Shown: positions 1-64,000 of the stretch, in pieces
How positions within the stretch are numbered: the first letter of the stretch is position 1
How the letters are laid out: the number at the start of each line of letters is the position of its first letter
DNA from: Rhizobium vallis
GTDB taxonomy: Bacteria; Pseudomonadota; Alphaproteobacteria; Rhizobiales; Rhizobiaceae
Assembly (NCBI RefSeq): GCF_003985155.1
Contig: NZ_ML133693.1
Coordinates: 124,001-188,000 of the forward strand
Direction: 5' to 3'
DNA: 64,000 bases
Made by a program: the position numbers and the translations under genes
The notes under the pieces: model-generated
Told to the model about the DNA's origin: nothing
Database searches by the model: none
Seen by the model: the letters and a program-made list of their open reading frames with translations, nothing else

Positions 1-301
1 CAGCCAATATGATGACCGGTGTCGACGCGAATTCAGATGAAAGGTTCTTGATCTGCTCCGAAACGGCAGGTTCGTCGACCATCCTGCCGCCAACGTTCAA
101 GATGATTGCCGAAAGTGGAGGATATTCTTCGCGCTTGAGCTTCCACTCCTCAATTGATCCAAACGCCAGAACAAGGAAATCCTTCGTATGGCCGGACATG
201 CATTGCGCAAGGCAATGCCGATCAAGTTCTCTCTTGTCTAGAATGACAAGCGAGTGCTTTGGACCGGCCGACCGGGCAAGCACTGTCGAACCGTTTTCCA
301 T
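1..301 (-). CDS. Possible LuxR/response-regulator-like transcriptional regulator, N-terminal part only
   Basis: An open frame on the minus strand begins at an ATG at 301 and runs off the left edge, giving about 100 residues without a stop. The translation alternates hydrophobic strands and helices like a receiver fold: SLVILDKRELDRHCLAQ, then FLVLAFGSIEEW, then LSAIILNVGG, then TPVIILA at the edge. The usual phospho-acceptor Asp-Asp pair is not obvious, so this may be a pseudo-receiver. Many rhizobial LuxR-type regulators near exopolysaccharide genes have such an N-terminus followed by an HTH, but the HTH would lie outside the window. The gene is divergent from the polysaccharide operon. The start is uncertain because GGAG directly abuts the ATG. 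Confidence 0.4.
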   Translation of the reverse strand, partial: MENGSTVLARSAGPKHSLVILDKRELDRHCLAQCMSGHTKDFLVLAFGSIEEWKLKREEYPPLSAIILNVGGRMVDEPAVSEQIKNLSSEFASTPVIILA

Positions 302-913
302 CTCCAGGGGAAGAGATATGTTTTCTTGCCTGTGGTTTATAGTTACCGAGTTCAAAGCCCGATCCTCCCTAGTTTTTTTCCACGCCTAAACCAAAAGGCG
401 AATGTTCACACACCCCCGCGAACAAGGGAGTTTATTACCAATAGTGCTGATTTAATACCAAATTCCCGCAGTTCTCATAGTAATTAATAGTAGCTACCCC
501 AAGACTTAAGTCCCATAAAAAGCTGTAAGTAGTCGTATTTATCAAATTGATCCTTTCATCTCTAAGTCATCTTCATGTCTATATATGAAGTCGTGATATA
601 TATTCAGTCGGCTTGGCTAAACCCATGTAAACCAAGCTCGTCTTCGGTTTATGAGCGAGATCGAGTGCGGCGTGATCTGTCGCCGATTGTGAGCATTGAT
701 CATAAACTTCAGCACGCGATCATCATCCAACCTTCGTAAGCGCCTACGCCTTTAGGAGCATGAGCTTAACCGTTTTGTTCCTTTACTTGGGCAGAGAAAA
801 CAATTCTTTTTGGATGGAAAGAAATAGTTTGTTCTGCTGAAATGAAACCTTGAACGCATCATGCGATTGTCGGTTTCAGCCCACAGCGGGCTTGTTGAAG
901 GGGTGCAGGCGTA
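302..913. promoter_or_regulatory. Divergent intergenic region upstream of the polysaccharide operon
   Basis: About 610 bp without a convincing gene. The stretch from roughly 420 to 610 is clearly richer in A+T than its surroundings, as expected for a promoter region. An inverted repeat GCTTGG (611-616) / CCAAGC (632-637), spaced by 15 bp, is a possible operator. Short open frames here have no ribosome binding site or recognisable product. Confidence 0.4.
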
Positions 914-1420
914 ATGATTGCATCGAACGTCAAGCTGGATGATAGCTGCGTCATCCATCATCGAGATCTAGTGAACCTCTACGGCTGCACGATCGGGGCG
1001 GGAACGCGCGTCGGCACCTTCGTTGAAATCCAGAAAAACGTCCTCGTCGGAAAAGACTGCAAGATTTCCAGCCATTCCTTCCTCTGTGAAGGCGTGACGC
1101 TGGAAGACGGCGTTTTCATCGGCCACGGGGTCATGTTCACCAATGATCTTTATCCGCGCGCCGTCAATTCGGACGGCAATCTGCAGACCGAAGCCGACTG
1201 GGTTGTCATGCCCACTCTGGTCAAGCGCCACGCGTCGATCGGCAGCAACGCCACCATTGTGCCTGGCGTGACCATCGGAGAGGCCGCACAGGTCGGCGCG
1301 GGCGCTGTCGTAACCAAGGATGTGCCTGCCGGCGCCATTGTCGCCGGCGTTCCGGCCAGGATCATCGGTCACGTTCATGACCGATCAGTCAACATGCAAG
1401 CGTTGGGAGAAATGCGATGA
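914..1420 (+). CDS. Hexapeptide-repeat N-acetyltransferase (WbpD/WlbB-like)
   Basis: A 168-aa left-handed beta-helix acyltransferase. Isoleucine-patch hexapeptides run through the protein (for example IGAGTRVGTFVEI and VPGVTIGEAAQVGAGAVV), and it ends with the family-typical AGVPARIIG. Length and closing pattern match the WbpD/WlbB enzymes that acetylate a 3-amino group on UDP-GlcNAc-derived uronic acids using acetyl-CoA in the cytoplasm. The next two genes are a Gfo/Idh/MocA dehydrogenase and a DegT aminotransferase, the same trio that builds UDP-2,3-diacetamido uronic acid in other bacteria. It overlaps the next gene by 4 bp. The family is secure; the exact sugar is inferred from context. 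Confidence 0.85.
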   Translation: MIASNVKLDDSCVIHHRDLVNLYGCTIGAGTRVGTFVEIQKNVLVGKDCKISSHSFLCEGVTLEDGVFIGHGVMFTNDLYPRAVNSDGNLQTEADWVVMPTLVKRHASIGSNATIVPGVTIGEAAQVGAGAVVTKDVPAGAIVAGVPARIIGHVHDRSVNMQALGEMR

Positions 1421-2454
1421 TCGGTATCGCCGTTGTTGGGTATGGGTATTGGGGTCCGAATCTGGTTCGCAACATTTCGGAAGCGGCCGGGGCGCAGCTC
1501 ATTTCAGTCTGTGATCTCAATATAGAACGGCTGGCGGCCGTCAAAGCGCGCTATCCCGCAATAACGATCACCGATAAATTCGAGGAAGTTCTGGCCGATC
1601 CGCGAGTGGATGCAATCGCCATCGCAACACCGGTCTCGACCCATTTCAAGCTCGCAATGCAGGCTATGATGGCCGGAAAGCATGTCTTCGTCGAAAAGCC
1701 GATGGCATCGACGACTGACGAAGCCGCACGGATGGTCGAGGAAGCCGCGCGTCGACGCCTCGTGCTGGCCGTGGATCATACCTTCGTCCACACCGGCGCC
1801 GTCCGCAAGATGCGTGAACTGGTCGATAGCGGCCTGGGCGATATGTATTATTACGACTCCGTTCGCGTCAATCTGGGGTTGTTCCAGCATGATGTCAGCG
1901 TCATCTGGGACCTCGCGGTGCATGACCTCTCCATCCTGGATCATGTCGTGCAGGAAAAGCCGGTGGCTGTTTCAGCGACGGGCATGAGCCATGTGCTCGG
2001 CGAGCCGGAGAACATCGCCTATCTCACGCTCTTCTTTGAAAGCAAGCTTATTGCCCACGTACACGTCAACTGGCTTGCCCCGGTCAAGGTCCGCCGCACG
2101 CTGATCGGCTGCAGCAACAAGATGATCGTCTATGACGATCTGGAGCCCAGCGAAAAGATCAAGGTCTATGACAAGGGCATCACCATGTGCCCCAATTCCG
2201 ATGCGTATGGCGAGAAGGTCCATCAGATGATGGTCGGCTACCGCAGCGGCGACATGTGGGCGCCCAAGCTCGATATGACCGAGGCATTGAAACGCGAGCT
2301 GGATCAGTTCGTCGAGTGCGTCGAGCAGAATTCGCGCCCCATTGCAGACGGCCAGGCCGGGCTGCGTGTCGTTCGCATCCTTGAAGCAGCAAGCCGGTCG
2401 CTCGCCCAGCGCGGTCGTATCATCGAGCTCGAAGAGGCGAGGCGCATCGCATGA
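1417..2454 (+). CDS. Gfo/Idh/MocA-family sugar-nucleotide dehydrogenase (WlbA/WbpB-like)
   Basis: A 345-aa NAD(P)-dependent oxidoreductase. The N-terminal Rossmann fold has GYGYWGPN near residues 8-15, and the EKPMA motif typical of the family follows near residue 90; the C-terminal half is the alpha/beta substrate domain. In the WlbA/WbpB pathway this enzyme oxidises C3 of UDP-GlcNAcA so that the neighbouring aminotransferase can install an amino group. Start and stop both overlap neighbours by 4 bp, so translation is coupled. Scyllo-inositol-type or other sugar dehydrogenases of the same family cannot be excluded from sequence alone. Confidence 0.85.
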   Translation: MIGIAVVGYGYWGPNLVRNISEAAGAQLISVCDLNIERLAAVKARYPAITITDKFEEVLADPRVDAIAIATPVSTHFKLAMQAMMAGKHVFVEKPMASTTDEAARMVEEAARRRLVLAVDHTFVHTGAVRKMRELVDSGLGDMYYYDSVRVNLGLFQHDVSVIWDLAVHDLSILDHVVQEKPVAVSATGMSHVLGEPENIAYLTLFFESKLIAHVHVNWLAPVKVRRTLIGCSNKMIVYDDLEPSEKIKVYDKGITMCPNSDAYGEKVHQMMVGYRSGDMWAPKLDMTEALKRELDQFVECVEQNSRPIADGQAGLRVVRILEAASRSLAQRGRIIELEEARRIA

Positions 2455-3554
2455 TCCCCTTTCTGGACCTGAAGGCACAATATCAATCGATCAAGAGCGA
2501 AATCGACGCCGCCGTGCTCGGCGTGCTCGCCTCGGGGCAATACGTACTGGGCGAGGAAGTCATCCGCCTCGAGCAGGAATTCGCGGACTATTGCAACGTC
2601 AAACATGCAATAGCACTCAACACCGGGACGAGTGCCCTGCACCTGTCGCTTCTCGCGGCAGGCGTCGGCCCCGGCGATGAAGTCATCACCGTGCCATTTA
2701 CCTTCGTCGCGACCGTATCGGCGATCTGTTACGCAGGTGCACGACCGGTATTCGTCGATGTCGAGCCCGTGACGCTCACGATGGATCCGGCTGAGCTCGA
2801 GGCAAAGATTACGCCCCGAACCAAGGCCATTGTTCCCGTCCATCTCTACGGCCAGATGGCCGAGATGGACGCGATCAAAGCGATCGCCGACCATCACCGG
2901 ATACCGATCATCGAGGACGCCTGCCAGGCGCACGGCGCGCTATACAAAGGCGCGCGCGCCGGCAGCATCGGCACATCGGGCTGCTTCAGCTTCTATCCCG
3001 GCAAGAATCTCGGCGCCTGTGGCGAGGGCGGTATCGCCGTCACGAACAGCGACGAGCAGGCCAAGACGATGCGTATGCTGCGTGACTGGGGTCAGGAGCA
3101 GCGTTACCACCATCTGCTGAAGGGCTTCAATTACCGCATGGATGCCATCCAGGGAGCCATTCTGCGCGTCAAGCTGCGCCATCTCGAAGCCTGGACCGAA
3201 GCCCGTCGTTCTCATGGTCGCCGCTATTCCTCGCTGCTTTCAGGATCGCCGCATTTGCGAACGCCTGTCGAAGTTGCCGATCGGCGGCATGTCTACCATG
3301 TCTATGCCATCAGAAGCCGCGATCGCGATGGCCTGCAGCGTGTGCTCACAGCAGAGGGCATTCCGTCCGGTTTGCACTATCCGATCCCTGTTCATTTGCA
3401 GAAGGCCCATGCCGACCTCGGTTACAAGGTCGGCGACTTCCCGGTCTCGGAAGCCGCCGCACGCGAGGTTCTCTCCTTGCCGATCTATCCCGAAATGCCC
3501 GTACAGCACGTCGATCAGGTCGCGGCTGCGCTGGAGTATGCCTATGTCAGCTAA
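2451..3554 (+). CDS. DegT/DnrJ/EryC1/StrS aminotransferase (WlbC/WbpE-like)
   Basis: A 367-aa PLP-dependent sugar aminotransferase. It opens with IPFLDLKAQYQSIKSEI, the usual N-terminus of the family, has LNTGTSALHLSL for phosphate binding, IIEDACQAHGA with the PLP-contacting Asp, and the Schiff-base lysine in SFYPGKNLGA. It probably transfers an amino group from glutamate to the 3-keto sugar made by the preceding dehydrogenase. The start overlaps the upstream stop (ATGA) and the 3' end overlaps the next gene by 11 bp. Confidence 0.9.
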   Translation: MIPFLDLKAQYQSIKSEIDAAVLGVLASGQYVLGEEVIRLEQEFADYCNVKHAIALNTGTSALHLSLLAAGVGPGDEVITVPFTFVATVSAICYAGARPVFVDVEPVTLTMDPAELEAKITPRTKAIVPVHLYGQMAEMDAIKAIADHHRIPIIEDACQAHGALYKGARAGSIGTSGCFSFYPGKNLGACGEGGIAVTNSDEQAKTMRMLRDWGQEQRYHHLLKGFNYRMDAIQGAILRVKLRHLEAWTEARRSHGRRYSSLLSGSPHLRTPVEVADRRHVYHVYAIRSRDRDGLQRVLTAEGIPSGLHYPIPVHLQKAHADLGYKVGDFPVSEAAAREVLSLPIYPEMPVQHVDQVAAALEYAYVS

Positions 3555-4260
3555 TCCACGCGAGGCTCGCGTCGTGCAAGCCGTCCACGGCCGCAGCCAG
3601 AAGCCGGCAGATCCAGCCTATCAGGCAGGGCTCGCCGAAGAGCTCAGGCAATCCTATGGACGCGCCGGCCTGATCGAACTCTACGGTCGCTTTGCGATAG
3701 GGGATGGGGTCGTCGACGCGCTGATGCGCAGAGCCATCTGGCAAGCTATCACACGCAGCTGCGGCGCGGGGCTGCAGGTCGCAGGCGGCGTCGGTTTCAA
3801 ACATCCGGAAACGTTCGAAATCGGCAACGGGGTGTTCATCGGCGCACAAGCCTATATCCAGGGACGCTACGACGGTACCTGCGTGATCGGCGACAATGTC
3901 TGGATCGGCCCGATGGCCTATTTTGACGCCCGCGACCTGGTGATCGAGGATTCCGTCGGGTGGGGGCCAGGCGCCAAGGTGCTTGGCTCGACCCACACGG
4001 CGCTGCCCATCGATGTGCCGATCATTCGCACGGATCTCGAAATCAAGCCGGTCCGCATCTGTGCGGAGGCCGATATCGGAACAAATGCGACCATTCTTCC
4101 CGGCGTGACCATCGGGAAGGGGGCGATCGTAGGAGCAGGGGCCGTTGTCGTTTCCGACATCGAACCGTTCTCGGTTGCCGCGGGTGTACCGGCGAAATTC
4201 ATACGTTGGCGTTCGGAGAATGATCCGATGACGAACATGTCGCGTGAGGGAAGATCATGA
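3544..4260 (+). CDS. Second hexapeptide acyltransferase
   Basis: A 238-aa acyltransferase. An N-terminal helical extension of about 80 residues precedes a left-handed beta-helix (IGNGVFIGAQAYIQGRYDG, then IGDNVWIGPMAYF, then TNATILPGVTIGKGAIVGAG) and the closing VAAGVPAKFIR. I place the start at 3544 because GGAG lies just upstream; the frame stays open further 5' only inside the aminotransferase gene. It resembles WbbJ/maltose O-acetyltransferase-like enzymes. It probably acylates the sugar handled by the following epimerase and aminotransferase, or an O-position on the repeat unit. Confidence 0.75.
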   Translation: MSANPREARVVQAVHGRSQKPADPAYQAGLAEELRQSYGRAGLIELYGRFAIGDGVVDALMRRAIWQAITRSCGAGLQVAGGVGFKHPETFEIGNGVFIGAQAYIQGRYDGTCVIGDNVWIGPMAYFDARDLVIEDSVGWGPGAKVLGSTHTALPIDVPIIRTDLEIKPVRICAEADIGTNATILPGVTIGKGAIVGAGAVVVSDIEPFSVAAGVPAKFIRWRSENDPMTNMSREGRS

Positions 4261-5228
4261 GAAATAAACGGGTGCTCATTACCGGCGGTGCCGGCCTGAT
4301 CGGTTCGCATATTGCCGATCTCGTCGCATTGGAAAAACCGCGCGAGATCATCGTCCTCGATAATTTCGTGCGCGGGCGCCGGGACAACCTCAGCACGGCA
4401 ATATCAAGCGGATCCGTCAACATCATCGAGGGCGATATCCGCGACAGAGCGCTTCTGGCGAAAACCTTCGAGGGCGTCGACATCGTCTTTCACCAGGCGG
4501 CGATCCGCATCACGCAATGCGCGGAAGACCCGCGGCTCGCCTTCGACGTTCTGGCCGAGGGCACGTTCAATGTCCTTGAAGCCGCCGTGAAGGCAGGCGT
4601 GTCGAAGGTCGTCGCGGCCTCCTCTGCATCCGTGCTGGGGCTCGCTGAAAGCTTCCCGACCACCGAAGCGCATCATCCCTATAATAACCGGACGATCTAC
4701 GGCGCGGCCAAGACCTTCAACGAGGGGCTGTTGCGCAGCTTCGCGGAAATGTACGGCCTGCGCTATGTGGCGCTGCGCTATTTCAACGTCTACGGACCGC
4801 GAATGGACGTTTACGGCGCCTACACCGAAGTTCTGATCCGCTGGATGGAGCGCCTGGCGGCCGGAATGCCGCCCCTCATCTATGGGGACGGCAGCCAGAC
4901 GATGGACTTCGTCGATGCACGCGACATCGCGCGGGCAAACATTCTCGCCGCCAAGAGCGACGTCACGGACGAAGTATTCAATGTCGCGAGCGGCCAGGAA
5001 ATAAGCCTCCTGGAGCTCGCTCAGATGCTGAGCGGCGTCATGGGCGTTTCACACGCGCCACAGCACAAAGAGGCCCGGACCGTCAACGGTGTAACCCGTC
5101 GCCTCGCCGATATCAGCAAGGCCGAACGGCTCCTCGGTTTCAAGGCGGAAATATCAATGGAACAGGGGCTTCGCGATCTCGTTGCCTGGTGGCAGCAGCA
5201 GACCGCCGCGGGAGGGGCCGCAGCATGA
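4257..5228 (+). CDS. NAD-dependent sugar epimerase/dehydratase (extended SDR)
   Basis: A 323-aa extended short-chain dehydrogenase. The nucleotide-binding motif ITGGAGLIGSHIADL is at the N-terminus, the catalytic YGAAK (YxxxK) is near residue 155, and LRYFNVYGPRMD is typical of UDP-glucose 4-epimerase and dTDP-glucose dehydratase relatives. It likely converts a nucleotide sugar in the cytoplasm for surface polysaccharide synthesis. ATGA overlaps on both sides couple it to the acyltransferase and the second aminotransferase. Substrate not determinable from sequence. Confidence 0.88.
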   Translation: MRNKRVLITGGAGLIGSHIADLVALEKPREIIVLDNFVRGRRDNLSTAISSGSVNIIEGDIRDRALLAKTFEGVDIVFHQAAIRITQCAEDPRLAFDVLAEGTFNVLEAAVKAGVSKVVAASSASVLGLAESFPTTEAHHPYNNRTIYGAAKTFNEGLLRSFAEMYGLRYVALRYFNVYGPRMDVYGAYTEVLIRWMERLAAGMPPLIYGDGSQTMDFVDARDIARANILAAKSDVTDEVFNVASGQEISLLELAQMLSGVMGVSHAPQHKEARTVNGVTRRLADISKAERLLGFKAEISMEQGLRDLVAWWQQQTAAGGAAA

Positions 5229-6442
5229 GCTCACCTCAATCCACAATTCCCGTCGCCAAGCCCGTCCTCGGAGAGGAAGAGGCTGAGGCCGCGCGCCGCG
5301 TCATCCTGTCGGGATGGGTGACGCAGGGGCCGGAAGTCGCGGCCTTTGAAAAGGAATTCGCGGCCTTCGTCGGCGCCGAACACGCCTGCGCCGTTTCCAA
5401 CTGCACAACGGCGCTTCATCTCGCCTTGATGACGGTCGGCGTAGGTCCAGGTGACGAAGTCATCACGGTCAGCCATTCGTTCATAGCAACGGCGAATGCT
5501 GTTCGATACTGCGATGCTGTGCCCGTCTTCGTCGACATCGAGCCGGATGGCTACAATATCGACCCAAGGCTGATCGAAGCGGCAATCACGCCCCGCACCA
5601 AGGCAATCCTGTGCGTGCATCAGCTTGGCATGCCTTGCGATCTCCGTTCGATTGTGGAGATCGGCAAACACCATTCGATACCGGTTATTGAGGATGCTGC
5701 CTGTGCATCGGGAAGCGAAATCCTGTGGGACGGCCGCTGGGAAAAGATCGGCAAGCCGCATGGCGATATTGCCTGCTTCTCCTTCCATCCCCGAAAGGTC
5801 GTCACCACGGGTGATGGCGGTATGCTGACGACTGTGAATCCGGAATATGACCGAAAATTCCGGCTGTGGCGCCAGCATGGCATGAGCGTCACCGATGCTG
5901 TCCGCCACGGCTCGAAGCAGGTGATCTTCGAAGATTATGATGAGCTGGGCTACAACTACCGCATGACTGACCTCCAGGCCGCGGTCGGACGGGTGCAGCT
6001 GCGGCGGCTGCCGGAATTGGTCGCGCAGCGACGACGGTTTGCCTCGCAATATTGCGAGGGACTGTCCACGATCCCGGGCCTGTCGATTCCGGCCGAGCCC
6101 GGCTGGGCTCGCAGCAACTGGCAAAGCTTCTGCGTGAGATTGTCTGATGAAATCGACCAGCGGGCAGTCATGCAAGCGCTGCTGGATCAAGGGATTTCGA
6201 CGCGGCGCGGCGTGATGAACATTCATCTGGAAGGCGCCTATGCCGATCAGAGCTCCCATCGCGCCGCCACCAGCCTGACGCGAAGCGTTTCGGCGCAGCA
6301 GCAAACGGTCATCCTGCCGCTTTATGCCCAGATGACGGAAGTCGATATCGTCAGGGTCGTCGAGGCGTTGCGCCAGGCCCTTGCTGAGGCCAGCACCGGG
6401 GGCGCCCTCCGTCAGCCCGAGCGGGACGCCGTACCTGCCTGA
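5225..6442 (+). CDS. Second DegT/DnrJ/EryC1/StrS aminotransferase
   Basis: A 405-aa PLP-dependent sugar aminotransferase. It has VSNCTTALHLAL for phosphate binding, IPVIEDAACASGSE with the PLP Asp, and the Schiff-base Lys in CFSFHPRKVVTTGDGG. The HPRK-TTGDGG pattern resembles aminotransferases of the perosamine/bacillosamine type, which act at C4 of 4-keto sugars. With the preceding SDR it could form a 4-amino sugar, separate from the 3-amino sugar of the first trio. The start at 5225 overlaps the upstream stop. This is the last gene of the operon, followed by a strong hairpin. Confidence 0.88.
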   Translation: MSSPQSTIPVAKPVLGEEEAEAARRVILSGWVTQGPEVAAFEKEFAAFVGAEHACAVSNCTTALHLALMTVGVGPGDEVITVSHSFIATANAVRYCDAVPVFVDIEPDGYNIDPRLIEAAITPRTKAILCVHQLGMPCDLRSIVEIGKHHSIPVIEDAACASGSEILWDGRWEKIGKPHGDIACFSFHPRKVVTTGDGGMLTTVNPEYDRKFRLWRQHGMSVTDAVRHGSKQVIFEDYDELGYNYRMTDLQAAVGRVQLRRLPELVAQRRRFASQYCEGLSTIPGLSIPAEPGWARSNWQSFCVRLSDEIDQRAVMQALLDQGISTRRGVMNIHLEGAYADQSSHRAATSLTRSVSAQQQTVILPLYAQMTEVDIVRVVEALRQALAEASTGGALRQPERDAVPA

Positions 6443-6468
6443 AGTGATGCCTGCACACTGCGGCATGT

Positions 6469-6502
6469 GGAAAAGCGCGCATCATCTGATGCGCGCTTTT
6501 CC
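6469..6502. terminator. Bidirectional terminator between convergent genes
   Basis: A perfect 16-bp inverted repeat (6469-6484 and 6487-6502) with a 2-nt centre. The arms begin with GGAAAA and end with TTTTCC, so each strand reads a GC-rich stem followed by a T-run. It lies between the plus-strand aminotransferase and the stop of the minus-strand flippase. Confidence 0.85.
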
Positions 6503-8011
6503 TTATGCGGATTTCGCGATCCATCCTCTGACGATTGCGGGCACCGACTCCGGTGGAAGCAGTTCGACCAGCATGCGCAGCGAGTAAAGCCCGGTCACCA
6601 CCACGGCGACGCAGCCAATCACCATCGCCGACCATGCCGGCAAGAGGAAAAAGGCCGAGACTACCAATCCCGATGTAGGCAGAAAGAGAAGCGCGTGCCT
6701 GCGATTGGCGGGCGACCAGCGAAAGCCGGTGAGCCGACGCACGATCACGTAAATCAGGATGCTATGCCAGACGTAGAGGCCGAAGAACGCCATGCCGGCC
6801 CCTGGCGTGCCGAACTTCGATACGAAGAGCCAGGCGAGCCCCACGTGCACCAGCGTTGCTGCGACCTCCGTCCAGAAGAAGATCGTCTGCGCACCCTTCG
6901 CCAGGACGATGAAACCCATCGGCCAGGCGACGATCCTGAGCATCATCCCAAGGCAGATCCAGCGCAGAAGATCCACGGCCCCATGAAACTCCGCCGAATA
7001 GAACAAACTCATCACGAGCGGCGCCAGGGTCAACGTAGCGATCAGACCGGGGCCAGCCAGCAATATGCTGATTTCCGCCTGCTCATTGACCAGCCGATTG
7101 CACTCGGCATGATTGTTCGCGATTGCGGTCAAGCGCGGATAGAAGTCCGTTCCCATCGCCTGCAGGATGAAACCGGCGTAAAGACCGCCAAGCGCCCAGG
7201 CTGCCTGATACAATCCCGCCGCGACCACGCCCCCTTCATTCAGGACGATGATACGGATGGCGTAGGCCGCGCCAAAAGTCAGAAGTCCGCTTGCCATGAA
7301 GGCGACGCCGAGCCTGAACAGGGCTTTCGCTTCCCCGCCGAACTCGCGCGCCGACATCGGCGGCGGCTGCCTGGATATTTGTTTGCTGTACCACCAGGTG
7401 GGAAGGACCGAGACGGCCGCGATTGCCACGAGAGAGGGTGCGATCGCCTTTTCGCCGAACAGATAGATCAGCGGGATGCTGACGATCGTGGCGAAGAGCC
7501 CCGACAGAACGTTGATGCGGGCAAGATTCGCGATGCCTCGCAAACCCTGGATCAACGCAGCCTGCCCGGCAGACATGAGCCGAAAGAAGACCGCCAGGGA
7601 GAGCAGCACAATGGCGCCGGCGTGCTGGTAGTCGCCGAAGGTGAATTTCGAGACCGGAAACGCCAGCGCCGCAAGCAAAAGCCCGCCAAGCAAGCCGAGC
7701 ACCACCGAGATGCGTCTGAGCGCTGTCGCCGACCGCGCGATCCTCTCTTCGTCGCCGGCGCCCGCCGCCTCGGCGACCCGGCGCACACCGCTGCTGCTGA
7801 CGCCCAGACCAGCGATCGCTTGCGCGATATCGAGGATTGCCCCGTAAAGGCCGAGAAGCCCCACGCCTTCAGGGCCGAGCAGAAGAGCGAGCGCCTTGTT
7901 GCGAATGATGCTGAGGGCGACATTGACCAGCGAGGAACCGCCCATCAGCATCGTCGATTTGAGGATTTGGGTATAAGTCTGACCGCTGGGCGGGATCATA
8001 CGCAGGTTCAT
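6503..8011 (-). CDS. Polysaccharide flippase (Wzx/O-antigen translocase family)
   Basis: A 502-aa integral membrane protein with about twelve hydrophobic segments spread along its length. The opening (ILKSTMLMGGSSLVNVALSI then NKALALLLGPEGVGLLGLYG) is characteristic of the WzxE-like translocases in the MOP superfamily, which move undecaprenyl-linked repeat units across the inner membrane. I take the ATG at 8011; a GTG lies one codon upstream. It is encoded opposite to the sugar-nucleotide genes, downstream of the export protein gene. Confidence 0.87.
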   Translation of the reverse strand: MNLRMIPPSGQTYTQILKSTMLMGGSSLVNVALSIIRNKALALLLGPEGVGLLGLYGAILDIAQAIAGLGVSSSGVRRVAEAAGAGDEERIARSATALRRISVVLGLLGGLLLAALAFPVSKFTFGDYQHAGAIVLLSLAVFFRLMSAGQAALIQGLRGIANLARINVLSGLFATIVSIPLIYLFGEKAIAPSLVAIAAVSVLPTWWYSKQISRQPPPMSAREFGGEAKALFRLGVAFMASGLLTFGAAYAIRIIVLNEGGVVAAGLYQAAWALGGLYAGFILQAMGTDFYPRLTAIANNHAECNRLVNEQAEISILLAGPGLIATLTLAPLVMSLFYSAEFHGAVDLLRWICLGMMLRIVAWPMGFIVLAKGAQTIFFWTEVAATLVHVGLAWLFVSKFGTPGAGMAFFGLYVWHSILIYVIVRRLTGFRWSPANRRHALLFLPTSGLVVSAFFLLPAWSAMVIGCVAVVVTGLYSLRMLVELLPPESVPAIVRGWIAKSA

Positions 8012-8084
8012 CACTCAACCCTAGCTGCCAGGTTAGATTCAGGCCGGTCCATATCAAGAGCGATTTCTTTGAGGCAGACGACCT

Positions 8085-8103
8085 GAGCGCCATGGTGGCG
8101 CTC
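8085..8103. terminator. Hairpin between export-protein and flippase genes
   Basis: GAGCGCCA (8085-8092) and TGGCGCTC (8096-8103) form a perfect 8-bp stem with a 3-nt loop in the 136-bp gap between the two minus-strand genes. There is no T-run, so it may be an attenuator or mRNA-stabilising stem rather than a full terminator. Confidence 0.4.
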
Positions 8104-8147
8104 GAACCCCCGCTCCAACGTTGTTGAGAGCACGTGCACGTCGCGGG

Positions 8148-9488
8148 TCACTGGCCGGCTCGATCTGCAAGCGTTTGGGACTCGAAAGATGGGCTCGTGT
8201 CGGCCTGAGGCGAATTATCCAAGATGTGCGGCTGAACGACCCTCACCACATCGCCCGGTGCCAGCGCCGTCGATTCCGAGGCTTGGAACTGATCGATTTG
8301 TCCTGCGGTCCGACGAGTCACGCTAAAGGTAAGCGGGAGGTCGTCGGCGACGCTCTTGACGCTGTCATTGCTCCCAAGGTCCGCGATGAGCAGCTTCTGT
8401 AGCGTTTCGCGCTTCAGCTTGGATTGATCGAGACTTGCCCGTTCGGACTGTGCTTCGGTCGCCACTTCGCTCCGGCGTGCGTCGTAAAGCCCCTCGAGGT
8501 TGCGCGTCGTCTCGCTGATTGCCTGGCGGCCCCGCATGATGGCGGTGACAAGGTCGAGCTTGTCGGAGCGGTAGGTCGTCAGCAACCGTTCCAGATCCAT
8601 CTGCCTTGACGAAATCGTCAGGCCTTTCTGGACCAGGGACTTGACGCTGACCAGTTGGTCCTCGACCGATTTGATATTGTCGTCTGCGCCCGTCAGTTTC
8701 TCTTCCAACGTCGCCATTTCCTTGATCAAAAGATCGCGTAATTCCGTGAAGGCCCTTGACTGCCTGTCCATCGCATTGGCGCGAGCCCGAAAGATAACCC
8801 TTTCCTCGTTGTATATCCCGGCAGCAAATTGCTGATCGGGGCCGGTCGTCTCGTCGAAGGTAATCTCGTTGGCTTCATCCATCTCCGCCTGGAGCCGCGC
8901 CAACCTCGCGGTGCTGCGCAGGATCGAGTGATCGATTTCGCGCAATTCCCCTACGATCTGGATCGAATGCGTTTGCTGCTCCTCTTTGGCGCGACGCGGC
9001 CCGCCGCTCATTGCGAGCGATTGCAGGACGGTCAGTCCTGGGCGGAAAACGTACTGCCCAGGCGTGGTTACGTCTCCCACGACGTAGATCGGCGGGTATT
9101 CGAGAATTTCGATGGTGACCGCCGGCGCCTGAACCAAACCGATTTTTTCCTGCAGACGCTTGGCTATCTCATTTGTGAGGTCGGCGTTTTTCCGATTGCC
9201 GACGGAAAGGGTTCCAAGGAACGGCAAAAAGACCGTGCCGTCATCCGAGACGGTGTATTCGCCGCCAAGCGCGTCCCATCGTTCATATTGGCCCCTGGAT
9301 TGCATCCATTGGACGATCGTCAGGCGGATTTTCGTTTGTGGTGCCAAGGTTTGTGGTGCCAAGGTTTGTGAAGCCGGGGGCGCGCTGTCGGCGAGAGCCG
9401 GCGGCACAGCTCCGGCAAGAAAGACAAGTGCTCCGATGACAGATGTCGCACGAAAGAAGAGGTGGAGCGTGCGGTGCGATGAATTCAT
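8148..9488 (-). CDS. Polysaccharide biosynthesis/export protein (ExoF/Wza-like)
   Basis: About 446 aa with a signal peptide (hydrophobic SVIGALVFLAGAVPPALA). A Poly_export domain follows (GEYTVSDDGTVFLPFLGTL) and then a SLBB-type stretch (YVVGDVTTPGQYVFRPG). The C-terminal half has long heptad-like segments (about residues 230-360) predicted as coiled coil, as in rhizobial ExoF/PssN-type export proteins. It would form the periplasmic/outer-membrane part of a capsule or EPS export path. I chose the ATG at 9488 because AGGCGAG sits 8 nt upstream; another ATG is two codons earlier. A tandem LAPQT pair after the signal peptide reflects a short DNA duplication near 9339-9372. Confidence 0.82.
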   Translation of the reverse strand: MNSSHRTLHLFFRATSVIGALVFLAGAVPPALADSAPPASQTLAPQTLAPQTKIRLTIVQWMQSRGQYERWDALGGEYTVSDDGTVFLPFLGTLSVGNRKNADLTNEIAKRLQEKIGLVQAPAVTIEILEYPPIYVVGDVTTPGQYVFRPGLTVLQSLAMSGGPRRAKEEQQTHSIQIVGELREIDHSILRSTARLARLQAEMDEANEITFDETTGPDQQFAAGIYNEERVIFRARANAMDRQSRAFTELRDLLIKEMATLEEKLTGADDNIKSVEDQLVSVKSLVQKGLTISSRQMDLERLLTTYRSDKLDLVTAIMRGRQAISETTRNLEGLYDARRSEVATEAQSERASLDQSKLKRETLQKLLIADLGSNDSVKSVADDLPLTFSVTRRTAGQIDQFQASESTALAPGDVVRVVQPHILDNSPQADTSPSFESQTLADRAGQ

Positions 9489-10060
9489 GTACATATCTCG
9501 CCTGCAAAACATCCTTAAACGGATGCCGGTCCAATGCCTTGACACTGTTCGACGGCCGGACGACAGGTCCGAATCCGCATTGTTAGTTTGCAGTCTGGCG
9601 AAGCCTTGAGGAAGGTGGAGGCCGTTTGCTTTGCCTCATCACTATTGATGAGGTGAGGGGGAGTGCTTCACCCTTTATCGAACAGAAACATATATCCCTG
9701 CGCGGCAAAGAGGCATTATCCTGGAAAATCAAAGGTTATGCACGCAGGAATAGGCGTCTCGCGCGAAAGACGGCGAGCGGGTGCGGCGCTGGACCGGCCC
9801 GTGCCCGATCGAAGATGCCGCGATTCCAAAGGCTTTTGCCATCACCCAAACCCCTCCAATACACGGATTCGTGACTTCGCGTGTCTCGCTCATTTCTTGG
9901 CCATGCGGCACGGCCGTTCCAAAGGATGCAGCCGATAGAGCAAAAGGCGTAGGATATACTCGCTTGTTTTTCGACTATACTTCATGGCCTCGTATGAAGC
10001 GATTTCGTATGAAGCGATCCTCATAGATCACCCTGATATTCTTGCGAGAGGTACCCCGCT
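9489..10060. promoter_or_regulatory. Divergent intergenic region between export gene and giant protein 1
   Basis: About 570 bp with no convincing gene; small open frames lack ribosome binding sites. It holds an 8-bp hairpin (9635-9654) and a short direct repeat (TCGTATGAAGCGAT) around 9992-10019, just upstream of the giant gene. Promoters for both directions are expected here, but I cannot assign -35/-10 boxes with confidence. Confidence 0.4.
9635..9654. promoter_or_regulatory. Short inverted repeat, possible operator
   Basis: CCTCATCA (9635-9642) and TGATGAGG (9647-9654) form a perfect inverted repeat with a 4-bp centre, about 150 bp upstream of the export-protein start. It could be a regulator site; no regulator is linked to it. 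Confidence 0.3.
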
Positions 10061-13000
10061 ATGTATCGCAACGCTCGCCGATGGACTTCGCGCTCACTCC
10101 TGATGGATTCGTTGTTTCCCCGATGGTTCACTGTCGGCGGAGGCGAAAAAGGAAAGCCGCGCAAGCCTGCCGATAGGCACGGTGACAGCGCTCAACTTGC
10201 GGCATCGGTGCAAACTGCGACTGGAAACAATCAGGGCGCCCTTGTCGACGATCCCCATAAGGACGCGGTGCTCAGCGAGCATGACATTGGACAGACAGCG
10301 GGCGTGAACGGAGACGCGGACGGTCGGGCCGACGACAGGCTCGTAGCGCCGCCTTTGCCCGACGCTTTCACAATCAATCGCGAATTAGCAGAGCGCAGCG
10401 GTAATCTGGCCGCGTCTGCATCATCGGCTCATACGCCGGGTTTTGTACATTTCGCGCCGGATGCAGACAGAGTTGCCTTCGGGGCGGCATCATCCCTTCC
10501 GCGCGCCTATGCTGGAATGAGCTTGATAGGCGACGATCCTCTGGCCCCGTATTTGCCGCAAAGCCCTGCGCCGACAGCTTCGGGGCAAGATTCTGCCACC
10601 GTGGGGGGCGAACGTTCTCACTCGGGCAAGGTCGTCATTCTCGAATCGACGCCATCAGCGCAATCGACTGCGCATCATGCTGGAGCCAATGCGCTGGCGG
10701 TTGGCATGCCCTTTGGCGTGTGCGGATGCGGCTACTATACCTCCCCCACACGGATTCTCGATTGGGCCCATGGCAGCGGCCTGCTTCAGCAGGACGGTCA
10801 GTTGCCGGGGACCAAATTTACCGACGGGCCGGACTATGTCTCGACGATCAAGAAGGCCATCGGCGCCTCGGTCAGCGATCCGCTTCTCGATCGTGACGTA
10901 TCCTCGTTCGCGGGCTGGCGCGCAACCGCAGACCTGGTGAACTCGGCGATCTCGAACGGATCACTGCCCGGCGGCGGAGAGATGGGAACGGGAACCGGCA
11001 CCAAGGGTAGAGCTGTCCTTTCCGGCTCGGTGACAACACCACCTCAACCTTCTGCGCAGCGGTCGTTGGCAACGCAAGATCTGGCGGCCGCCGCGGCGGT
11101 GGCGAGCAACGCGATCGTGCTGGAAAACCAGAAGCAGGGCAATCCGGAGAGCGAGTGGGGCCTCAGCAATGGCGGCAGCACTAACATCGAGGGGTTTGCG
11201 ACCGACATCAGCGTCGACAACGGCAACACGGTCAGCTTCAAGATCAATACGAATTCCACCAACTATCGTATCGATATCTATCGGCTCGGCTATTATGGCG
11301 GCATGGGCGCCCGCAAGGTCACGACCATACAGCATACCGGATTGCAGACGCAGCCCAACCCGCTGCGCAATGCCACGACCGGCACGGTGGACGCCGGCAA
11401 CTGGGCCGTCTCGGCGTCCTGGACTGTACCTAGCGATGCCGTCTCAGGCGTCTATATCGCCAAGCTCGTGCGTCAGGACGGCACCTTCGGCGAAAATCAG
11501 ATTCCGTTCATCGTGCGCGACGACGCCAGCCACAGCGATATTGTCTTCCAGACCTCTGACGAGACCTGGCAAGCTTACAACGGCTGGGGTGGCGCAAACT
11601 TCTATGGCGGCAACGGCCCGGCGACGGGGCAGGGGGCGGGCCGCGCCTATGCGCTCAGCTACAACAGGCCGATTGCGACCCGCGACGGGGTCGGCACCTA
11701 TGCCGGCCCGCAGGACTATTTGTTCGGCGCCGAATATGCAGGCATCTACTGGCTGGAACAGAACGGCTATGACGTCTCCTATCTCTCGGGCGTCGACGTC
11801 GACCGCTATGGCAGTCTGTTGCTCAATCACAAGACCTATGTCGATGCCGGGCACGACGAATACTGGTCGGGACAGCAGCGGACCAATGTCGAAGCCGCAC
11901 GCGATGCGGGCGTCAACCTGATGTTCTGGAGCGGCAACGAGGTTTATTGGCGTACCCGATGGGGCAATGCCTACAGCGCCGATGGAACACCTTATCGCAC
12001 CCTGATCTCCTACAAGGAGACATGGGGCCCCCAGGGTGTCAGCCTCGATCCTTCCAACGAATGGACAGGCACCTTCCGCGACCCGCGCCTCAGCCCGCCT
12101 GCGATCGGCGGCGGCAATCCTGAGAACTCGCTGACCGGCCAATTGTTCAAGGTCGACGACGTCGGCGGCAATCTTGCCGCGATCAAGGTTGCCTATGATG
12201 ATGCCAATCTGCGCTTCTGGCGCAATACGAGCGTCGCAAACCTTCAGCCCGGCCAGACGGCGACGCTCACTAAGAATTATCTTGGTTACGAGTGGGATGA
12301 AGCGCCTGACAATGGCTTCGATCCGGCCGGACTGGTAAAGCTGTCATCGACGACGCTGCCCGTCACCACCTACTTGCTCGACTACGGAAATACCACCGGC
12401 AGTGCGACGGCGACCCACAATCTGACCCTTTATCGCGCCCCCAGCGGTGCGCTGGTGTTCGGCGCCGGCACGGTCTATTGGACGTGGGGCCTGAGCGATA
12501 ATCACGATAACGAGGCGACCGCGACCGATCCTCGCGTGCAGCAGGCCATGGTCAATCTGCTTGCCGATATGGGGATTCAACCGGGGACGCTGCAATCCGG
12601 GTTGACCGCGACGACTGCTTCGTCGGACCATGTCGCACCGACCTCCTCCATCACGGTACCTGCCACGGTGGCCGCTGGTTCCACCGTGACGATTTCGGGC
12701 ACCGCTGCCGACACGGGCGGCGGGGTCATCGCCAGCGTCGAGGTTTCGACGGATAACGGTGCGAGCTGGCATCCGGCAACGGGCGACGAGAACTGGACCT
12801 ACACATGGGTCCCGGCGATTGCAGGGACCTATACGATCCGGTCGCGGGCGGTGGACGACAGCATCAATCTCGAGACACCCTCGGCGGGACGCACTGTCAC
12901 CGTCACCGGACCAACTTTTACGTCACTCTTCGGTGGCGCGACGCCGGCGGTCGTCAACACCGACGATGCTGCAGCCGTCGAGCTCGGGGTCAAATTCCAG

Positions 13001-16000
13001 TCCTCCGTGGCGGGCACGGTCAGCGGCATTCGGTTTTACAAGAGCAGCCTGGATACGGGCACACATACCGGGTCGCTCTGGTCGAGCACGGGTACGCGAC
13101 TTGCGACTCTCACCTTCACCAACGAGACTGCCAGCGGCTGGCAGAGTGCTTCTTTCACGAGCCCGGTGACGTTGACAGCCGGACAGACCTATACGGCATC
13201 TTACCATACGAATGTCGGCAACTATTCGACGACCGCCAACTACTTCACCTCCAATGTGACGAGTGGCCCGCTGACGGCGCCGGCAAGCGGCAACGGCGTC
13301 TATAATTACGGCAATAGCGCGTTCCCGACGAATAGCTTCGACCAGACGAACTATTGGGTCGATGTGATGTTCAATCCCTCGAATGCGAACAACACGGCGC
13401 CGACGGCGGTTGCCGATGCGGGGGATGCGACCGAGAAGGGCGGTGTCGCCAATGGTTCGGGTGGTGTGGTTGCGAGCGGCAACGTGCTGACCAACGATAC
13501 CGATCCTGATGCTGGCGACACCAAGACGGTGAGCGCGGTCAAGTTCGGCGCGACGTCAGGCACGCTCGGCTCGGCGCTGAACGGCACCTATGGCAGTCTC
13601 GTTCTCAATGCATCGGGTACCTATACCTATACGATCAACGAGACCAATTCCGCCGTGCAGGCGCTGCGCCTGTCGACCAACACGCTGAACGATGTCTTCA
13701 ACTACACGATGCGCGATACCGCCGGCGCCACCGCCTCGGCAAACCTCACCATCACCATCCATGGCGCCAATGACGCGCCGGTGCTCGCCGTCCAGACAGC
13801 GACGCAGAACGCCGCCGTCGGCTCTGCCTTCTCCTACACGCTGCCGACGACGACCTTCAGCGATGTCGATAGCGGCGAAACGCTGACCTACGCTGCAACG
13901 TCTTCCGACGGCACGGCACTTCCCGCCTGGCTGACCTTCAACGCCTCGACGCGGACCTTCTCCGGCACGCCGACGTCAGGCGGCAGCTATGGCGTCAAGG
14001 TCACGGCAACCGACCTCGGCGGCCTTGCCGCCAACGAGACCTTCAACATTGCCGTGTCGGTTCCCGGCAACACGACGCCGACGGCGGTTGCTGATGCGGG
14101 GGATGCCACCGAGAAGGGTGGTGTCGCCAATGGCACGGGCGGTGCAGTTGCCACCGGCAACGTGCTGACTAACGATACCGATCCGGACTCTGGCGACACC
14201 AAGACGGTGAGCGCCGTCAGCTTCGGCGCGACATCAGGCACGCTCGGCTCGGCGCTGAGCGGCACTTATGGCAGTCTCGTCCTCAATGCATCGGGTACCT
14301 ATACCTATACGATCAACGAGACCAATTCCGCCGTTCAAGCGCTGCGCCTCTCGACCAACACGCTGAATGAAGTCTTCAGCTATACGATGCGTGATAGCGC
14401 CGGCGCCACCGCCTCGGCAAATCTGACCATCACCATCCATGGCGCCAATGATGCACCGGTGCTCGCGGTCCAGACGGCGACGCAGAACGCCACTGTCGGC
14501 TCGGCCTTCTCCTTCGTGGTGCCGACGACGACCTTCACCGATGTCGACAGCGGCGAGACGCTGACCTATTCGGCAACGGCTTCCGACGGCACGGCATTGC
14601 CTGCCTGGCTTGCCTTCAACGCCTCGACGCGCACCTTCTCCGGCACGCCGACGACAGCAGGCAACTATGCCGTCAAGGTCACGGCAACCGATATCGGCGG
14701 TCTCTCGACCAATGAGACTTTCACGATCGCCGCCGCGGCGGCGCCAACGACCTACAGCCTGTTTTCCGCCTCCAGCACGCCGGCCCAGACGAACCTCAAC
14801 GACGGCCAGCAGCTCGAGCTCGGCGTCAAGTTCACGTCGAGCGTCGGCGGCGACATTACCGGCATCAGGTTCTACCGCAGCGCCAACGACAACGGACAGA
14901 ACGTCGTCGACCTGTGGAGCTCCACCGGCACCAAACTTGCCACCGCCACCTTCACCAATACCACGGCAAGCGGCTGGCAGACGGCGAACTTCACGACGCC
15001 CTTCACCATCACCGCCAACACCACCTATGTCGCCTCCTACCACACGACAGGCGCTTACGTGGGGACCGCTAATTTCTTCACCGCCGCCGTCACCAGCGGG
15101 CCGCTGACGGCGACAGCCACCGGCAACGGCGTCTACCGCTATGGCGGCTCCGCCACCGCTGGCATTTTCCCGAATTCCACTTTTGGCGCCACCAATTACT
15201 GGGCCGACGTGGTCTTCCGTCCCACGAATACCAACAACGCGACGCCGACGGCGGTCGCCGATGCGGGGGATGCGACCGAGAAGGGCGGTGTCGCCAATGG
15301 TTCGGGTGGTGCAGTTGCCACCGGCAACGTGCTGACCAATGACACCGATCCGGACTCTGGCGACACCAAGACGGTGAGCGCCGTCAGCTTCGGCGCGACA
15401 TCAGGCACGCTCGGCTCGGCGCTGAGCGGCACCTATGGCAGTCTCGTCCTCAATGCATCGGGTACCTATACCTATACGATCAACGAGACCAATTCCGCCG
15501 TGCAGGCACTGCGCCTGTCGACCAACACGCTGAATGAAGTCTTCAGCTACACGATGCGTGATACCGCCGGGGCCACCTCCACGACAAACCTGACCATCAC
15601 CATCCATGGCGCCAATGACGCACCGGTGCTCGCGGTCCAGACGGCGACGCAGAATGCCACCCTTGGCTCCGCCTTCTCCTACACGCTGCCGACGACGACC
15701 TTCAGCGATGTCGACAGCGGCGAGACGCTGACCTATTCGGCAACGGCTTCCGACGGCACGGCATTGCCTGCCTGGCTGACCTTCAACGCCTCGACGCGCA
15801 CTTTCTCCGGCACGCCGACGACAGCAGGCAACTATGCCGTCAAGGTCACGGCAACCGATATCGGCGGTCTCTCGACCAACGAGACTTTCACTATCGCTGC
15901 CGGGACGGCGCCAACGACCTACAGCCTGTTTTCCGCCTCCAGCACGCCGACTCAGACGAACCTCAATGACGGCCAGCAGCTCGAGCTCGGCGTCAAGTTC

Positions 16001-16405
16001 ACGTCGAACGTCGCCGGCGACATTACCGGTATCAGGTTCTACCGCAGCGCCAACGACAACGGACAGAACGTCGTCGACCTGTGGAGTTCCACCGGCACCA
16101 AGCTTGCCACCGCCACCTTCACCAACACCACGGCAAGCGGCTGGCAAACGGCGAACTTCACGACGCCCTACACCATCACCGCCAACACCACCTATGTCGC
16201 CTCCTACCACACGACAGGCGGCTATGTGGCGACCGACGCCTTCTTCACCGCTGCCGTCACGAACGGTCCGCTGACGGCGCCGGCGAGCGGCAACGGCCTC
16301 TATGCCTATGGCGGCTCTGCCACCGCAGGCCTCTTCCCGACCGGCACTTTCAATTCAGCGAATTACTATGCCGACGTGGTCTTCCGGCCGCAGCTTGCCG
16401 CGTGA
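10061..16405 (+). CDS. Giant secreted protein 1: N,N-dimethylformamidase-like head with DUF4082, VCBS and cadherin-like modules
   Basis: A 2114-aa protein. Residues 1-345 are low-complexity with no Sec signal peptide. About 346-850 resemble the large subunit of N,N-dimethylformamidase, with GHDEYWS at 597-603 followed by [15 protein letters not shown]; in the characterised enzyme the equivalent His-x-Glu binds iron. An Ig/FN3-like domain follows (about 855-945), then DUF4082 (950-1105), VCBS and CADG-like domains (1110-1338), and two copies of VCBS-CADG-DUF4082 (1338-1726 and 1727-2114). The C-terminus is [11 protein letters not shown] see no GGxGxDxxx RTX repeats. Lack of a signal peptide plus the exporter genes downstream suggest type I secretion. 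Catalytic activity and substrate are inferred and unknown. The start has AGAGG 9 nt upstream. Confidence 0.8.
14069..16402 (+). repeat. Two tandem 1167-bp coding repeats inside giant protein 1
   Basis: Unit A (14069-15235) and unit B (15236-16402) each encode 389 residues in the order VCBS, CADG-like, DUF4082, and are nearly identical over long stretches of DNA. A third VCBS plus CADG copy without the DUF4082 precedes them (about 13390-14068). The unit length is a whole number of codons, so copy number can change in frame. Confidence 0.85.
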
Positions 16406-16463
16406 GGGATCGGGGAGGTCGGGAACGAGATCGGAATGAGGTTCATACGAAGCAAATGCCCGC

Positions 16464-16482
16464 CGGGGCGACGATCGCCCCG
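16464..16482. promoter_or_regulatory. Intercistronic hairpin before the first G3E GTPase gene
   Basis: CGGGGCGA (16464-16471) and TCGCCCCG (16475-16482) form a perfect stem with a 3-nt loop, between the stop of giant 1 and the GTPase start. There is no T-run. It could stabilise the long upstream message or reduce read-through into the GTPase gene. Confidence 0.5.
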
Positions 16483-16506
16483 AACGTCCATATTCGAGAG
16501 ATGGCG

Positions 16507-17691
16507 ATGAACGGGATCGACCGGCTACCCGTGACAGTGCTCACCGGCTTTCTCGGCGCCGGCAAGACGACGCTCCTCAGCCACGTGCTGACCAACCGCG
16601 AGGGCCTGCGGGTCGCCGTCATCGTCAACGATATGAGCGAAGTGAACATAGACGCCAGTCTCATCCGAGACGGCGGTTGCAACCTGTCGCATACGACGGA
16701 GACATTGGTTGAGCTCAGCAATGGCTGCATATGCTGCACCCTGCGCGATGACCTCCTGGCGGAAGTGCGGCGACTGGCCGAAGAAGGGCGATATGACTAT
16801 CTGTTGATAGAGGGGACCGGCATTGCCGAGCCATGCCCGATCGCGGCCACCTTTTCATTCTGCGACGAGAAGGGTGTTTCGCTCTCCGATTTTGCGAAAC
16901 TCGACACGATGGTGACCGTCGTCGACGCCGCAAGCCTGTTGGCCGATTACAGCAGCGCCGATCTGCTTGCCGACCGCGGCATGGAGCGGGACAGCGAAGA
17001 CCGGCGGACACTCATAGACCTGTTGGTGGACCAGATCGAATTTGCCGATGTTGTCGTGATCAACAAGATCTCGGACGCGAGCGAGGAGATGCGCGCGGAA
17101 GTCCGCACGGTCGTGACTGCTCTCAACCCGGATGCGCGTCAGGTGGAGGCGGACTTCGGCGAGGTTTCCCTTGCAACCATCCTCAATACGGGCCTCTTCG
17201 ATGAAGCAAAAGCAGCCGCCCACCCGTTATGGCACAAAGAACTATACAGCCCGGGCGACCATGTCCCGGAGACTGAGGAATACGGCGTATCGAGCTTTGT
17301 CTATCGCGCGCGGCGTCCCTTCGACCCGAAGCGGTTTCGAGCATTCCTGGACGAGCCCTGGCCGGGGGTGATGCGTGCCAAGGGCCACCTCTGGCTTGCC
17401 ACCCGCCCGCGTCACGTGGGTCTGATGTCGGCTGCCGGCGTGCAACGGCGCTGCGAGCCCATGGGGCTGTGGTGGGCAGCCGTGCCCCGACAGGACTGGC
17501 CACCCCATCAACAGTTTCGTCAGCATATCGAGAGCCGGTGGGACAGCGCCTGGGGCGACCGTCGGCAGGAATTGGTTTTTATCGGTGTCGATATGGACGA
17601 GAAAGGTGTGCGGACCGCACTGGACGGATGCCTCGCCAGCGCTGATCCGCGCGACTGGGCCAGCCTCGAAGATCCGTTTCCGGCCTGGTAG
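16507..17691 (+). CDS. G3E-family GTPase, CobW/ZigA-like putative metallochaperone (copy 1)
   Basis: A 394-aa COG0523 protein. It has the P-loop GFLGAGKT (14-21), the family metal-binding motif GCICC (73-77), IEGTGIAEP, and VVINKIS for guanine specificity (NKxS rather than NKxD). A CobW C-terminal domain with [18 protein letters not shown] places it in the ZigA/YjiA branch of about 400 aa. Members bind Zn or other metals and use GTP hydrolysis to deliver them to client enzymes. I favour the ATG at 16507, as GAGAG lies 6 nt upstream; ATGs at 16501 and 16456 are in frame, but the latter lies before the hairpin. It follows giant 1 by about 100 bp. A client relation to that protein is inference. 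Confidence 0.88.
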
Positions 17692-17711
17692 CGCGGTGGA
17701 CCTTCGCGTCG

Positions 17712-18224
17712 TCACGGCTTGGTTGGGCAGCCCTTTGCCACGCGAGGTATCTGCTCTCGCGCGTCCGTAAGTTCAAAGCCGGTGCTGTAATCTATCTCGC
17801 CGGCCTTGATGGCGAACATAGTGGCGAAATCAGCGCCGGATGTGAGGGCGGCAAGCAGCTTCGGATGTTTTGAGAGAACAATCGTTCGCCGATCGGGACT
17901 GTTGCCGTCGAGGCGGATCGTCTCTCTGTACCTCCCAATCTCGAAGCGCGCCAATCGCGGGCCGTTCTCACCAATAGTGGCATCGCCAATCTCGAAGATG
18001 AGACCGTTCTTGGCGTCGCACCGGACCATGTAACAAGCCTCGATGTCGCTCGCATCAATCATTGAGCATGTTCCGACCGCTCCGGCATGCGAACCGGTGA
18101 GCTTAACCCATGGAGCCGGCGGCTCGACCTCCTGTGCAAGCGCAGGCGATGCCGCAAGGCACGCACCCAACACACACGCTGCCACGCCAACCACGCCTGC
18201 GACTGTCGGTCTGCTGAACCTCAT
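17712..18224 (-). CDS. Secreted hypothetical protein
   Basis: A 170-aa protein with a clear Sec signal peptide (VVGVAACVLGACLAASPALAQ, cleavage after ALA). The mature part of about 140 residues has four cysteines (TCS, EAC, RCD, KGC) that could form two disulfides in the periplasm. It vaguely resembles invasion-associated locus B-type small secreted proteins of alphaproteobacteria, but I do not recognise a family. It is convergent with GTPase copy 1 (20-bp gap) and separates the two giant-protein copies. Confidence 0.65.
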   Translation of the reverse strand: MRFSRPTVAGVVGVAACVLGACLAASPALAQEVEPPAPWVKLTGSHAGAVGTCSMIDASDIEACYMVRCDAKNGLIFEIGDATIGENGPRLARFEIGRYRETIRLDGNSPDRRTIVLSKHPKLLAALTSGADFATMFAIKAGEIDYSTGFELTDAREQIPRVAKGCPTKP

Positions 18225-18575
18225 CCTACCCTCGTTTTTCCAAGACGTTGCGAGCCCGATAGCGTCTCGACTTGGCGGCGCTTGTCAAGGTCGATTGAGA
18301 GGAGAGGCAGACCAGCAGCCTAGGCATCGCCGGACGCCCCTTTCGCTTCGCCAAGGCAAAGCGGTGCGGGCCGGCGGGCCGGGCATTTCTAGCCCGGATT
18401 AGAGGCGATCGCTCGGACGTACCTTGGGGTATGCGTTGAGGGTCATCATATGGGCGTAGGGAATACCTCCCTCATACCCCAGATTGCTGTCGTACGTTCC
18501 CTCGGCAAAGGTGCCAGAATGAACCTCTTGCTATAGCGGCCGAAGGGCCGGCCGATGCGGAAGGGGACGCCGCTT
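18225..18575. promoter_or_regulatory. Intergenic region and structured leader of giant protein 2
   Basis: About 350 bp with no gene. A long-range inverted repeat TGGGGTATG (18425-18433) / CATACCCCA (18473-18481) encloses a nested AGGGA/TCCCT stem, about 95 bp before the start of giant 2. It could be an operator or a folded 5' leader. The upstream half is unremarkable. Confidence 0.4.
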
Positions 18576-21500
18576 ATGCGGAGAATTCGCGTTAGTAACC
18601 GTGAGTACCTGAGTACATTTGGTGGAGCGTTAAGTATCTGTCGTGCACCCTCAGCCTGGAGCGCAGTGCTGGGAACCGCGACGGTTGTATCTTCCACGAG
18701 TACCGATGGTTCCCTAAGCTTTGCCAATAACGGCGGCTTCGCCAATCGCGACGGGGCCGCCGTCCCGTCCTCCTTCACAGGTTCCTTTACCGGCAATATC
18801 ATGCAGCCCGCCGCGCTGTTCTCATCGAGCGGCGTGGAGACTGCCTCGATACCACCGGCGGCGACATCAGCGCCTGCAGGCGACGGCGGCGCGCAGGACC
18901 CGTCCACCAAGACGGCGTCGGTCGCGACGGTGTTGCAGACGACGACCACATCATCCGAGCGCACCGTGCTCGGTCCGGACCCGTATCAGGAGGCTGCGAC
19001 ACTGCCTGCCGCTCCCGTGCTGACGGGTGTTACCAGCAGTGCCGGCACGGCAAGCCCTGCCACGCCGCCGACAGACCCTGCCGCCGGTGCCGGCACGACG
19101 TCATTGAGCCTTCAGACCTCGATGGCCTCCATCTTGCTGCAGCCGAGCCAGGACGGCTCCACTGGTTCGACCGCGACGCCTGCGGCGCTTGCAGCACCGG
19201 TGACGGCGCTTGCCCCTGCGGCCGCGGCCGCGGTGACGCCCAACAAGATCGCGCTCGAGAACATGAAGCAGGGCAACCCCATCAGCGAATGGGGCCTGGT
19301 GGGCGATGGCAAGGGCACCATCCAGGGCTTTGCCACCGACATCAGCACGAATATCGGCCAGACGGTCGATTTCAAGATCGCCACGGATTCCACCCATTAC
19401 CGCATCGATATCTATCGCATGGGCTATTACGGCGGGGCGGGCGCGCGCAAGGTCGACTCGATCGAGAAATCGCTGACCACGGCGCAGGTCCAGCCGCATC
19501 CGATCGTCGACATGTCGCTCGGCCTCATCGATTGCGGCAACTGGTCGGTTTCCGCGAGCTGGCAGATCCCCGCCGATGCCGTTTCCGGCGTCTATTTCGC
19601 CAAGCTGGTGCGCGAGGACGGCACTGAGGACGCCAGCATCATCCCCTTCGTCGTGCGCGACGATGCCTCGCACAGCAATATCGTCTTCCAGACGTCTGAT
19701 ACTACATGGCAGGCCTATAACGCCTGGGGCGGCGCCAGCCTCTACTATGGCGAAGTGCCCGTCGATCCGGCCGCCATGATCGGCTACTTGCCGCCGAACT
19801 GCAGCTGCGGCCTGCAGGCGATCGGCCGCGCCTCCGCGATCAGCTATAACAGGCCGATCATCACCAGTACGAGCCCGGTCGGCGGCTCGCATGATTATAT
19901 CTTCGGAGCCGAATCCTCCGCCATCTCGTGGCTGGAACAGAACGGCTACGACGTTTCCTATATTTCAGGCGTCGATGCGGCGCGCAGCGGCAGCCTGCTG
20001 CTCAACCATGATGCCTATCTCTCCGTCGGACATGACGAATACTGGTCTGCAGAGCAGCGCACCAATGTCGAGGCCGCCCGCGATGCCGGCGTAAACCTCG
20101 CCTTCTGGAGCGGCAACGAATGCTACTGGAAGGTCCGCTGGCAGAGCAGCATCGACGGCAGCGGCCAGGCCTATCGCACCATGGTCTGCTACAAGGAGAC
20201 CTGGGGCACGAGCACCGATCCGAGCAACGTCGGCACCGGCACCTGGCGCGATCCGCGTTATGCCGATCCGGGGCAGGAGCCGGAGAATGCGCTGACGGGC
20301 ACGATGTTCCAGGTGGACGCCTACCGCCAGGATACGATCTCCATCCCCTACGACTATTCGAACCTGCGCTTCTGGCGCAATACCGATGTCTCCCAGCTGA
20401 ATGAAGGCCAGACCTACAATCTGGTGCAGAACCTGCTCGGCTATGAGTGGGATTCCGATGTCGAGAACGGCTTCCGGCCGGATGGTCTCATCAACCTGTC
20501 GCTCTCGTCGGTCTCGGTCGATACCTATCTGCGCGATTACGGCACGACGGTCGGTTCTGCAGTCGCCACCCACAGTCTCACCATGTACCGGGCGGAAAGT
20601 GGCGCGCTCGTCTTCGGCGCCGGCACCGTCTTCTGGTCCTGGGGCCTGAGCGACAACCACCAGGGCGCCGCCACGTCAACCGATCGCAATGTGCAGCAGG
20701 CGATGGTCAACATGTTCGCGGACATGGGCATCCAGCCGACCACGCTCGATGCCAGCCTGATCCTCGCGACCAAATCGACCGACATACTGAAGCCGACATC
20801 GTCGATCTCGTCGCCCATCATTGGAGCAAGCTTCCTCGAAGGCCAGCACGTGACGATCACGGGCACGGCGCAGGATTTCGGCGGCGGCATCATTGCCGGC
20901 GTTGAAGTCTCCACCGATGGCGGCCAGCACTGGTTCAAGGCGTCAGGCCGCGAGAGCTGGAGCTATAACTGGGTCGTCCAGGCCAGCGGCACCTACACGA
21001 TCATGTCGCGCGCCGTCGACGACAGCGTCAATCTGGAGACGCCATCGGCCGGCAAGCAGGTCAGCGTCACCCTGCCGGCAACGACGGGCCTGTGGACGCT
21101 CGCGGAAAAGCCGGCAACCGAGGTGGCGATCGATCGCGATTCGGTCGAGCTCGGTCTGCGCTTCCAGACGACGACCGCAGGTTCCGTGCAGGGCATCCGT
21201 TTCTACAAGGGCTTCTACAACATCGGCGACCATGTCGTCAGCCTCTGGAAGGCCGACGGAACGTTGCTGGCGACTGGTGTGTCCGTCGATGAATCGCTCT
21301 CCGGCTGGCAGACGGTGATGTTCTCCAGCCCGGTCCAGATTGCGGCCGGCACGACCTACGTGGCTTCCTATCACAGCAGCGGTTACTACTCGGTGACGAG
21401 CAATTATTTCACCGGCGGCACCTATGCCAGCGGCGCGGTGAAGGCCGTCGGTGGTGGCGGCGTCTTCGCCTACGGGAGCACTGCCGGCACGTTCCCCGGC

Positions 21501-23912
21501 CAAAGCCCCGGCACCGGCACCAATTACTGGGTCGACGTGGTCTTCGATGCCGGCCCCAACAGCGCGCCGGTCGCGACCGACGATACGGGGCTGACCATCT
21601 CCGGCAACGACACCGTCGTCATCTCGATCGCCTCGCTTGTCGGAAACGATACCGATCCCAATGGCGACGCGCTGACGATTTCGGCCGTCGGCAATGCCGT
21701 CAACGGCACGGTGACGCTCAACAAGCAGAACGGCACCGTTACCTTCACGCCGACCAACAATTATTCGGGGCCGGCAAGCTTCACCTATACGCTATCGGAC
21801 GGGCGCGGCGGCACGGATCAGGGCAGCGTCAGCCTCACCGTAAACCCAGGCCCTGCCGGAGAAACGCTGTTTACATCAAGCGAAGGCCCGACGGGCGCAA
21901 GCTTCAACGACGGCCAGTCGATGGAACTCGGCATGAAGTTCGTCGCTTCGACCAAGGGCCTGATTACCGGCATCCGCTACTACAAGGCATCAGGCGATAC
22001 CGGCCCCCATACCGGCTCCCTGTGGACGGTCGACGGAACGCTGGTTGCGACCGTGACCTTTGCCGACAGCGGATCGGTGAACGGCTGGCAGACCGCAACA
22101 TTCGCAAACGCAGTGCATATCGCGGCCGGCACGACCTATGTCGCCTCCTACAGCACGACAGGCTCCTATGTGGCGACGGCGAATTATTTCACGTCAGCCC
22201 ATACCAATGGCTCGCTGACGGCGCTCGCCGGCAGCAATGGCGTCTACACGGTCGGGAGCTCGGCATTCCCGACCGCAAGCTACCAGTCGTCGAATTATTG
22301 GGTGGATGTCGTCTACAACCAATCGACGGGCAATACGGTGCCGGTCGCCGCCAATGACAATGGCTATACGACCTATTCCAACACGGCGCTGTCGATCGCC
22401 GCAGCCAGCCTGTTGGCAAACGATACTGATGCCGATGGAGATCCGCTCAGCATCACCGGCGTCAATGGTGCGGTCAACGGAACGGTGACCTTCAACAGCC
22501 AGACCAAATCCGTCACTTTCACCCCAGCGGCGGGTTATACGGGTGCGGCAAGCTTCTCCTATTCGATCGCGGATGGGGCTGGCGGAACGGCGTCGGCCAC
22601 GGTCAGCCTCACGGTCAATTCGCAGTCGGGCGGTGGCACGACATCGAGCCTGTTTACCGGCGCAGATACGTCAGGGGTTGCCGCCGCCAATGACGCCAGC
22701 TCGGTCGAACTCGGCGTCAAGTTCATCGCTTCCGCCAACGGCCAGATCACCGGGCTTACCTATTACAGGAGCGCTGGGGATACCGGCACGCATATCGGCT
22801 CGCTCTGGACCGCCAGCGGCCAGCTTCTGACCCAGGCGACCTTCATCAACGAAACGGCAAGCGGCTGGCAGACGGTTTCCTTCACGCAGCCGATCAATAT
22901 CACCGCCGGCACCACCTATGTGGCGAGCTACCATTCCAACGGTTTCTATTCGGCAACGGCGAACTACTTCACGACGGACCATACGAGCGGCGCGCTGACG
23001 GCGCCGGCAAGCTCGGTCAGCGGCGGCAACGGCATTTATGCCTATGGCAGCGGCAGTCTGTTCCCGAATTCCTCCTACAACGCCACCAACTACTGGGTTG
23101 ATGTGCTCTACAAGCAGGGCGCACAGAATGCGGTTCCGGTCGCCGCCAATGACAGCGGCTTCTCGACCAACACGGGCACGCCGGTCACCATCCAGGCCTC
23201 GGCGCTGCTTGCAAACGACAGCGACGCCGACGGCGATGCGCTTGCGATTACCGGCGTCAGCAACGCGGTCAACGGCTCGGTCGCCTGGAATGCCCAGGCC
23301 CAGACCGTGACCTTCACGCCGACGGCAGGTTATTCCGGCTCGGCGAGCTTCAGCTACGCGATCTCGGACGGCAAGGGCGGCACGGCCTCGGCTCAGGTGG
23401 CGCTCACCGTCAACAACGCGGCGGCAGGTCCGGAGCAGAACCTCTTTGGGGCAAACGCGACGCCCTCTGTCGTCACCGTCAACGACAACCAGCCGGTCAA
23501 TCTCGGCATGAAATTCCAGGCCGATACCGCCGGCTGGATCAGCGCCATCCGCTTCTACAAGGGTACAGACAATACCGGCCCGCACAGCGGCTATCTGTGG
23601 ACAGCTTCGGGCACTCTGCTCGGCAGCGTCACCTTCAACAACGAGACGGCGAGCGGCTGGCAGACCGCGCAGCTCACCCAGCAGATCGCGATCCAGGCGG
23701 ATACGACCTACGTCGTGTCCTACTCGACCAACGGCAATTATTCGGCGACCGGCAATTACTTTGCCAGCGACGTGACGAACGGGGACCTGAAGGTGCCCGG
23801 CGGCAGTAACGGCGTCTATGCCTATGGATCGGGCGGGCTGTTCCCGACCGCCAGCTACAACAGCACGAACTACTATGTGGACGTGGGATTCAAACCGCAG
23901 CTCGCGGCGTAA
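18576..23912 (+). CDS. Giant secreted protein 2: N,N-dimethylformamidase-like head with DUF4082 and cadherin-like modules
   Basis: A 1778-aa paralogue of giant 1. An Ala/Thr/Pro-rich N-terminus (1-223) precedes a dimethylformamidase-like head (about 224-730) with GHDEYWS and His 486/Glu 488 as the candidate metal pair, then [15 protein letters not shown]. An Ig-like domain is at about 735-835. Four DUF4082 domains (about 836-990, 1094-1250, 1355-1513, 1618-1777) alternate with three tandem-95 cadherin-like domains ([20 protein letters not shown] style). The C-terminus [10 protein letters not shown] matches that of giant 1. There is no Sec signal and no RTX repeats. I start at 18576 because AAGGGG lies 9 nt upstream; the ATG at 18555 has no site. 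It heads the run giant 2, GTPase 2, small protein, exporter, adaptor. Confidence 0.8.
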
Positions 23913-23960
23913 CGCCCGCGGGGATGTAAGCCAAGCATCGAGTAAAGAGTGAGAGTATCG

Positions 23961-25193
23961 ATGATGCGTACAGATATCAGATTGCCGGTTACGGTTCTCG
24001 CCGGGTTCCTCGGCGCTGGGAAGACGACTGTCCTCAATCATGTGCTGAGTAATCGTGAGGGTCGCCGGGTCGCTGTCATCGTCAACGATATGAGCGAGGT
24101 CAACATCGATGCGGATCTCCTGCGCGAAGGGGGGGCAGACCTCCTGCGCACGGACGAGACGCTGGTGGAACTCACCAACGGATGCATCTGTTGTACGCTC
24201 CGCGAAGATCTGCTGAGCGAAGTCCGCCGGCTCTCCGCCGCCGGCCGTTTCGACTATCTGCTGATCGAGGGCACCGGCATTGCCGAACCGCTGCCTGTTG
24301 CAGCCACCTTCTCCTTCCGCGACGAGAGCGGAGCGGCCCTTTGCGACGTGGCAAGGCTCGACACGATGGTCTGCGTTGTCGATGCCGTCAATCTTCTCGC
24401 CGATTACCAGAGCGCCGAGTTCCTTGCCGATCGCGGCGAAAGGCGCGACGGGGACGATGAGCGCAAGCTCGTCGAACTGCTGGTCGAGCAGATCGAATTT
24501 GCCGATGTCGTCATCGTCAACAAGGCAGGCGATGTGCCCTGCGCTGATCTTGCCGAGGTTCGCCGGGTCATCGCCGCGCTCAATCCGGATGCCCAGGTCA
24601 TCGAAGCGGTCTTCGGCCAGGTGCCGCTTTCCGCGATCATGGATACAGGCCTCTTCAGCGAGGCGAAGGCTGCCCGCCATCCGCTCTGGCACAAGGAGCT
24701 CTTCGGCTGGGGTAACCATGTGCCGGAGACAGAGGAATACGGCATTTCAAGCTTTGTCTATCGCAGCCGCCGGCCGTTCGAGCCGCTGAGGCTCAAGGAT
24801 TTCCTCGACAGGAAATGGGCGGGCCTCATCCGCGCAAAAGGCCATTTCTGGCTGGCGACGAGGCCTGATGAGATCGGCCTCCTGTCGATCGCCGGCACCC
24901 AATGCCGCATCGAAACCAGGGGATATTGGTGGGCCTCCGTGCCACAGGTGCAATGGCCGCGCTTTCCGCAATTCCGCCAGCTCATCGAGAGGCATTGGGA
25001 TGATGTCTGGGGCGACCGCCGCCAGGAGCTCGTCTTCATCGGTTCGGGCTTCGACAAGGCGGCGATCTGGGCGGCGCTCGACGACTGCCTGACCGGGGAG
25101 GAAACGGGCTTCGATCCGCAGACCGCCGTCGGCCTTCGCGATCCGTTTCCGGCGTGGCGGCACGATACGCACGCATCGCACCGAAAAGTGTGA
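23961..25193 (+). CDS. G3E-family GTPase, CobW/ZigA-like putative metallochaperone (copy 2)
   Basis: A 410-aa paralogue of the GTPase at 16507, with the P-loop GFLGAGKT (15-22), metal motif GCICC (74-78), IEGTGIAEP, and NKAG in place of NKxD at the guanine-binding position. The CobW C-terminal domain contains [18 protein letters not shown] and [10 protein letters not shown]. It is presumed to be a cytoplasmic GTP-dependent metal insertase. GAGAG lies 5 nt before the ATG at 23961. It follows giant 2 by 48 bp, the same pairing as copy 1, so the giant-plus-GTPase unit was duplicated as a whole or both have been kept together by selection. Confidence 0.88.
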
Positions 25194-25205
25194 AGCGGTT
25201 TTCGG
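25181..25205. repeat. Rhizobiales-type intergenic palindrome across the GTPase 2 stop codon
   Basis: CCGAAAA (25181-25187) and TTTTCGG (25199-25205) enclose GTGTGAAGCGG. From memory this sequence type (CCGAAAA...TTTTCGG around GTGTGAA) recurs in intergenic regions of Rhizobium and relatives. Here it covers the last codons and stop of the GTPase gene, and the T-run would also suit a weak terminator. Confidence 0.5.
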
Positions 25206-25267
25206 GCAATCCGATGCGTCGACGCAAAGATGAACAGATTTTTTGACCATCAAACAGGAGAGAGAAC

Positions 25268-25573
25268 ATGAGCAGCGAACTTTATGCAGATGGTATCGGT
25301 GAAATCACCATCACGGGAACGATCGTGCGCATCGACCTGATGTCGCTCTCGGCCACCGACCGCGACGCCAACAACAATCCGAAGCCGGTCTTCCGCCAGC
25401 GCATCATCATGCCGGTCGATGCCTTCGCCAACGCGGTCGATCTCATGCAGAAGGCGCTCGGCGGGCTGGTCGAAGCGGGTGCGGTTCGCCGGATCGGCGA
25501 CATGTCGGCTGCGGCAGCCGCCGATATACAGGGGGAGGCCGGCGCGTCGAACGCCTCGCCGAACTTCAACTGA
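25268..25573 (+). CDS. Small conserved-looking protein next to the type I exporter
   Basis: A 101-aa soluble protein with a strong ribosome binding site (AGGAG 7 nt upstream). The N-terminal 75 residues look like a small alpha/beta domain (GEITITGTIVRIDLMSLSAT, then RQRIIMPVDAFANAVDLMQK), followed by an Ala-rich tail. The strand-then-helix pattern faintly recalls DUF3467/SecB-like proteins, but this is a weak impression. It lies 74 bp after GTPase 2 and 96 bp before the exporter. A chaperone or accessory role in secretion of the giant proteins is possible but unproven. Confidence 0.6.
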   Translation: MSSELYADGIGEITITGTIVRIDLMSLSATDRDANNNPKPVFRQRIIMPVDAFANAVDLMQKALGGLVEAGAVRRIGDMSAAAAADIQGEAGASNASPNFN

Positions 25574-25669
25574 CAAACAGGGTGTGGAGCGCTGCGCGTC
25601 CATTCGGACGCGCGGAGGATGCTTCGACTTTTGAACAAAGCCTCGGTTTCGTAGCATTTCGGGTGGGCC

Positions 25670-27810
<2,141 letters not shown>

Positions 27811-27814
<4 letters not shown>

Positions 27815-29250
27815 ACGCGCATATCAGAAAATCCGACGAAAACATGCCGGTCCCCACAGGCAAAGGGCCTGCGGGCAATGGGCCGGGTAAGGGCAGGGAA
27901 CTTGTAGCCCGCCCGCCGCTGCCGCCTGCTATCGCGGAATTCCAGTCCGATGCGGTGGAGCTCGAGGAACGCGCGCCGCCGCGCGTTGCCCGCATGACGC
28001 TCTATTGCGTGACGGCGCTGATTGCTGCCGCCATCACCTGGGCCTCCGTCTCGTCGATCGACGAGGTGGTGATTGCGCCCGGCAAGCTCGTCACCACCCA
28101 GCCGACCATCGTCGTCCAGCCGTTGGAAACCTCGATCATCCGCACGATCGACGTGAAGGCCGGCGAGGTGGTGCATGCCGGCCAGACGCTTGCAACACTC
28201 GACGCCACCTTCAGCCAGGCCGATGTCGACCAGCAGCACGCGAAATTCACCGCGCTCGATGCCCAGGTGAAGCGCATCGAAGCGGAGCTTGCCGGCGACG
28301 ACTACGCTGTCATGGCCGGCAAAACGCCTGACGAGATGCTGCAGGTGCAGCTCTTCGGCCAGCGGCGGGCCTTCTACACGGCGCAGCTGCAGAATTTCGA
28401 ACAGCAGATCGCCGGCCAGTCGGCAGCGCTTGCCGCCAGCAAGAACCAGGAGGCCGTGCTCGTCGACCGGCGCGACACGCTTTCGCAGATCGAAGGCGCG
28501 CGCGAGCGGCTCTTTAACACGCAGAGCGGCTCGCTGATCACCATGCTCGGCTCGCGCGACGCCCGTCTCGACGTCGAATCCGACCTGACCGCCGTGCGCG
28601 GTAAGGCCGACGAGGCGGCGCATGCCTATGCCAAGCTCAGAGCCGACCGCCAGGCCTTCATCGAGGATTTCCGCCGCGCCGCGATGGAGCAGCTGGTGGA
28701 ACTGCGCGGCCAGCGCGACATGGCCGATGAAGAGCTGAAGAAGATGGAGCTGCGCCGCAACATGGTGTCGCTGACGGCACCTGCCGATGCCGTCGTGCTG
28801 GATCTCGCCCAGCGCTCCATCGGCTCCGTCGTGCGCGAGGCCGAACCGATCGTCACCCTGGTGCCGATCAACGTGCCGCTCGAAGCCGAAGTGTCGATCA
28901 ACACCCGCGACATCGGCCGCATCGCCGTGGGCAAGGAGGCCCGCATCAAGCTCGACGCCTATCCCTTCCAGAAATACGGCACGGCCTCCGGCGAGGTGCG
29001 CACCATCAGCCAGGACACGTTCCAGACCGGCCAGCAGGAACAGACCGCCACCCCGAGCCAGCCGGCCGCCCCCTTCTTCAAGGCCCGCATCCTGCTCGCC
29101 GATACCAGGCTGAATGCGTCGGATGTGCCCGTGCGGCTGCTTCCCGGGATGACCGTTTCCACGGAAATCAAGGTCGGCAACCGCACGGTGATCTCCTATT
29201 TCCTGTATCCCCTGCTGCGTGGCCTCGATAACGCAATACGCGAGCCGTAA
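27811..29250 (+). CDS. HlyD-family membrane fusion protein of type I secretion
   Basis: A 479-aa adaptor. A Pro-rich cytoplasmic N-terminus precedes one transmembrane helix (about 62-82), then a lipoyl-like half (VVQPLETSIIRTIDVKAGEV), a long periplasmic coiled coil (about 130-310), the second lipoyl half (VSLTAPADAVVLDLA) and a C-terminal beta-barrel region. It would bridge the ABC exporter to a TolC-type channel, which is not encoded in the window. The start overlaps the exporter stop (ATGA). This is the last gene of the locus; an opposing gene begins 79 bp on. Confidence 0.92.
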
Positions 29251-29329
29251 GGGCGGCGGATCAGTTCGCCCCGAGCGAGATGTGGCGGCGGGCCAACGCG
29301 GAGTGACCGCGGGCGCGCCGCCAGGAGCC

Positions 29330-30775
29330 TCAGAAGGGATAGTGTTGGGTGGAGTCCTCGACGGTTATCCAGCGCAGATCGGTGAATTCGGCAATGGCCG
29401 CCTTGCCTCCGAAGCGGCCGTAGCCGCTGCCCTTGACGCCGCCGAACGGCATTTGTGCTTCGTCATTCAAGGTCGGGCCGTTGATGTGGCAAATGCCGGA
29501 CTGGATGCGCCCGGCGATGGCAAGCGCCCGCTGTACGTCGCGGCTGAAAACGGCAGACGACAGGCCGTATTCCGTATCGTTGGCAACGCGCACCGCCTCG
29601 TCCTCGTTCGCGACACGGATAATCGGCTTTACCGGACCGAAGGATTCTTCCGAATAGACGCGCATGTCAGGCGAGACGAAATCGAGCAGTGTGGCTTCGA
29701 CCACGGTGCCGTTACGCTTGCCGCCGGCCACCAGCTTGGCGCCCTTGGCCTGCGCATCAGTGATCAGCTCTTCCATTTTCTTGGCTGCGTCCAGGCTGAT
29801 CAGCGAGCCGAGGACAACATGGCCGCGCGGATCGCCGGCGGGCAGTACGGCTGCACGCGCCGCAAGCTTGGCGACGAAAGTATCCGCAATCGCCTGATGC
29901 ACGATGATGCGCTCTGTCGACATGCAGATCTGGCCCTGATTCATGAAGGCGCCGAAGATCGCCGCGTTGACCGCGCCGTCGATATCCGCATCCTCCAGCA
30001 CGACCAACGGCGCCTTGCCGCCGAGTTCCAGAAGAGCGGGCTTCAGATGCTTGCCGCTGAGTTCGGCGATGATCTTGCCGACCTTCGTCGAGCCGGTGAA
30101 ATTGACGCGGCGAACGGCGGGATGGGCAATCAGTGCCTCGACGATACCAGGTGCGTCTTCCGGCGCATTGGTGATGACGTTGATGACGCCGGCCGGCAGG
30201 CCCGCCTCGGTTAGCGCAGTCGCAATCAGTCGCTGCGTACCCGGGCATTGCTCAGAAGCCTTGAGGATCACGGTATTGCCGCAGGCGATCGGCATGGCAA
30301 TGGCGCGTGTCGCGAGGATCACGGGCGCATTCCAGGGCGCGATAGCAAGGCAAACGCCAGCCGCCTGACGTACGCCCATGGCCAGTGTGCCGGGCTTGTC
30401 GGACGGGATGATCTCGCCACCGATCTGCGTCGTCATGGCGGCAGCTTCGCGCAGAATATTGGCCGCGAGCATGACGTTGAAGCCAGCCCAGGGCGCTGTC
30501 GCTCCCGTCTCTTCCATCATCAGTTTCGTAAACTCGCCGACCTTGGCATCCATGATATCGGCGGCCTTGGCCAAGATCGTGCGCCGCTGGCCCGGGCCGG
30601 TGCTCGACCAGGCGGAAAAGGCATTGGAGGCAGCCTCGATCGCGGCGGCGACATCTTCAGCCCCTGCCGCCGGCGCCGTGCTTGCCAGCTCTCCCGTGAA
30701 AGGATCGAGGCGGTCATAGGTGCGGCCGCTGGCCGCCGGCTTGTCGACGCCGTTGATGAGAAGGGAAATGTTCAT
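29330..30775 (-). CDS. Aldehyde dehydrogenase, vanillin/benzaldehyde dehydrogenase-like (copy 1)
   Basis: A 481-aa NAD(P)-dependent aldehyde dehydrogenase with catalytic Cys 284 in NQGQICMSTERI, general base Glu 250 in LLELGGKAP, and Asn 149 in APWNAP. The MSTER sequence after the Cys is common in salicylaldehyde, benzaldehyde and vanillin dehydrogenases. It likely oxidises an aromatic aldehyde such as vanillin or 4-hydroxybenzaldehyde, which the hydratase-lyase at 41435 would release. AGGAGA lies 6 nt before the ATG. It is the last gene of the minus-strand transporter operon, 27 bp after the SDR. Confidence 0.85.
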   Translation of the reverse strand: MNISLLINGVDKPAASGRTYDRLDPFTGELASTAPAAGAEDVAAAIEAASNAFSAWSSTGPGQRRTILAKAADIMDAKVGEFTKLMMEETGATAPWAGFNVMLAANILREAAAMTTQIGGEIIPSDKPGTLAMGVRQAAGVCLAIAPWNAPVILATRAIAMPIACGNTVILKASEQCPGTQRLIATALTEAGLPAGVINVITNAPEDAPGIVEALIAHPAVRRVNFTGSTKVGKIIAELSGKHLKPALLELGGKAPLVVLEDADIDGAVNAAIFGAFMNQGQICMSTERIIVHQAIADTFVAKLAARAAVLPAGDPRGHVVLGSLISLDAAKKMEELITDAQAKGAKLVAGGKRNGTVVEATLLDFVSPDMRVYSEESFGPVKPIIRVANEDEAVRVANDTEYGLSSAVFSRDVQRALAIAGRIQSGICHINGPTLNDEAQMPFGGVKGSGYGRFGGKAAIAEFTDLRWITVEDSTQHYPF

Positions 30776-30802
30776 CTCTTGTCTCCTGATGAGGGTAGTT
30801 TT

Positions 30803-31588
30803 TCAGAAACCGAACACGTCGGCATTGATGGAAGCTTCCAGCCCGCCGTCGACCGGAAGGTTGGCACCGTTGATCCAACGCGCACCGTCCGAGCACAGAA
30901 ACAGGATGGCGGGCGCGATATCGGCGGACGTGCCGGCCCGTCCGACACGCGTGATATCGCTGTCGACACGGGCATCGCCGAGCACGGCGCGGAACTGTTT
31001 CAGGATCGGCGTCTCCACCGGACCAGGGCTGACGGCATTGACGCGAATGCCGCGATCCTTGAAGAGAGGCTGCCGCGCGGCGCGCATCGTCCAAAGCAGC
31101 AGCAGTTCCTTGGAGAGGGGATAGCCCTCCTCATTCTTCAGTCCGTGTTCGTTGGCAAGAGCTGCGACATCCGGAAAGCCCTCGATGCCGGTCAACGTCT
31201 TTGCCCGCTCCAGATTGGCGCGCCAGCCATAGCCGGCAATCGAGGCAACATTGACGATCGCTCCACCTTCGCGCAGGCGGGGTGCGACGGCTTCCGAAAG
31301 GGCGCGCAGGCCGTAGAAATTGACAGCCAGCGTCGCCGCGACGCCGGTATTTCCGGAAAGCCCGGCGACATTGGCGAGAGCGTCGATGCGATTGGGCAAC
31401 TGCCTGGCGATTTCCTCGACGCCGGCGGCGGTCGAAATATCCCCCTTGATGAAGGAGTTGATGCCCGATGACGGCTCGCGGACATCGACGCCGATGACGT
31501 CGGCTCCCATTTGCCCCGCAAGCTCGGCCGCACGCGCGCCGATACCCGAGGCGACGCCGGTAATGAGGATGGTCTTGCCGAAAAGCAT
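30803..31588 (-). CDS. calA: SDR dehydrogenase, coniferyl alcohol dehydrogenase-like
   Basis: A 261-aa classical short-chain dehydrogenase with cofactor motif TGVASGIG (residues 10-17), catalytic Ser in NVASIAGYG, YPLSK (YxxxK) and NAVSPGPVETPIL. An extra segment before the catalytic Tyr and the overall pattern match the CalA/3-alpha-hydroxysteroid dehydrogenase-like branch, which oxidises coniferyl alcohol to coniferyl aldehyde with NAD+. A coniferyl aldehyde dehydrogenase homologue at 43437 and feruloyl-CoA genes nearby support this. AAAGGTGA precedes the ATG. It sits between the transporter permease and an aldehyde dehydrogenase in the same operon. The symbol is by similarity. Confidence 0.75.
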   Translation of the reverse strand: MLFGKTILITGVASGIGARAAELAGQMGADVIGVDVREPSSGINSFIKGDISTAAGVEEIARQLPNRIDALANVAGLSGNTGVAATLAVNFYGLRALSEAVAPRLREGGAIVNVASIAGYGWRANLERAKTLTGIEGFPDVAALANEHGLKNEEGYPLSKELLLLWTMRAARQPLFKDRGIRVNAVSPGPVETPILKQFRAVLGDARVDSDITRVGRAGTSADIAPAILFLCSDGARWINGANLPVDGGLEASINADVFGF

Positions 31589-31626
31589 GATTTCACCTTT
31601 CTTATGAAATGCAGCGAACGCTCGCG

Positions 31627-32646
31627 CTACTGTTTATCCTTGAAGAGATCAGAAAACGTCAGCCGATAACCCACGGGCAAAAGCTGCAGATCGAAGCGGC
31701 GTTCGATCTCACCCCAGAGGCCGCGCGGCAGATAGAGCGAGAAGAGCACCGCGGTCGCGCCCAGACCGACCAGATACCAGACCCCGGTTCCGCCGAAGAC
31801 GGTTTCGATGACGAAGAAGAGGATGGCGCCGAGGATGGCGCCCTCGAACTTGCCGATGCCGCCGACCAACACCATGAAGATCATGTAGGCGGTCCACTGC
31901 ACACTGAAATAGGTCTTGGGCTGGAAGGTGACTGCGGTTGCCAGCCACAGGCCGCCGGCAACGGCGATGCCGAAGGCGGCAAGAACAAAGAGCAGGCGTT
32001 TCGTCGCCGCGACGCGGACGCCAACGGAGGTTGCCGCGTCCTCATTGTCGCGGATCGCCTGCATGGCGGCTCCGGCCCGGCTCCGCATCAACGCAAAGAG
32101 TGCGCCGAGGAGCGCGACCATGGCGACCAGCGCCAGCCAATAGATCGCCACGCGCCGCATGCCGCTATCATAGGCGTTCAAGGAGATCAGCGAGGTTCCG
32201 GTTTCCCCCTGAATGAGCCGGTCGAGATTGACGAGCAGATGGGCAAGCTCGGCAAGCACCCACATGCCGATGGCAAACTCGCCGCCCTTCAGCCGCAGCA
32301 TCAGCCATGAAAGCGGTAGCGATATCGCGCCGGTGACGACTGCCGCGGCAATCAGTGAAACGAAGGGATCGAGCCCCGCATCCGCCAGCCGAATGGTGAA
32401 ATAGGCGCCGAGCCCGAAGAAGACCTGCTGGCCGACGGAGACGAGACCGCCGAAACCCGCCAGCGCATTCCACATCGCCGCCAGGATCACGTAGATGAAG
32501 AGAGCCGTCATGCGATCGGTAACGCCGGCGCTGGAGACGGCAGGCACAGCGGCGAGAAGCCCGATCGCCACCATCATGACGGCCAGGGTCAAGCGTGAGG
32601 ACGCAGTCCAGCGCTCGACGGAAAATCCGGGTGCGATCGTGCTCAT
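31627..32646 (-). CDS. LIV-type ABC transporter permease (LivM-like)
   Basis: A 339-aa membrane permease of the branched-chain amino acid (HAAT) type. It has many hydrophobic helices, the GFGGLVSVGQQVFFGLGAYF loop that marks the LivM family, and the conserved cytoplasmic RDNEDAATSVGV segment that couples to the ATPases. The start overlaps the LivH-like stop. Within an aromatic catabolic operon the substrate is probably an aromatic acid or phenylpropanoid rather than leucine, as for other HAAT systems that import coumarate or protocatechuate. Confidence 0.9.
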   Translation of the reverse strand: MSTIAPGFSVERWTASSRLTLAVMMVAIGLLAAVPAVSSAGVTDRMTALFIYVILAAMWNALAGFGGLVSVGQQVFFGLGAYFTIRLADAGLDPFVSLIAAAVVTGAISLPLSWLMLRLKGGEFAIGMWVLAELAHLLVNLDRLIQGETGTSLISLNAYDSGMRRVAIYWLALVAMVALLGALFALMRSRAGAAMQAIRDNEDAATSVGVRVAATKRLLFVLAAFGIAVAGGLWLATAVTFQPKTYFSVQWTAYMIFMVLVGGIGKFEGAILGAILFFVIETVFGGTGVWYLVGLGATAVLFSLYLPRGLWGEIERRFDLQLLPVGYRLTFSDLFKDKQ

Positions 32647-33539
32647 GACGGGCTCCGAAGAAGTGTGCGGATTTTACCGAGGCTTAGGAAACCGAACTGG
32701 TGCAGCCGCACGAAAAGAACGAGAAGGAAGGCGATGTGACCGCCGATCAGGAAGCCTTGCGGGTGGATCTGGGCACCGAGCGATTGCGCCAGTCCAAGCA
32801 CGATGCCACCGAGCAGGGTTCCCCAAAGCGAACCAGCGCCCCCGATGACGGCCGCTTCGAAGGCAAACAATAGCTGCGGTCCGCCCGAATAAGGATTGAA
32901 AGTCGCCCGCATGGCCAGGAATGCGCCGGCAATGCCGACCGTAACCATCGTGATCGCGGTCGCAACGGCGTTGACGCGACGCGCATCGATGCCGACGAGG
33001 CCCGCAGTATCCGGATCCTCCGCCGTGGCGCGAATGGAGCGGCCAAGTGAGAAGCCGCTGAGGAAGAACTGCAGCCCGCCGATGATGACGATCGCCGTCA
33101 CCATCATCAAGACAGAAAGCTTGCCGACGAAGACGTGACCCGGCAGTTGCCAGGACGCATAGGAGAGATTGCCGATGAAGGGCGCGAGCGAACGCGTATC
33201 CGCCCCGAATTGCTGGAACAACAGGTTATCGATGACGATCGACAAGCCGAAGGTCGTCAGGATCGGCAGTAACGTTCCACCGCGCGCACTGCGCTCGAGG
33301 ACGAAGCGCTGCAGAAGCCAGCCGAGGACAGCCATGACCGGCAGGACAATCAGCAGGCCGGCAAGGGGCGGGATGCCGAGTTTCGCTGCCAGCAGCCAGA
33401 GGCCGTAGGCGGCGGCGACGGCAAGACTGCCATGCGCGAGGTTGATGATGCGCATGACTGAGAACATGAAGGAAAGGCCGCAAGCGATGACAGCATAGTA
33501 ACCGCCGAGCAGAATGCCTTGAATGAGGGTGTTGATCAC
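32643..33539 (-). CDS. LIV-type ABC transporter permease (LivH-like)
   Basis: A 298-aa permease beginning at a GTG (33539) that overlaps the LivF-like stop as GTGA. The opening INTLIQGILLGGYYAVIACG and then MRIINLAHGSLAV are diagnostic for LivH, and the coupling loop RATAEDPDTAGLVGIDARRV is present. It pairs with the LivM-like protein to form the membrane channel. The frame is open further upstream inside livF, but that extension lacks the family's N-terminus, so it is not used here. Confidence 0.9.
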   Translation of the reverse strand: MINTLIQGILLGGYYAVIACGLSFMFSVMRIINLAHGSLAVAAAYGLWLLAAKLGIPPLAGLLIVLPVMAVLGWLLQRFVLERSARGGTLLPILTTFGLSIVIDNLLFQQFGADTRSLAPFIGNLSYASWQLPGHVFVGKLSVLMMVTAIVIIGGLQFFLSGFSLGRSIRATAEDPDTAGLVGIDARRVNAVATAITMVTVGIAGAFLAMRATFNPYSGGPQLLFAFEAAVIGGAGSLWGTLLGGIVLGLAQSLGAQIHPQGFLIGGHIAFLLVLFVRLHQFGFLSLGKIRTLLRSPS

Positions 33540-34264
33540 GAGACGCTCCTCTCGCCTGTCGCCCGATGCAGGCCGAAATAGGCTCGGGTCACTTCCTCGC
33601 GCGTTACGCCATTTGCCGGCCTGTCGAGCACGATATTCCCCTCTAGCATGCAGATGACGCGGCTTGCGACGCTCATTGCGCGCGCCAGATCCTGCTCGAC
33701 AAGCACGATGGTCGTGCCTGACGACAAGAGCCCTTGCAGTTGCTGATAGACACGGTCGACGACAAGCGGCGACAGACCCAGGGAAACTTCGTCGAGCAAC
33801 AGGATATCGGGATTGCTCATCAGCGCCCGACCGATCGCGGTTGCCTGTTGCTCGCCGCCCGACAGATGGCCGGTCTTGGCGTGCCGACGCGGCTTCAAAT
33901 TGGGGAAGGCATCGAAGATCCGCTCTATCGTCCACTCGCCCTTGCGGCCGGCGCTGGTGCCGAGCAATAGATTTTCCTCAACCGTCATCTGCGAGAACAA
34001 CCGCCGTCCCTCCGGCACGAGCGCAATGCCCCTGGCAATACGTTTGTGCGAGGGAACGGGCGTGACGTCTTCGCCATCGAGCAGAATCTGGCCGGCGGCC
34101 GGCAGATGCGCGCCGGCGATGGAACGCAGCAGCGTCGTCTTGCCCGCGCCATTGGCGCCAACAAGCGCCAGCACTTCTCCCTTGGCGAGGTCGAAACTGA
34201 CGCCGCGCACCGCCTGCAGCAGACCATGGCGGACATCGAGATTGCGAACGGAAAGAATGCTCAT
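33536..34264 (-). CDS. LIV-type ABC transporter ATPase (LivF-like)
   Basis: A 242-aa ATPase with Walker A GANGAGKTT, signature LSGGEQQATAIGRAL, Walker B ILLLDEVSLGLSP and the LivF-typical IVLVEQDLARAM near the C-terminus. It overlaps both neighbours by 4 bp. It powers the transporter with the LivG-like subunit. Confidence 0.92.
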   Translation of the reverse strand: MSILSVRNLDVRHGLLQAVRGVSFDLAKGEVLALVGANGAGKTTLLRSIAGAHLPAAGQILLDGEDVTPVPSHKRIARGIALVPEGRRLFSQMTVEENLLLGTSAGRKGEWTIERIFDAFPNLKPRRHAKTGHLSGGEQQATAIGRALMSNPDILLLDEVSLGLSPLVVDRVYQQLQGLLSSGTTIVLVEQDLARAMSVASRVICMLEGNIVLDRPANGVTREEVTRAYFGLHRATGERSVS

Positions 34265-35013
34265 GCGGGCGTTCCCCCAAGATAGGCGCGCACCACTTCG
34301 GCATCGCTCATGACGGCTTTCGGATCGCCATCGGCGATGATCTTGCCGGCATCCATGCAGATCAGCCGTTCGACGACCTGCAAGAGGATGTGAACGATAT
34401 GCTCGATCCAGACGATGCCGATACCACGCCGCCTGAGCTCGAGAATGGTACCGACGAGTTCGCTCGCTTCGCCATCCGTCAGCCCGCCGCCGATTTCGTC
34501 GAGCAGCAGCAGACGCGGACCGGTGGCAAGTGCGCGGGCGAGCTCAAGGCGCTTGCGATCGAGTAGACCGAGCGTGTCGGCGCGACGATTGGCAACCCCG
34601 AGCATGCCGCAGAGCCGCAGCGAATCGACAACGCGCTCATAGGCCTCGTCGCGGCTCGATGCCTTGCCGTGCGAGGCGGCAACGAAAACATTCTCGAATG
34701 TCGTCATGCCGGTGAACGGTTTTGGAATCTGATGCGTCCTGACGAGGCCGGACCGGCAACGATCGGCCGCCGTCAACGCGGTCACGTTCCGCCCGTCGAA
34801 TGTGATCGTTCCGGCACTCAGCGGAAAGGCCCCCGCCAATGCGCTCAGCAAGGTCGTCTTGCCCGCTCCGTTCGGGCCGACGATGCCGACGGCATCGCCG
34901 TCTCCCATGGAGAAGTCGAGGTTTTCGAGGACCACAAGTGCCCCGAAGCGCTTGTGGATCCCCTTGGCCGACAGGAAATCCTGTCCTGGCCTATGTCGTT
35001 CTTGTCCCTGCAC
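34261..35013 (-). CDS. LIV-type ABC transporter ATPase (LivG-like)
   Basis: A 250-aa ATPase starting at a GTG (35013) with AAGG 5 nt upstream. It has Walker A GPNGAGKTT, the LivG-type RTHQIPKPFTGMTTFENV segment and Walker B LLLLDEIGGGLTDGE. The signature region reads LGLLDRKRLELARAL instead of the usual LSGGQQ/LSYGEQ form, an atypical C-loop; the rest of the domain is intact. A longer open frame upstream overlaps the substrate-binding protein gene in another frame and was rejected. Confidence 0.88.
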   Translation of the reverse strand: MQGQERHRPGQDFLSAKGIHKRFGALVVLENLDFSMGDGDAVGIVGPNGAGKTTLLSALAGAFPLSAGTITFDGRNVTALTAADRCRSGLVRTHQIPKPFTGMTTFENVFVAASHGKASSRDEAYERVVDSLRLCGMLGVANRRADTLGLLDRKRLELARALATGPRLLLLDEIGGGLTDGEASELVGTILELRRRGIGIVWIEHIVHILLQVVERLICMDAGKIIADGDPKAVMSDAEVVRAYLGGTPA

Positions 35014-35020
35014 GATAGCC

Positions 35021-36331
35021 TTACCCGTTGTAAGCGATAAGTTTGGCCGCGACCGGCACGTTCGGGTCGGTGGCGTTTTCGGTAACGACATAGTCGAGCG
35101 CGAACTTCGAGCCCTCGGGCGCCTTGACCCATTGCGTGCCGATGATCGGCCCGGGAGAGACATTGGCGACGGGGCCGCTGGTAAAATCCACCTTGCCGGC
35201 AATTGTCGTCGTCTTCAGCGTGCTCAGCGCCTTGGCGACGGCCTCCTTGCTTTTTGCATCCGAGGCGGCCTTCAGGGCGTCGAAACCGGCATCGAGCAGA
35301 GCAAGACTCGCACCCAACTGCTGCGTCCACTGCTTGCCGCTTGCCGCCTCGTAGCCATCGGCGAGCTCGGTTCCGGAGGCGCCCGTCAGCGTCGACTTGT
35401 AGGGAAAGGCCTTATGCCAATAGGCGGCGCTGGCGAGATTGATACCGAGGTCGCCGAGCGCCTCGATGTCGGACGGGAAGAGCCCGGTCTTGGCGACCTG
35501 GCAGATCTTGATCTGCTGGGTAAGTCCCTGCTGAGCCGCCTGGCGCCAGAAGGCGGCGAAATCCGGGGGGATCGGGAAGCTGTTGAAGATCTCGACGCCT
35601 TCTTGTCGGAAAAGCGCGATCTGCGATGAGAAATCGGTCGTACCCGTCTCATAAGCACCAGGATCGACGATGGTGAAGCCCGCCTTGGCGAGCGCAGGCG
35701 CCAGATGGGCGCGGATCGCATTGCCATCGGCATCGTTGGGATACATGACGCCGACCTTCTTGTTTGTCTCGATCAGATTCCACTGCGAGACATAGGCCTT
35801 GTGGAACTCTTCGACGCCGAAGCCGAAGTGATAGGTCCATTTGAACGGCGACGGCGCACCGGGCTTGGCGCCGCGGCCGAAATACCAGGCTTCCCACGGC
35901 ATGACTGTCGACAAGCACGGCACGCCGGCAGCCTCGCAGGCGTCGGCAACCGGGTTGATCGTCTCCGGCGTCGAAACCGCCAGCATCAGATCGACCGCCT
36001 GATTGTTGATCAGATCCTTTGCCAATTGGCCGGCGCGCGACGGATCGGACTGTGTGTCGCGATCGAGGATTTCGACCTTCCATGTCTTGCCGCCGGCCTG
36101 CAATCCATTGGCCAGCGCCTTGCGCGCGAGATCGAGCACATAGCCATCCGTCTCGCCGAATCCGCCGAGCTGCCCTGTGCGGGGGCTGATAAAGCCGACC
36201 TTCAGCGTGTCATCGGCAGCAAAAGCCTTGCGCCCACCGACAGCCAATGCGGTCGTACCCGCGGCGGCCGCAGTCATAAAATCTCGGCGCGTCAGTCCCG
36301 CGCCCAAAATCCGTCCCTTGAAACCAGTCAT
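35021..36331 (-). CDS. LIV-type ABC transporter substrate-binding protein with Tat signal
   Basis: A 436-aa periplasmic binding protein. The N-terminus carries a twin-arginine signal (LTRRDFMTAAAAG, Arg 15-16) ending at AFAAD, so it is probably exported folded by Tat. The mature part is of the Peripla_BP_6 type (LKVGFISPRTGQLGGFGETD). It supplies the specificity of the HAAT transporter encoded by the next four genes. Its place between two aromatic aldehyde dehydrogenase genes points to an aromatic or phenylpropanoid ligand. Confidence 0.88.
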   Translation of the reverse strand: MTGFKGRILGAGLTRRDFMTAAAAGTTALAVGGRKAFAADDTLKVGFISPRTGQLGGFGETDGYVLDLARKALANGLQAGGKTWKVEILDRDTQSDPSRAGQLAKDLINNQAVDLMLAVSTPETINPVADACEAAGVPCLSTVMPWEAWYFGRGAKPGAPSPFKWTYHFGFGVEEFHKAYVSQWNLIETNKKVGVMYPNDADGNAIRAHLAPALAKAGFTIVDPGAYETGTTDFSSQIALFRQEGVEIFNSFPIPPDFAAFWRQAAQQGLTQQIKICQVAKTGLFPSDIEALGDLGINLASAAYWHKAFPYKSTLTGASGTELADGYEAASGKQWTQQLGASLALLDAGFDALKAASDAKSKEAVAKALSTLKTTTIAGKVDFTSGPVANVSPGPIIGTQWVKAPEGSKFALDYVVTENATDPNVPVAAKLIAYNG

Positions 36332-36402
36332 GTAATTTCCTCCCTCTTTGGCGGAGCCCTCTTAACTCCGTGTTCCCTTGTGTCTTTCCAATCCGTGACG
36401 AT

Positions 36403-37854
36403 TCAGATCGGATAGTTCCGCCTGCCGGAGGCAAGCGTGATCCAGCGAAGTTCCGTGAACTCGTCGATCGCTGCCCTGCCGCCGAATCGGCCGTAGCCGC
36501 TCGATTTGACGCCGCCGAACGGCATTTGGGGCTCGTCCGCGACGGTTGCTTCGTTGATGTGGCAGATGCCGGTCTCGATGCGCTTGGCGACGTCAAGCGC
36601 CTGGTTGATGTCCCGGCTGAAGACAGCTGACGAGAGGCCATATTCGTTGTCGTTGGCCACGGTCACGGCTTCGTCGATGCTGTCGACACGAATGATCGCA
36701 GCCAGCGGCCCAAAGCTTTCCTCGCGGTAGATGCGCATGGCTGGGGTGACGTGATCGATGACCGTGGCATCGATCAGCGTGCCGCGCGCGTGACCGCCGC
36801 AAAGGACGACCGCGCCCTTCTGCGCGGCATCCTCGACCAGAGCGCGGACGCGGCGTACTGCTTCGGCCGTAATCATCGTCCCGAGCGGCGTGTTGCCGTC
36901 GCGCGGATTGCCGGCAACGAGCGTCTCCGCCTTGGCCCTGAACTTCTCTACGAATTCATCGGCGATCTCCTCCATGAGGATGATCCGCTCGGTCGACATG
37001 CAGATCTGCCCCTGGTTCATGAAGGCACCGAAGGCGGCTGCACGCACGGCCTCATCAATATCGGCATCGGCGAGGACGATGAAGGGTGCCTTGCCGCCGA
37101 GCTCGAGCAGGCAGCGCTTTAGATGGCGAGCCGACGCCTCGGCAATCAGCCGGCCGACGCGCGTCGATCCCGTGAAATTGATTCGGCGCACCGCCGGATG
37201 GGCGATCAGGGTGTCGACGACGGCGGCGGCATCGCTCGGTGCATTGGAAACGATGTTGACGACGCCAGGCGGAAAGCCGGCGTCACGCAGGACGTCACCG
37301 ATCAGGCCATGGGTCTTCGGGCAGAGTTCGGATGCCTTGAGGACAACCGTATTGCCGCAGGCAAGAGGCATGGCGACGGCACGGGTACCAAGGATGATAG
37401 GTGCATTCCAGGGGGCGATACCGACGCAGACGCCTGCCGGTTGGCGGACCGCCATGGCGAGGCTTCCCGGAATGCCTGATGGTACGAGTTCGCCTGAGAT
37501 TTGCGTGGTCATTGCCGCCGCCTCCCGGAAGATATCGGCGCCGAGCGCGCAATTGATCGCCGCCCACTGTGTGGTGGCGCCGGTTTCGCCGGTCATGGCT
37601 GCAATGAGCTCCGGGCTGCGGGCCTCCAGGAGATCGGCGGCGGCGTTCAGCAGCCTGCGCCGCTCGCCCGGGCCGGTTTGCGACCAGTCGGGAAACGCGG
37701 CAGCGGCCGCGTTGGCCGCTTTTGTCATGTCGGCGACAGACCCCGCTGAGGCGATCGTTGCGACATCGCCGGTCAGCGGATCGATCCGTTCGTAGGTCGC
37801 TCCGGAAGAAGCGCCCATCTCTTCGTTGTTGATCATCAGCTTTGCCGAAAACAC
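36403..37854 (-). CDS. Aldehyde dehydrogenase, vanillin/benzaldehyde dehydrogenase-like (copy 2)
   Basis: A 483-aa paralogue of the enzyme at 29330, with catalytic Cys 285 in NQGQICMSTER, Glu 251 in LLELGGKAP and APWNAP. I choose the GTG at 37854 because it aligns with the N-terminus of the other copy. It is the first gene of the minus-strand operon and is followed after 71 bp by the substrate-binding protein. Likely role: NAD(P)-dependent oxidation of vanillin, 4-hydroxybenzaldehyde or a related aldehyde. The two copies may differ in substrate. Confidence 0.83.
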   Translation of the reverse strand: MFSAKLMINNEEMGASSGATYERIDPLTGDVATIASAGSVADMTKAANAAAAAFPDWSQTGPGERRRLLNAAADLLEARSPELIAAMTGETGATTQWAAINCALGADIFREAAAMTTQISGELVPSGIPGSLAMAVRQPAGVCVGIAPWNAPIILGTRAVAMPLACGNTVVLKASELCPKTHGLIGDVLRDAGFPPGVVNIVSNAPSDAAAVVDTLIAHPAVRRINFTGSTRVGRLIAEASARHLKRCLLELGGKAPFIVLADADIDEAVRAAAFGAFMNQGQICMSTERIILMEEIADEFVEKFRAKAETLVAGNPRDGNTPLGTMITAEAVRRVRALVEDAAQKGAVVLCGGHARGTLIDATVIDHVTPAMRIYREESFGPLAAIIRVDSIDEAVTVANDNEYGLSSAVFSRDINQALDVAKRIETGICHINEATVADEPQMPFGGVKSSGYGRFGGRAAIDEFTELRWITLASGRRNYPI

Positions 37855-38094
37855 CGTTTCACCCACTCGCCAAGACTGGCGTCTGCGTTGTTGCCACGGG
37901 AGAAGGACGTGCGGGCGCACCAGCCCTAGGGCTGCCAGACCACGTTCTGCATTTTTTGGAATGCCTCCTCCCAAAGGCTGATGACCAGAAGGTTACGCCG
38001 ATCAATTGCGGATGGAATGCGATTTATTGGGCTAATGTTGTAATTTTCTGGCGATTGCCGCAATATCGGGAGGGACGGGAGCGGAGGAGAAGCG
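37855..38094. promoter_or_regulatory. Divergent promoter region between aldehyde dehydrogenase and AraC genes
   Basis: A 240-bp gap between divergent genes, A+T-richer around 38000-38050. It contains a symmetric ATTGCCGCAAT at about 38053-38063 and must hold the promoter of the eight-gene minus-strand operon. The AraC-type protein next door probably binds here, but no direct-repeat site is clear. Confidence 0.4.
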
Positions 38095-38988
38095 TTGGAC
38101 GCAAGCATTCATCGCTATGCCAGGGGCGAGTGGCACGGACCCTCGCTCTCGCATCGCCATATCCGTTTTCAGAAAGGGCTCTATGCCGATTTCCACCATT
38201 TCCTTTTGCTCCGGGAGGGGAGGGCTGAGCTTCACTTCAATAGCGGCGAGGAGCGGCCGTTGCAGGGCCCGCTCCTTGCCTTCCTGCCGCCGCAGGCACG
38301 CTGCGACTTGTTGATCGCGGCTGGAACCGCGGCGCATCTGGTGGGAGCCTCGCCGCAGGTAATGGTCGATGCGATCGGCGAGAAGGTGGAATCCTATTCG
38401 CTGCGCATCTTCACCGAACAGCGCAAGTTGGTCGAGGCATCGGATCCCCTGTTGGTGGCTGAAATTGCTCCGCTGATTTCGGGCTTCGTGCGTGAGATCG
38501 ACGAGCCCTCCCGCGCCTCCTGGATGGCGGCATCGGCCTATATGCGGCTGATCCTGATGACGCTTTGGCGCGGCACCGAGGGCGAGAGAAATGAGCAGCG
38601 CGGGCAGGGCGAAACCGGATCGATCCTGCAGCGATATCGCCAGCTCGTCGAGGCCGGTTTCCGCCAGCATCGGCCGATCAGCGACTACGCCGCAGAGCTC
38701 GGCGTCACTGCCGACCGGCTTCATGCGGTCTGCCAGAGGTCGCTCGGGCGCTCACCGATCCAGCTCTTGCATGAGCGCGTGGTGCAGGAGGCAAAGCTGA
38801 GATTGGAGCGCTCGGCCCGCAATATACAGGAAATCTCTGACAGCCTCGGCTTTAGCGATCCGACCTATTTCAGCCATTTCTTCAAACGCAAGACCGGCCT
38901 TTCTCCCGCCGGCTACCGCGAGATCGCCCGCGTTTCCGCCGGCTCGGAAAACAGAATGCTCTCCTCAGGCTATGCGGACTGGCCTTAG
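38095..38988 (+). CDS. AraC-family transcriptional regulator
   Basis: A 297-aa regulator. The N-terminal part resembles a cupin-like effector domain (HFNSGEERPLQGPLLAFLPP). The C-terminal about 100 residues form the AraC/XylS double HTH, with ISDYAAELGVTADRLHAVCQ in the first and NIQEISDSLGFSDPTYFSHF, FKRKTGLSPAGYR in the second. Translation starts at a TTG (38095) supported by GGAGGAG 5 nt upstream. It is divergent from the aldehyde dehydrogenase/transporter operon and likely controls it in response to an aromatic inducer. Confidence 0.88.
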   Translation: MDASIHRYARGEWHGPSLSHRHIRFQKGLYADFHHFLLLREGRAELHFNSGEERPLQGPLLAFLPPQARCDLLIAAGTAAHLVGASPQVMVDAIGEKVESYSLRIFTEQRKLVEASDPLLVAEIAPLISGFVREIDEPSRASWMAASAYMRLILMTLWRGTEGERNEQRGQGETGSILQRYRQLVEAGFRQHRPISDYAAELGVTADRLHAVCQRSLGRSPIQLLHERVVQEAKLRLERSARNIQEISDSLGFSDPTYFSHFFKRKTGLSPAGYREIARVSAGSENRMLSSGYADWP

Positions 38989-39119
38989 GTTCGAGCGCAT
39001 TGGATCGCCGGAAGTCACCAGGCTTCGGAACCTCTACGGGCGCAGAACCCCAGTCAGAAGGATGCGATCCGTCAATATGAAACATCAGCTTCCCACATCG
39101 ACAAAGGCGAAAGCAGGTT

Positions 39120-39608
39120 TCAGCTGCGCTTATATATTCGCTTCAGCGCAGCCAGCAGAGCATCCATTTCGTTGGGCGAAAACAGGTCGGTGAAACGCTG
39201 TTCGTGTGCATCGATCAGCTTGCGCGCCTGCGCAAGCATGGCGCGTCCCGCTATCGTCAGATGCAGTTCCTGGCGGCGCCGGTCCGCTTGGGAAGGGCGG
39301 CGCTCGACGAAGTCGCGCGCTGCCAGCCGGTTGACGAGGGCCATCATGGTCGCGCGATCGGTGCCGAGCGTATTGGCCAGGTCGATCTGCGATGCGCCGG
39401 CGTTGACTGCAAGAAGCTCCATCACCGCGAGCTGTTTCTGCGTCAGCCCCAGCTCGTCCATAGTTTCAGCGAAGTCGCGATAGATCGCGACATGCGCCAT
39501 ACGCAGATGAAAGCCCAGAAGATCGCCAAGCCGGCCGACGTCGAGTGACGGCGTCGCCGGAGCATCCTCGCTCTCGAAATCATCCTGCGGTGGTTTTGCG
39601 GCCATCAT
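39120..39608 (-). CDS. MarR-family transcriptional regulator, probably of hydroxycinnamate catabolism
   Basis: A 162-aa winged-helix protein: LTQKQLAVMELLAVNAGASQ, LANTLGTDRATMMALVNRL (recognition helix), then the wing DFVERRPSQADRRRQELHLT. It is divergent from the feruloyl-CoA synthetase gene, the arrangement seen for CouR/FerR/HcaR-type repressors that respond to hydroxycinnamoyl-CoA thioesters. An inverted repeat at 39747-39761 in the shared promoter region is a candidate operator. Confidence 0.85.
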   Translation of the reverse strand: MMAAKPPQDDFESEDAPATPSLDVGRLGDLLGFHLRMAHVAIYRDFAETMDELGLTQKQLAVMELLAVNAGASQIDLANTLGTDRATMMALVNRLAARDFVERRPSQADRRRQELHLTIAGRAMLAQARKLIDAHEQRFTDLFSPNEMDALLAALKRIYKRS

Positions 39609-39746
39609 TCGCTCTCGCCTGATCCAGGCGCCATAACCATCAAAATCAGCAGGTTAGTCAATATCCGCGCAACGATTTCCCTGGAGTCTGCCGGATCGGT
39701 GGGATTTTCCGCAAGCAGCCTCTTGCATCCTGTCGGAAAAATATTA

Positions 39747-39761
39747 GTATGTGTTGCATAC
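39747..39761. promoter_or_regulatory. Candidate MarR operator
   Basis: GTATG (39747-39751) and CATAC (39757-39761) form an inverted repeat with a 5-bp spacer, in an A/T-rich patch about 45 bp before the feruloyl-CoA synthetase start and facing the MarR gene. Confidence 0.45.
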
Positions 39762-39807
39762 AAATTTGCTGTTGGCCGCGGAGGAGCGGCGGGCATGGGA
39801 GGAAAAA

Positions 39808-41391
39808 ATGGCGCATTCCTTTTCCGGAAGGTCTTCGTCGGCCGATTGCGGACTGGTGGCGAATGATCCGATCCTTTATCGCGCCCATGTCGCGCCGGAT
39901 CGTCAGGCCCTGTTCGAAATCGCCACCGGCCGTCAGCTTAGCTATGCCGAGCTCGATATGCGGATCGCCCGCTGCGGCGGTTTCCTGAAGGATATGCTCG
40001 GAGCGCGGCGGGAAGGGGCGCGGATCGCCATGCTGGCGCGCAACTCGATCGATTCGATCGTGCTGGCCTTTGCCTGCCAGCGCGTCGGCGCCGTTTATGT
40101 ACCGCTCAACTGGCGTCTCAGCGCCGCCGAACTGCGGCCGATCCTTGCCGATTGCGCACCGGCGCTCCTGGTCCATGACGAGGAGTTTTCGGCTGTTGTG
40201 GCGAGCCTTGCAGATGCCGATCCCGAGATGGCGGTGATCTCGACGGCAGATGGCCCAGCCGGGCTTGCTGCCCGCATCGAGGCGAGCGCCTCGGCCGACC
40301 CGGTATCTGACGATGCCGATCGGGCATGCGTCCTTCTCTACACCTCGGGCACGACAGGACAGCCGAAGGGCGTCGTCATCACCGGCCGCAATGCTTTCTA
40401 TGCCGCCGTCAATTTTTCCTTCGTCGGAGAGATCGGGCCGGCATCGGTCGCTTTGTGCGATCTGCCGTTCTTCCACACGATCGGGCTCATTGCCGTGGCG
40501 CGGACCACATTGATGCTGGGCGGGACGCTCGTCATCTCCGACCGCTTCACCCCGGCCCGCACGCTGGCCGCCCTTGCCGACCGGGAGCGGGCCGTCACCC
40601 ATTATTTCGCCGTACCGCAGATCGCGCTCGCCTTGCGCAACGACCCCGCTTATAGCGCCGCGGCTCTCTCTGGCCTGCATGCGCTCTTCGTTGGCGGCGC
40701 GCCGCTGACGCAGGCGCTGATCGAAAGCTATCTCGACGACGGCGTTGCGCTGGTCAACGGCTACGGCATGAGCGAGGCTGGAACGGTGCTGCATGTACCG
40801 ATCGATCGGCGCGCGGTGCAGGACAATCCCGGCAGTGTCGGTCTTCCCGCACCATTGCTCGACATCCGCATTGTCGGCGAGGGTGGCCGTGACGTTGGCG
40901 GCGGCGAGATCGGCGAACTCTGGCTGCGTGGACCGGCGGTGACGCCAGGCTACTGGAACAAGCCTGCGGAAACCGCCGCCGCCTTCACCGACGGCTGGTA
41001 CCGTACCGGCGATCTCGGCCGCCGCGAAGCAAACGGCTTCTATCGCATCGTCGACCGGCTGAAGGATATGTATATCAGCGGCGGTGAGAATGTTTATCCG
41101 GCCGAAGTCGAAGCCGTACTCGCTAGCCATCCCGATATCCTCGACGTCGCGGTCGTTGGCATTCCCGACATAAGATGGGGCGAATGCGGCGTCGCCTATG
41201 TCGTGCTGCGGCCGGGTGCTGCGACAACGGGTGAGGAGATTGCCGGCCATTGCGTCGCAAAGCTCGCCGCCTTCAAGCGCCCGGCACGCATCTTCTTCGT
41301 CGAAACCATTCCTCGCACCGCCTCCGGCAAGGTGCAGAAACATGTTCTGCGCCAGCTGCATTCCGACGAAACCCTTCAACGACAGGCCTGA
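39808..41391 (+). CDS. fcs: Feruloyl-CoA/hydroxycinnamoyl-CoA synthetase (acyl-CoA ligase)
   Basis: A 527-aa ANL-superfamily ligase with the P-loop LLYTSGTTGQPKGV, A5 motif NGYGMSEAG, A7-A8 region YRTGDLGRREANGFYRIVDR followed by LKDMYISGGENVYPAE, and the catalytic A10 Lys in TASGKVQK. It would activate ferulate, coumarate or caffeate with ATP and CoA. I place the start at 39808 because GGAGG lies 6 nt upstream; an in-frame ATG at 39751 would lie within the candidate operator. The adjoining hydratase-lyase gene gives the functional assignment, since the ligase alone could accept other aryl acids. Confidence 0.83.
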   Translation: MAHSFSGRSSSADCGLVANDPILYRAHVAPDRQALFEIATGRQLSYAELDMRIARCGGFLKDMLGARREGARIAMLARNSIDSIVLAFACQRVGAVYVPLNWRLSAAELRPILADCAPALLVHDEEFSAVVASLADADPEMAVISTADGPAGLAARIEASASADPVSDDADRACVLLYTSGTTGQPKGVVITGRNAFYAAVNFSFVGEIGPASVALCDLPFFHTIGLIAVARTTLMLGGTLVISDRFTPARTLAALADRERAVTHYFAVPQIALALRNDPAYSAAALSGLHALFVGGAPLTQALIESYLDDGVALVNGYGMSEAGTVLHVPIDRRAVQDNPGSVGLPAPLLDIRIVGEGGRDVGGGEIGELWLRGPAVTPGYWNKPAETAAAFTDGWYRTGDLGRREANGFYRIVDRLKDMYISGGENVYPAEVEAVLASHPDILDVAVVGIPDIRWGECGVAYVVLRPGAATTGEEIAGHCVAKLAAFKRPARIFFVETIPRTASGKVQKHVLRQLHSDETLQRQA

Positions 41392-41434
41392 TGAAGCGGC
41401 CGCGGCTTCATGCCGAAACCAATGGAGTGATCTG

Positions 41435-42253
41435 ATGACTGAAAACCAATCGCCGGTTCTGGTCGAATTCGACAATGGCATCGCTTTCGTGACCCTTAAC
41501 CGTCCGGAAAAGCGCAATGCGATGAATCCGGCTCTCAATGCCCGGATGCTCGAGGTGCTCGACGAGCTTGAGGGTGACGAGCGTTGTGGTGTGCTCGTCC
41601 TGCGCGGCGCCGGGCAATCCTGGTCCGCCGGCATGGATCTCAAGGAATATTTCCGCGACAATGACGGCAAGCCGCGGGATGCCACATTGAAGGCACGGCG
41701 GCAGTCCGGCAACTGGTGGAGCCGGCTGATGTATTTCGAAAAGCCGACGATCGCCATGGTCAACGGCTGGTGCTTCGGCGGCGCCTTCACGCCGCTGGTT
41801 TCCTGCGATCTCGCCATCGCCGCCGAGGAAGCGAATTTCGGCCTTTCCGAGATCAACTGGGGCATTCTGCCGGGCGGCAACGTCACCCGCGCGGTCGCCG
41901 AAGTGATGCGCCATCGTGACGCGCTCTACTACATCATGACCGGCGAGCTGTTCGGCGGGCGCAAGGCTGCGGAAATGGGTCTCGTCAACGAGGCCGTGCC
42001 GCTTGCCGAGCTCGAAACCCGCGTGCGCAAGATCTGCGCGAGCCTGCTCGAAAAGAACCCGGTGACGCTGAAGGCCGCCAAGGACACTTACAAGCGTGTG
42101 CGTAACCTGCCGTGGGATCTCGCCGACGATTACATCTACGCCAAGCTGGAACAGATGTTGTTTCTCGACAAGACCAAGGGGCGCGACGAAGGGCTGAAGC
42201 AGTTCCTCGACGACAAGACCTATCAGCCGGGGCTCGGCGCCTACAAGCGCTGA
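41435..42253 (+). CDS. ech: Hydroxycinnamoyl-CoA hydratase-lyase (feruloyl-CoA to vanillin)
   Basis: A 272-aa crotonase-fold enzyme. It keeps the residues known to mark HCHL: Tyr 72 in MDLKEYF, Ser 123 in LVSCDLA, Glu 139 in FGLSEINWGILPGG, and a Tyr-rich C-terminal ADDYIYAKLEQM. HCHL hydrates feruloyl-CoA and then cleaves it to vanillin and acetyl-CoA, the coenzyme-A-dependent non-beta-oxidative route. GGAG lies 7 nt before the ATG. It follows the ligase by 43 bp and precedes an alcohol dehydrogenase in the same operon. Confidence 0.92.
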   Translation: MTENQSPVLVEFDNGIAFVTLNRPEKRNAMNPALNARMLEVLDELEGDERCGVLVLRGAGQSWSAGMDLKEYFRDNDGKPRDATLKARRQSGNWWSRLMYFEKPTIAMVNGWCFGGAFTPLVSCDLAIAAEEANFGLSEINWGILPGGNVTRAVAEVMRHRDALYYIMTGELFGGRKAAEMGLVNEAVPLAELETRVRKICASLLEKNPVTLKAAKDTYKRVRNLPWDLADDYIYAKLEQMLFLDKTKGRDEGLKQFLDDKTYQPGLGAYKR

Positions 42254-42308
42254 GAACAGGTCCGCGTGCGCGTAGTCTACGAGCTGATCATTGGGAGGGA
42301 GGAAAGCA

Positions 42309-43415
42309 ATGAAGATCCATGCCGCGGTGGCCCGTGCGCCCCATATGCCGTTTTCAATAGAAAGGCTCGATCTGGAGGAACCCCGCGAGGGTGAAATCCT
42401 GGTTCGGGTCGTCGCGACCGGCGTTTGCCACACCGATATCGTCATGCGTGACCAGCACCTGCCGGTGCCGCAGCCGGTCGTGCTCGGTCATGAAGGTGCC
42501 GGTATCGTCGAACGTGTCGGGCCGGGCGTTGCCAAGGTGGCGCCGGGCGATCACGTGGTCATGACCTTCAATTCCTGTGGTCATTGCCCGAGCTGCAACG
42601 ATCACGAGGAGACCTATTGCCACGAATTCTTCCCGCGCAATTTCTTCGGCGCGCGCGCCGACGGTTCGAGCGGGCTCTCATGCGAGGGAGAGCGGATTCA
42701 CGGCAATATTTTCGGACAATCCTCCTTTGCGAGCCACGCGCTGTGCCATGAACGCAATATCGTGAAAGTGCCGAAAGATGCGGATCTGGCGCTGCTCGGG
42801 CCGCTTGCCTGTGGCATCCAGACCGGCGCCGGCGCGGTGATGAATGCGCTCGAGGTCAAGCCTGGAAAAATACTCGCAGTTTTCGGCATGGGCTCTGTTG
42901 GTCTGGCCGCCGTGATGGCGGCGCGGGTCGTCGGCGCGTCACGGATCATCGCCGTCGACGTCAACGAGACGCGGCTGGCGCTTGCGGCGGAACTCGGAGC
43001 GACCGACATCGTCAACGGCAAGGAGAGCGACGCGGTCGCCGCGATCATGGCGCTGACCGGCGCCGGCGTCGACTATTCTATCGATGCCTCCGGCGTGCCC
43101 GCCGTTATTGACCAGTGCGTGCGGGTGCTGGCGCCGCGCGGCACATGCGGCATCGTCGGGGCCTCGCCGCACGGCGCGACGTTGACGCTCGACCTCACCC
43201 ATATTCTGTCCGGCGGACGCCGGGTGCGCGGCATCGTCGAGGGCGATTCCAATCCCGATGTGCTGATCCCTCTCTTGATCGACCTTCATCGCCAAGGGCG
43301 CTTCCCGTTCGACAGGCTCGTCAGCTTCTACGATTTCGCCGACATCAACCGGGCGGTAGAGGACTCGGAAAGAGGCATCGTGCTGAAACCGATCGTGCGC
43401 CAGCCGGCCGCCTGA
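42309..43415 (+). CDS. Zinc-dependent aryl-alcohol dehydrogenase
   Basis: A 368-aa medium-chain alcohol dehydrogenase. It has the catalytic zinc ligand in TGVCHTD, the GHEGAG motif, the four structural zinc cysteines in NSCGHCPSCNDHEETYC, and cofactor motif GMGSVGLAAV. It belongs to the class III-like/benzyl-alcohol dehydrogenase group. In this operon it may interconvert an aromatic alcohol and aldehyde (for example vanillyl, coniferyl or 4-hydroxybenzyl alcohol). GGAGG lies 6 nt upstream of the start. Confidence 0.85.
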   Translation: MKIHAAVARAPHMPFSIERLDLEEPREGEILVRVVATGVCHTDIVMRDQHLPVPQPVVLGHEGAGIVERVGPGVAKVAPGDHVVMTFNSCGHCPSCNDHEETYCHEFFPRNFFGARADGSSGLSCEGERIHGNIFGQSSFASHALCHERNIVKVPKDADLALLGPLACGIQTGAGAVMNALEVKPGKILAVFGMGSVGLAAVMAARVVGASRIIAVDVNETRLALAAELGATDIVNGKESDAVAAIMALTGAGVDYSIDASGVPAVIDQCVRVLAPRGTCGIVGASPHGATLTLDLTHILSGGRRVRGIVEGDSNPDVLIPLLIDLHRQGRFPFDRLVSFYDFADINRAVEDSERGIVLKPIVRQPAA

Positions 43416-43436
43416 CATCGTTCAAGGGAGGAACCA

Positions 43437-44876
43437 ATGAACACCGTCACCCCAATCGCCACCGATACCAGTGTTGACGCCATGAAGGCGCTGCTTGCCC
43501 GGCAAAGGGCGTCTTTCCTCAAGGAGGGACCGCCTGATATCGAGACCCGCATCGATCGCATCGATCGCGTCATCGCCCTTCTCGTCGATCATAAGGATGC
43601 GATTGCGGCGGCTCTGTCGGACGATTTCGGCAGCCGCAGCGTCGAGGCGAGCCTGCTTCTCGACGTCTTCACCTGCATCGGTTCGCTGAAATATGCCAAG
43701 GCTCATCTTGCCGAATGGTTGAAGCCCGAGCAGCACGAGGCACTATTCCCCGACGCGGTGGCCGAGGTGGTCTATCAGCCGAAGGGGGTGGTCGGCATCC
43801 TGAGCCCCTGGAATTTCCCCTTTCAGCTCGCCCTTGCCCCGCTTGCCGGCATTCTCGCCGCCGGCAACCGCGCTATGATCAAACCGTCGGAGGTGACGCC
43901 GGCTTCATCAGCGCTGATGGCGGAACTCATCGCCCGCTCCTTTGACGAAACGGAGATCGCCGTCGTCCAGGGCGGACCGGCGACGGGTACCGCCTTCACG
44001 TCGCTTGCCTTCGACCATCTGATCTTCACCGGAGGTACTGCGGTTGCCCATCATGTCATGCGGGCAGCGGCGGAAAACCTGACGCCGCTGACGCTCGAAC
44101 TCGGCGGCAAGTCGCCTGTCATCGTCGGCCGATCGGCCGATCTCGCAGACGCGGCGCGGCGCGTCATGACCGTCAAGACGTTGAACGCCGGCCAGATCTG
44201 CCTGGCGCCGGACCATGTCTACGTGCCCGAGGAAAGCATCGAAGCCTTTGCCGAACACGCCGTAGCCGCGGTCGGCGCAATGTATCCGACGCTGAAGGAA
44301 AATCCTGATTACACTTCGATCGTCAATGCCCGTCATCATGCCCGCGTGCAGGGCCTGGTCGACGACGCCAGGGCCAAGGGCGCCCGTATCGTCGAAATCA
44401 ATCCGGCGGGAGAGAATTTTTCGCAGCAATCGGCTCACCGCATGCCGCCGACCCTGATCCTCGATCCCACCGACGATATGCGCGCGCTGCAGGAGGAAAT
44501 CTTCGGACCGGTGCTGCCGGTTCTTCCCTATCGCGATGTCGCCGACGTTATCGATCGCATCAACGCCCGGCCGCGCCCGCTTGCCCTCTATTACTTCAGC
44601 CAGGATGGCGAAGAGGAGCGCCGCGTTCTCGACAATACGACCTCCGGCGGAGTGACCGTCAATGACTGCATGAGCCACGTCACGGCGGAAGGCCTGCCCT
44701 TCGGCGGCGTCGGCCATTCAGGCATGGGCGCCTACCACGGCAAGTTCGGCTTCCTCGCCTTCTCGCATCCGCGCGCCGTCTATCACCAGAGCAAGATGGT
44801 GGAAGCGGAATATATGATGCGTGCTCCGTTCGGCGAGGCGATGCGTGGCTTCCTGGCTGCTGCAATCTGCAAGTAA
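43437..44876 (+). CDS. calB: Coniferyl aldehyde dehydrogenase
   Basis: A 479-aa aldehyde dehydrogenase of the short-N-terminus branch that includes CalB and fatty/aromatic aldehyde dehydrogenases. Catalytic Cys 255 is in NAGQICLAPDHVYVP, Glu 221 in LTLELGGKSP, and SPWNFPFQL is conserved. Homologues oxidise coniferyl aldehyde to ferulate with NAD(P)+, feeding the ligase three genes upstream. Gap to the preceding gene is 21 bp, with a good AGGGAGG site. Last gene of the operon. Confidence 0.85.
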   Translation: MNTVTPIATDTSVDAMKALLARQRASFLKEGPPDIETRIDRIDRVIALLVDHKDAIAAALSDDFGSRSVEASLLLDVFTCIGSLKYAKAHLAEWLKPEQHEALFPDAVAEVVYQPKGVVGILSPWNFPFQLALAPLAGILAAGNRAMIKPSEVTPASSALMAELIARSFDETEIAVVQGGPATGTAFTSLAFDHLIFTGGTAVAHHVMRAAAENLTPLTLELGGKSPVIVGRSADLADAARRVMTVKTLNAGQICLAPDHVYVPEESIEAFAEHAVAAVGAMYPTLKENPDYTSIVNARHHARVQGLVDDARAKGARIVEINPAGENFSQQSAHRMPPTLILDPTDDMRALQEEIFGPVLPVLPYRDVADVIDRINARPRPLALYYFSQDGEEERRVLDNTTSGGVTVNDCMSHVTAEGLPFGGVGHSGMGAYHGKFGFLAFSHPRAVYHQSKMVEAEYMMRAPFGEAMRGFLAAAICK

Positions 44877-44967
44877 AGCGTGAACTGGCCTTCCGATAGC
44901 CGGCCAAGGGCAAACTCTCGGCCTAGAGCCTTTCCGGGCTAGATTGCAGCATTCTGCCGGAGCGGGT

Positions 44968-44994
44968 TTCCGGGCGGCGTTTCAGAGCCCGGAA
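44968..44994. terminator. Possible terminator hairpin after the ferulate operon
   Basis: TTCCGGGC (44968-44975) and GCCCGGAA (44987-44994) form a perfect 8-bp stem with an 11-nt loop in the 170-bp gap between convergent genes. There is no long T-run, so termination is only suggested. Confidence 0.4.
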
Positions 44995-45046
44995 GCCTTG
45001 GCGAGGTTCGCCGCTCAATTCTATTTCATGACTCAAGCTGCGTTCG

Positions 45047-46573
45047 TCAGTTCACCTTCTGCACCGCCGGCGGCGTCCACGAGCCGTCGATGACCGGCGT
45101 TTTCGGCCAGTAGGCGCGGACGAGGCATGAGAAGTCGCCTTTTGGAGCCGGCAGCCAGTTGGCCCGTTGCACCGCGTCCGTCGGCGCATCGGACTGCACA
45201 TAGATCGTGAGCGAACCGTCGGCAGCAAGCCTGAGGTCCCTGTTCTTGGTGCCGATCGAGAAGCGGTTGATCGGGTTGGCGATGAAGAAATGGTGCTCGT
45301 TGTAGATCGAGAGCGACCAGAATCCATTCACAGGAGGCGTTCCGTCCGGAGCGAACGTCACTGTATACCGGTTGGCGCTGTTGAGCCGTGCGCCCAAGGC
45401 ATCGAGGTCCTGATTGAAATACTTCGTCTCGTCGGGCGAGTTGACCAGGATGCTCGACTTCGCAACAGCCGTCCGCGTGAAATAATCCGTTCCAAACGCG
45501 GATTCGTTGGAAATCGTGCTCCAGTGGTGGGGCAGTTGCTGGCCGAAGTTACGGAACTGAAACAGCGGATTCACAAGCTTCTCTTCGGCATCTTTGGCGG
45601 CCTCGATCATCGCCTGCTTCATTTCCGGATTATCTTTGGCGGCGGCGAGCACGGCGACCACCTGCGCGTAGCGCGCCTCTTCGCCGGGGAGTGGCGGCGC
45701 ATCGGCAAGCACTGCCGGTAGTTCGTCGAAAAACTTCTCGGGAAACACCCACCGGGTTTCCTCTTCGCCGAGAGGGCCGCCGGGCACTTTTGGCAGCTTG
45801 CTCCAGTCGATGCTCTTCATCTGCCCGTCGTACTCGCCGAGCGGATACATCACGATCCCGGTCAGTACGCGCTGTATCGCGCGCTTATCTTCCGTCGTGT
45901 CGTCCTGGAAGATTCGCGGCGCGACAAGTCCCGTGTTGCTCGACGCGCGAAAAACTTCGGTGATTCCTTTCGGCACCTCATCATTCCAGTTGGGACCGGC
46001 CAGCAAGTAGAAGCCGGGAGTGGTGCCGTGCATCTTGCCGAGCTTGACGAAACTGTCGGTGCGCAGATCGACGATCTGGTAGACCCAGAAGCGATCGCCG
46101 AAATCCGGCACCTGAATGACCACCGGTGAAACATCCAAAGCGACCATTCCGAGGCCGTAAACCACGTCCTGATTGGGACAGGCGACGTTGCGCTCTTCCG
46201 GATCGACATAATCGGTGAGCATGGTGAGCCGATTGAGAGGTGCTTCGAGCAGAGGGCCGGTATACCTCTGTTCCTTCATCTGCGAGAACGCGAGGCGGCG
46301 GTTGTACATGTTGACCAGCGGCCAAGCCCAGAACAAGGCATCGCGCGCGACGTGGGCGGCATAGGCCTCGGTGATCTTCACACGCGCATCCGGGCCGGGA
46401 GGCAGTGCCCGGCTCCAGCCCGGCGACGGTGGCAGGGGCTGCGGATTCAGCGAGGATGTTTGCGCGCGTGCGACGGACGGCGCGCTGGTGCCGAGCACCG
46501 AAGCGGCCGCGAGCGTCGCGCCTCCGAGCAGGATGTCACGGCGGTCCAGAGTAAGATCGTTTCCATGCTTCAT
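45047..46573 (-). CDS. DUF1254/DUF1214 protein with Tat signal
   Basis: A 508-aa exported protein. The N-terminus has a twin-arginine signal (LTLDRRDILLGGATLAAASV). The mature part has the DUF1254 pattern (FWAWPLVNMYNRR near residue 75, then NQDVVYGLGMVALD and GDRFWVYQIVDLRTD) and a C-terminal DUF1214 domain (PPVNGFWSLSIYNEHHFFI then RDLRLAADGSLTIYVQ). The family has no established biochemical function that I can state. GGAGG lies 5 nt before the ATG at 46573. It is the third gene of a minus-strand set with a membrane protein and a second DUF1254 protein. Confidence 0.85.
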   Translation of the reverse strand: MKHGNDLTLDRRDILLGGATLAAASVLGTSAPSVARAQTSSLNPQPLPPSPGWSRALPPGPDARVKITEAYAAHVARDALFWAWPLVNMYNRRLAFSQMKEQRYTGPLLEAPLNRLTMLTDYVDPEERNVACPNQDVVYGLGMVALDVSPVVIQVPDFGDRFWVYQIVDLRTDSFVKLGKMHGTTPGFYLLAGPNWNDEVPKGITEVFRASSNTGLVAPRIFQDDTTEDKRAIQRVLTGIVMYPLGEYDGQMKSIDWSKLPKVPGGPLGEEETRWVFPEKFFDELPAVLADAPPLPGEEARYAQVVAVLAAAKDNPEMKQAMIEAAKDAEEKLVNPLFQFRNFGQQLPHHWSTISNESAFGTDYFTRTAVAKSSILVNSPDETKYFNQDLDALGARLNSANRYTVTFAPDGTPPVNGFWSLSIYNEHHFFIANPINRFSIGTKNRDLRLAADGSLTIYVQSDAPTDAVQRANWLPAPKGDFSCLVRAYWPKTPVIDGSWTPPAVQKVN

Positions 46574-46598
46574 TATGTCCTCCACTCACCAACGATGG

Positions 46599-47099
46599 CT
46601 AAGCTTGTGTCGGGACCGCATTCAACGCACGCCGAACCGCGTTGAACATTGCAACGGCACCGGCGAAGTAGACCGCAATGAAGAAGGCCTGTCCGAGCAG
46701 CCAAATGTTCTTCCCGATCAGAATCGGCGAGTAGTAGTAACCCGGCCAGATTGCATCGAAGACGAAATATCCGGGATAGCCGATGGCGAAGACGCCAAGC
46801 AGGCCGATGATGCAAAGCCAGAGGGCCGCCGAGCTCTCCGGTTCGGCCGCAGCCGGCGATATCCGCGCAGCGACCATGCTCGTTACCCCCATCGCCGTCA
46901 TGCCGAGCCCACCGGCTTGCACGGCGGCAACCGAGAGCGTCCATGGGCACGCCCACCACAGCGTGATGTTCTGCATGAAGAGTTCGCCGGTCGGCCAGCG
47001 GGCGCCGACGCAATAATGCGCAACAATGCCGAAGGTCAGGAACACGCCGAAGATGAAGAGGCCGAGCCCCCATTTCGCGAACCGCGCGGCAATTCTCAT
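46599..47099 (-). CDS. Small integral membrane protein (unknown)
   Basis: A 166-aa protein with about four transmembrane helices (FIFGVFLTFGIVAHYCVG, WTLSVAAVQAGGLGMTAMGV, LWLCIIGLLGVFAIGYPGYF, GQAFFIAVYFAGAVAMF). I do not recognise the family. It sits between two DUF1254 genes with gaps of 15 and 25 bp and has a GGAGAG site, so it is probably co-translated with them. It may anchor or assist the exported DUF1254 proteins. Confidence 0.75.
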   Translation of the reverse strand: MRIAARFAKWGLGLFIFGVFLTFGIVAHYCVGARWPTGELFMQNITLWWACPWTLSVAAVQAGGLGMTAMGVTSMVAARISPAAAEPESSAALWLCIIGLLGVFAIGYPGYFVFDAIWPGYYYSPILIGKNIWLLGQAFFIAVYFAGAVAMFNAVRRALNAVPTQA

Positions 47100-47114
47100 G
47101 ATACTCTCCGTCTA

Positions 47115-48515
47115 CTAGACCGAGACTTTCTCCACGTCGGGCAGCTTCCACGTCTTCTTCTCGAAGAATTCCGGCTTCGGCCCGTACAGCCGGAACATGA
47201 ACTCGAACTTCCTTGCCGGGTCAGTTGGAATCCAGTTCGATTCCTGGCCCACGGGCGCCTTGGAGCCGATGTAGAGATCGACGGAACCGTCCGGGTTCCT
47301 CCTTAGCTCCTTGGTATTCGAGGCCCGGCTTGCGCGGTCGACGTTCTTGATCAACGCATGCGTCTCCCGGTCGTAGGCCGTCAACGACCAGTACTGGTCG
47401 ACGGGAACATCCGGTGGAACGTGCAGCCGATAGGTCTTCGCCCCGTCGTAGCCATTGCCGTCCTTGTCGCGGATCGAAATCAGGTAGAACTGGCCGGCGC
47501 CGAGGCGTTTGATCGAAATATATGCGTAGGTGTAGCCCAGGCCTCGGGCGTCGACGGCGTACTTGCTCTTGTCGGCATAGGTAGTGCCTTGACCCTCGAT
47601 TGCTTCGGGAAGGGCAGGCAAAGTCCAATGGCTGCCTTCCCAGAAGGCGGGGAAGCCGACATCGTAGCGGGCAGCAAGCAGCTGCTTAGCTTCGCCGATG
47701 GCGGTGTTCAGGATCGCCCTGGCGGCCTCGTCGGGCGCGAAGGGCTTGCCTTTCTCGATGCCGATCGTGCGCAACGGGTCGATCATCGCCCGGTCGCGAT
47801 CGATCCAGGGCTCACTCTGAATGATCCCGTCGAGTTTTTCGTAGAAACTCACGTCGTAGCGGATAGTGCTGTCGAAATTGACGTCCTTTACGTCGGTGAA
47901 CACCGTTTCGGGTGGGTTCGCTGCAGCGGAGAGCGGATAGAACTTCACACGCTTGGCGTAGGCGATCGAGGCGGCAACGTCGGCCTCGCTGTGGCTCTTC
48001 AGGTTCGAGCGTATCAGCGCATAACCGCCATAGGTATCGGAGCGCAGCGGGCTGTACGCTTCGGGGACCTGATCGGCATAGCCCGGCGGCAGGAGGACGA
48101 ACTTGCCGCCCCTGCCTTTGTCGACTCCGAGCAGGCCGACATCCTCCAACGATGTCTGCCATTGCGTGACGATATTGCCGTTGAGCGAGCCGTTGGCGTC
48201 GCCCGGCGGCACTTCGAGCACCATCGGACCGTCCTTAACATCGAAGAAGCCCATGAAGTAGAGTGTGTCCGGATTGGGCGTCAGCGTCTGGTTATGCCAG
48301 TCGAGCGGCCCGCCCCAATAGATGAACTGGTTCACCTTGCCGGGGGTCTTGGTCAGCATCTCCTGGCGCATCAGATCGGTGTTGACGGCAGGCATGCCCC
48401 AGATCGCGGCTTGCACCGCGCGGCTGTGGGTCAGTTGCTCTTCAACCGATTGCGTCTCGCTCCGTGCGAAGGTCGCCAAGCAAACAAAGGAAAGTGCTGT
48501 AAGAACCGCCCTCAT
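47115..48515 (-). CDS. DUF1254/DUF1214 protein with Sec signal
   Basis: A 466-aa paralogue of the protein at 45047, about the same domain order: DUF1254 (AIWGMPAVNTDLMRQEM near residue 35, then NPDTLYFMGFFDVKDGPMVL) and DUF1214 near the C-terminus (DQYWSLTAYDRETHALIK, NPDGSVDLYIGSKAP). A Sec-type signal (AVLTALSFVCLATFARS) replaces the Tat signal of the other copy. I start at 48515; a GTG-type extension of five codons has a poorer site. It heads the three-gene operon. Function unknown. Confidence 0.82.
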   Translation of the reverse strand: MRAVLTALSFVCLATFARSETQSVEEQLTHSRAVQAAIWGMPAVNTDLMRQEMLTKTPGKVNQFIYWGGPLDWHNQTLTPNPDTLYFMGFFDVKDGPMVLEVPPGDANGSLNGNIVTQWQTSLEDVGLLGVDKGRGGKFVLLPPGYADQVPEAYSPLRSDTYGGYALIRSNLKSHSEADVAASIAYAKRVKFYPLSAAANPPETVFTDVKDVNFDSTIRYDVSFYEKLDGIIQSEPWIDRDRAMIDPLRTIGIEKGKPFAPDEAARAILNTAIGEAKQLLAARYDVGFPAFWEGSHWTLPALPEAIEGQGTTYADKSKYAVDARGLGYTYAYISIKRLGAGQFYLISIRDKDGNGYDGAKTYRLHVPPDVPVDQYWSLTAYDRETHALIKNVDRASRASNTKELRRNPDGSVDLYIGSKAPVGQESNWIPTDPARKFEFMFRLYGPKPEFFEKKTWKLPDVEKVSV

Positions 48516-48827
48516 CTCCGTTCCCCCCAACGTCTCAGATCATACCAGGGGAGGAGTTTGAACCTCATCACCGCCACCTCCTGATTGTATTCAGACAAGC
48601 TAATGGAAGATTTGGCAAAGGCAAGCGTAATCAACGATCGCCCGCTTCTGGGCAGCAGACGGCGAGTTCGATCCGCGTATGACGTGAGATAACAGTCGTG
48701 GCGGTTGGCATTTTGGACTTTCAGGCGATTGCGGCGATAGGGCGGGGCAGCGGTAGAAACGGTGGCCCCAAAATCGCATCGGCATTCTGCTCGAACGGCA
48801 GCAGTATCCAGCCATCTGCGCTCGCGC

Positions 48828-48847
48828 GGGAGTACCTCACTTTAAAC
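48828..48847 (-). promoter_or_regulatory. Degenerate copy of the 19-bp element, facing the DUF1254 operon
   Basis: On the minus strand this reads TTTAAAGTGAGGTACTCCC after a G. It matches the best element (upstream of the sulfatase) at 15 of 20 positions, keeping GTTTA and GTAC. It is about 310 bp before the DUF1254 start, so function is less sure. Confidence 0.35.
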
Positions 48848-48879
48848 GTAGACCTGGCTCAGGCGTAAATGAGTGGAGA

Positions 48880-48898
48880 TTTACGGTAACGTACTTCC
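48880..48898 (+). promoter_or_regulatory. Shared 19-bp regulatory element (copy upstream of small protein)
   Basis: TTTACGGTAACGTACTTCC, about 60 bp before the ATG at 48960. Nearly identical elements precede the outer-membrane protein, FGE and sulfatase genes. A CGTAAAT lies 15-20 bp upstream, similar to extra half-sites at the other copies. Confidence 0.65.
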
Positions 48899-48959
48899 CC
48901 GGCTTCACAGCATGCGCATAATCCGTCGATCAACTATGGCCGGGAGGCCGGACGGTCTG

Positions 48960-49259
48960 ATGGACAAGCAGAGCGGCACCGACAGCAACGGTTCCGGGGC
49001 CGCCCAAAGGGGGTTGTGGCGGCTCATGCTGAAGCTGCCTGCCATGCGCGGACGGCTTCAGCTTCTGGCGGCAAAATCATCCTCCCTGGACGATCTCTTC
49101 GAGGCCTATGAGGAGGCCAGCGCCACTCTGGAGCGGATGTCACGGGCGCGCACCAGGGACGAATGCCCACTTATGGAAGAATACGAAACCGTCTGCGCCG
49201 AGATTGAATCCGATGTCATCCACTATGTTCTCCAGCACCCTTTGAACGGGCGACATTGA
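48960..49259 (+). CDS. Small hypothetical protein (99 aa)
   Basis: A 99-aa soluble, mostly helical protein (LQLLAAKSSSLDDLFEAYEE, then a CPLMEEYETVCAEIESDVIH segment with two Cys). I place the start at 48960: the frame is open further upstream, but those codons cover the regulatory element at 48880-48898. GGGAGG lies 12 nt before the ATG, a rather long spacing; ATGs at 48912 and 48936 are alternatives without clear sites. I do not recognise the family. It is followed after 126 bp by the possible membrane-bound regulator. Confidence 0.55.
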   Translation: MDKQSGTDSNGSGAAQRGLWRLMLKLPAMRGRLQLLAAKSSSLDDLFEAYEEASATLERMSRARTRDECPLMEEYETVCAEIESDVIHYVLQHPLNGRH

Positions 49260-49385
49260 CACATCGTTCGGGCCGAGATCGATCGAGTTTAGGTTTCAAT
49301 AGCGCTCCATATTGCAACTTATCGCTATCTCGGCCATAAATTAGCTTGTTCTACTTTAGCTTAAACAAGGTGTGCGGGGGCGGCC

Positions 49386-51119
49386 ATGAATGCTGAAGTA
49401 CACGACTTGAAGGCGTGTGAAGTTCCCACCGCCGAAGCCAGGGCCGAACTCGAAAGGTTGCTTTCCGACAGTCGCTTTCGGGTCACTGAGCGCCAGAAGG
49501 ACATCCTCAGATATTTGGCCGAGCGCCGGTTCAACGGCTGCGAAGAGGGGGTGAAGGCCTATTCCCTGGCGGTTGATGTTCTCGGGCGGCCGAGCGGCTT
49601 CGATGCTTCGATCGATCCGATCGTGCGCATCGAGATCAGCCGCCTGCGATCGGCGCTTGACGCCTATTACCAGGCATTCGGGGCGGCCGACAACGTCACC
49701 ATCCACATTCCGAAGGGCATGTATATCGCCCTCTTCCCGGGGACTTTGATCCCGCACGGGCCGGAGGATGAGATCCATACCGGTTCGGAACCGGCCGTTG
49801 AAAGCAGGCCGCCGGTCTTAATGCCCGAAGCTCCCGTTCAGCCCGTGCGCCCGCGCAATGGAATTCGCCTGGCAGCGGTTGCGGCAGGGCTCGTCGTTGC
49901 GATCGGCGCTGTCGCGGGCGTTAAACTGTTCGTCCAACGACCTGCCATGACGAAGAAGCCGACCGTCTACGTCATGATGACAGCCGCCGAGGCCGGGATG
50001 CAGCGTGAAGCGAGCCAGACGCGCGACACATTGATGACCGCGCTCACGCAATTCACGACGCTGACCATCGCCAAGCCCGGTTATTCCCATGTCCGTTCGG
50101 GCGCCCGGTCCGGCAGAAGCTACGAAATCGATATGAAATATTACGCGGATGCTGACGACCGGAGCATCTGGTGGCAGATCGCTGACAGCGAAACGGGCGA
50201 TCTCCTCAAATCCGGCCTTGAGAAAGTGGATGTCAGCGGCAAGAGCCCGGCTTCGGTGCGGGAGGAAATGGCCGCAGGACTGGCGCAGCACTTCGCGGCC
50301 ACGCGAGGCGTCATCAACAGTATCGAGATCCATGACAGCCCGGATGATGCGCTGGGCAATGCCTGCATTTTGCGGGCGGAGTACGCGCTCGACGAAGGCG
50401 GTGCGGACCGGGTGACGAGGAGCAGGGATTGTCTGGAGCAGAGCCTGGCGGCGGCCCCGGGAGATCCGGATGCAAGGGCTCTCCTTTCGCGGGTGCTGCT
50501 TGCCGGCAAAGGCGCTTCGCTTGATCCCGCGGTCAGATCGCGCGCAATGGAACTTGCCAAGAGCGCGGTTTCGTCGGCCCCGATGTCGGACAGGGCGCAG
50601 GTCGCGCTGATGGCTGCGCAGTTTTCAGCCGGGCGCACGGAGGCGGCCGTCCAGGCCGGGAACCGCGCCGTCGAACTCAATCCGAACAACGGCGATGCAG
50701 CGGCAAAACTCGCTTTGGTGCTCTATCTCTCGGGTTACAAGGATGCCGGTGTGGCGATGGCCCGAGATGCAGGCCGCTTCGTGGAAACGGCGCCGCGCGA
50801 CGCCATGCTGGTGCGAGCGCTCGACGCCTATCGGACCGGGCGCTACTCGGAGGCATCGCTGCTGGCCGAGCAGATCAACTGCACGGATTTCATGGTGGCG
50901 ACGCTGAGAGCCGCCGCCCTTGGCCAACTGAGTTCGCCGGAGGCGCATGAGCGGCTCTCGGAGATCAGGAGCAAGGACCCGGCATTCGAGCGAACCTTTC
51001 ACGACAGGGTAGCGTCCTGGCGCCTGCAGCCGGATATCGCCGCCGAGCTGGAAGCCGGTCTGATCAAGGCCGGAGCACAGGTCGATCCGGGCGCCGTTTC
51101 CAGCATAACGACGCCGTAG
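49386..51119 (+). CDS. Membrane-anchored protein with possible DNA-binding N-terminus and TPR-like C-terminus
   Basis: A 577-aa protein. Residues 20-118 match an N-terminal domain seen in rhizobial adenylate-cyclase-like/TolB-TPR proteins (RQKDILRYLAERRF, VKAYSLAVDVLGRPSGFDAS, DPIVRIEISRLRSALDAYY, IHIPKGMYIALF), which looks like a winged helix. One transmembrane helix follows at about 160-183. The C-terminal part has a periplasmic alpha/beta region and TPR-like helical pairs (ARALLSRVLLAGKG, AVELNPNNGDAAAKLALVLY). This layout resembles CadC/ToxR-type one-component regulators. It could act on the 19-bp element found around it, but DNA binding is inferred. Confidence 0.65.
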   Translation: MNAEVHDLKACEVPTAEARAELERLLSDSRFRVTERQKDILRYLAERRFNGCEEGVKAYSLAVDVLGRPSGFDASIDPIVRIEISRLRSALDAYYQAFGAADNVTIHIPKGMYIALFPGTLIPHGPEDEIHTGSEPAVESRPPVLMPEAPVQPVRPRNGIRLAAVAAGLVVAIGAVAGVKLFVQRPAMTKKPTVYVMMTAAEAGMQREASQTRDTLMTALTQFTTLTIAKPGYSHVRSGARSGRSYEIDMKYYADADDRSIWWQIADSETGDLLKSGLEKVDVSGKSPASVREEMAAGLAQHFAATRGVINSIEIHDSPDDALGNACILRAEYALDEGGADRVTRSRDCLEQSLAAAPGDPDARALLSRVLLAGKGASLDPAVRSRAMELAKSAVSSAPMSDRAQVALMAAQFSAGRTEAAVQAGNRAVELNPNNGDAAAKLALVLYLSGYKDAGVAMARDAGRFVETAPRDAMLVRALDAYRTGRYSEASLLAEQINCTDFMVATLRAAALGQLSSPEAHERLSEIRSKDPAFERTFHDRVASWRLQPDIAAELEAGLIKAGAQVDPGAVSSITTP

Positions 51120-51185
51120 GGCAACGCCAGTGCTGGTCGATCCCGACGGTAAAGGCTTGCCAAAGCAGCGTAATTTACGGCGCCG

Positions 51186-51204
51186 TTTACTGTAACGTAC
51201 TTCC
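51186..51204 (+). promoter_or_regulatory. Shared 19-bp regulatory element (copy upstream of outer-membrane protein)
   Basis: TTTACTGTAACGTACTTCC, 70 bp before the start at 51275. An additional ATTTAC lies exactly 12 bp upstream of the GTTTAC of this copy, and GTACTT is 12 bp downstream of it, giving a 12-bp phasing. Confidence 0.65.
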
Positions 51205-51274
51205 CGGCGAGCCTCCGGCGATGTTCCTATGCAAGCGCGGCACCATGAGACTGTAGAGGAAAGGAACATCTGCG

Positions 51275-52057
51275 ATGCGATCGACTGCAGTCTGCCTGTC
51301 ACTGCTGCTGCTTGCTGTCTCTTCACCGGTGAAGGCCGCCGATATCGCGCCGCTCGTTGCGCCGCAGCCGAAGCCCGAGGAAGCGGACCGCTGGAGCTTT
51401 TCCGTATCGCCATATTTCTGGGCTGCCGGGATCACCGGCGACAGCGGCGTCTTCGGGCTGCCCGAGGTTCATACGAACGAGAGCTTCGGCGATGTTCTGA
51501 AAGGCATCGACTTCGGCTTCATGATGGCCGGTGATGCCCGCTACGGGCCCTACAGTATCGTTGGCGATGTCACCTACGCCAGGATCACGACGGACTCGGC
51601 GACGCCGAAGGGCGTGCTGGCCGACGAAGTCGACCTCAAATCCGAAACCTTCACGGCAATGCTTGGCGTCGGCTATTCGGTTCTCGAGGACGAGAAGGGC
51701 AGGCTTGATGTCATCGGCGGCGTCAAGCTGTGGTCGGTGGAGACGACGATTTCTTTCAATGGCGGGCCGCTTGATAACATCTCGAATCGCGATGACGCGA
51801 CCTGGGTGGATGCCATGGTCGGCCTGCGCGGCGTGTATTCGATCACGCCGACCGTCTATCTCACGGGATGGGGACTGATCGGCGCCGGCGGAGCCGACCT
51901 CGACTGGGACGTCATGGGCGGCATCGGCTATAAATGGAACGATTCCATATCAGCTTTCCTCGGATACCGCGCGCTCGGTGTGAACTACAGCAACGGCAGC
52001 CTGACCAACGACATCGTCGAGCACGGCCCGATCCTGGGCGCCGTCTTCCACTTCTGA
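51275..52057 (+). CDS. Outer-membrane beta-barrel protein
   Basis: A 260-aa protein with a signal peptide (STAVCLSLLLLAVSSPVKAA). Alternating amphipathic strands run through it (WSFSVSPYFWAAGITGD, DVTYARITTD, AMLGVGYSVLED, GIGYKWNDSISAFLGYRALG) and it ends in an aromatic residue (GAVFHF), the usual outer-membrane insertion signal. It resembles small OmpA-like/porin-like barrels of about 8-10 strands in rhizobia. It carries the shared upstream element and is convergent with the HAD phosphatase gene. Confidence 0.78.
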   Translation: MRSTAVCLSLLLLAVSSPVKAADIAPLVAPQPKPEEADRWSFSVSPYFWAAGITGDSGVFGLPEVHTNESFGDVLKGIDFGFMMAGDARYGPYSIVGDVTYARITTDSATPKGVLADEVDLKSETFTAMLGVGYSVLEDEKGRLDVIGGVKLWSVETTISFNGGPLDNISNRDDATWVDAMVGLRGVYSITPTVYLTGWGLIGAGGADLDWDVMGGIGYKWNDSISAFLGYRALGVNYSNGSLTNDIVEHGPILGAVFHF

Positions 52058-52106
52058 AACCTGCGGTGGTTTGCGTGACGATCCGCCTGGAGGCGCATCG
52101 GCCACA

Positions 52107-53114
52107 TCACTGCTCGAAGGCGAAGATCTTTTTCCAGTCGTTCTTCATGTCGACGACCAGCCAGTTGCGCCGCTCGGCTTCATCGAGCGCCTTGTCCAGC
52201 TTGCCGATGGATGATTGCCGGTCATAGGCATATTCGCGGTTGCCATCGGTATGGTGGACGATCATCGCGAAGCTCGGCTCCTTGGCGGCAGTCGTCCAGC
52301 GCAGCATCTCGTAGTCCCCGTCCGAATTTCCTGCGGCGAAGATCGGCTTCCGGCCGATGAACTTGTTGATGCCCACTGGCTTGCCCGGGCCGTCGTCGAC
52401 GAAGTCGACCTTCGGCAGCCGGTTCAGCACCGGCTCGTCATCGACGAGGTCGTACTGCGTTACGATCGTGCTGCCGACCACCTGCTGGGGCGGGATGCCG
52501 TAAAGCTTCTCCGTCACCGGCCGCATGAACTCGACGCCGCCGCCAGACACAATGTAGGTGGTGAAGCCGTTGGCGCGCAGGTATTCCAGCAGTTCCCGCA
52601 TCGGGAGATAGGTCATCTCGGTATAGAGCCTGCCGGTCTTCGGATGCTTTGCAGCCGCAAACCAGTCGTTGACGATCGTGTTGAACTGATCCGTGGTCAT
52701 GCCGGCATGGGTTGCCATGCCGAGTTCCACGATGCCCATCTCGCCGCCCTTTGCTATTCCCTTCAGGTCGTCGTCGAGAATGCTCTTGAACGGCTCCTTC
52801 GTCTTCCATTCGGGATGCTGCGGGGCGAGCGCCTTCACGCGGTCGAGCATGAAGCCGAGCTGGATATAGTAGGGCTGTTCGCACCAGAGCGTCCCGTCAT
52901 TGTCGAAGACGGCGATCCGGTCGGCTGGCGCGAAATAGCCCTCGCCGCCCTCCGTCACGGTCGCCTTGACGAAATCCATGATGCGGCTTCTGGCAGCCGT
53001 ATCATTCCATGAGGGAAGGGGTTCCTGCGAAAAGACGGGCTCGGCCGCGACGAGGGTGAGGGCGGCCGTCAGCGAAGCGAGGATCTTGGCAACCATGTGA
53101 AGCGCCTCGTTCAT
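52107..53114 (-). CDS. Exported HAD-family phosphatase
   Basis: A 335-aa haloacid dehalogenase-like hydrolase. A signal peptide (ILASLTAALTLVAAEPVFSQ) targets it to the periplasm. Motif I is VFDNDGTLW with nucleophile Asp 71 and acid Asp 73; motif II Ser is in YIVSGGGVEF; motif IV is AGNSDGDYEML. It resembles phosphoserine-phosphatase-like HADs. The start overlaps the FGE stop (ATGA), so it is co-translated with FGE. Substrate unknown; it could act on a phosphorylated product liberated along with sulfate. Confidence 0.82.
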   Translation of the reverse strand: MNEALHMVAKILASLTAALTLVAAEPVFSQEPLPSWNDTAARSRIMDFVKATVTEGGEGYFAPADRIAVFDNDGTLWCEQPYYIQLGFMLDRVKALAPQHPEWKTKEPFKSILDDDLKGIAKGGEMGIVELGMATHAGMTTDQFNTIVNDWFAAAKHPKTGRLYTEMTYLPMRELLEYLRANGFTTYIVSGGGVEFMRPVTEKLYGIPPQQVVGSTIVTQYDLVDDEPVLNRLPKVDFVDDGPGKPVGINKFIGRKPIFAAGNSDGDYEMLRWTTAAKEPSFAMIVHHTDGNREYAYDRQSSIGKLDKALDEAERRNWLVVDMKNDWKKIFAFEQ

Positions 53115-54091
53115 CCGGTTTCTCCTCGAACCTCAACTCTTTTGACGCAGCGAAAGCCGACATGGCTCGTCGAGGTGTCTTCCGGTTCGGCGTGGCGTGC
53201 CGCCGGTCGGTAGCGCCGGCAATAATTCGGGGCGCAGAGATGTGAGCCGCCCTTGAGGACACGCCTTGCAATCCGGATCTCGGGCTGGTTGGGATCGTAG
53301 CTCGCCTCGGTATCGCCGCCCCGAGGATTGTTCGGGATGCAGCAGCTCTTGGCCGCCGGTTCCGGATGCCGGGTGGTCCAGTAGTCGCCGGTCCATTCCC
53401 AGACGTTGCCGATCATGTCGTAAAGGCCGTAGCCGTTCGGCGGAAACGATCGGACCGGCGATGTCCGCTCGTGGCCTTTCGGCTTGGTCGAATGCGTCGG
53501 AAACGTTCCCTGCCAGGTGTTGGCCATGAGCTTGCCGTCCGGCATCAACACCTCGCCCCAGGCGAACTCGGTGTCGTCGAGCCCGCCGCGGGCGGCAAAC
53601 TCCCATTCGGCCTCCGTCGGCAGATCGAGACCCGCCCAATCGGCATAGGCCTTTGCGTCAGACCAGGCGACGTGCACGACCGGATGGTCGAGCTTGCCAC
53701 GCAAGTCGCTCAGGCCGCCGAGCGGCCGGCGCCAGTTGGCGCCGAATTTGAAAGTCCACCATTGCGAAATATCCGGCCCGCTGACCGCTTTCGGCTGAAC
53801 GAAAAGCAGCGAGCCGGCCCGCAACATTTCCGGAAGCGCGCCCGGATAGTCCCGAGGGTCGGGCGCTTTCTCCGCCATCGTGACATGATCAGTCGCCTTG
53901 ACGAATTCCGCGAATTTGCGGTTCGTCACCGGCGTCTCGTCGATCCAGAAACCGTCGACCTTCACAGGGTGGGCGGGCGCTTCCTCGGGATAGTGGCGGT
54001 CCGAACCCATGACGAAGGTGCCGCCGGGCATCCAGATCATGCCGCCCTGCGCCCGGCCGGGCGTTGCAACCTCGTCGAATGCCAAAGCCAT
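53111..54091 (-). CDS. Formylglycine-generating enzyme (sulfatase-modifying factor)
   Basis: A 326-aa FGE/SUMF1-family protein. The start region has MIWMPGGTFVMGSD, the middle has PTEAEWEFAARGG and GYGLYDMIGNVWEWTGD, and the active site is GGSHLCAPNYCRRYR with Cys 286 and Cys 291, the copper-binding pair used to oxidise the sulfatase Cys to formylglycine. I choose the ATG at 54091, with GGAGG 5 nt upstream; longer starts (54118, 54172) run into the 19-bp element. It lies 140 bp downstream of the sulfatase gene and is coupled to the HAD gene. No signal peptide, so it would act in the cytoplasm before export. Confidence 0.9.
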   Translation of the reverse strand: MALAFDEVATPGRAQGGMIWMPGGTFVMGSDRHYPEEAPAHPVKVDGFWIDETPVTNRKFAEFVKATDHVTMAEKAPDPRDYPGALPEMLRAGSLLFVQPKAVSGPDISQWWTFKFGANWRRPLGGLSDLRGKLDHPVVHVAWSDAKAYADWAGLDLPTEAEWEFAARGGLDDTEFAWGEVLMPDGKLMANTWQGTFPTHSTKPKGHERTSPVRSFPPNGYGLYDMIGNVWEWTGDYWTTRHPEPAAKSCCIPNNPRGGDTEASYDPNQPEIRIARRVLKGGSHLCAPNYCRRYRPAARHAEPEDTSTSHVGFRCVKRVEVRGETG

Positions 54092-54141
54092 CACCGCCTC
54101 CGGTTTCCTGCACGGCATGTTCGCGCGCGCTCCGCCGCCGG

Positions 54142-54160
54142 GTAAGTACGCAACGGTAAA
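54142..54160 (-). promoter_or_regulatory. Shared 19-bp regulatory element (copy upstream of FGE)
   Basis: On the minus strand TTTACCGTTGCGTACTTAC, 50 bp before the FGE start at 54091 and between the sulfatase and FGE genes. Further ATTTAC and GTAAAT half-sites lie upstream within 50 bp. Confidence 0.65.
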
Positions 54161-54233
54161 TGGCGCCGGCATTTACGTTAGCGGATTTGTAAATGCCGGC
54201 GTCGGCGTCCCTTGCTTCGCGGAAGTCAGGCCG

Positions 54234-55868
54234 CTACTGCGCGTTGGCCGGGCTCTGGTCCAGTGATCTCATCAGCGCCTCGACCATTTGGTCGACGCTG
54301 AAGCTCGCCGGGCGCTGGCTTGGCGGGTATTCACGGAAGGTCTGAAGGAAAGGCGCCACGCGCCAGACACCGTACTGTATGAGGTAGGCGTTCTTGGCGA
54401 GCCAGTCGTAGTACTGGTCCGACACGACATCCGCCCGTTCATACGGGTCCATTCTCAGGTTGAAGACCTTCGGAGCACGCAGGCAGACGAACGGGTCGGC
54501 CCATACCGTGAAACCACCCGGTTGACGCTGCTCGCAGAAGACGATCTTCCAGTTGGTATAGCGATAGGCGACCAGCTCGCCATCGTCGTTGAAGTAGAAG
54601 AACTCATCGCGCGCCGACTTGTCCTGTTTACCCGTCAGGTAAGGCAACTGGTTGTAGCCGTCGAGATGCACCTTGAACTGATTGCCGCCGATCGTCGTGC
54701 CTTTTGCAAGTTTTTCCTTGATGGCGGGATCGCCGGCCGCTGCCAGCAGCGTCGGGAACCAGTCCAATCCCGATATCATCTGATTGGAAACCTCGCCGGC
54801 CTTGATCTGCCCCGGCCAGCGCACCATTGCCGGAACACGGAAGGCACCTTCCCAGTTCGTATCCTTCTCGCTGCGGAACGATGTCGTGGCGGCATCCGGC
54901 CAGGACCACTGGTTCGGGCCGTTGTCGGTGGTATAAACGACGATGGTGTTGTCGGCGATATTAAGGTCGTCCAGCGCCTTCAGCAGCTTGCCCACGTCGC
55001 CGTCATGCTCGATCATGCCATCGGCATATTCGTTGCCCGGCATGCCGCTCTGGCCTTTCATCTCTTCCCTCACATGCGTGTAAACATGCATACGTGTCGT
55101 ATTCATCCAGGTGAAGAAGGGTTTGCCGGCCTTTGCCTGCCGGCCCATGAAATCGATCGCGGCTGCCGTCGTCTCGTCGTCGATCGTTTCCATGCGCTTG
55201 GTGTTCAGCGCACCCGTATCCTCGATCTTGCCATCAGCCGACGCCTTCAACACGCCGCGCGGTGAACTGGTGCGGACGAACTCCTGGTCGTCCTTGGGAT
55301 AATAGGGCCGCTCCGGCTCCTCCTCGGCATTCAGATGGTAGAGATTGCCGTAGAATTCGTCGAAGCCATGCTTGGTCGGGAGATATTCGTCGCGGTCGCC
55401 GAGATGGTTCTTGCCGAACTGGCCCGTCGCATAGCCGAGCGACTTGACTGCCTGAGCGATCGTGATGTCACGCGATTGCAGGCCAACGGTCGCGCCGGGA
55501 ATGCCGACCTTGCAAAGGCCGGTGCGCAGGCAGACCTGGCCGGTGATGAAGGTGGATCGCCCGGCGGTGCAACTGTTCTCGGCATAGTAGTCCGTGAACA
55601 TCATGCCTTCCCTAGCGATGCGGTCGATATTCGGCGTGCGATAGCCCACCAGGCCGAAGGAGTAGGCGCTGATATTCGTCTGGCCGATGTCGTCACCGAA
55701 GATGACGAGAATATTGGGCTTCGATGTATCCTGAGGTGTTGCGGGTTCGGCGGCCGGAGCGGGGGTAGCCTGCTGGGCCACCGCGGAGGAGAGAAAGGTC
55801 GTCGATGCCAACGTCATCGCGACTGCGACCGTCGCCGAAAACAGCTTCTGGGGAAGGGATATCGTCAT
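54234..55868 (-). CDS. Periplasmic arylsulfatase-family sulfatase
   Basis: A 544-aa type I sulfatase. A signal peptide (ATVAVAMTLASTTFLSSAVA) is followed by the metal-binding Asp pair in VIFGDDIGQTN (59-60) and the formylglycine motif CTAGR (Cys 100), a CxAxR variant of CxPxR. FGKNHLGDRDEYLPTKHGFD carries the conserved Lys/His, and VVYTTDNGPNQWSW the second metal Asp/Asn pair. It should hydrolyse a sulfate ester in the periplasm, after activation by the FGE encoded next door. Substrate unknown. GGGGGA lies 7 nt before the ATG. Confidence 0.9.
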   Translation of the reverse strand: MTISLPQKLFSATVAVAMTLASTTFLSSAVAQQATPAPAAEPATPQDTSKPNILVIFGDDIGQTNISAYSFGLVGYRTPNIDRIAREGMMFTDYYAENSCTAGRSTFITGQVCLRTGLCKVGIPGATVGLQSRDITIAQAVKSLGYATGQFGKNHLGDRDEYLPTKHGFDEFYGNLYHLNAEEEPERPYYPKDDQEFVRTSSPRGVLKASADGKIEDTGALNTKRMETIDDETTAAAIDFMGRQAKAGKPFFTWMNTTRMHVYTHVREEMKGQSGMPGNEYADGMIEHDGDVGKLLKALDDLNIADNTIVVYTTDNGPNQWSWPDAATTSFRSEKDTNWEGAFRVPAMVRWPGQIKAGEVSNQMISGLDWFPTLLAAAGDPAIKEKLAKGTTIGGNQFKVHLDGYNQLPYLTGKQDKSARDEFFYFNDDGELVAYRYTNWKIVFCEQRQPGGFTVWADPFVCLRAPKVFNLRMDPYERADVVSDQYYDWLAKNAYLIQYGVWRVAPFLQTFREYPPSQRPASFSVDQMVEALMRSLDQSPANAQ

Positions 55869-55987
55869 GACGCCGTCCCCCCTGATAGATCGTTCAACAT
55901 TGCAGTCTCCCTTGTCGGGCGGGCGCTGCCGCCGGATAATCGTCGTCAGGTGACGCCGGAGGAGACTTGATCTTTACGGAGACGAGC

Positions 55988-56006
55988 GGAAGTACGTAAC
56001 GGTAAA
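55988..56006 (-). promoter_or_regulatory. Shared 19-bp regulatory element (copy upstream of sulfatase)
   Basis: On the minus strand TTTACCGTTACGTACTTCC, 119 bp before the sulfatase start. Two more GTTTAC half-sites lie upstream at 22 and 34 bp, consistent with binding in about 11-12-bp steps. Confidence 0.65.
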
Positions 56007-56158
56007 CGCGCGTGTATCTGGGCGTAAACGCTGAAGTAAACGCGTGGATTTGTGCGTCAGCGGCTTGGATTGCGGATCCGTCTGCAGCGTTTCGCCGACA
56101 TCGGTCTCACGGCCGGCTTGCGCAGCGGCTCCTTGGCGATAGCCAGCGGCTCAACTTG

Positions 56159-56989
56159 TCACTGCATGAGGATTTCACGAAGTTCCGCGGCATCGCAAAG
56201 CCCGTATCCAAGACTGCGGAGCGGTGTCGTCGTTGCGTCGACCAATGCGGAATTGGAAGAAGCCAGGGTGCCGTCCGGCAGATACAGATTGTTTTCGAAT
56301 CCGACGCGAATGTGACCGCCGAGCAGGGCTGCGGCTGTCGCGCAGGCCGCTTCGTGTCTACCGAAGGCGCAGACGCTCCAATGGGCAAAATGTGCTCCTA
56401 AAGAAAGAAAAGGCAGCAGATCTGTCGGTTGGGATGTCTGGTTGGCCGTATATCGCCCAAGCACGTAGAGCACCGGAATATCCGGCCAGGGTACGAGCCC
56501 CCGCTGGATCATCGCTGCGAGCTGCAGGGCTTCCGTAGGGTCGTAGAGAATGATCTGCGGCAACACGTTTTCCTGGCGCATCCAAGCGAGCGCCTCCGCA
56601 AAGTCCGGCTCAGCCGCCTCATCCGGCAGAAGTTCGCGTAGCGCCAGCGAGGCGGCTTCCGGGCGAACGGCTTTCAACACGGCGATCTGTTCTGCTGGGG
56701 TGTAGATGCCAAGCGCTTCCGTTGTGATCTGGACTACTAGCCGGTCCCCCACTTCCGCACGGATAGCGTTTATCGCCTGCCGATAGGCTTCGGCATCGAG
56801 CAGGTGGCGGCCATCCGGGCGGCGCACATGGACGTGGATCATCGCGGCGCCAGCGTCCAGGCACTCGGCGGCGGTGCGCGCCAGTTCGGCCGGTGTCAGG
56901 GGAATGCCCGGGTGATCCGCTTTCGTGCGGCGCCCGCCGTTCGGGGCCACTGCAATCGCCACCCGATGCGGTCTATAGGGGCTTGTCAT
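56159..56989 (-). CDS. Beta-keto acid cleavage enzyme (BKACE, DUF849)
   Basis: A 276-aa TIM-barrel enzyme. It has the zinc-binding MIHVHVR motif (His 52, His 54) and the C-terminal HIRVGFENNLYLPDG segment with the third ligand region (Glu). BKACE proteins, named after 3-keto-5-aminohexanoate cleavage enzyme, react a beta-keto acid with acetyl-CoA to give acetoacetate and a CoA ester. GGGAG lies 6 nt before the ATG at 56989. It is divergent from an RpiR-regulated operon with a class III aminotransferase and amino acid transporter, so the keto acid may come from a beta-amino acid. Confidence 0.88.
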   Translation of the reverse strand: MTSPYRPHRVAIAVAPNGGRRTKADHPGIPLTPAELARTAAECLDAGAAMIHVHVRRPDGRHLLDAEAYRQAINAIRAEVGDRLVVQITTEALGIYTPAEQIAVLKAVRPEAASLALRELLPDEAAEPDFAEALAWMRQENVLPQIILYDPTEALQLAAMIQRGLVPWPDIPVLYVLGRYTANQTSQPTDLLPFLSLGAHFAHWSVCAFGRHEAACATAAALLGGHIRVGFENNLYLPDGTLASSNSALVDATTTPLRSLGYGLCDAAELREILMQ

Positions 56990-57033
56990 CCGTCGCTCCC
57001 GGAAATGATTCATATGGATCATACTTTTACATT

Positions 57034-57053
57034 ATTGAAACATATGTTGCAAT
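57034..57053. promoter_or_regulatory. Candidate RpiR operator
   Basis: A 20-bp palindrome: ATTGAAACAT paired with ATGTTGCAAT, one mismatch between arms. It lies 23 bp before the RpiR start and 45 bp upstream of the divergent BKACE start, well placed to control both. Confidence 0.55.
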
Positions 57054-57075
57054 CCACCAAAGAAAGGTGTATCCG

Positions 57076-57966
57076 ATGCCTATGCAAACCGGCCCTCTCG
57101 CAGATCAGATCGTCCAGGCCTTCGACACGATGTCGGAGCAGCTCCAGGCGGCGGCGCGTTATGTGCTGAACCAGCCGCGCGACGTTGCGCTTCTTTCCAT
57201 GCGTGAGCAGGCGCGGCAGGCAGACGTGCAGCCCGCCACCATGACGCGTCTTGCCAAGCATCTCGGCCTTGCCGGCTACGAGGACATTCGCCAGCTCTAT
57301 GCCGATGCCATGCGCAACGACGTGACGGGCTTTGCCGGCCGCGTCGGCGCGCAGGCGAAAAGCCAGAAGCTTAAGGGCGATCATGCGCTGGCGGCCGATA
57401 TGCTGGGTGGTATCGCCGCGCAGGTCGGCCAGCTCTCGCAGCCGGCCGCACTCGATACCTTGGTCGCGGCCGCACAGCGGCTGAGTGCAGCGCGGCGCAT
57501 TTATTGTCTCGGCCTGCGCTCCAGCCATTCGCCCGCCTGGCATCTCCACTACATCCTCTCACTCGCGGGAAAACATTCGATCATGCTGGATGCCATCGGC
57601 GGTATCGGTGCGGATGCGCTCGGCAGCGCGACTGCAGAAGACGTGATGGTCGCCGTCAGCGTTCTGCCCTATACGCGCCAGACGATCGAGATGGCCGATT
57701 ATGTCGGCGACGCTGGCGTTCCGCTCATCGCGATCACCGACAGCCCCGTCGCCCCCCTCGCACAGCTCGCCGCCTGCACGATCGTGGTGCCGACGGAAAG
57801 CCCGTCCTTCCTTCACGCCATGTCGCCGGCCTTCGTCGTTGCCGAAGTGCTGGGCGCGCTGGTTGCCGGGCAGGCAGGGGAGACGGCGAGTGCGGCGCTC
57901 GCTGGCGTCGATCGCCAGTCTGCCGCCCTCAACATCCACCTCAAGACAAGGGTGAAGCGTCCGTGA
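57076..57966 (+). CDS. RpiR-family transcriptional regulator (HTH plus SIS domain)
   Basis: A 296-aa regulator. The N-terminal HTH_6 domain (LNQPRDVALLSMREQARQ, then VQPATMTRLAKHLGLAGYED) is followed by a SIS domain (IYCLGLRSSHSPAWHLHYIL, VAVSVLPYTRQTIEMADYV, GVPLIAITDSPVAPLA). The family usually senses phosphosugars, but some members near amino acid operons sense other ligands. AAAGGTG lies 6 nt before the ATG at 57076. It overlaps the aminotransferase start by 4 bp (GTGA) and so heads the operon it probably controls. Confidence 0.88.
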   Translation: MPMQTGPLADQIVQAFDTMSEQLQAAARYVLNQPRDVALLSMREQARQADVQPATMTRLAKHLGLAGYEDIRQLYADAMRNDVTGFAGRVGAQAKSQKLKGDHALAADMLGGIAAQVGQLSQPAALDTLVAAAQRLSAARRIYCLGLRSSHSPAWHLHYILSLAGKHSIMLDAIGGIGADALGSATAEDVMVAVSVLPYTRQTIEMADYVGDAGVPLIAITDSPVAPLAQLAACTIVVPTESPSFLHAMSPAFVVAEVLGALVAGQAGETASAALAGVDRQSAALNIHLKTRVKRP

Positions 57967-59300
57967 CCCGCATTCTGCATCGCGCCATCCATTCCCGCAT
58001 ACCGGTCGCCGTCGGCGGCCGAGGCATCGAGCTCTTCGACGCCGAGGGCAAGGCCTATATCGATGCCTCGGGCGGGGCGGCCGTCTCCTGCCTCGGCCAC
58101 GCCCATCCCGCCGTCCTCGCAGCCTTGCACGAGCAGCTCGACCGGCTCGCCTACGCCCATACAGGCTTCTTCACGTCCGAAGCCGCCGAGGCACTGGCCG
58201 ATCTTCTGGTCGAGGACGCGCCAGCGGGCCTCGGCCATGTCTATCTCGTCAGCGGCGGCTCCGAAGCGGTCGAGGCCGCGCTGAAGATGGCGCGGCAATA
58301 TTTCGTGGAAAAGGGCGAGCCGCAACGCCGCCACATCATCGCACGCCGGCAGAGCTATCACGGCAATACGCTGGGCGCGCTTGCAGCAGGCGGCAACGAA
58401 TGGCGCCGCGCCCAGTTCAAGCCGCTCCTGATCGAAACCCATCATATCGACCCCTGCTATGCCTATCGCCTGCAGGAGCCGGGCGAGAGTGACGAGACCT
58501 ATGCCGCCCGCGCAGCGCAACAGTTGGAGGACAAGATCCTCGAGCTTGGTGCGGATGAAGTCATCGCCTTCGTGGCCGAGACCGTGGTGGGCGCCACGGC
58601 GGGTGCGGTGCCGCCGGTCGCCGACTACTTGAAGCGTATCCGCGCCATCTGCGATCGTTACGGCGTGCTGCTGATCCTCGACGAAGTGATGTGCGGCATG
58701 GGTCGCACCGGCACGCTGCATGCCTGCGAACAGGATGGTGTCGCGCCCGACCTGATGACCATCGCCAAGGGTCTTGGCGGCGGCTACCAGCCGGTGGGTG
58801 CGGTGCTGCTTTCGGACAGGATCTTCGAGGCGTTTTCGAACGGTTCAGGCTTTTTCCAGCACGGCCACACCTATATGGGCCATCCGATGGCGGCCGCGGC
58901 CGGTCTTGCCGTGCAACAGGTCATTCGACGTGAGAACCTGCTGGCCAATGTCGTCGCCATGGGCGATGAGCTGGAGCGCCAGCTCACCGAGCGTCTCGGC
59001 AACCATCATCATGTCGGCGATATCCGCGGGCGCGGCCTGTTTCGTGGTGTCGAACTTGTCGCCGACCGCGCCAGCAAGCGGCCCTTCGATCCGAAACTCA
59101 AGCTCAACGCCCTGATCAAGAAAGAGGCGATGGCGCGCGGGCTGATGGTCTATCCGATGGGCGGCACCATTGATGGACGTCTCGGCGACCATGTGCTGCT
59201 CGCCCCGCCCTTCATCGTCGACCGCCCCGATATCGGCCGCATCGTCGAGCGGCTGGGCGACGCGATCGATGCCGCCACAAGCGCTCTTCCAAACGCATAA
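57963..59300 (+). CDS. Class III PLP-dependent aminotransferase
   Basis: A 445-aa aminotransferase of the omega-amino acid/pyruvate transaminase type. It has DASGGAAVSCLGHAHP, LVSGGSEAVEAALKMAR, SYHGNT, LLILDEVMCGMGRTG with the PLP Asp, and the Schiff-base Lys in MTIAKGLGGGYQPVGAV. It starts at a GTG (57963) overlapping the RpiR stop. Next come a polar amino acid ABC transporter and a C45 hydrolase. A beta- or omega-amino acid is the likely donor, giving a keto acid or semialdehyde. Confidence 0.88.
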   Translation: MTRILHRAIHSRIPVAVGGRGIELFDAEGKAYIDASGGAAVSCLGHAHPAVLAALHEQLDRLAYAHTGFFTSEAAEALADLLVEDAPAGLGHVYLVSGGSEAVEAALKMARQYFVEKGEPQRRHIIARRQSYHGNTLGALAAGGNEWRRAQFKPLLIETHHIDPCYAYRLQEPGESDETYAARAAQQLEDKILELGADEVIAFVAETVVGATAGAVPPVADYLKRIRAICDRYGVLLILDEVMCGMGRTGTLHACEQDGVAPDLMTIAKGLGGGYQPVGAVLLSDRIFEAFSNGSGFFQHGHTYMGHPMAAAAGLAVQQVIRRENLLANVVAMGDELERQLTERLGNHHHVGDIRGRGLFRGVELVADRASKRPFDPKLKLNALIKKEAMARGLMVYPMGGTIDGRLGDHVLLAPPFIVDRPDIGRIVERLGDAIDAATSALPNA

Positions 59301-59321
59301 CCAAGCAAAAGGGGAACTACC

Positions 59322-60062
59322 ATGAAACTGCGTTCAATTCTGTTTGCCGCTTTCGCCACCGCGATCGCTTTTGCGCCAAGCGCCCGCGCCACCGACCTGG
59401 TGGTCGCCACCGACACGGCCTTCGTGCCCTTCGAATTCAAGGAAGGCGACAAGTATGTCGGCTTCGACATCGACATGTGGGATGCCATCGCCAAGGAGAT
59501 CGGCGTCACCTACACGCTTCAGCCGATGGACTTTAACGGCATCATCCCCGCACTGCAGACCAAGCAGGTGGATGTTGCGCTTGCCGGCATCACCATCAAG
59601 GACGAGCGCAAGAAAGCGATCGACTTCTCTGACGGTTACTATGACAGCGGCTTCCTGCTGATGGTGCCGGTCGACAGCGCCATCAAAAGCGCCGACGACC
59701 TCAAGGGCAAGATCCTGGCGACCAAGACCGGCACGTCCGCGACGGATTACGCCAAGGAGCACTTCAAGGATACAGAACTGCGGCAGTTTCCGAATATCGA
59801 CAACGCCTATCTGGAACTGCAGACCGGCCGCGTCGATGCTGCCATGCACGACACGCCGAACGTGCTCTACTATGTGAAAACGGCCGGCGGCGGCAAGGTG
59901 AAGGCCGTCGGCGAGCAGATGATGGCCCACCAATACGGCATCGGCTTCCCGAAAGGCAGCGAGCTGGTCGCCAAGGTCAACGCCTCGCTTGCCAACATGA
60001 AGAAAGACGGTCGCTACTCAGCGATCTACAAGAAGTGGTTCGGGACCGAACCGACGCTCTGA
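59322..60062 (+). CDS. Polar amino acid ABC transporter substrate-binding protein
   Basis: A 246-aa periplasmic binding protein (SBP_bac_3, GlnH-like). A signal peptide ([18 protein letters not shown]) precedes [20 protein letters not shown] and [17 protein letters not shown]. The carboxylate-binding region has [19 protein letters not shown] with [19 protein letters not shown]. It follows the aminotransferase by 21 bp with an AGGGG site, in the same operon. Length is typical. Confidence 0.9.
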
Positions 60063-60122
60063 CGCTTTAGCCGGGCGCGCCGGCGTCGCTGACGCGCCCT
60101 CCTCACGCCGGGGAGCAAAATT

Positions 60123-60779
60123 ATGGAATTCGACTGGTCCGTCATCGGCGAGGCCATGCCCGCTTTGCTGAGCGGCGCACGCCTAACCATCCTCATCACC
60201 ATCGCCGGTCTCGTGGGCGGCCTCATTGTCGGCTTCGTCGCCGGCCTGATGCGCGCCTATGGCAATGCGGCCCTGAACGCCATCGCCTTCGTCTATGTCG
60301 AGCTTATCCGCGGCACGCCGATCGTCGTGCAGGTGATGTTCATCTATTTCGCGCTGCCTGTGCTGGCCGATATCCGCGTCAATCCGATGACTGCTGCGGT
60401 GACCGCCATCATCGTCAATGCCGGGGCTTACATTGCCGAGATCGTCCGCGGCTCCTTCCTTTCCGTCCACAAAGGTCTGAAGGAAGCGGGACTCGCCCTC
60501 GGTCTGCCCATGTGGAAGGTGCTGGTCTATATCATAGGACCGGTCGCATTCCGGCGCATGATCCCGCCGCTCGGCAACCAGTTCATCGTCAGCCTCAAGG
60601 ATACGTCGCTGTTCATCGTTATCGGCGTCGGCGAACTCACCCGTCAGGGCCAGGAGATCATGGCTGCCAATTTTCGCGCGGTGGAAATCTGGAGCGCGGT
60701 GGCGGTCCTCTACCTGCTGATGACCGGAACCCTGACGCTGGTCCTGCGCGTCACCGAAAAGAGGATGAGGATCCTATGA
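60123..60779 (+). CDS. Polar amino acid ABC transporter permease
   Basis: A 218-aa HisM/GlnP-type permease with about five transmembrane helices. It carries the family loop ([20 protein letters not shown]) and the EAA motif region ([19 protein letters not shown]). It ends with a 4-bp overlap (ATGA) into the ATPase gene. Confidence 0.92.
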
Positions 60780-61504
60780 GCATCGTGGAGTTTCGAAACG
60801 TCACGAAGACCTTTGGCCCGGTCGTGGTGTTGCGCGAGGTCGATCTCAACATCGACAAGGGCGAGGTGGTCGTGCTGATCGGCCCGTCCGGCTCCGGAAA
60901 ATCGACGCTGCTGCGCTGCATCAATGCGCTGGAGGAGATCAATGGCGGCGATCTTGTCGTCGACAATATCAGCGTCAAGGCGGGCCGTTCGCAGGTGCGC
61001 ATGATCCGCCAGGAAGCCGGGATGGTCTTCCAGCAGTTCAATCTCTTCCCGCAGATGACGGCGCTCGAAAACGTCGCCTTCGGCCCCCGGCGCGTGCGGG
61101 GCCTGAGCCGTCTGGAAGCGGTGGAGCAGGCGAAAGCCTTGCTGGCGAAGGTGGGCCTTGGCGACCGCGGTCACCACTACCCCTCCGAGCTTTCCGGAGG
61201 CCAGCAGCAGCGTGTGGCGATTGCCCGGGCGCTTGCCGTCAAGCCCAAACTGATGCTGTTCGACGAACCGACCTCCGCACTCGACCCGGAACTGCGCCAC
61301 GAGGTGCTGCGCGTCATGCAGGCGCTCGCCGAGGAAGGCATGACGATGATCGTGGTGACGCACGAAATGGCGTTTGCCCGCCAGGTCGGCACGCGGCTCA
61401 TCTTCATGGAGGACGGCAAGATTTCCGTCGATGGCAAGCCAACCGACCTGCTCGCCAATCCGGAAAATCCACGCCTGCGGGAGTTCCTACAGCATGTCCA
61501 CTGA
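60776..61504 (+). CDS. Polar amino acid ABC transporter ATPase (GlnQ/HisP-like)
   Basis: A 242-aa ATPase with Walker [11 protein letters not shown]-loop [17 protein letters not shown], signature [16 protein letters not shown], Walker [15 protein letters not shown], and H-loop VTHEMAFA. The 3' end overlaps the C45 gene by 11 bp, so the hydrolase is translated with the transporter. Confidence 0.93.
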
Positions 61505-62534
61505 CAACCGGTTGGGCTTCATCGAGGTCGCCGGCACCCCACACGATGTCGGCATCCAGCTTGGCCGGTTCGGTCGGGACATAGCGCATCGCCATCTGAT
61601 AGCTGGCCATGCCTGGGCCTCGGTCATGGAGTTTCGCGGCGACCCGCGGGTGGCCGGGATGCGCGGACTGGTCGAAGCCCGTTTCCCCGCCTATTGGGCG
61701 GAGCTGCAAGGCCTCGCCGTCGGCCTGGACCTGCTGTTTGATGACGTCTTCCTGTGGAACTGCCGCGGTGACGTCTGGGCCTTCGCGCCGGATGGCTGCA
61801 CGACGGTGCAGATACCGGGGGACGAACCGATCGTGGCCCACAATGAGGACGGCGATCCTGGCTTCCGCGGCCATTGCGCGCTCGCCCATGTCCGCCCCGA
61901 GGGCGGTGTCGCCTTTACCAGCTTCGTCTACCCCGCCTCGATCCCCGGCCATACTTTCGCCGTGACCGAGGCCGGTCTCGTCCAGGCCGTCAACAATATC
62001 CGCTCGCGTGACGTCGGCGTCGGCCTGCCGCGAATGATCCTGGGTCGCGCCCTTTTCGATTGCCGCACACTCGACGAGGCCTCACGCCTGCTGGAGACGT
62101 CGGATCGGGCGGGAGCCTTTCACATGACGATCGCCCAGCAGGGCGATCCACGCCTGCTCAGCGTCGAGTTTACCCACACGTCCTGCGCTATGGCGATAGT
62201 CGACGGGCCGCAGTGCCATGCTAATCACCTGATCCACGGGAATATGCGGGACGAGCGGCAAGTCATCACCGGGTCCTCCCGATCACGTCAACAGCGTGGC
62301 GAAGTCCTCCTCGCCGAGGCGGCTAACGCATCGCCGGATCCGCTCGACATCCTTTGGGATAAAAGCGTTTCGACGCTTCCGATCTATCGTGCGCAACCTG
62401 ATGACCCCGACCACGAAAACACGCTTGCCACCGCCGTCTTCCGCGTCGGTCCCCAATCGATCGACTGGACGGTTTACGATCAAGCCGGCGATCCCCCACG
62501 CTTCACGATGAACGGTGCGCTGACACCGCACTGA
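61494..62534 (+). CDS. C45-family acyltransferase/amidohydrolase (isopenicillin N acyltransferase-like)
   Basis: A 346-aa Ntn-hydrolase of the peptidase C45 family. The expected self-cleavage site precedes Cys 102 in APDGCTTVQIPGDEP, which becomes the N-terminal nucleophile; HNEDGDP and VQAVNNIRSR are family-typical. Members cleave or form N-acyl amide bonds. Overlap with the amino acid transporter ATPase gene suggests it removes an acyl or peptide group from the imported compound. There is no signal peptide, so it acts in the cytoplasm. Start at 61494 is the first ATG; substrate unknown. Confidence 0.82.
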   Translation: MSTDNRLGFIEVAGTPHDVGIQLGRFGRDIAHRHLIAGHAWASVMEFRGDPRVAGMRGLVEARFPAYWAELQGLAVGLDLLFDDVFLWNCRGDVWAFAPDGCTTVQIPGDEPIVAHNEDGDPGFRGHCALAHVRPEGGVAFTSFVYPASIPGHTFAVTEAGLVQAVNNIRSRDVGVGLPRMILGRALFDCRTLDEASRLLETSDRAGAFHMTIAQQGDPRLLSVEFTHTSCAMAIVDGPQCHANHLIHGNMRDERQVITGSSRSRQQRGEVLLAEAANASPDPLDILWDKSVSTLPIYRAQPDDPDHENTLATAVFRVGPQSIDWTVYDQAGDPPRFTMNGALTPH

Positions 62535-62611
62535 ACGTCGCTGCGATGGACCTCCCCAATCCTTAGCCAATCTTCGCCTCTGCCGAAATTCGGGGTTTCT
62601 GCGGATATGCC

Positions 62612-62625
62612 TGAAATATATTTCA
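62612..62625. promoter_or_regulatory. Perfect palindrome upstream of the sugar ABC operon
   Basis: TGAAATATATTTCA, a perfect 14-bp palindrome about 15 bp upstream of a TTGACA hexamer. It resembles operators of RpiR/IolR-type regulators and shares TGAAA with the palindrome at 57034. Regulator unknown. Confidence 0.45.
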
Positions 62626-62639
62626 TCATGTGAATTATA

Positions 62640-62668
62640 TTGACATAACTCCGTCGTTGCGATTACCT
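62640..62668 (+). promoter_or_regulatory. Putative sigma70 promoter of the sugar ABC operon
   Basis: TTGACA (62640-62645) is followed by a 17-bp spacer and TTACCT (62663-62668). The -35 is a perfect consensus and the -10 is weak. It lies about 105 bp before the TTG start at 62774. Confidence 0.45.
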
Positions 62669-62773
62669 GCCCATACCGGACTTCGAGGAGGAACTCCGGT
62701 CTTCAATGGATCATCGGCAGCCGCTGAGGCGCCGCCGGATATTTGGGAGGGGCTTCGGCCTCGAGGAGGAAAC

Positions 62774-63802
62774 TTGCGCAGATTTCTAAGCACGACCGCA
62801 TTGGCGGTCCTTGCATCGACGCTTTATGCCGGCGTGGCCAGCGCGGACACGGATAATCCGTTCCGCTGCAAGCCCGGCGAAAAATACGTCATGAATGTCA
62901 TGGTATCGGGTGTTGAATATTGGTTCCCGGTCTATGAAATGTTCAAGCAGGCCGGTCAGCAGCTCGGTTGCGAGACCGCGTACACCGGCACGCCGGAATA
63001 TGACGTCAACAAGCAGATCGCGACTTTCGACCAGGCACTGGCCCAGAACCCGGCCGGTATCCTTGTTCATCCGATGAATTCCGACCCGTTCATCGAGCCG
63101 ATCAACCGGGCGATCGACCAGGGCACGGCGGTCGTCACCTTTGCAGCCGATGCGCCGCTCTCCAAGCGCATCTCCTTCATCACGTCGGACAATACCCGCG
63201 AAGGCACCTATGCGGCCGACGCGATTGCCGAAAAGATGGGTGGCAAGGGTGAATACGCCGTTCTGGAAAATCCGGGCCAGGACAATCACGACAAGCGTAT
63301 CGCCGCCTTCATCGCCCGAATGGAGGAAAAATATCCGGATATGAAGCTGGTCGGCCGTGCGGCGTCCAACCAGGACCCGAACAAGGCCTATCAGGGCCTG
63401 ATGAGCCTGGTGCAGGCACATCCGAACCTTGGCGCCGTCTTCATGCCGGAAGCGAACTCGGCCATCGGCGCTTCGCAAGCCAACAAGGAAAGCGGCGGCA
63501 AGATCCTGGTGATGTGCGCCGACGTCAACGCCAACATTCTCGACATGATCAAGGCGGGCGAAGTGTTCGGCTCGATCAACCCGAACCAGGGCATGCAGGG
63601 TTACATGGGCTTCATGCTCCTGTGGCTTGCCAAGCACCCGGAACTCATCGACCCGATGAACGACGCCAAGCGCGCCGGCTTCAACCCGATGAGCATTCCG
63701 GTCGTCGACAACGGCCTGTCGATCGTTACGGCCGAGAATGCGGACGACTTCTACTGGGACAAGTACCTGAAGCGGCGGGGCACCAAGGGCATCGAGGAGT
63801 AA
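62774..63802 (+). CDS. Sugar ABC transporter substrate-binding protein
   Basis: A 342-aa periplasmic binding protein of the ribose/xylose/inositol type (Peripla_BP_4). I choose a TTG start at 62774: AGGAGG lies 4-5 nt upstream, a signal peptide follows at once ([21 protein letters not shown]), and no ATG is in frame nearby. The mature part has [39 protein letters not shown] and [20 protein letters not shown], all typical of the family. An ATPase gene of the same transporter type begins 65 bp downstream. The sugar is unknown. Confidence 0.88.
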
Positions 63803-63867
63803 GCCTTCGTGTCGGCTGTCCGGGGCCTGAAGCTCCGGACAGCCACTGCGAGCTTGAGGAGGAGATT

Positions 63868-64000
63868 ATGGTGGCGTCGGTGCCGGTCCTGGAAATCCGC
63901 AATGTCAGCAAGCACTTCGGTGCGGTGAAGGCGTTGATGGATGTGAGCTTCACCCTTGAGAAAGGCGAGGTCCATGCGCTTTGCGGCGAAAACGGCGCCG
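63868..64000 (+). CDS. Sugar ABC transporter ATPase, N-terminal part only
   Basis: The frame begins at an ATG (63868) with a GAGGAGGAG site and runs off the right edge after about 44 codons. The translation [20 protein letters not shown] and then [15 protein letters not shown] is the start of an RbsA/MglA-type sugar ATPase, cut just before the Lys of Walker A. It forms one operon with the binding protein gene 65 bp upstream. Confidence 0.85.

Follow-up and report, generated by a model that had tools for sequence, protein, structure and literature searches.

A conserved 19-bp promoter element links sulfatase and envelope genes in Rhizobium to a candidate membrane-anchored regulator

Regulators of the ToxR/CadC type are membrane-anchored one-component proteins with an OmpR-like winged helix, and membrane-anchored regulators with the OmpR fold are mostly activators. 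The sulfatases that depend on formylglycine share the active-site motif C-x-(P/A)-x-R, usually with proline at the variable position, and the function of FGE proteins is tied to a C-terminal cysteine pair. In R. tropici, a choline-sulfatase is induced by acid shock (PMC5936775).

A 19-bp element and the genes behind it

In the 64,000-nucleotide stretch of Rhizobium vallis DNA analyzed here (the window), a 19-bp element precedes the gene of a small protein, a barrel-like gene, an FGE-HAD gene pair and a sulfatase gene (Table 1), which are the genes that the original prediction had joined through it. The four copies fit the predicted consensus without a mismatch, point in the direction of their genes and end 61, 70, 50 and 119 bp before the likely starts (48960, 51275, 54091 and 55868, respectively). 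The FGE-like product has both the PF03781 domain and the C-terminal cysteine pair, and the sulfatase combines PF00884 with the alanine form of the C-x-(P/A)-x-R motif. The 260-aa barrel-like protein has no match in Pfam. No other match to the element was found in the window at up to 3 mismatches, where shuffled sequences predict 0.02. A scan of the 7.1-Mb genome returned five matches with at most 1 mismatch, comprising the four window copies and one upstream of a DUF1254 gene (C1:427409), and 2 additional matches at 3 mismatches.

Table 1. Coordinates of the element copies, associated promoter features and genes within the window.
Feature	Position	Strand	Description
DUF1254/DUF1214 genes	47115-48530, 45047-46585	-	faced by the fifth copy
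Degenerate fifth copy	48828..48846	-	4 mismatches; faces DUF1254/DUF1214 genes
Element 1	48880..48898	+	TTTACGGTAACGTACTTCC; upstream of small protein and regulator
-10-like CATAAT	48917..48922	+	offset 37 from element 1; matches the offset peak over 166 listed sites
Small helical protein	48960..49259	+	99 aa; unmatched in Pfam and NCBIfam
Candidate reader	49386..51119	+	predicted winged helix, residues 15-119; hydrophobic, ~159-183; TPR, ~386-490
Direct TTTAC half-site	51174..51178	+	12 bp upstream of element 2
Element 2	51186..51204	+	upstream of outer-membrane-barrel-like gene
Barrel-like protein	51275..52057	+	260 aa; apparent signal peptide; barrel judged by eye
HAD-family hydrolase	52107..53114	-	apparent signal peptide; 4-bp overlap with FGE gene end
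FGE-like protein	53111..54091	-	PF03781, E 2e-81; CAPNYC cysteine pair
Element 3	54142..54160	-	upstream of FGE-HAD
TTTAC half-site	54189..54193	-	33 bp upstream of element 3
Sulfatase	54234..55868	-	PF00884, E 8e-48; active-site stretch CTAGR
Element 4	55988..56006	-	upstream of sulfatase
Two TTTAC half-sites	56024..56040	-	at -22 and -34 from element 4, 12 bp apart

The degenerate fifth copy that had been proposed to face the DUF1254 operon is present in that orientation, but it is weak, with ~300 bp between it and the DUF1254 start listed. Against a matrix that was built from sites of 0 or 1 mismatch and is biased to strong sites, it gives the fifth-best score of the window at 3.0 bits, compared to 32.7-36.0 for the true sites; the maximum over 20 random windows was 2.5. 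Four other stretches (L038, L075, L081 and L131) have divergent copies of 0-1 mismatch ~60 bp from the main site, and the fifth copy is probably a decayed divergent site.

The element is a real and widely conserved promoter element. With site counts complete for each of 60 genomes of the genus, 241 sites of 0 or 1 mismatch were found in 32 genomes, compared to 5 matches for the reversed pattern. A chance origin of the copies was rejected on the evidence of the shuffles, the genome scan, the reversed pattern and the random windows alike. A wider 19-mer match list covers at least 118 stretches. Of the 205 sites among the matches listed, 29 that were near-duplicates (flank identity above 60%) or truncated were removed to leave 176, and 10 matches in unrelated groups, including one group represented by an Acidobacteriaceae bin, were then set aside to give 166 non-redundant listed sites. 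The consensus, which holds for the four window copies, broadens in the full set to KTTACNGTWRCGTACTTMC.

Matches are rare and tied to promoters, contrary to the random scatter that would have spoken against the prediction: the nearest downstream boundary is a gene start for 134 of the 166 listed sites and a gene end for 2, with 22 falling within a called gene, all by gene calls from a simple script trained on the window. This position and orientation relative to promoters also argue against derivation of the copies from a dispersed repeat or mobile element, a reading suggested by the several copies per genome and their varying number. Since 176 of the 205 listed sites survive the flank filter, the similarity stops at the element and its half-sites; a dispersed repeat was ruled out because the flanks fail to align, and we give this origin practically no credence.

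The genes downstream of the 134 sites include 31 sulfatases, 12 FGE genes and 3 alkylsulfatases, in agreement with the description of the regulon as sulfatase-centred. DUF1254 genes (25) are almost as frequent as sulfatases and the regulon is, therefore, wider. The element is also conserved upstream of orthologous sulfatase genes. Stretch L076 of R. chutanense C5, for instance, has the sulfatase locus and three of the four sites. In the set of sulfatase orthologs fetched, which omits a broken copy in genome G024, those with at least 72% identity have an exact site in 21 of 21 genomes with the regulator described below and in 0 of 3 others. Among more distant sulfatases (54-58%), an exact site is present in G014, which has the regulator, and also in G033, G038 and G059, all without a close regulator; those of G053 and G055 have no exact site.

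Promoter anatomy of the element

Upstream TTTAC half-sites accompany elements 2, 3 and 4 (Table 1), as predicted, and the sole half-site of element 1 is inverted, at -15. Over the 60 bp upstream of the 166 listed sites, we counted 116 direct and 76 inverted half-sites, compared to ~12 and ~13 in shuffles. The direct ones peak at -13 to -11 (54 of 166 sites), with lesser peaks near -22 and -33. On the other side, the terminal TTMC of the element occupies the position of a -35 sequence, with a -10-like signal ~17 bp further: hexamers with A2 and T6 occur at offset 37 in 40 and at offset 38 in 61 of the 166 listed sites, compared to a mean of 8.9 per offset. The element had been predicted as a regulator binding site. 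This needs refinement, because the -35 region lies inside the 19-mer and it is, thus, not a pure operator. We also considered a TetR-like palindrome, as KTTACNGTWRC resembles an inverted repeat, and judged it less likely: CGTACTTMC does not vary, the promoter geometry is fixed and direct half-sites lie at -12, all of which favor a directional reader.

Strict orientation and constant spacing to the -10-like signal would also be expected if an alternative (ECF) sigma factor recognised the element as its -35 sequence. However, 19 near-fixed bases with phased half-sites reaching ~50 bp upstream far exceed a -35 element, and the -10-like signal, with A2 and T6, resembles that of ordinary sigma-70 promoters, making this reading very improbable.

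Taken together with the regulator evidence below, we consider it likely that the 19-mer is the proximal part of an activator-dependent promoter read by the protein encoded at 49386. In this model, KTTACNGTWRCGTAC would be the operator, with half-sites of the (T/G)TTAC and CGTAC types spaced by ~10 bp, and the terminal TTMC of the 19-mer would serve as the -35 element, ~17 bp ahead of the -10-like hexamer. Further TTTAC half-sites upstream, ~11-12 bp apart, could load extra regulator on the same face of the DNA. The 49386 protein would have its putative OmpR/PhoB-like winged helix in the cytoplasm and its C-terminal TPR domain in the periplasm, joined by one membrane segment. It would respond to a signal from the envelope or a substrate and then bind the element, recruiting RNA polymerase at the promoters of the sulfatase, FGE-HAD, barrel and DUF1254 genes. 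It apparently controls its own operon as well, which is headed by the small helical protein, perhaps a partner or modulator of the regulator.

The same protein could instead repress its targets, covering the -35 region until a signal releases it. The overlap of the conserved block with the -35 and the presence of a site ahead of the regulator operon are both usual for repressors. Yet the upstream stacking of half-sites in both orientations (192 in the upstream 60 bp versus 17 downstream over the 166 listed sites, with a share stemming from divergent copies) is activator-like, as is the weak -10: a good hexamer, with at least 4 of 6 matches, is found in just 45 of the 166 listed sites. We regard repression as unlikely.

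A candidate regulator and its co-occurrence with the element

The N-terminal domain of the 49386 protein is predicted to be an OmpR/PhoB-like winged helix. A model of residues 1-125 (pLDDT 80.7) returned 13 top Foldseek matches, all to OmpR/PhoB-type domains (probability 0.92-1.00, best E 0.013). A second fold comparison reached Z 8.1, with the DNA-bound PhoB effector domain (1gxp, on a pho box) among its best matches; the tool cautions that Z below 8 may reflect a common arrangement, and other winged helices (ScpB, Zur) scored 6.2-6.5. The match is a moderate one, of fold, and not proof of function. The predicted winged helix of the earlier analysis is, in this way, backed by the fold prediction and by the co-occurrence with the element. 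Neither Pfam nor NCBIfam recognised the domain, Trans_reg_C (PF00486) was absent from all 25 N-terminal domains at E up to 1, and a profile search of the Protein Data Bank by sequence gave no match. One strongly hydrophobic 19-residue span of the protein, whose best position is residue 165 at a mean hydropathy of 2.3, may be a membrane segment. Relatives of the small protein sit ahead of the regulator gene in other genomes. Its model has four helices (pLDDT 84.9), and a fold search with it found nothing convincing (best E 0.96).

The regulator beside the element is most likely its reader. All 23 genus genomes with a close relative of the 49386 protein (E below 1e-100) have 4-17 sites each; of the 37 without one, 28 have no site and 4 have at least 4 (Fisher 1.7e-9, a significance overstated by kinship among the genomes). 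One genome (G002) encodes a homolog with T at the signature position and the preceding E missing, and has no site at up to 1 mismatch.

Sites without a close relative of the regulator number 11 in G033, 5 each in G038 and G059, 4 in G030 and 1-2 in five genomes. The retention of 4-11 sites in these four genomes would be consistent with another transcription factor reading the element, the 49386 protein being merely a frequent member of the regulon. Furthermore, 6 of the 11 sites of G033 are exact and, thus, its sites are not visibly decayed. Against this stand the regulator relic in a deletion scar of G033 and the deletion at the same locus in G059, which explain the sites without regulator in these two genomes, and a C-terminal regulator fragment in G030, which suggests regulator loss. 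We also looked for a hidden regulator in eight exception genomes with a profile of the DNA-binding domain (E up to 1) and rejected this possibility: over all matches but one from G016, the strong ones were to EAG-/EAA-type paralogs, one was the G033 relic and the rest had E above 0.1. No explanation was found for G038, with its 5 sites and no close relative of the 49386 protein.

The regulator type is also encoded (155-188 bits) in 21 of 21 further genomes of the rhizobial order, hand-picked from the match list for taxonomic spread; 16 carry the names of other genera and three are Rhizobium, and 12 had no sequence in the profile while nine had contributed one. A co-oriented site precedes the regulator gene in 17 of the 21. 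The best domain has the signature E-x-(S/T)-R-L-R in 20 of them and in an Acidobacteriaceae metagenome bin (L119), one of the 11 match genomes from unrelated groups. That bin has two sites, with the small protein and regulator genes 0.5 kb past one of them; the other 10 have a single site each and lack the regulator. The Acidobacteriaceae contig may have been transferred or wrongly binned. The presence of the regulator type in all 21 genomes of the rhizobial order, and in the two-site genome from an unrelated group, argues against a different reader, as does the presence of the site before close sulfatase orthologs in regulator genomes only within the fetched set. We therefore judge a different reader improbable and retain the 49386 protein as the candidate.

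Comparison with described systems

As the original prediction had supposed for the motif, the titles and abstract openings surveyed in the literature describe neither this motif nor such a regulator, and passages of PMC11500405 do not bear on either. The element most likely places envelope and sulfate-ester genes, for the most part uncharacterised, in a single control circuit. With a likely regulator named and a near-invariant box and its promoter geometry given, this provides a testable regulon for DUF1254, DUF900, DUF3300 and DUF2092 genes and for sulfatases of unknown substrate in rhizobia and their relatives, and the genomes that kept sites and lost the regulator offer a natural experiment. 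As neither Pfam nor NCBIfam recognised the DNA-binding domain, such proteins may often escape annotation as transcription factors.

More tentatively, and with somewhat less than even confidence, we propose a signaling family of rhizobia and their relatives in which a small helical protein and an adjacent membrane-anchored TPR/winged-helix receptor form a transferable module that directly drives a cross-genus envelope and sulfate-ester regulon via a box fused to the -35, with the paralogs found in many genomes as parallel circuits. If so, the family would be an undescribed one, its module carried even into the Acidobacteriaceae bin, and these paralogs, mostly of the EAG-R type and some with their own small protein, would read other boxes set by their recognition helix.

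The 49386 protein shares with ToxR/CadC-type regulators a predicted OmpR/PhoB-like N-terminal fold (CadC domain 5ju7, Z 6.6), a single hydrophobic segment followed by a C-terminal domain, and repeated upstream half-sites. It differs in the missing Trans_reg_C match, the TPR-like C-terminal part, the small helical protein encoded in the operon, which belongs to no known family, and the box. As in the pho box of PhoB, direct-repeat half-sites ~11 bp apart adjoin the -35 region. However, the 49386 protein has no receiver domain, the TTTAC/CGTAC sequence is unrelated to the pho box, and a -35-like TTMC is retained inside the element. With Class I sulfatase and FGE systems the locus shares neighboring PF00884 and PF03781 genes, here each with an element copy upstream, whereas the sulfatase departs from the class in its CTAGR motif, with alanine in the usual place of proline.

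Element copies and promoter anatomy

All four copies of the 19-bp element that the original prediction placed in the window match its consensus exactly, and no other window sequence matches with up to three mismatches (0.02 expected from shuffles). The 7.11-Mb assembly containing the window (estimated completeness 99.98%) has five matches with at most one mismatch: these four and a site on contig C1, 62 bp before a gene clustering with the window's DUF1254 genes. Copies 1–4 score 32.7–36.0 bits with a matrix trained on 160 sites, from which the window's genome and fetched stretches L018 and L076 were excluded. The predicted fifth, degenerate copy is present, but it is barely separable from chance because it scores 3.0 bits and the best of 20 random windows reached 2.5 with the same matrix. 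Four fetched stretches (L038, L075, L081 and L131) carry a divergent copy with zero or one mismatch, ~60 bp away from the main site. In three of them (L038, L075 and L131) the gene it faces encodes an MscS-like channel; that of the window faces a DUF1254 gene. The fifth copy is, in our reading, a divergent site that has decayed.

Features of the window and of compared genomes (window positions unless a contig is named)
Feature	Position	Strand
Element copy 1	48880–48898	+
Element copy 2	51186–51204	+
Element copy 3	54142–54160	-
Element copy 4	55988–56006	-
Fifth, degenerate copy	48828–48846	-
Further site, own assembly	C1:427409	
Small-protein gene	48960–49259	+
Regulator gene	49386–51119	+
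Sulfatase gene	54234–55868	
Sulfatase pieces, genome G049	C2:514018–515648	
Sulfatase pieces, genome G024	C216:19245–20625	
Deletion scar, genome G033	C3:18000–32000 (stretch L185), ~5840–6480	
Regulator paralogs, genome G000 (L211, L212)	C9:51034–53705; C9:79734	
Small-protein paralog, genome G000	C9:70365	
Acidobacteriaceae bin G129 (L331, L332, L119)	C16	

Removing near-duplicate or truncated sites reduced 205 distinct sites to 176, and removing matches from unrelated groups left 166. The nearest gene boundary within 300 bp downstream was a same-strand start at 134 sites and an opposite-strand end at 2; four sites were too close to a contig edge, 26 had neither boundary in that range, and 22 lay inside a called gene. 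The broadened consensus KTTACNGTWRCGTACTTMC, with at most one mismatch, gave 241 sites in 32 of 60 same-genus genomes (own included) versus 5 for the pattern read backwards. Both comparisons speak against random genomic hits. The element is a real promoter element, and the regulon is real.

The 19 positions are almost invariant except those written K, N, W, R and M. Hexamers with A2/T6 start at offset 37 in 40 of the 166 sites and at offset 38 in 61 (mean 8.9 per offset), which puts TTMC at -35 and leaves a spacer of ~17 bp. A better hexamer (at least 4 of 6) stands at offsets 36–39 in 45 of 166 sites, against 4–13 at shifted offsets. By reading, offset 37 or 38 shows the A/T pattern at the C1 site and after elements 1, 3 and 4, and neither offset shows it after element 2. 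Within 60 bp upstream of the sites there are 116 direct TTTAC/GTTAC half-sites and 76 inverted ones (shuffles, ~12 and ~13), some of them from divergent copies; the downstream side has 17 in both orientations together. Direct half-sites peak at -13 to -11 (54), -23 to -21 (16) and -34 to -32 (14).

Regulon membership and distribution

A called gene lies within 250 bp of 134 of the 166 sites. Families, named via representatives, are sulfatases (31), DUF1254/DUF1214 (25), the small helical protein preceding the regulator (14), FGE (12), MoxR ATPases and DUF3300 (6 each), barrels like that at 51275, DUF900 and a 274-aa family without assignment (4 each), MscS channels, Phenol_MetA_deg proteins, OpuAC-type binding proteins and metallo-type alkylsulfatases (3 each), DUF2092 and SBP_bac_3 (2 each), and others (12). 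Sulfatases top this tally, as "sulfatase-centred" implied, but membership is broader.

The element is conserved at orthologous loci: all 21 fetched sulfatase orthologs (≥72% identity) from regulator genomes have an exact site, ~100–150 bp before the gene's aligned start. None of the three such orthologs in genomes without a close regulator relative (E below 1e-100) has one (G029, G030 and G039). Contrary cases are G033, G038 and G059, which lack the regulator and keep an exact site before a remoter sulfatase (54–55% identity); the remoter sulfatases of G053 and G055 lack such a site. The window sulfatase itself reads CTAGR in its active-site stretch, Ala replacing the usual Pro. In G049 and G024, both regulator-bearing, the orthologous sulfatase matches in separate pieces, as if broken by frame changes; G024's copy was left out of the comparison.

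The original pattern, with up to two mismatches, matched in 44 of 100 genomes; outside the genus, 7 of 40 had one match each, the six listed having two mismatches. A scan of named species genomes gave at least 118 stretches with the element. Among those listed, most are from Rhizobium and further Rhizobiales, other sources being Neorhizobium, Ensifer, Phyllobacterium, Ochrobactrum/Brucella, Endobacterium and Aureimonas; unrelated groups give 11. In L066, L102, L143 and L153 (Ochrobactrum/Brucella-named and one Rhizobiales) the element precedes the same gene with a near-identical leader, and each genome has a divergent copy pair before the regulator. We found no description of the element, as the original prediction supposed, or of such a regulator in the open-access literature, most subscription journals lying outside the search.

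The candidate regulator

The product of the gene at 49386 is a strong candidate for the regulator. Residues 1–125 have no Pfam match; their model (pLDDT 80.7) best matches OmpR/PhoB-type domains (SaeR, Foldseek probability 1.00, E 0.013; PrrA, Z 8.1; PhoB on pho box DNA, Z 7.7), which favors the predicted winged-helix fold. The protein also has a hydrophobic segment with its peak at residue 165 and a TPR-like C-terminal part. The conserved 99-aa small protein preceding the regulator has a four-helix model without a clear fold match and no hit in Pfam or NCBIfam; 45 of 60 genus genomes have relatives of it (E up to 1e-5). Genome G000 carries regulator paralogs with an EAG-R recognition helix, of which two are divergent, and a small-protein paralog, possibly parallel circuits with other boxes.

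Close regulator relatives occur in 23 of 60 genus genomes, each with 4–17 sites. The other 37 comprise 28 with no site, 5 with 1–2 and 4 with 4–11. Among the exceptions, G033 has a deletion scar holding a 22-aa relic of the regulator N-terminus (82% identical to that of L081), flanked by element copies with zero or one mismatch, and G059 (L188) a deletion at the same place. The G033 scar represents a natural loss of the regulator with surviving sites. G030 retains a C-terminal regulator fragment adjoining its sulfatase; searches found no trace in G038, though it is among the four with 4–11 sites.

We hand-picked 27 further genomes from the matches listed: six of the 11 unrelated ones and, chosen for taxonomic spread, 21 of rhizobial order. 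All 21 have the DNA-binding domain at 155–188 bits, 12 having contributed no sequence to the profile, and carry 1–12 sites; a site lies 0.4–0.8 kb upstream of the regulator in the same orientation in 17 (by reading; exceptions G103, G112, G115 and G117). The six unrelated genomes have one site each and no such domain by profile search. Of the other five, four have a single site and lack the regulator. The exception is a metagenome bin of Acidobacteriaceae: it holds two exact copies, one of which is followed at 0.5 kb by a 175-bit domain, the small protein lying in between. Its regulator reads S-R-L-R and is 60% identical to that of L060, and the module reflects either horizontal transfer or misbinning. 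The best domain per genome carries E-x-(S/T)-R-L-R in 20 of the 21 (G112 has N) and in this bin; paralogs mostly carry EAG-R, including in genus genomes that have sites without a close regulator relative. A contrary case, G002, has T in the signature place, lacks the E and has no site with at most one mismatch.

That the regulator binds directly and activates is inferred, as are its topology, its signal and the role of the small protein. The way this regulon works would resemble that of ToxR/CadC-like one-component regulators, from which it differs in its new box, membership and DNA-binding family.
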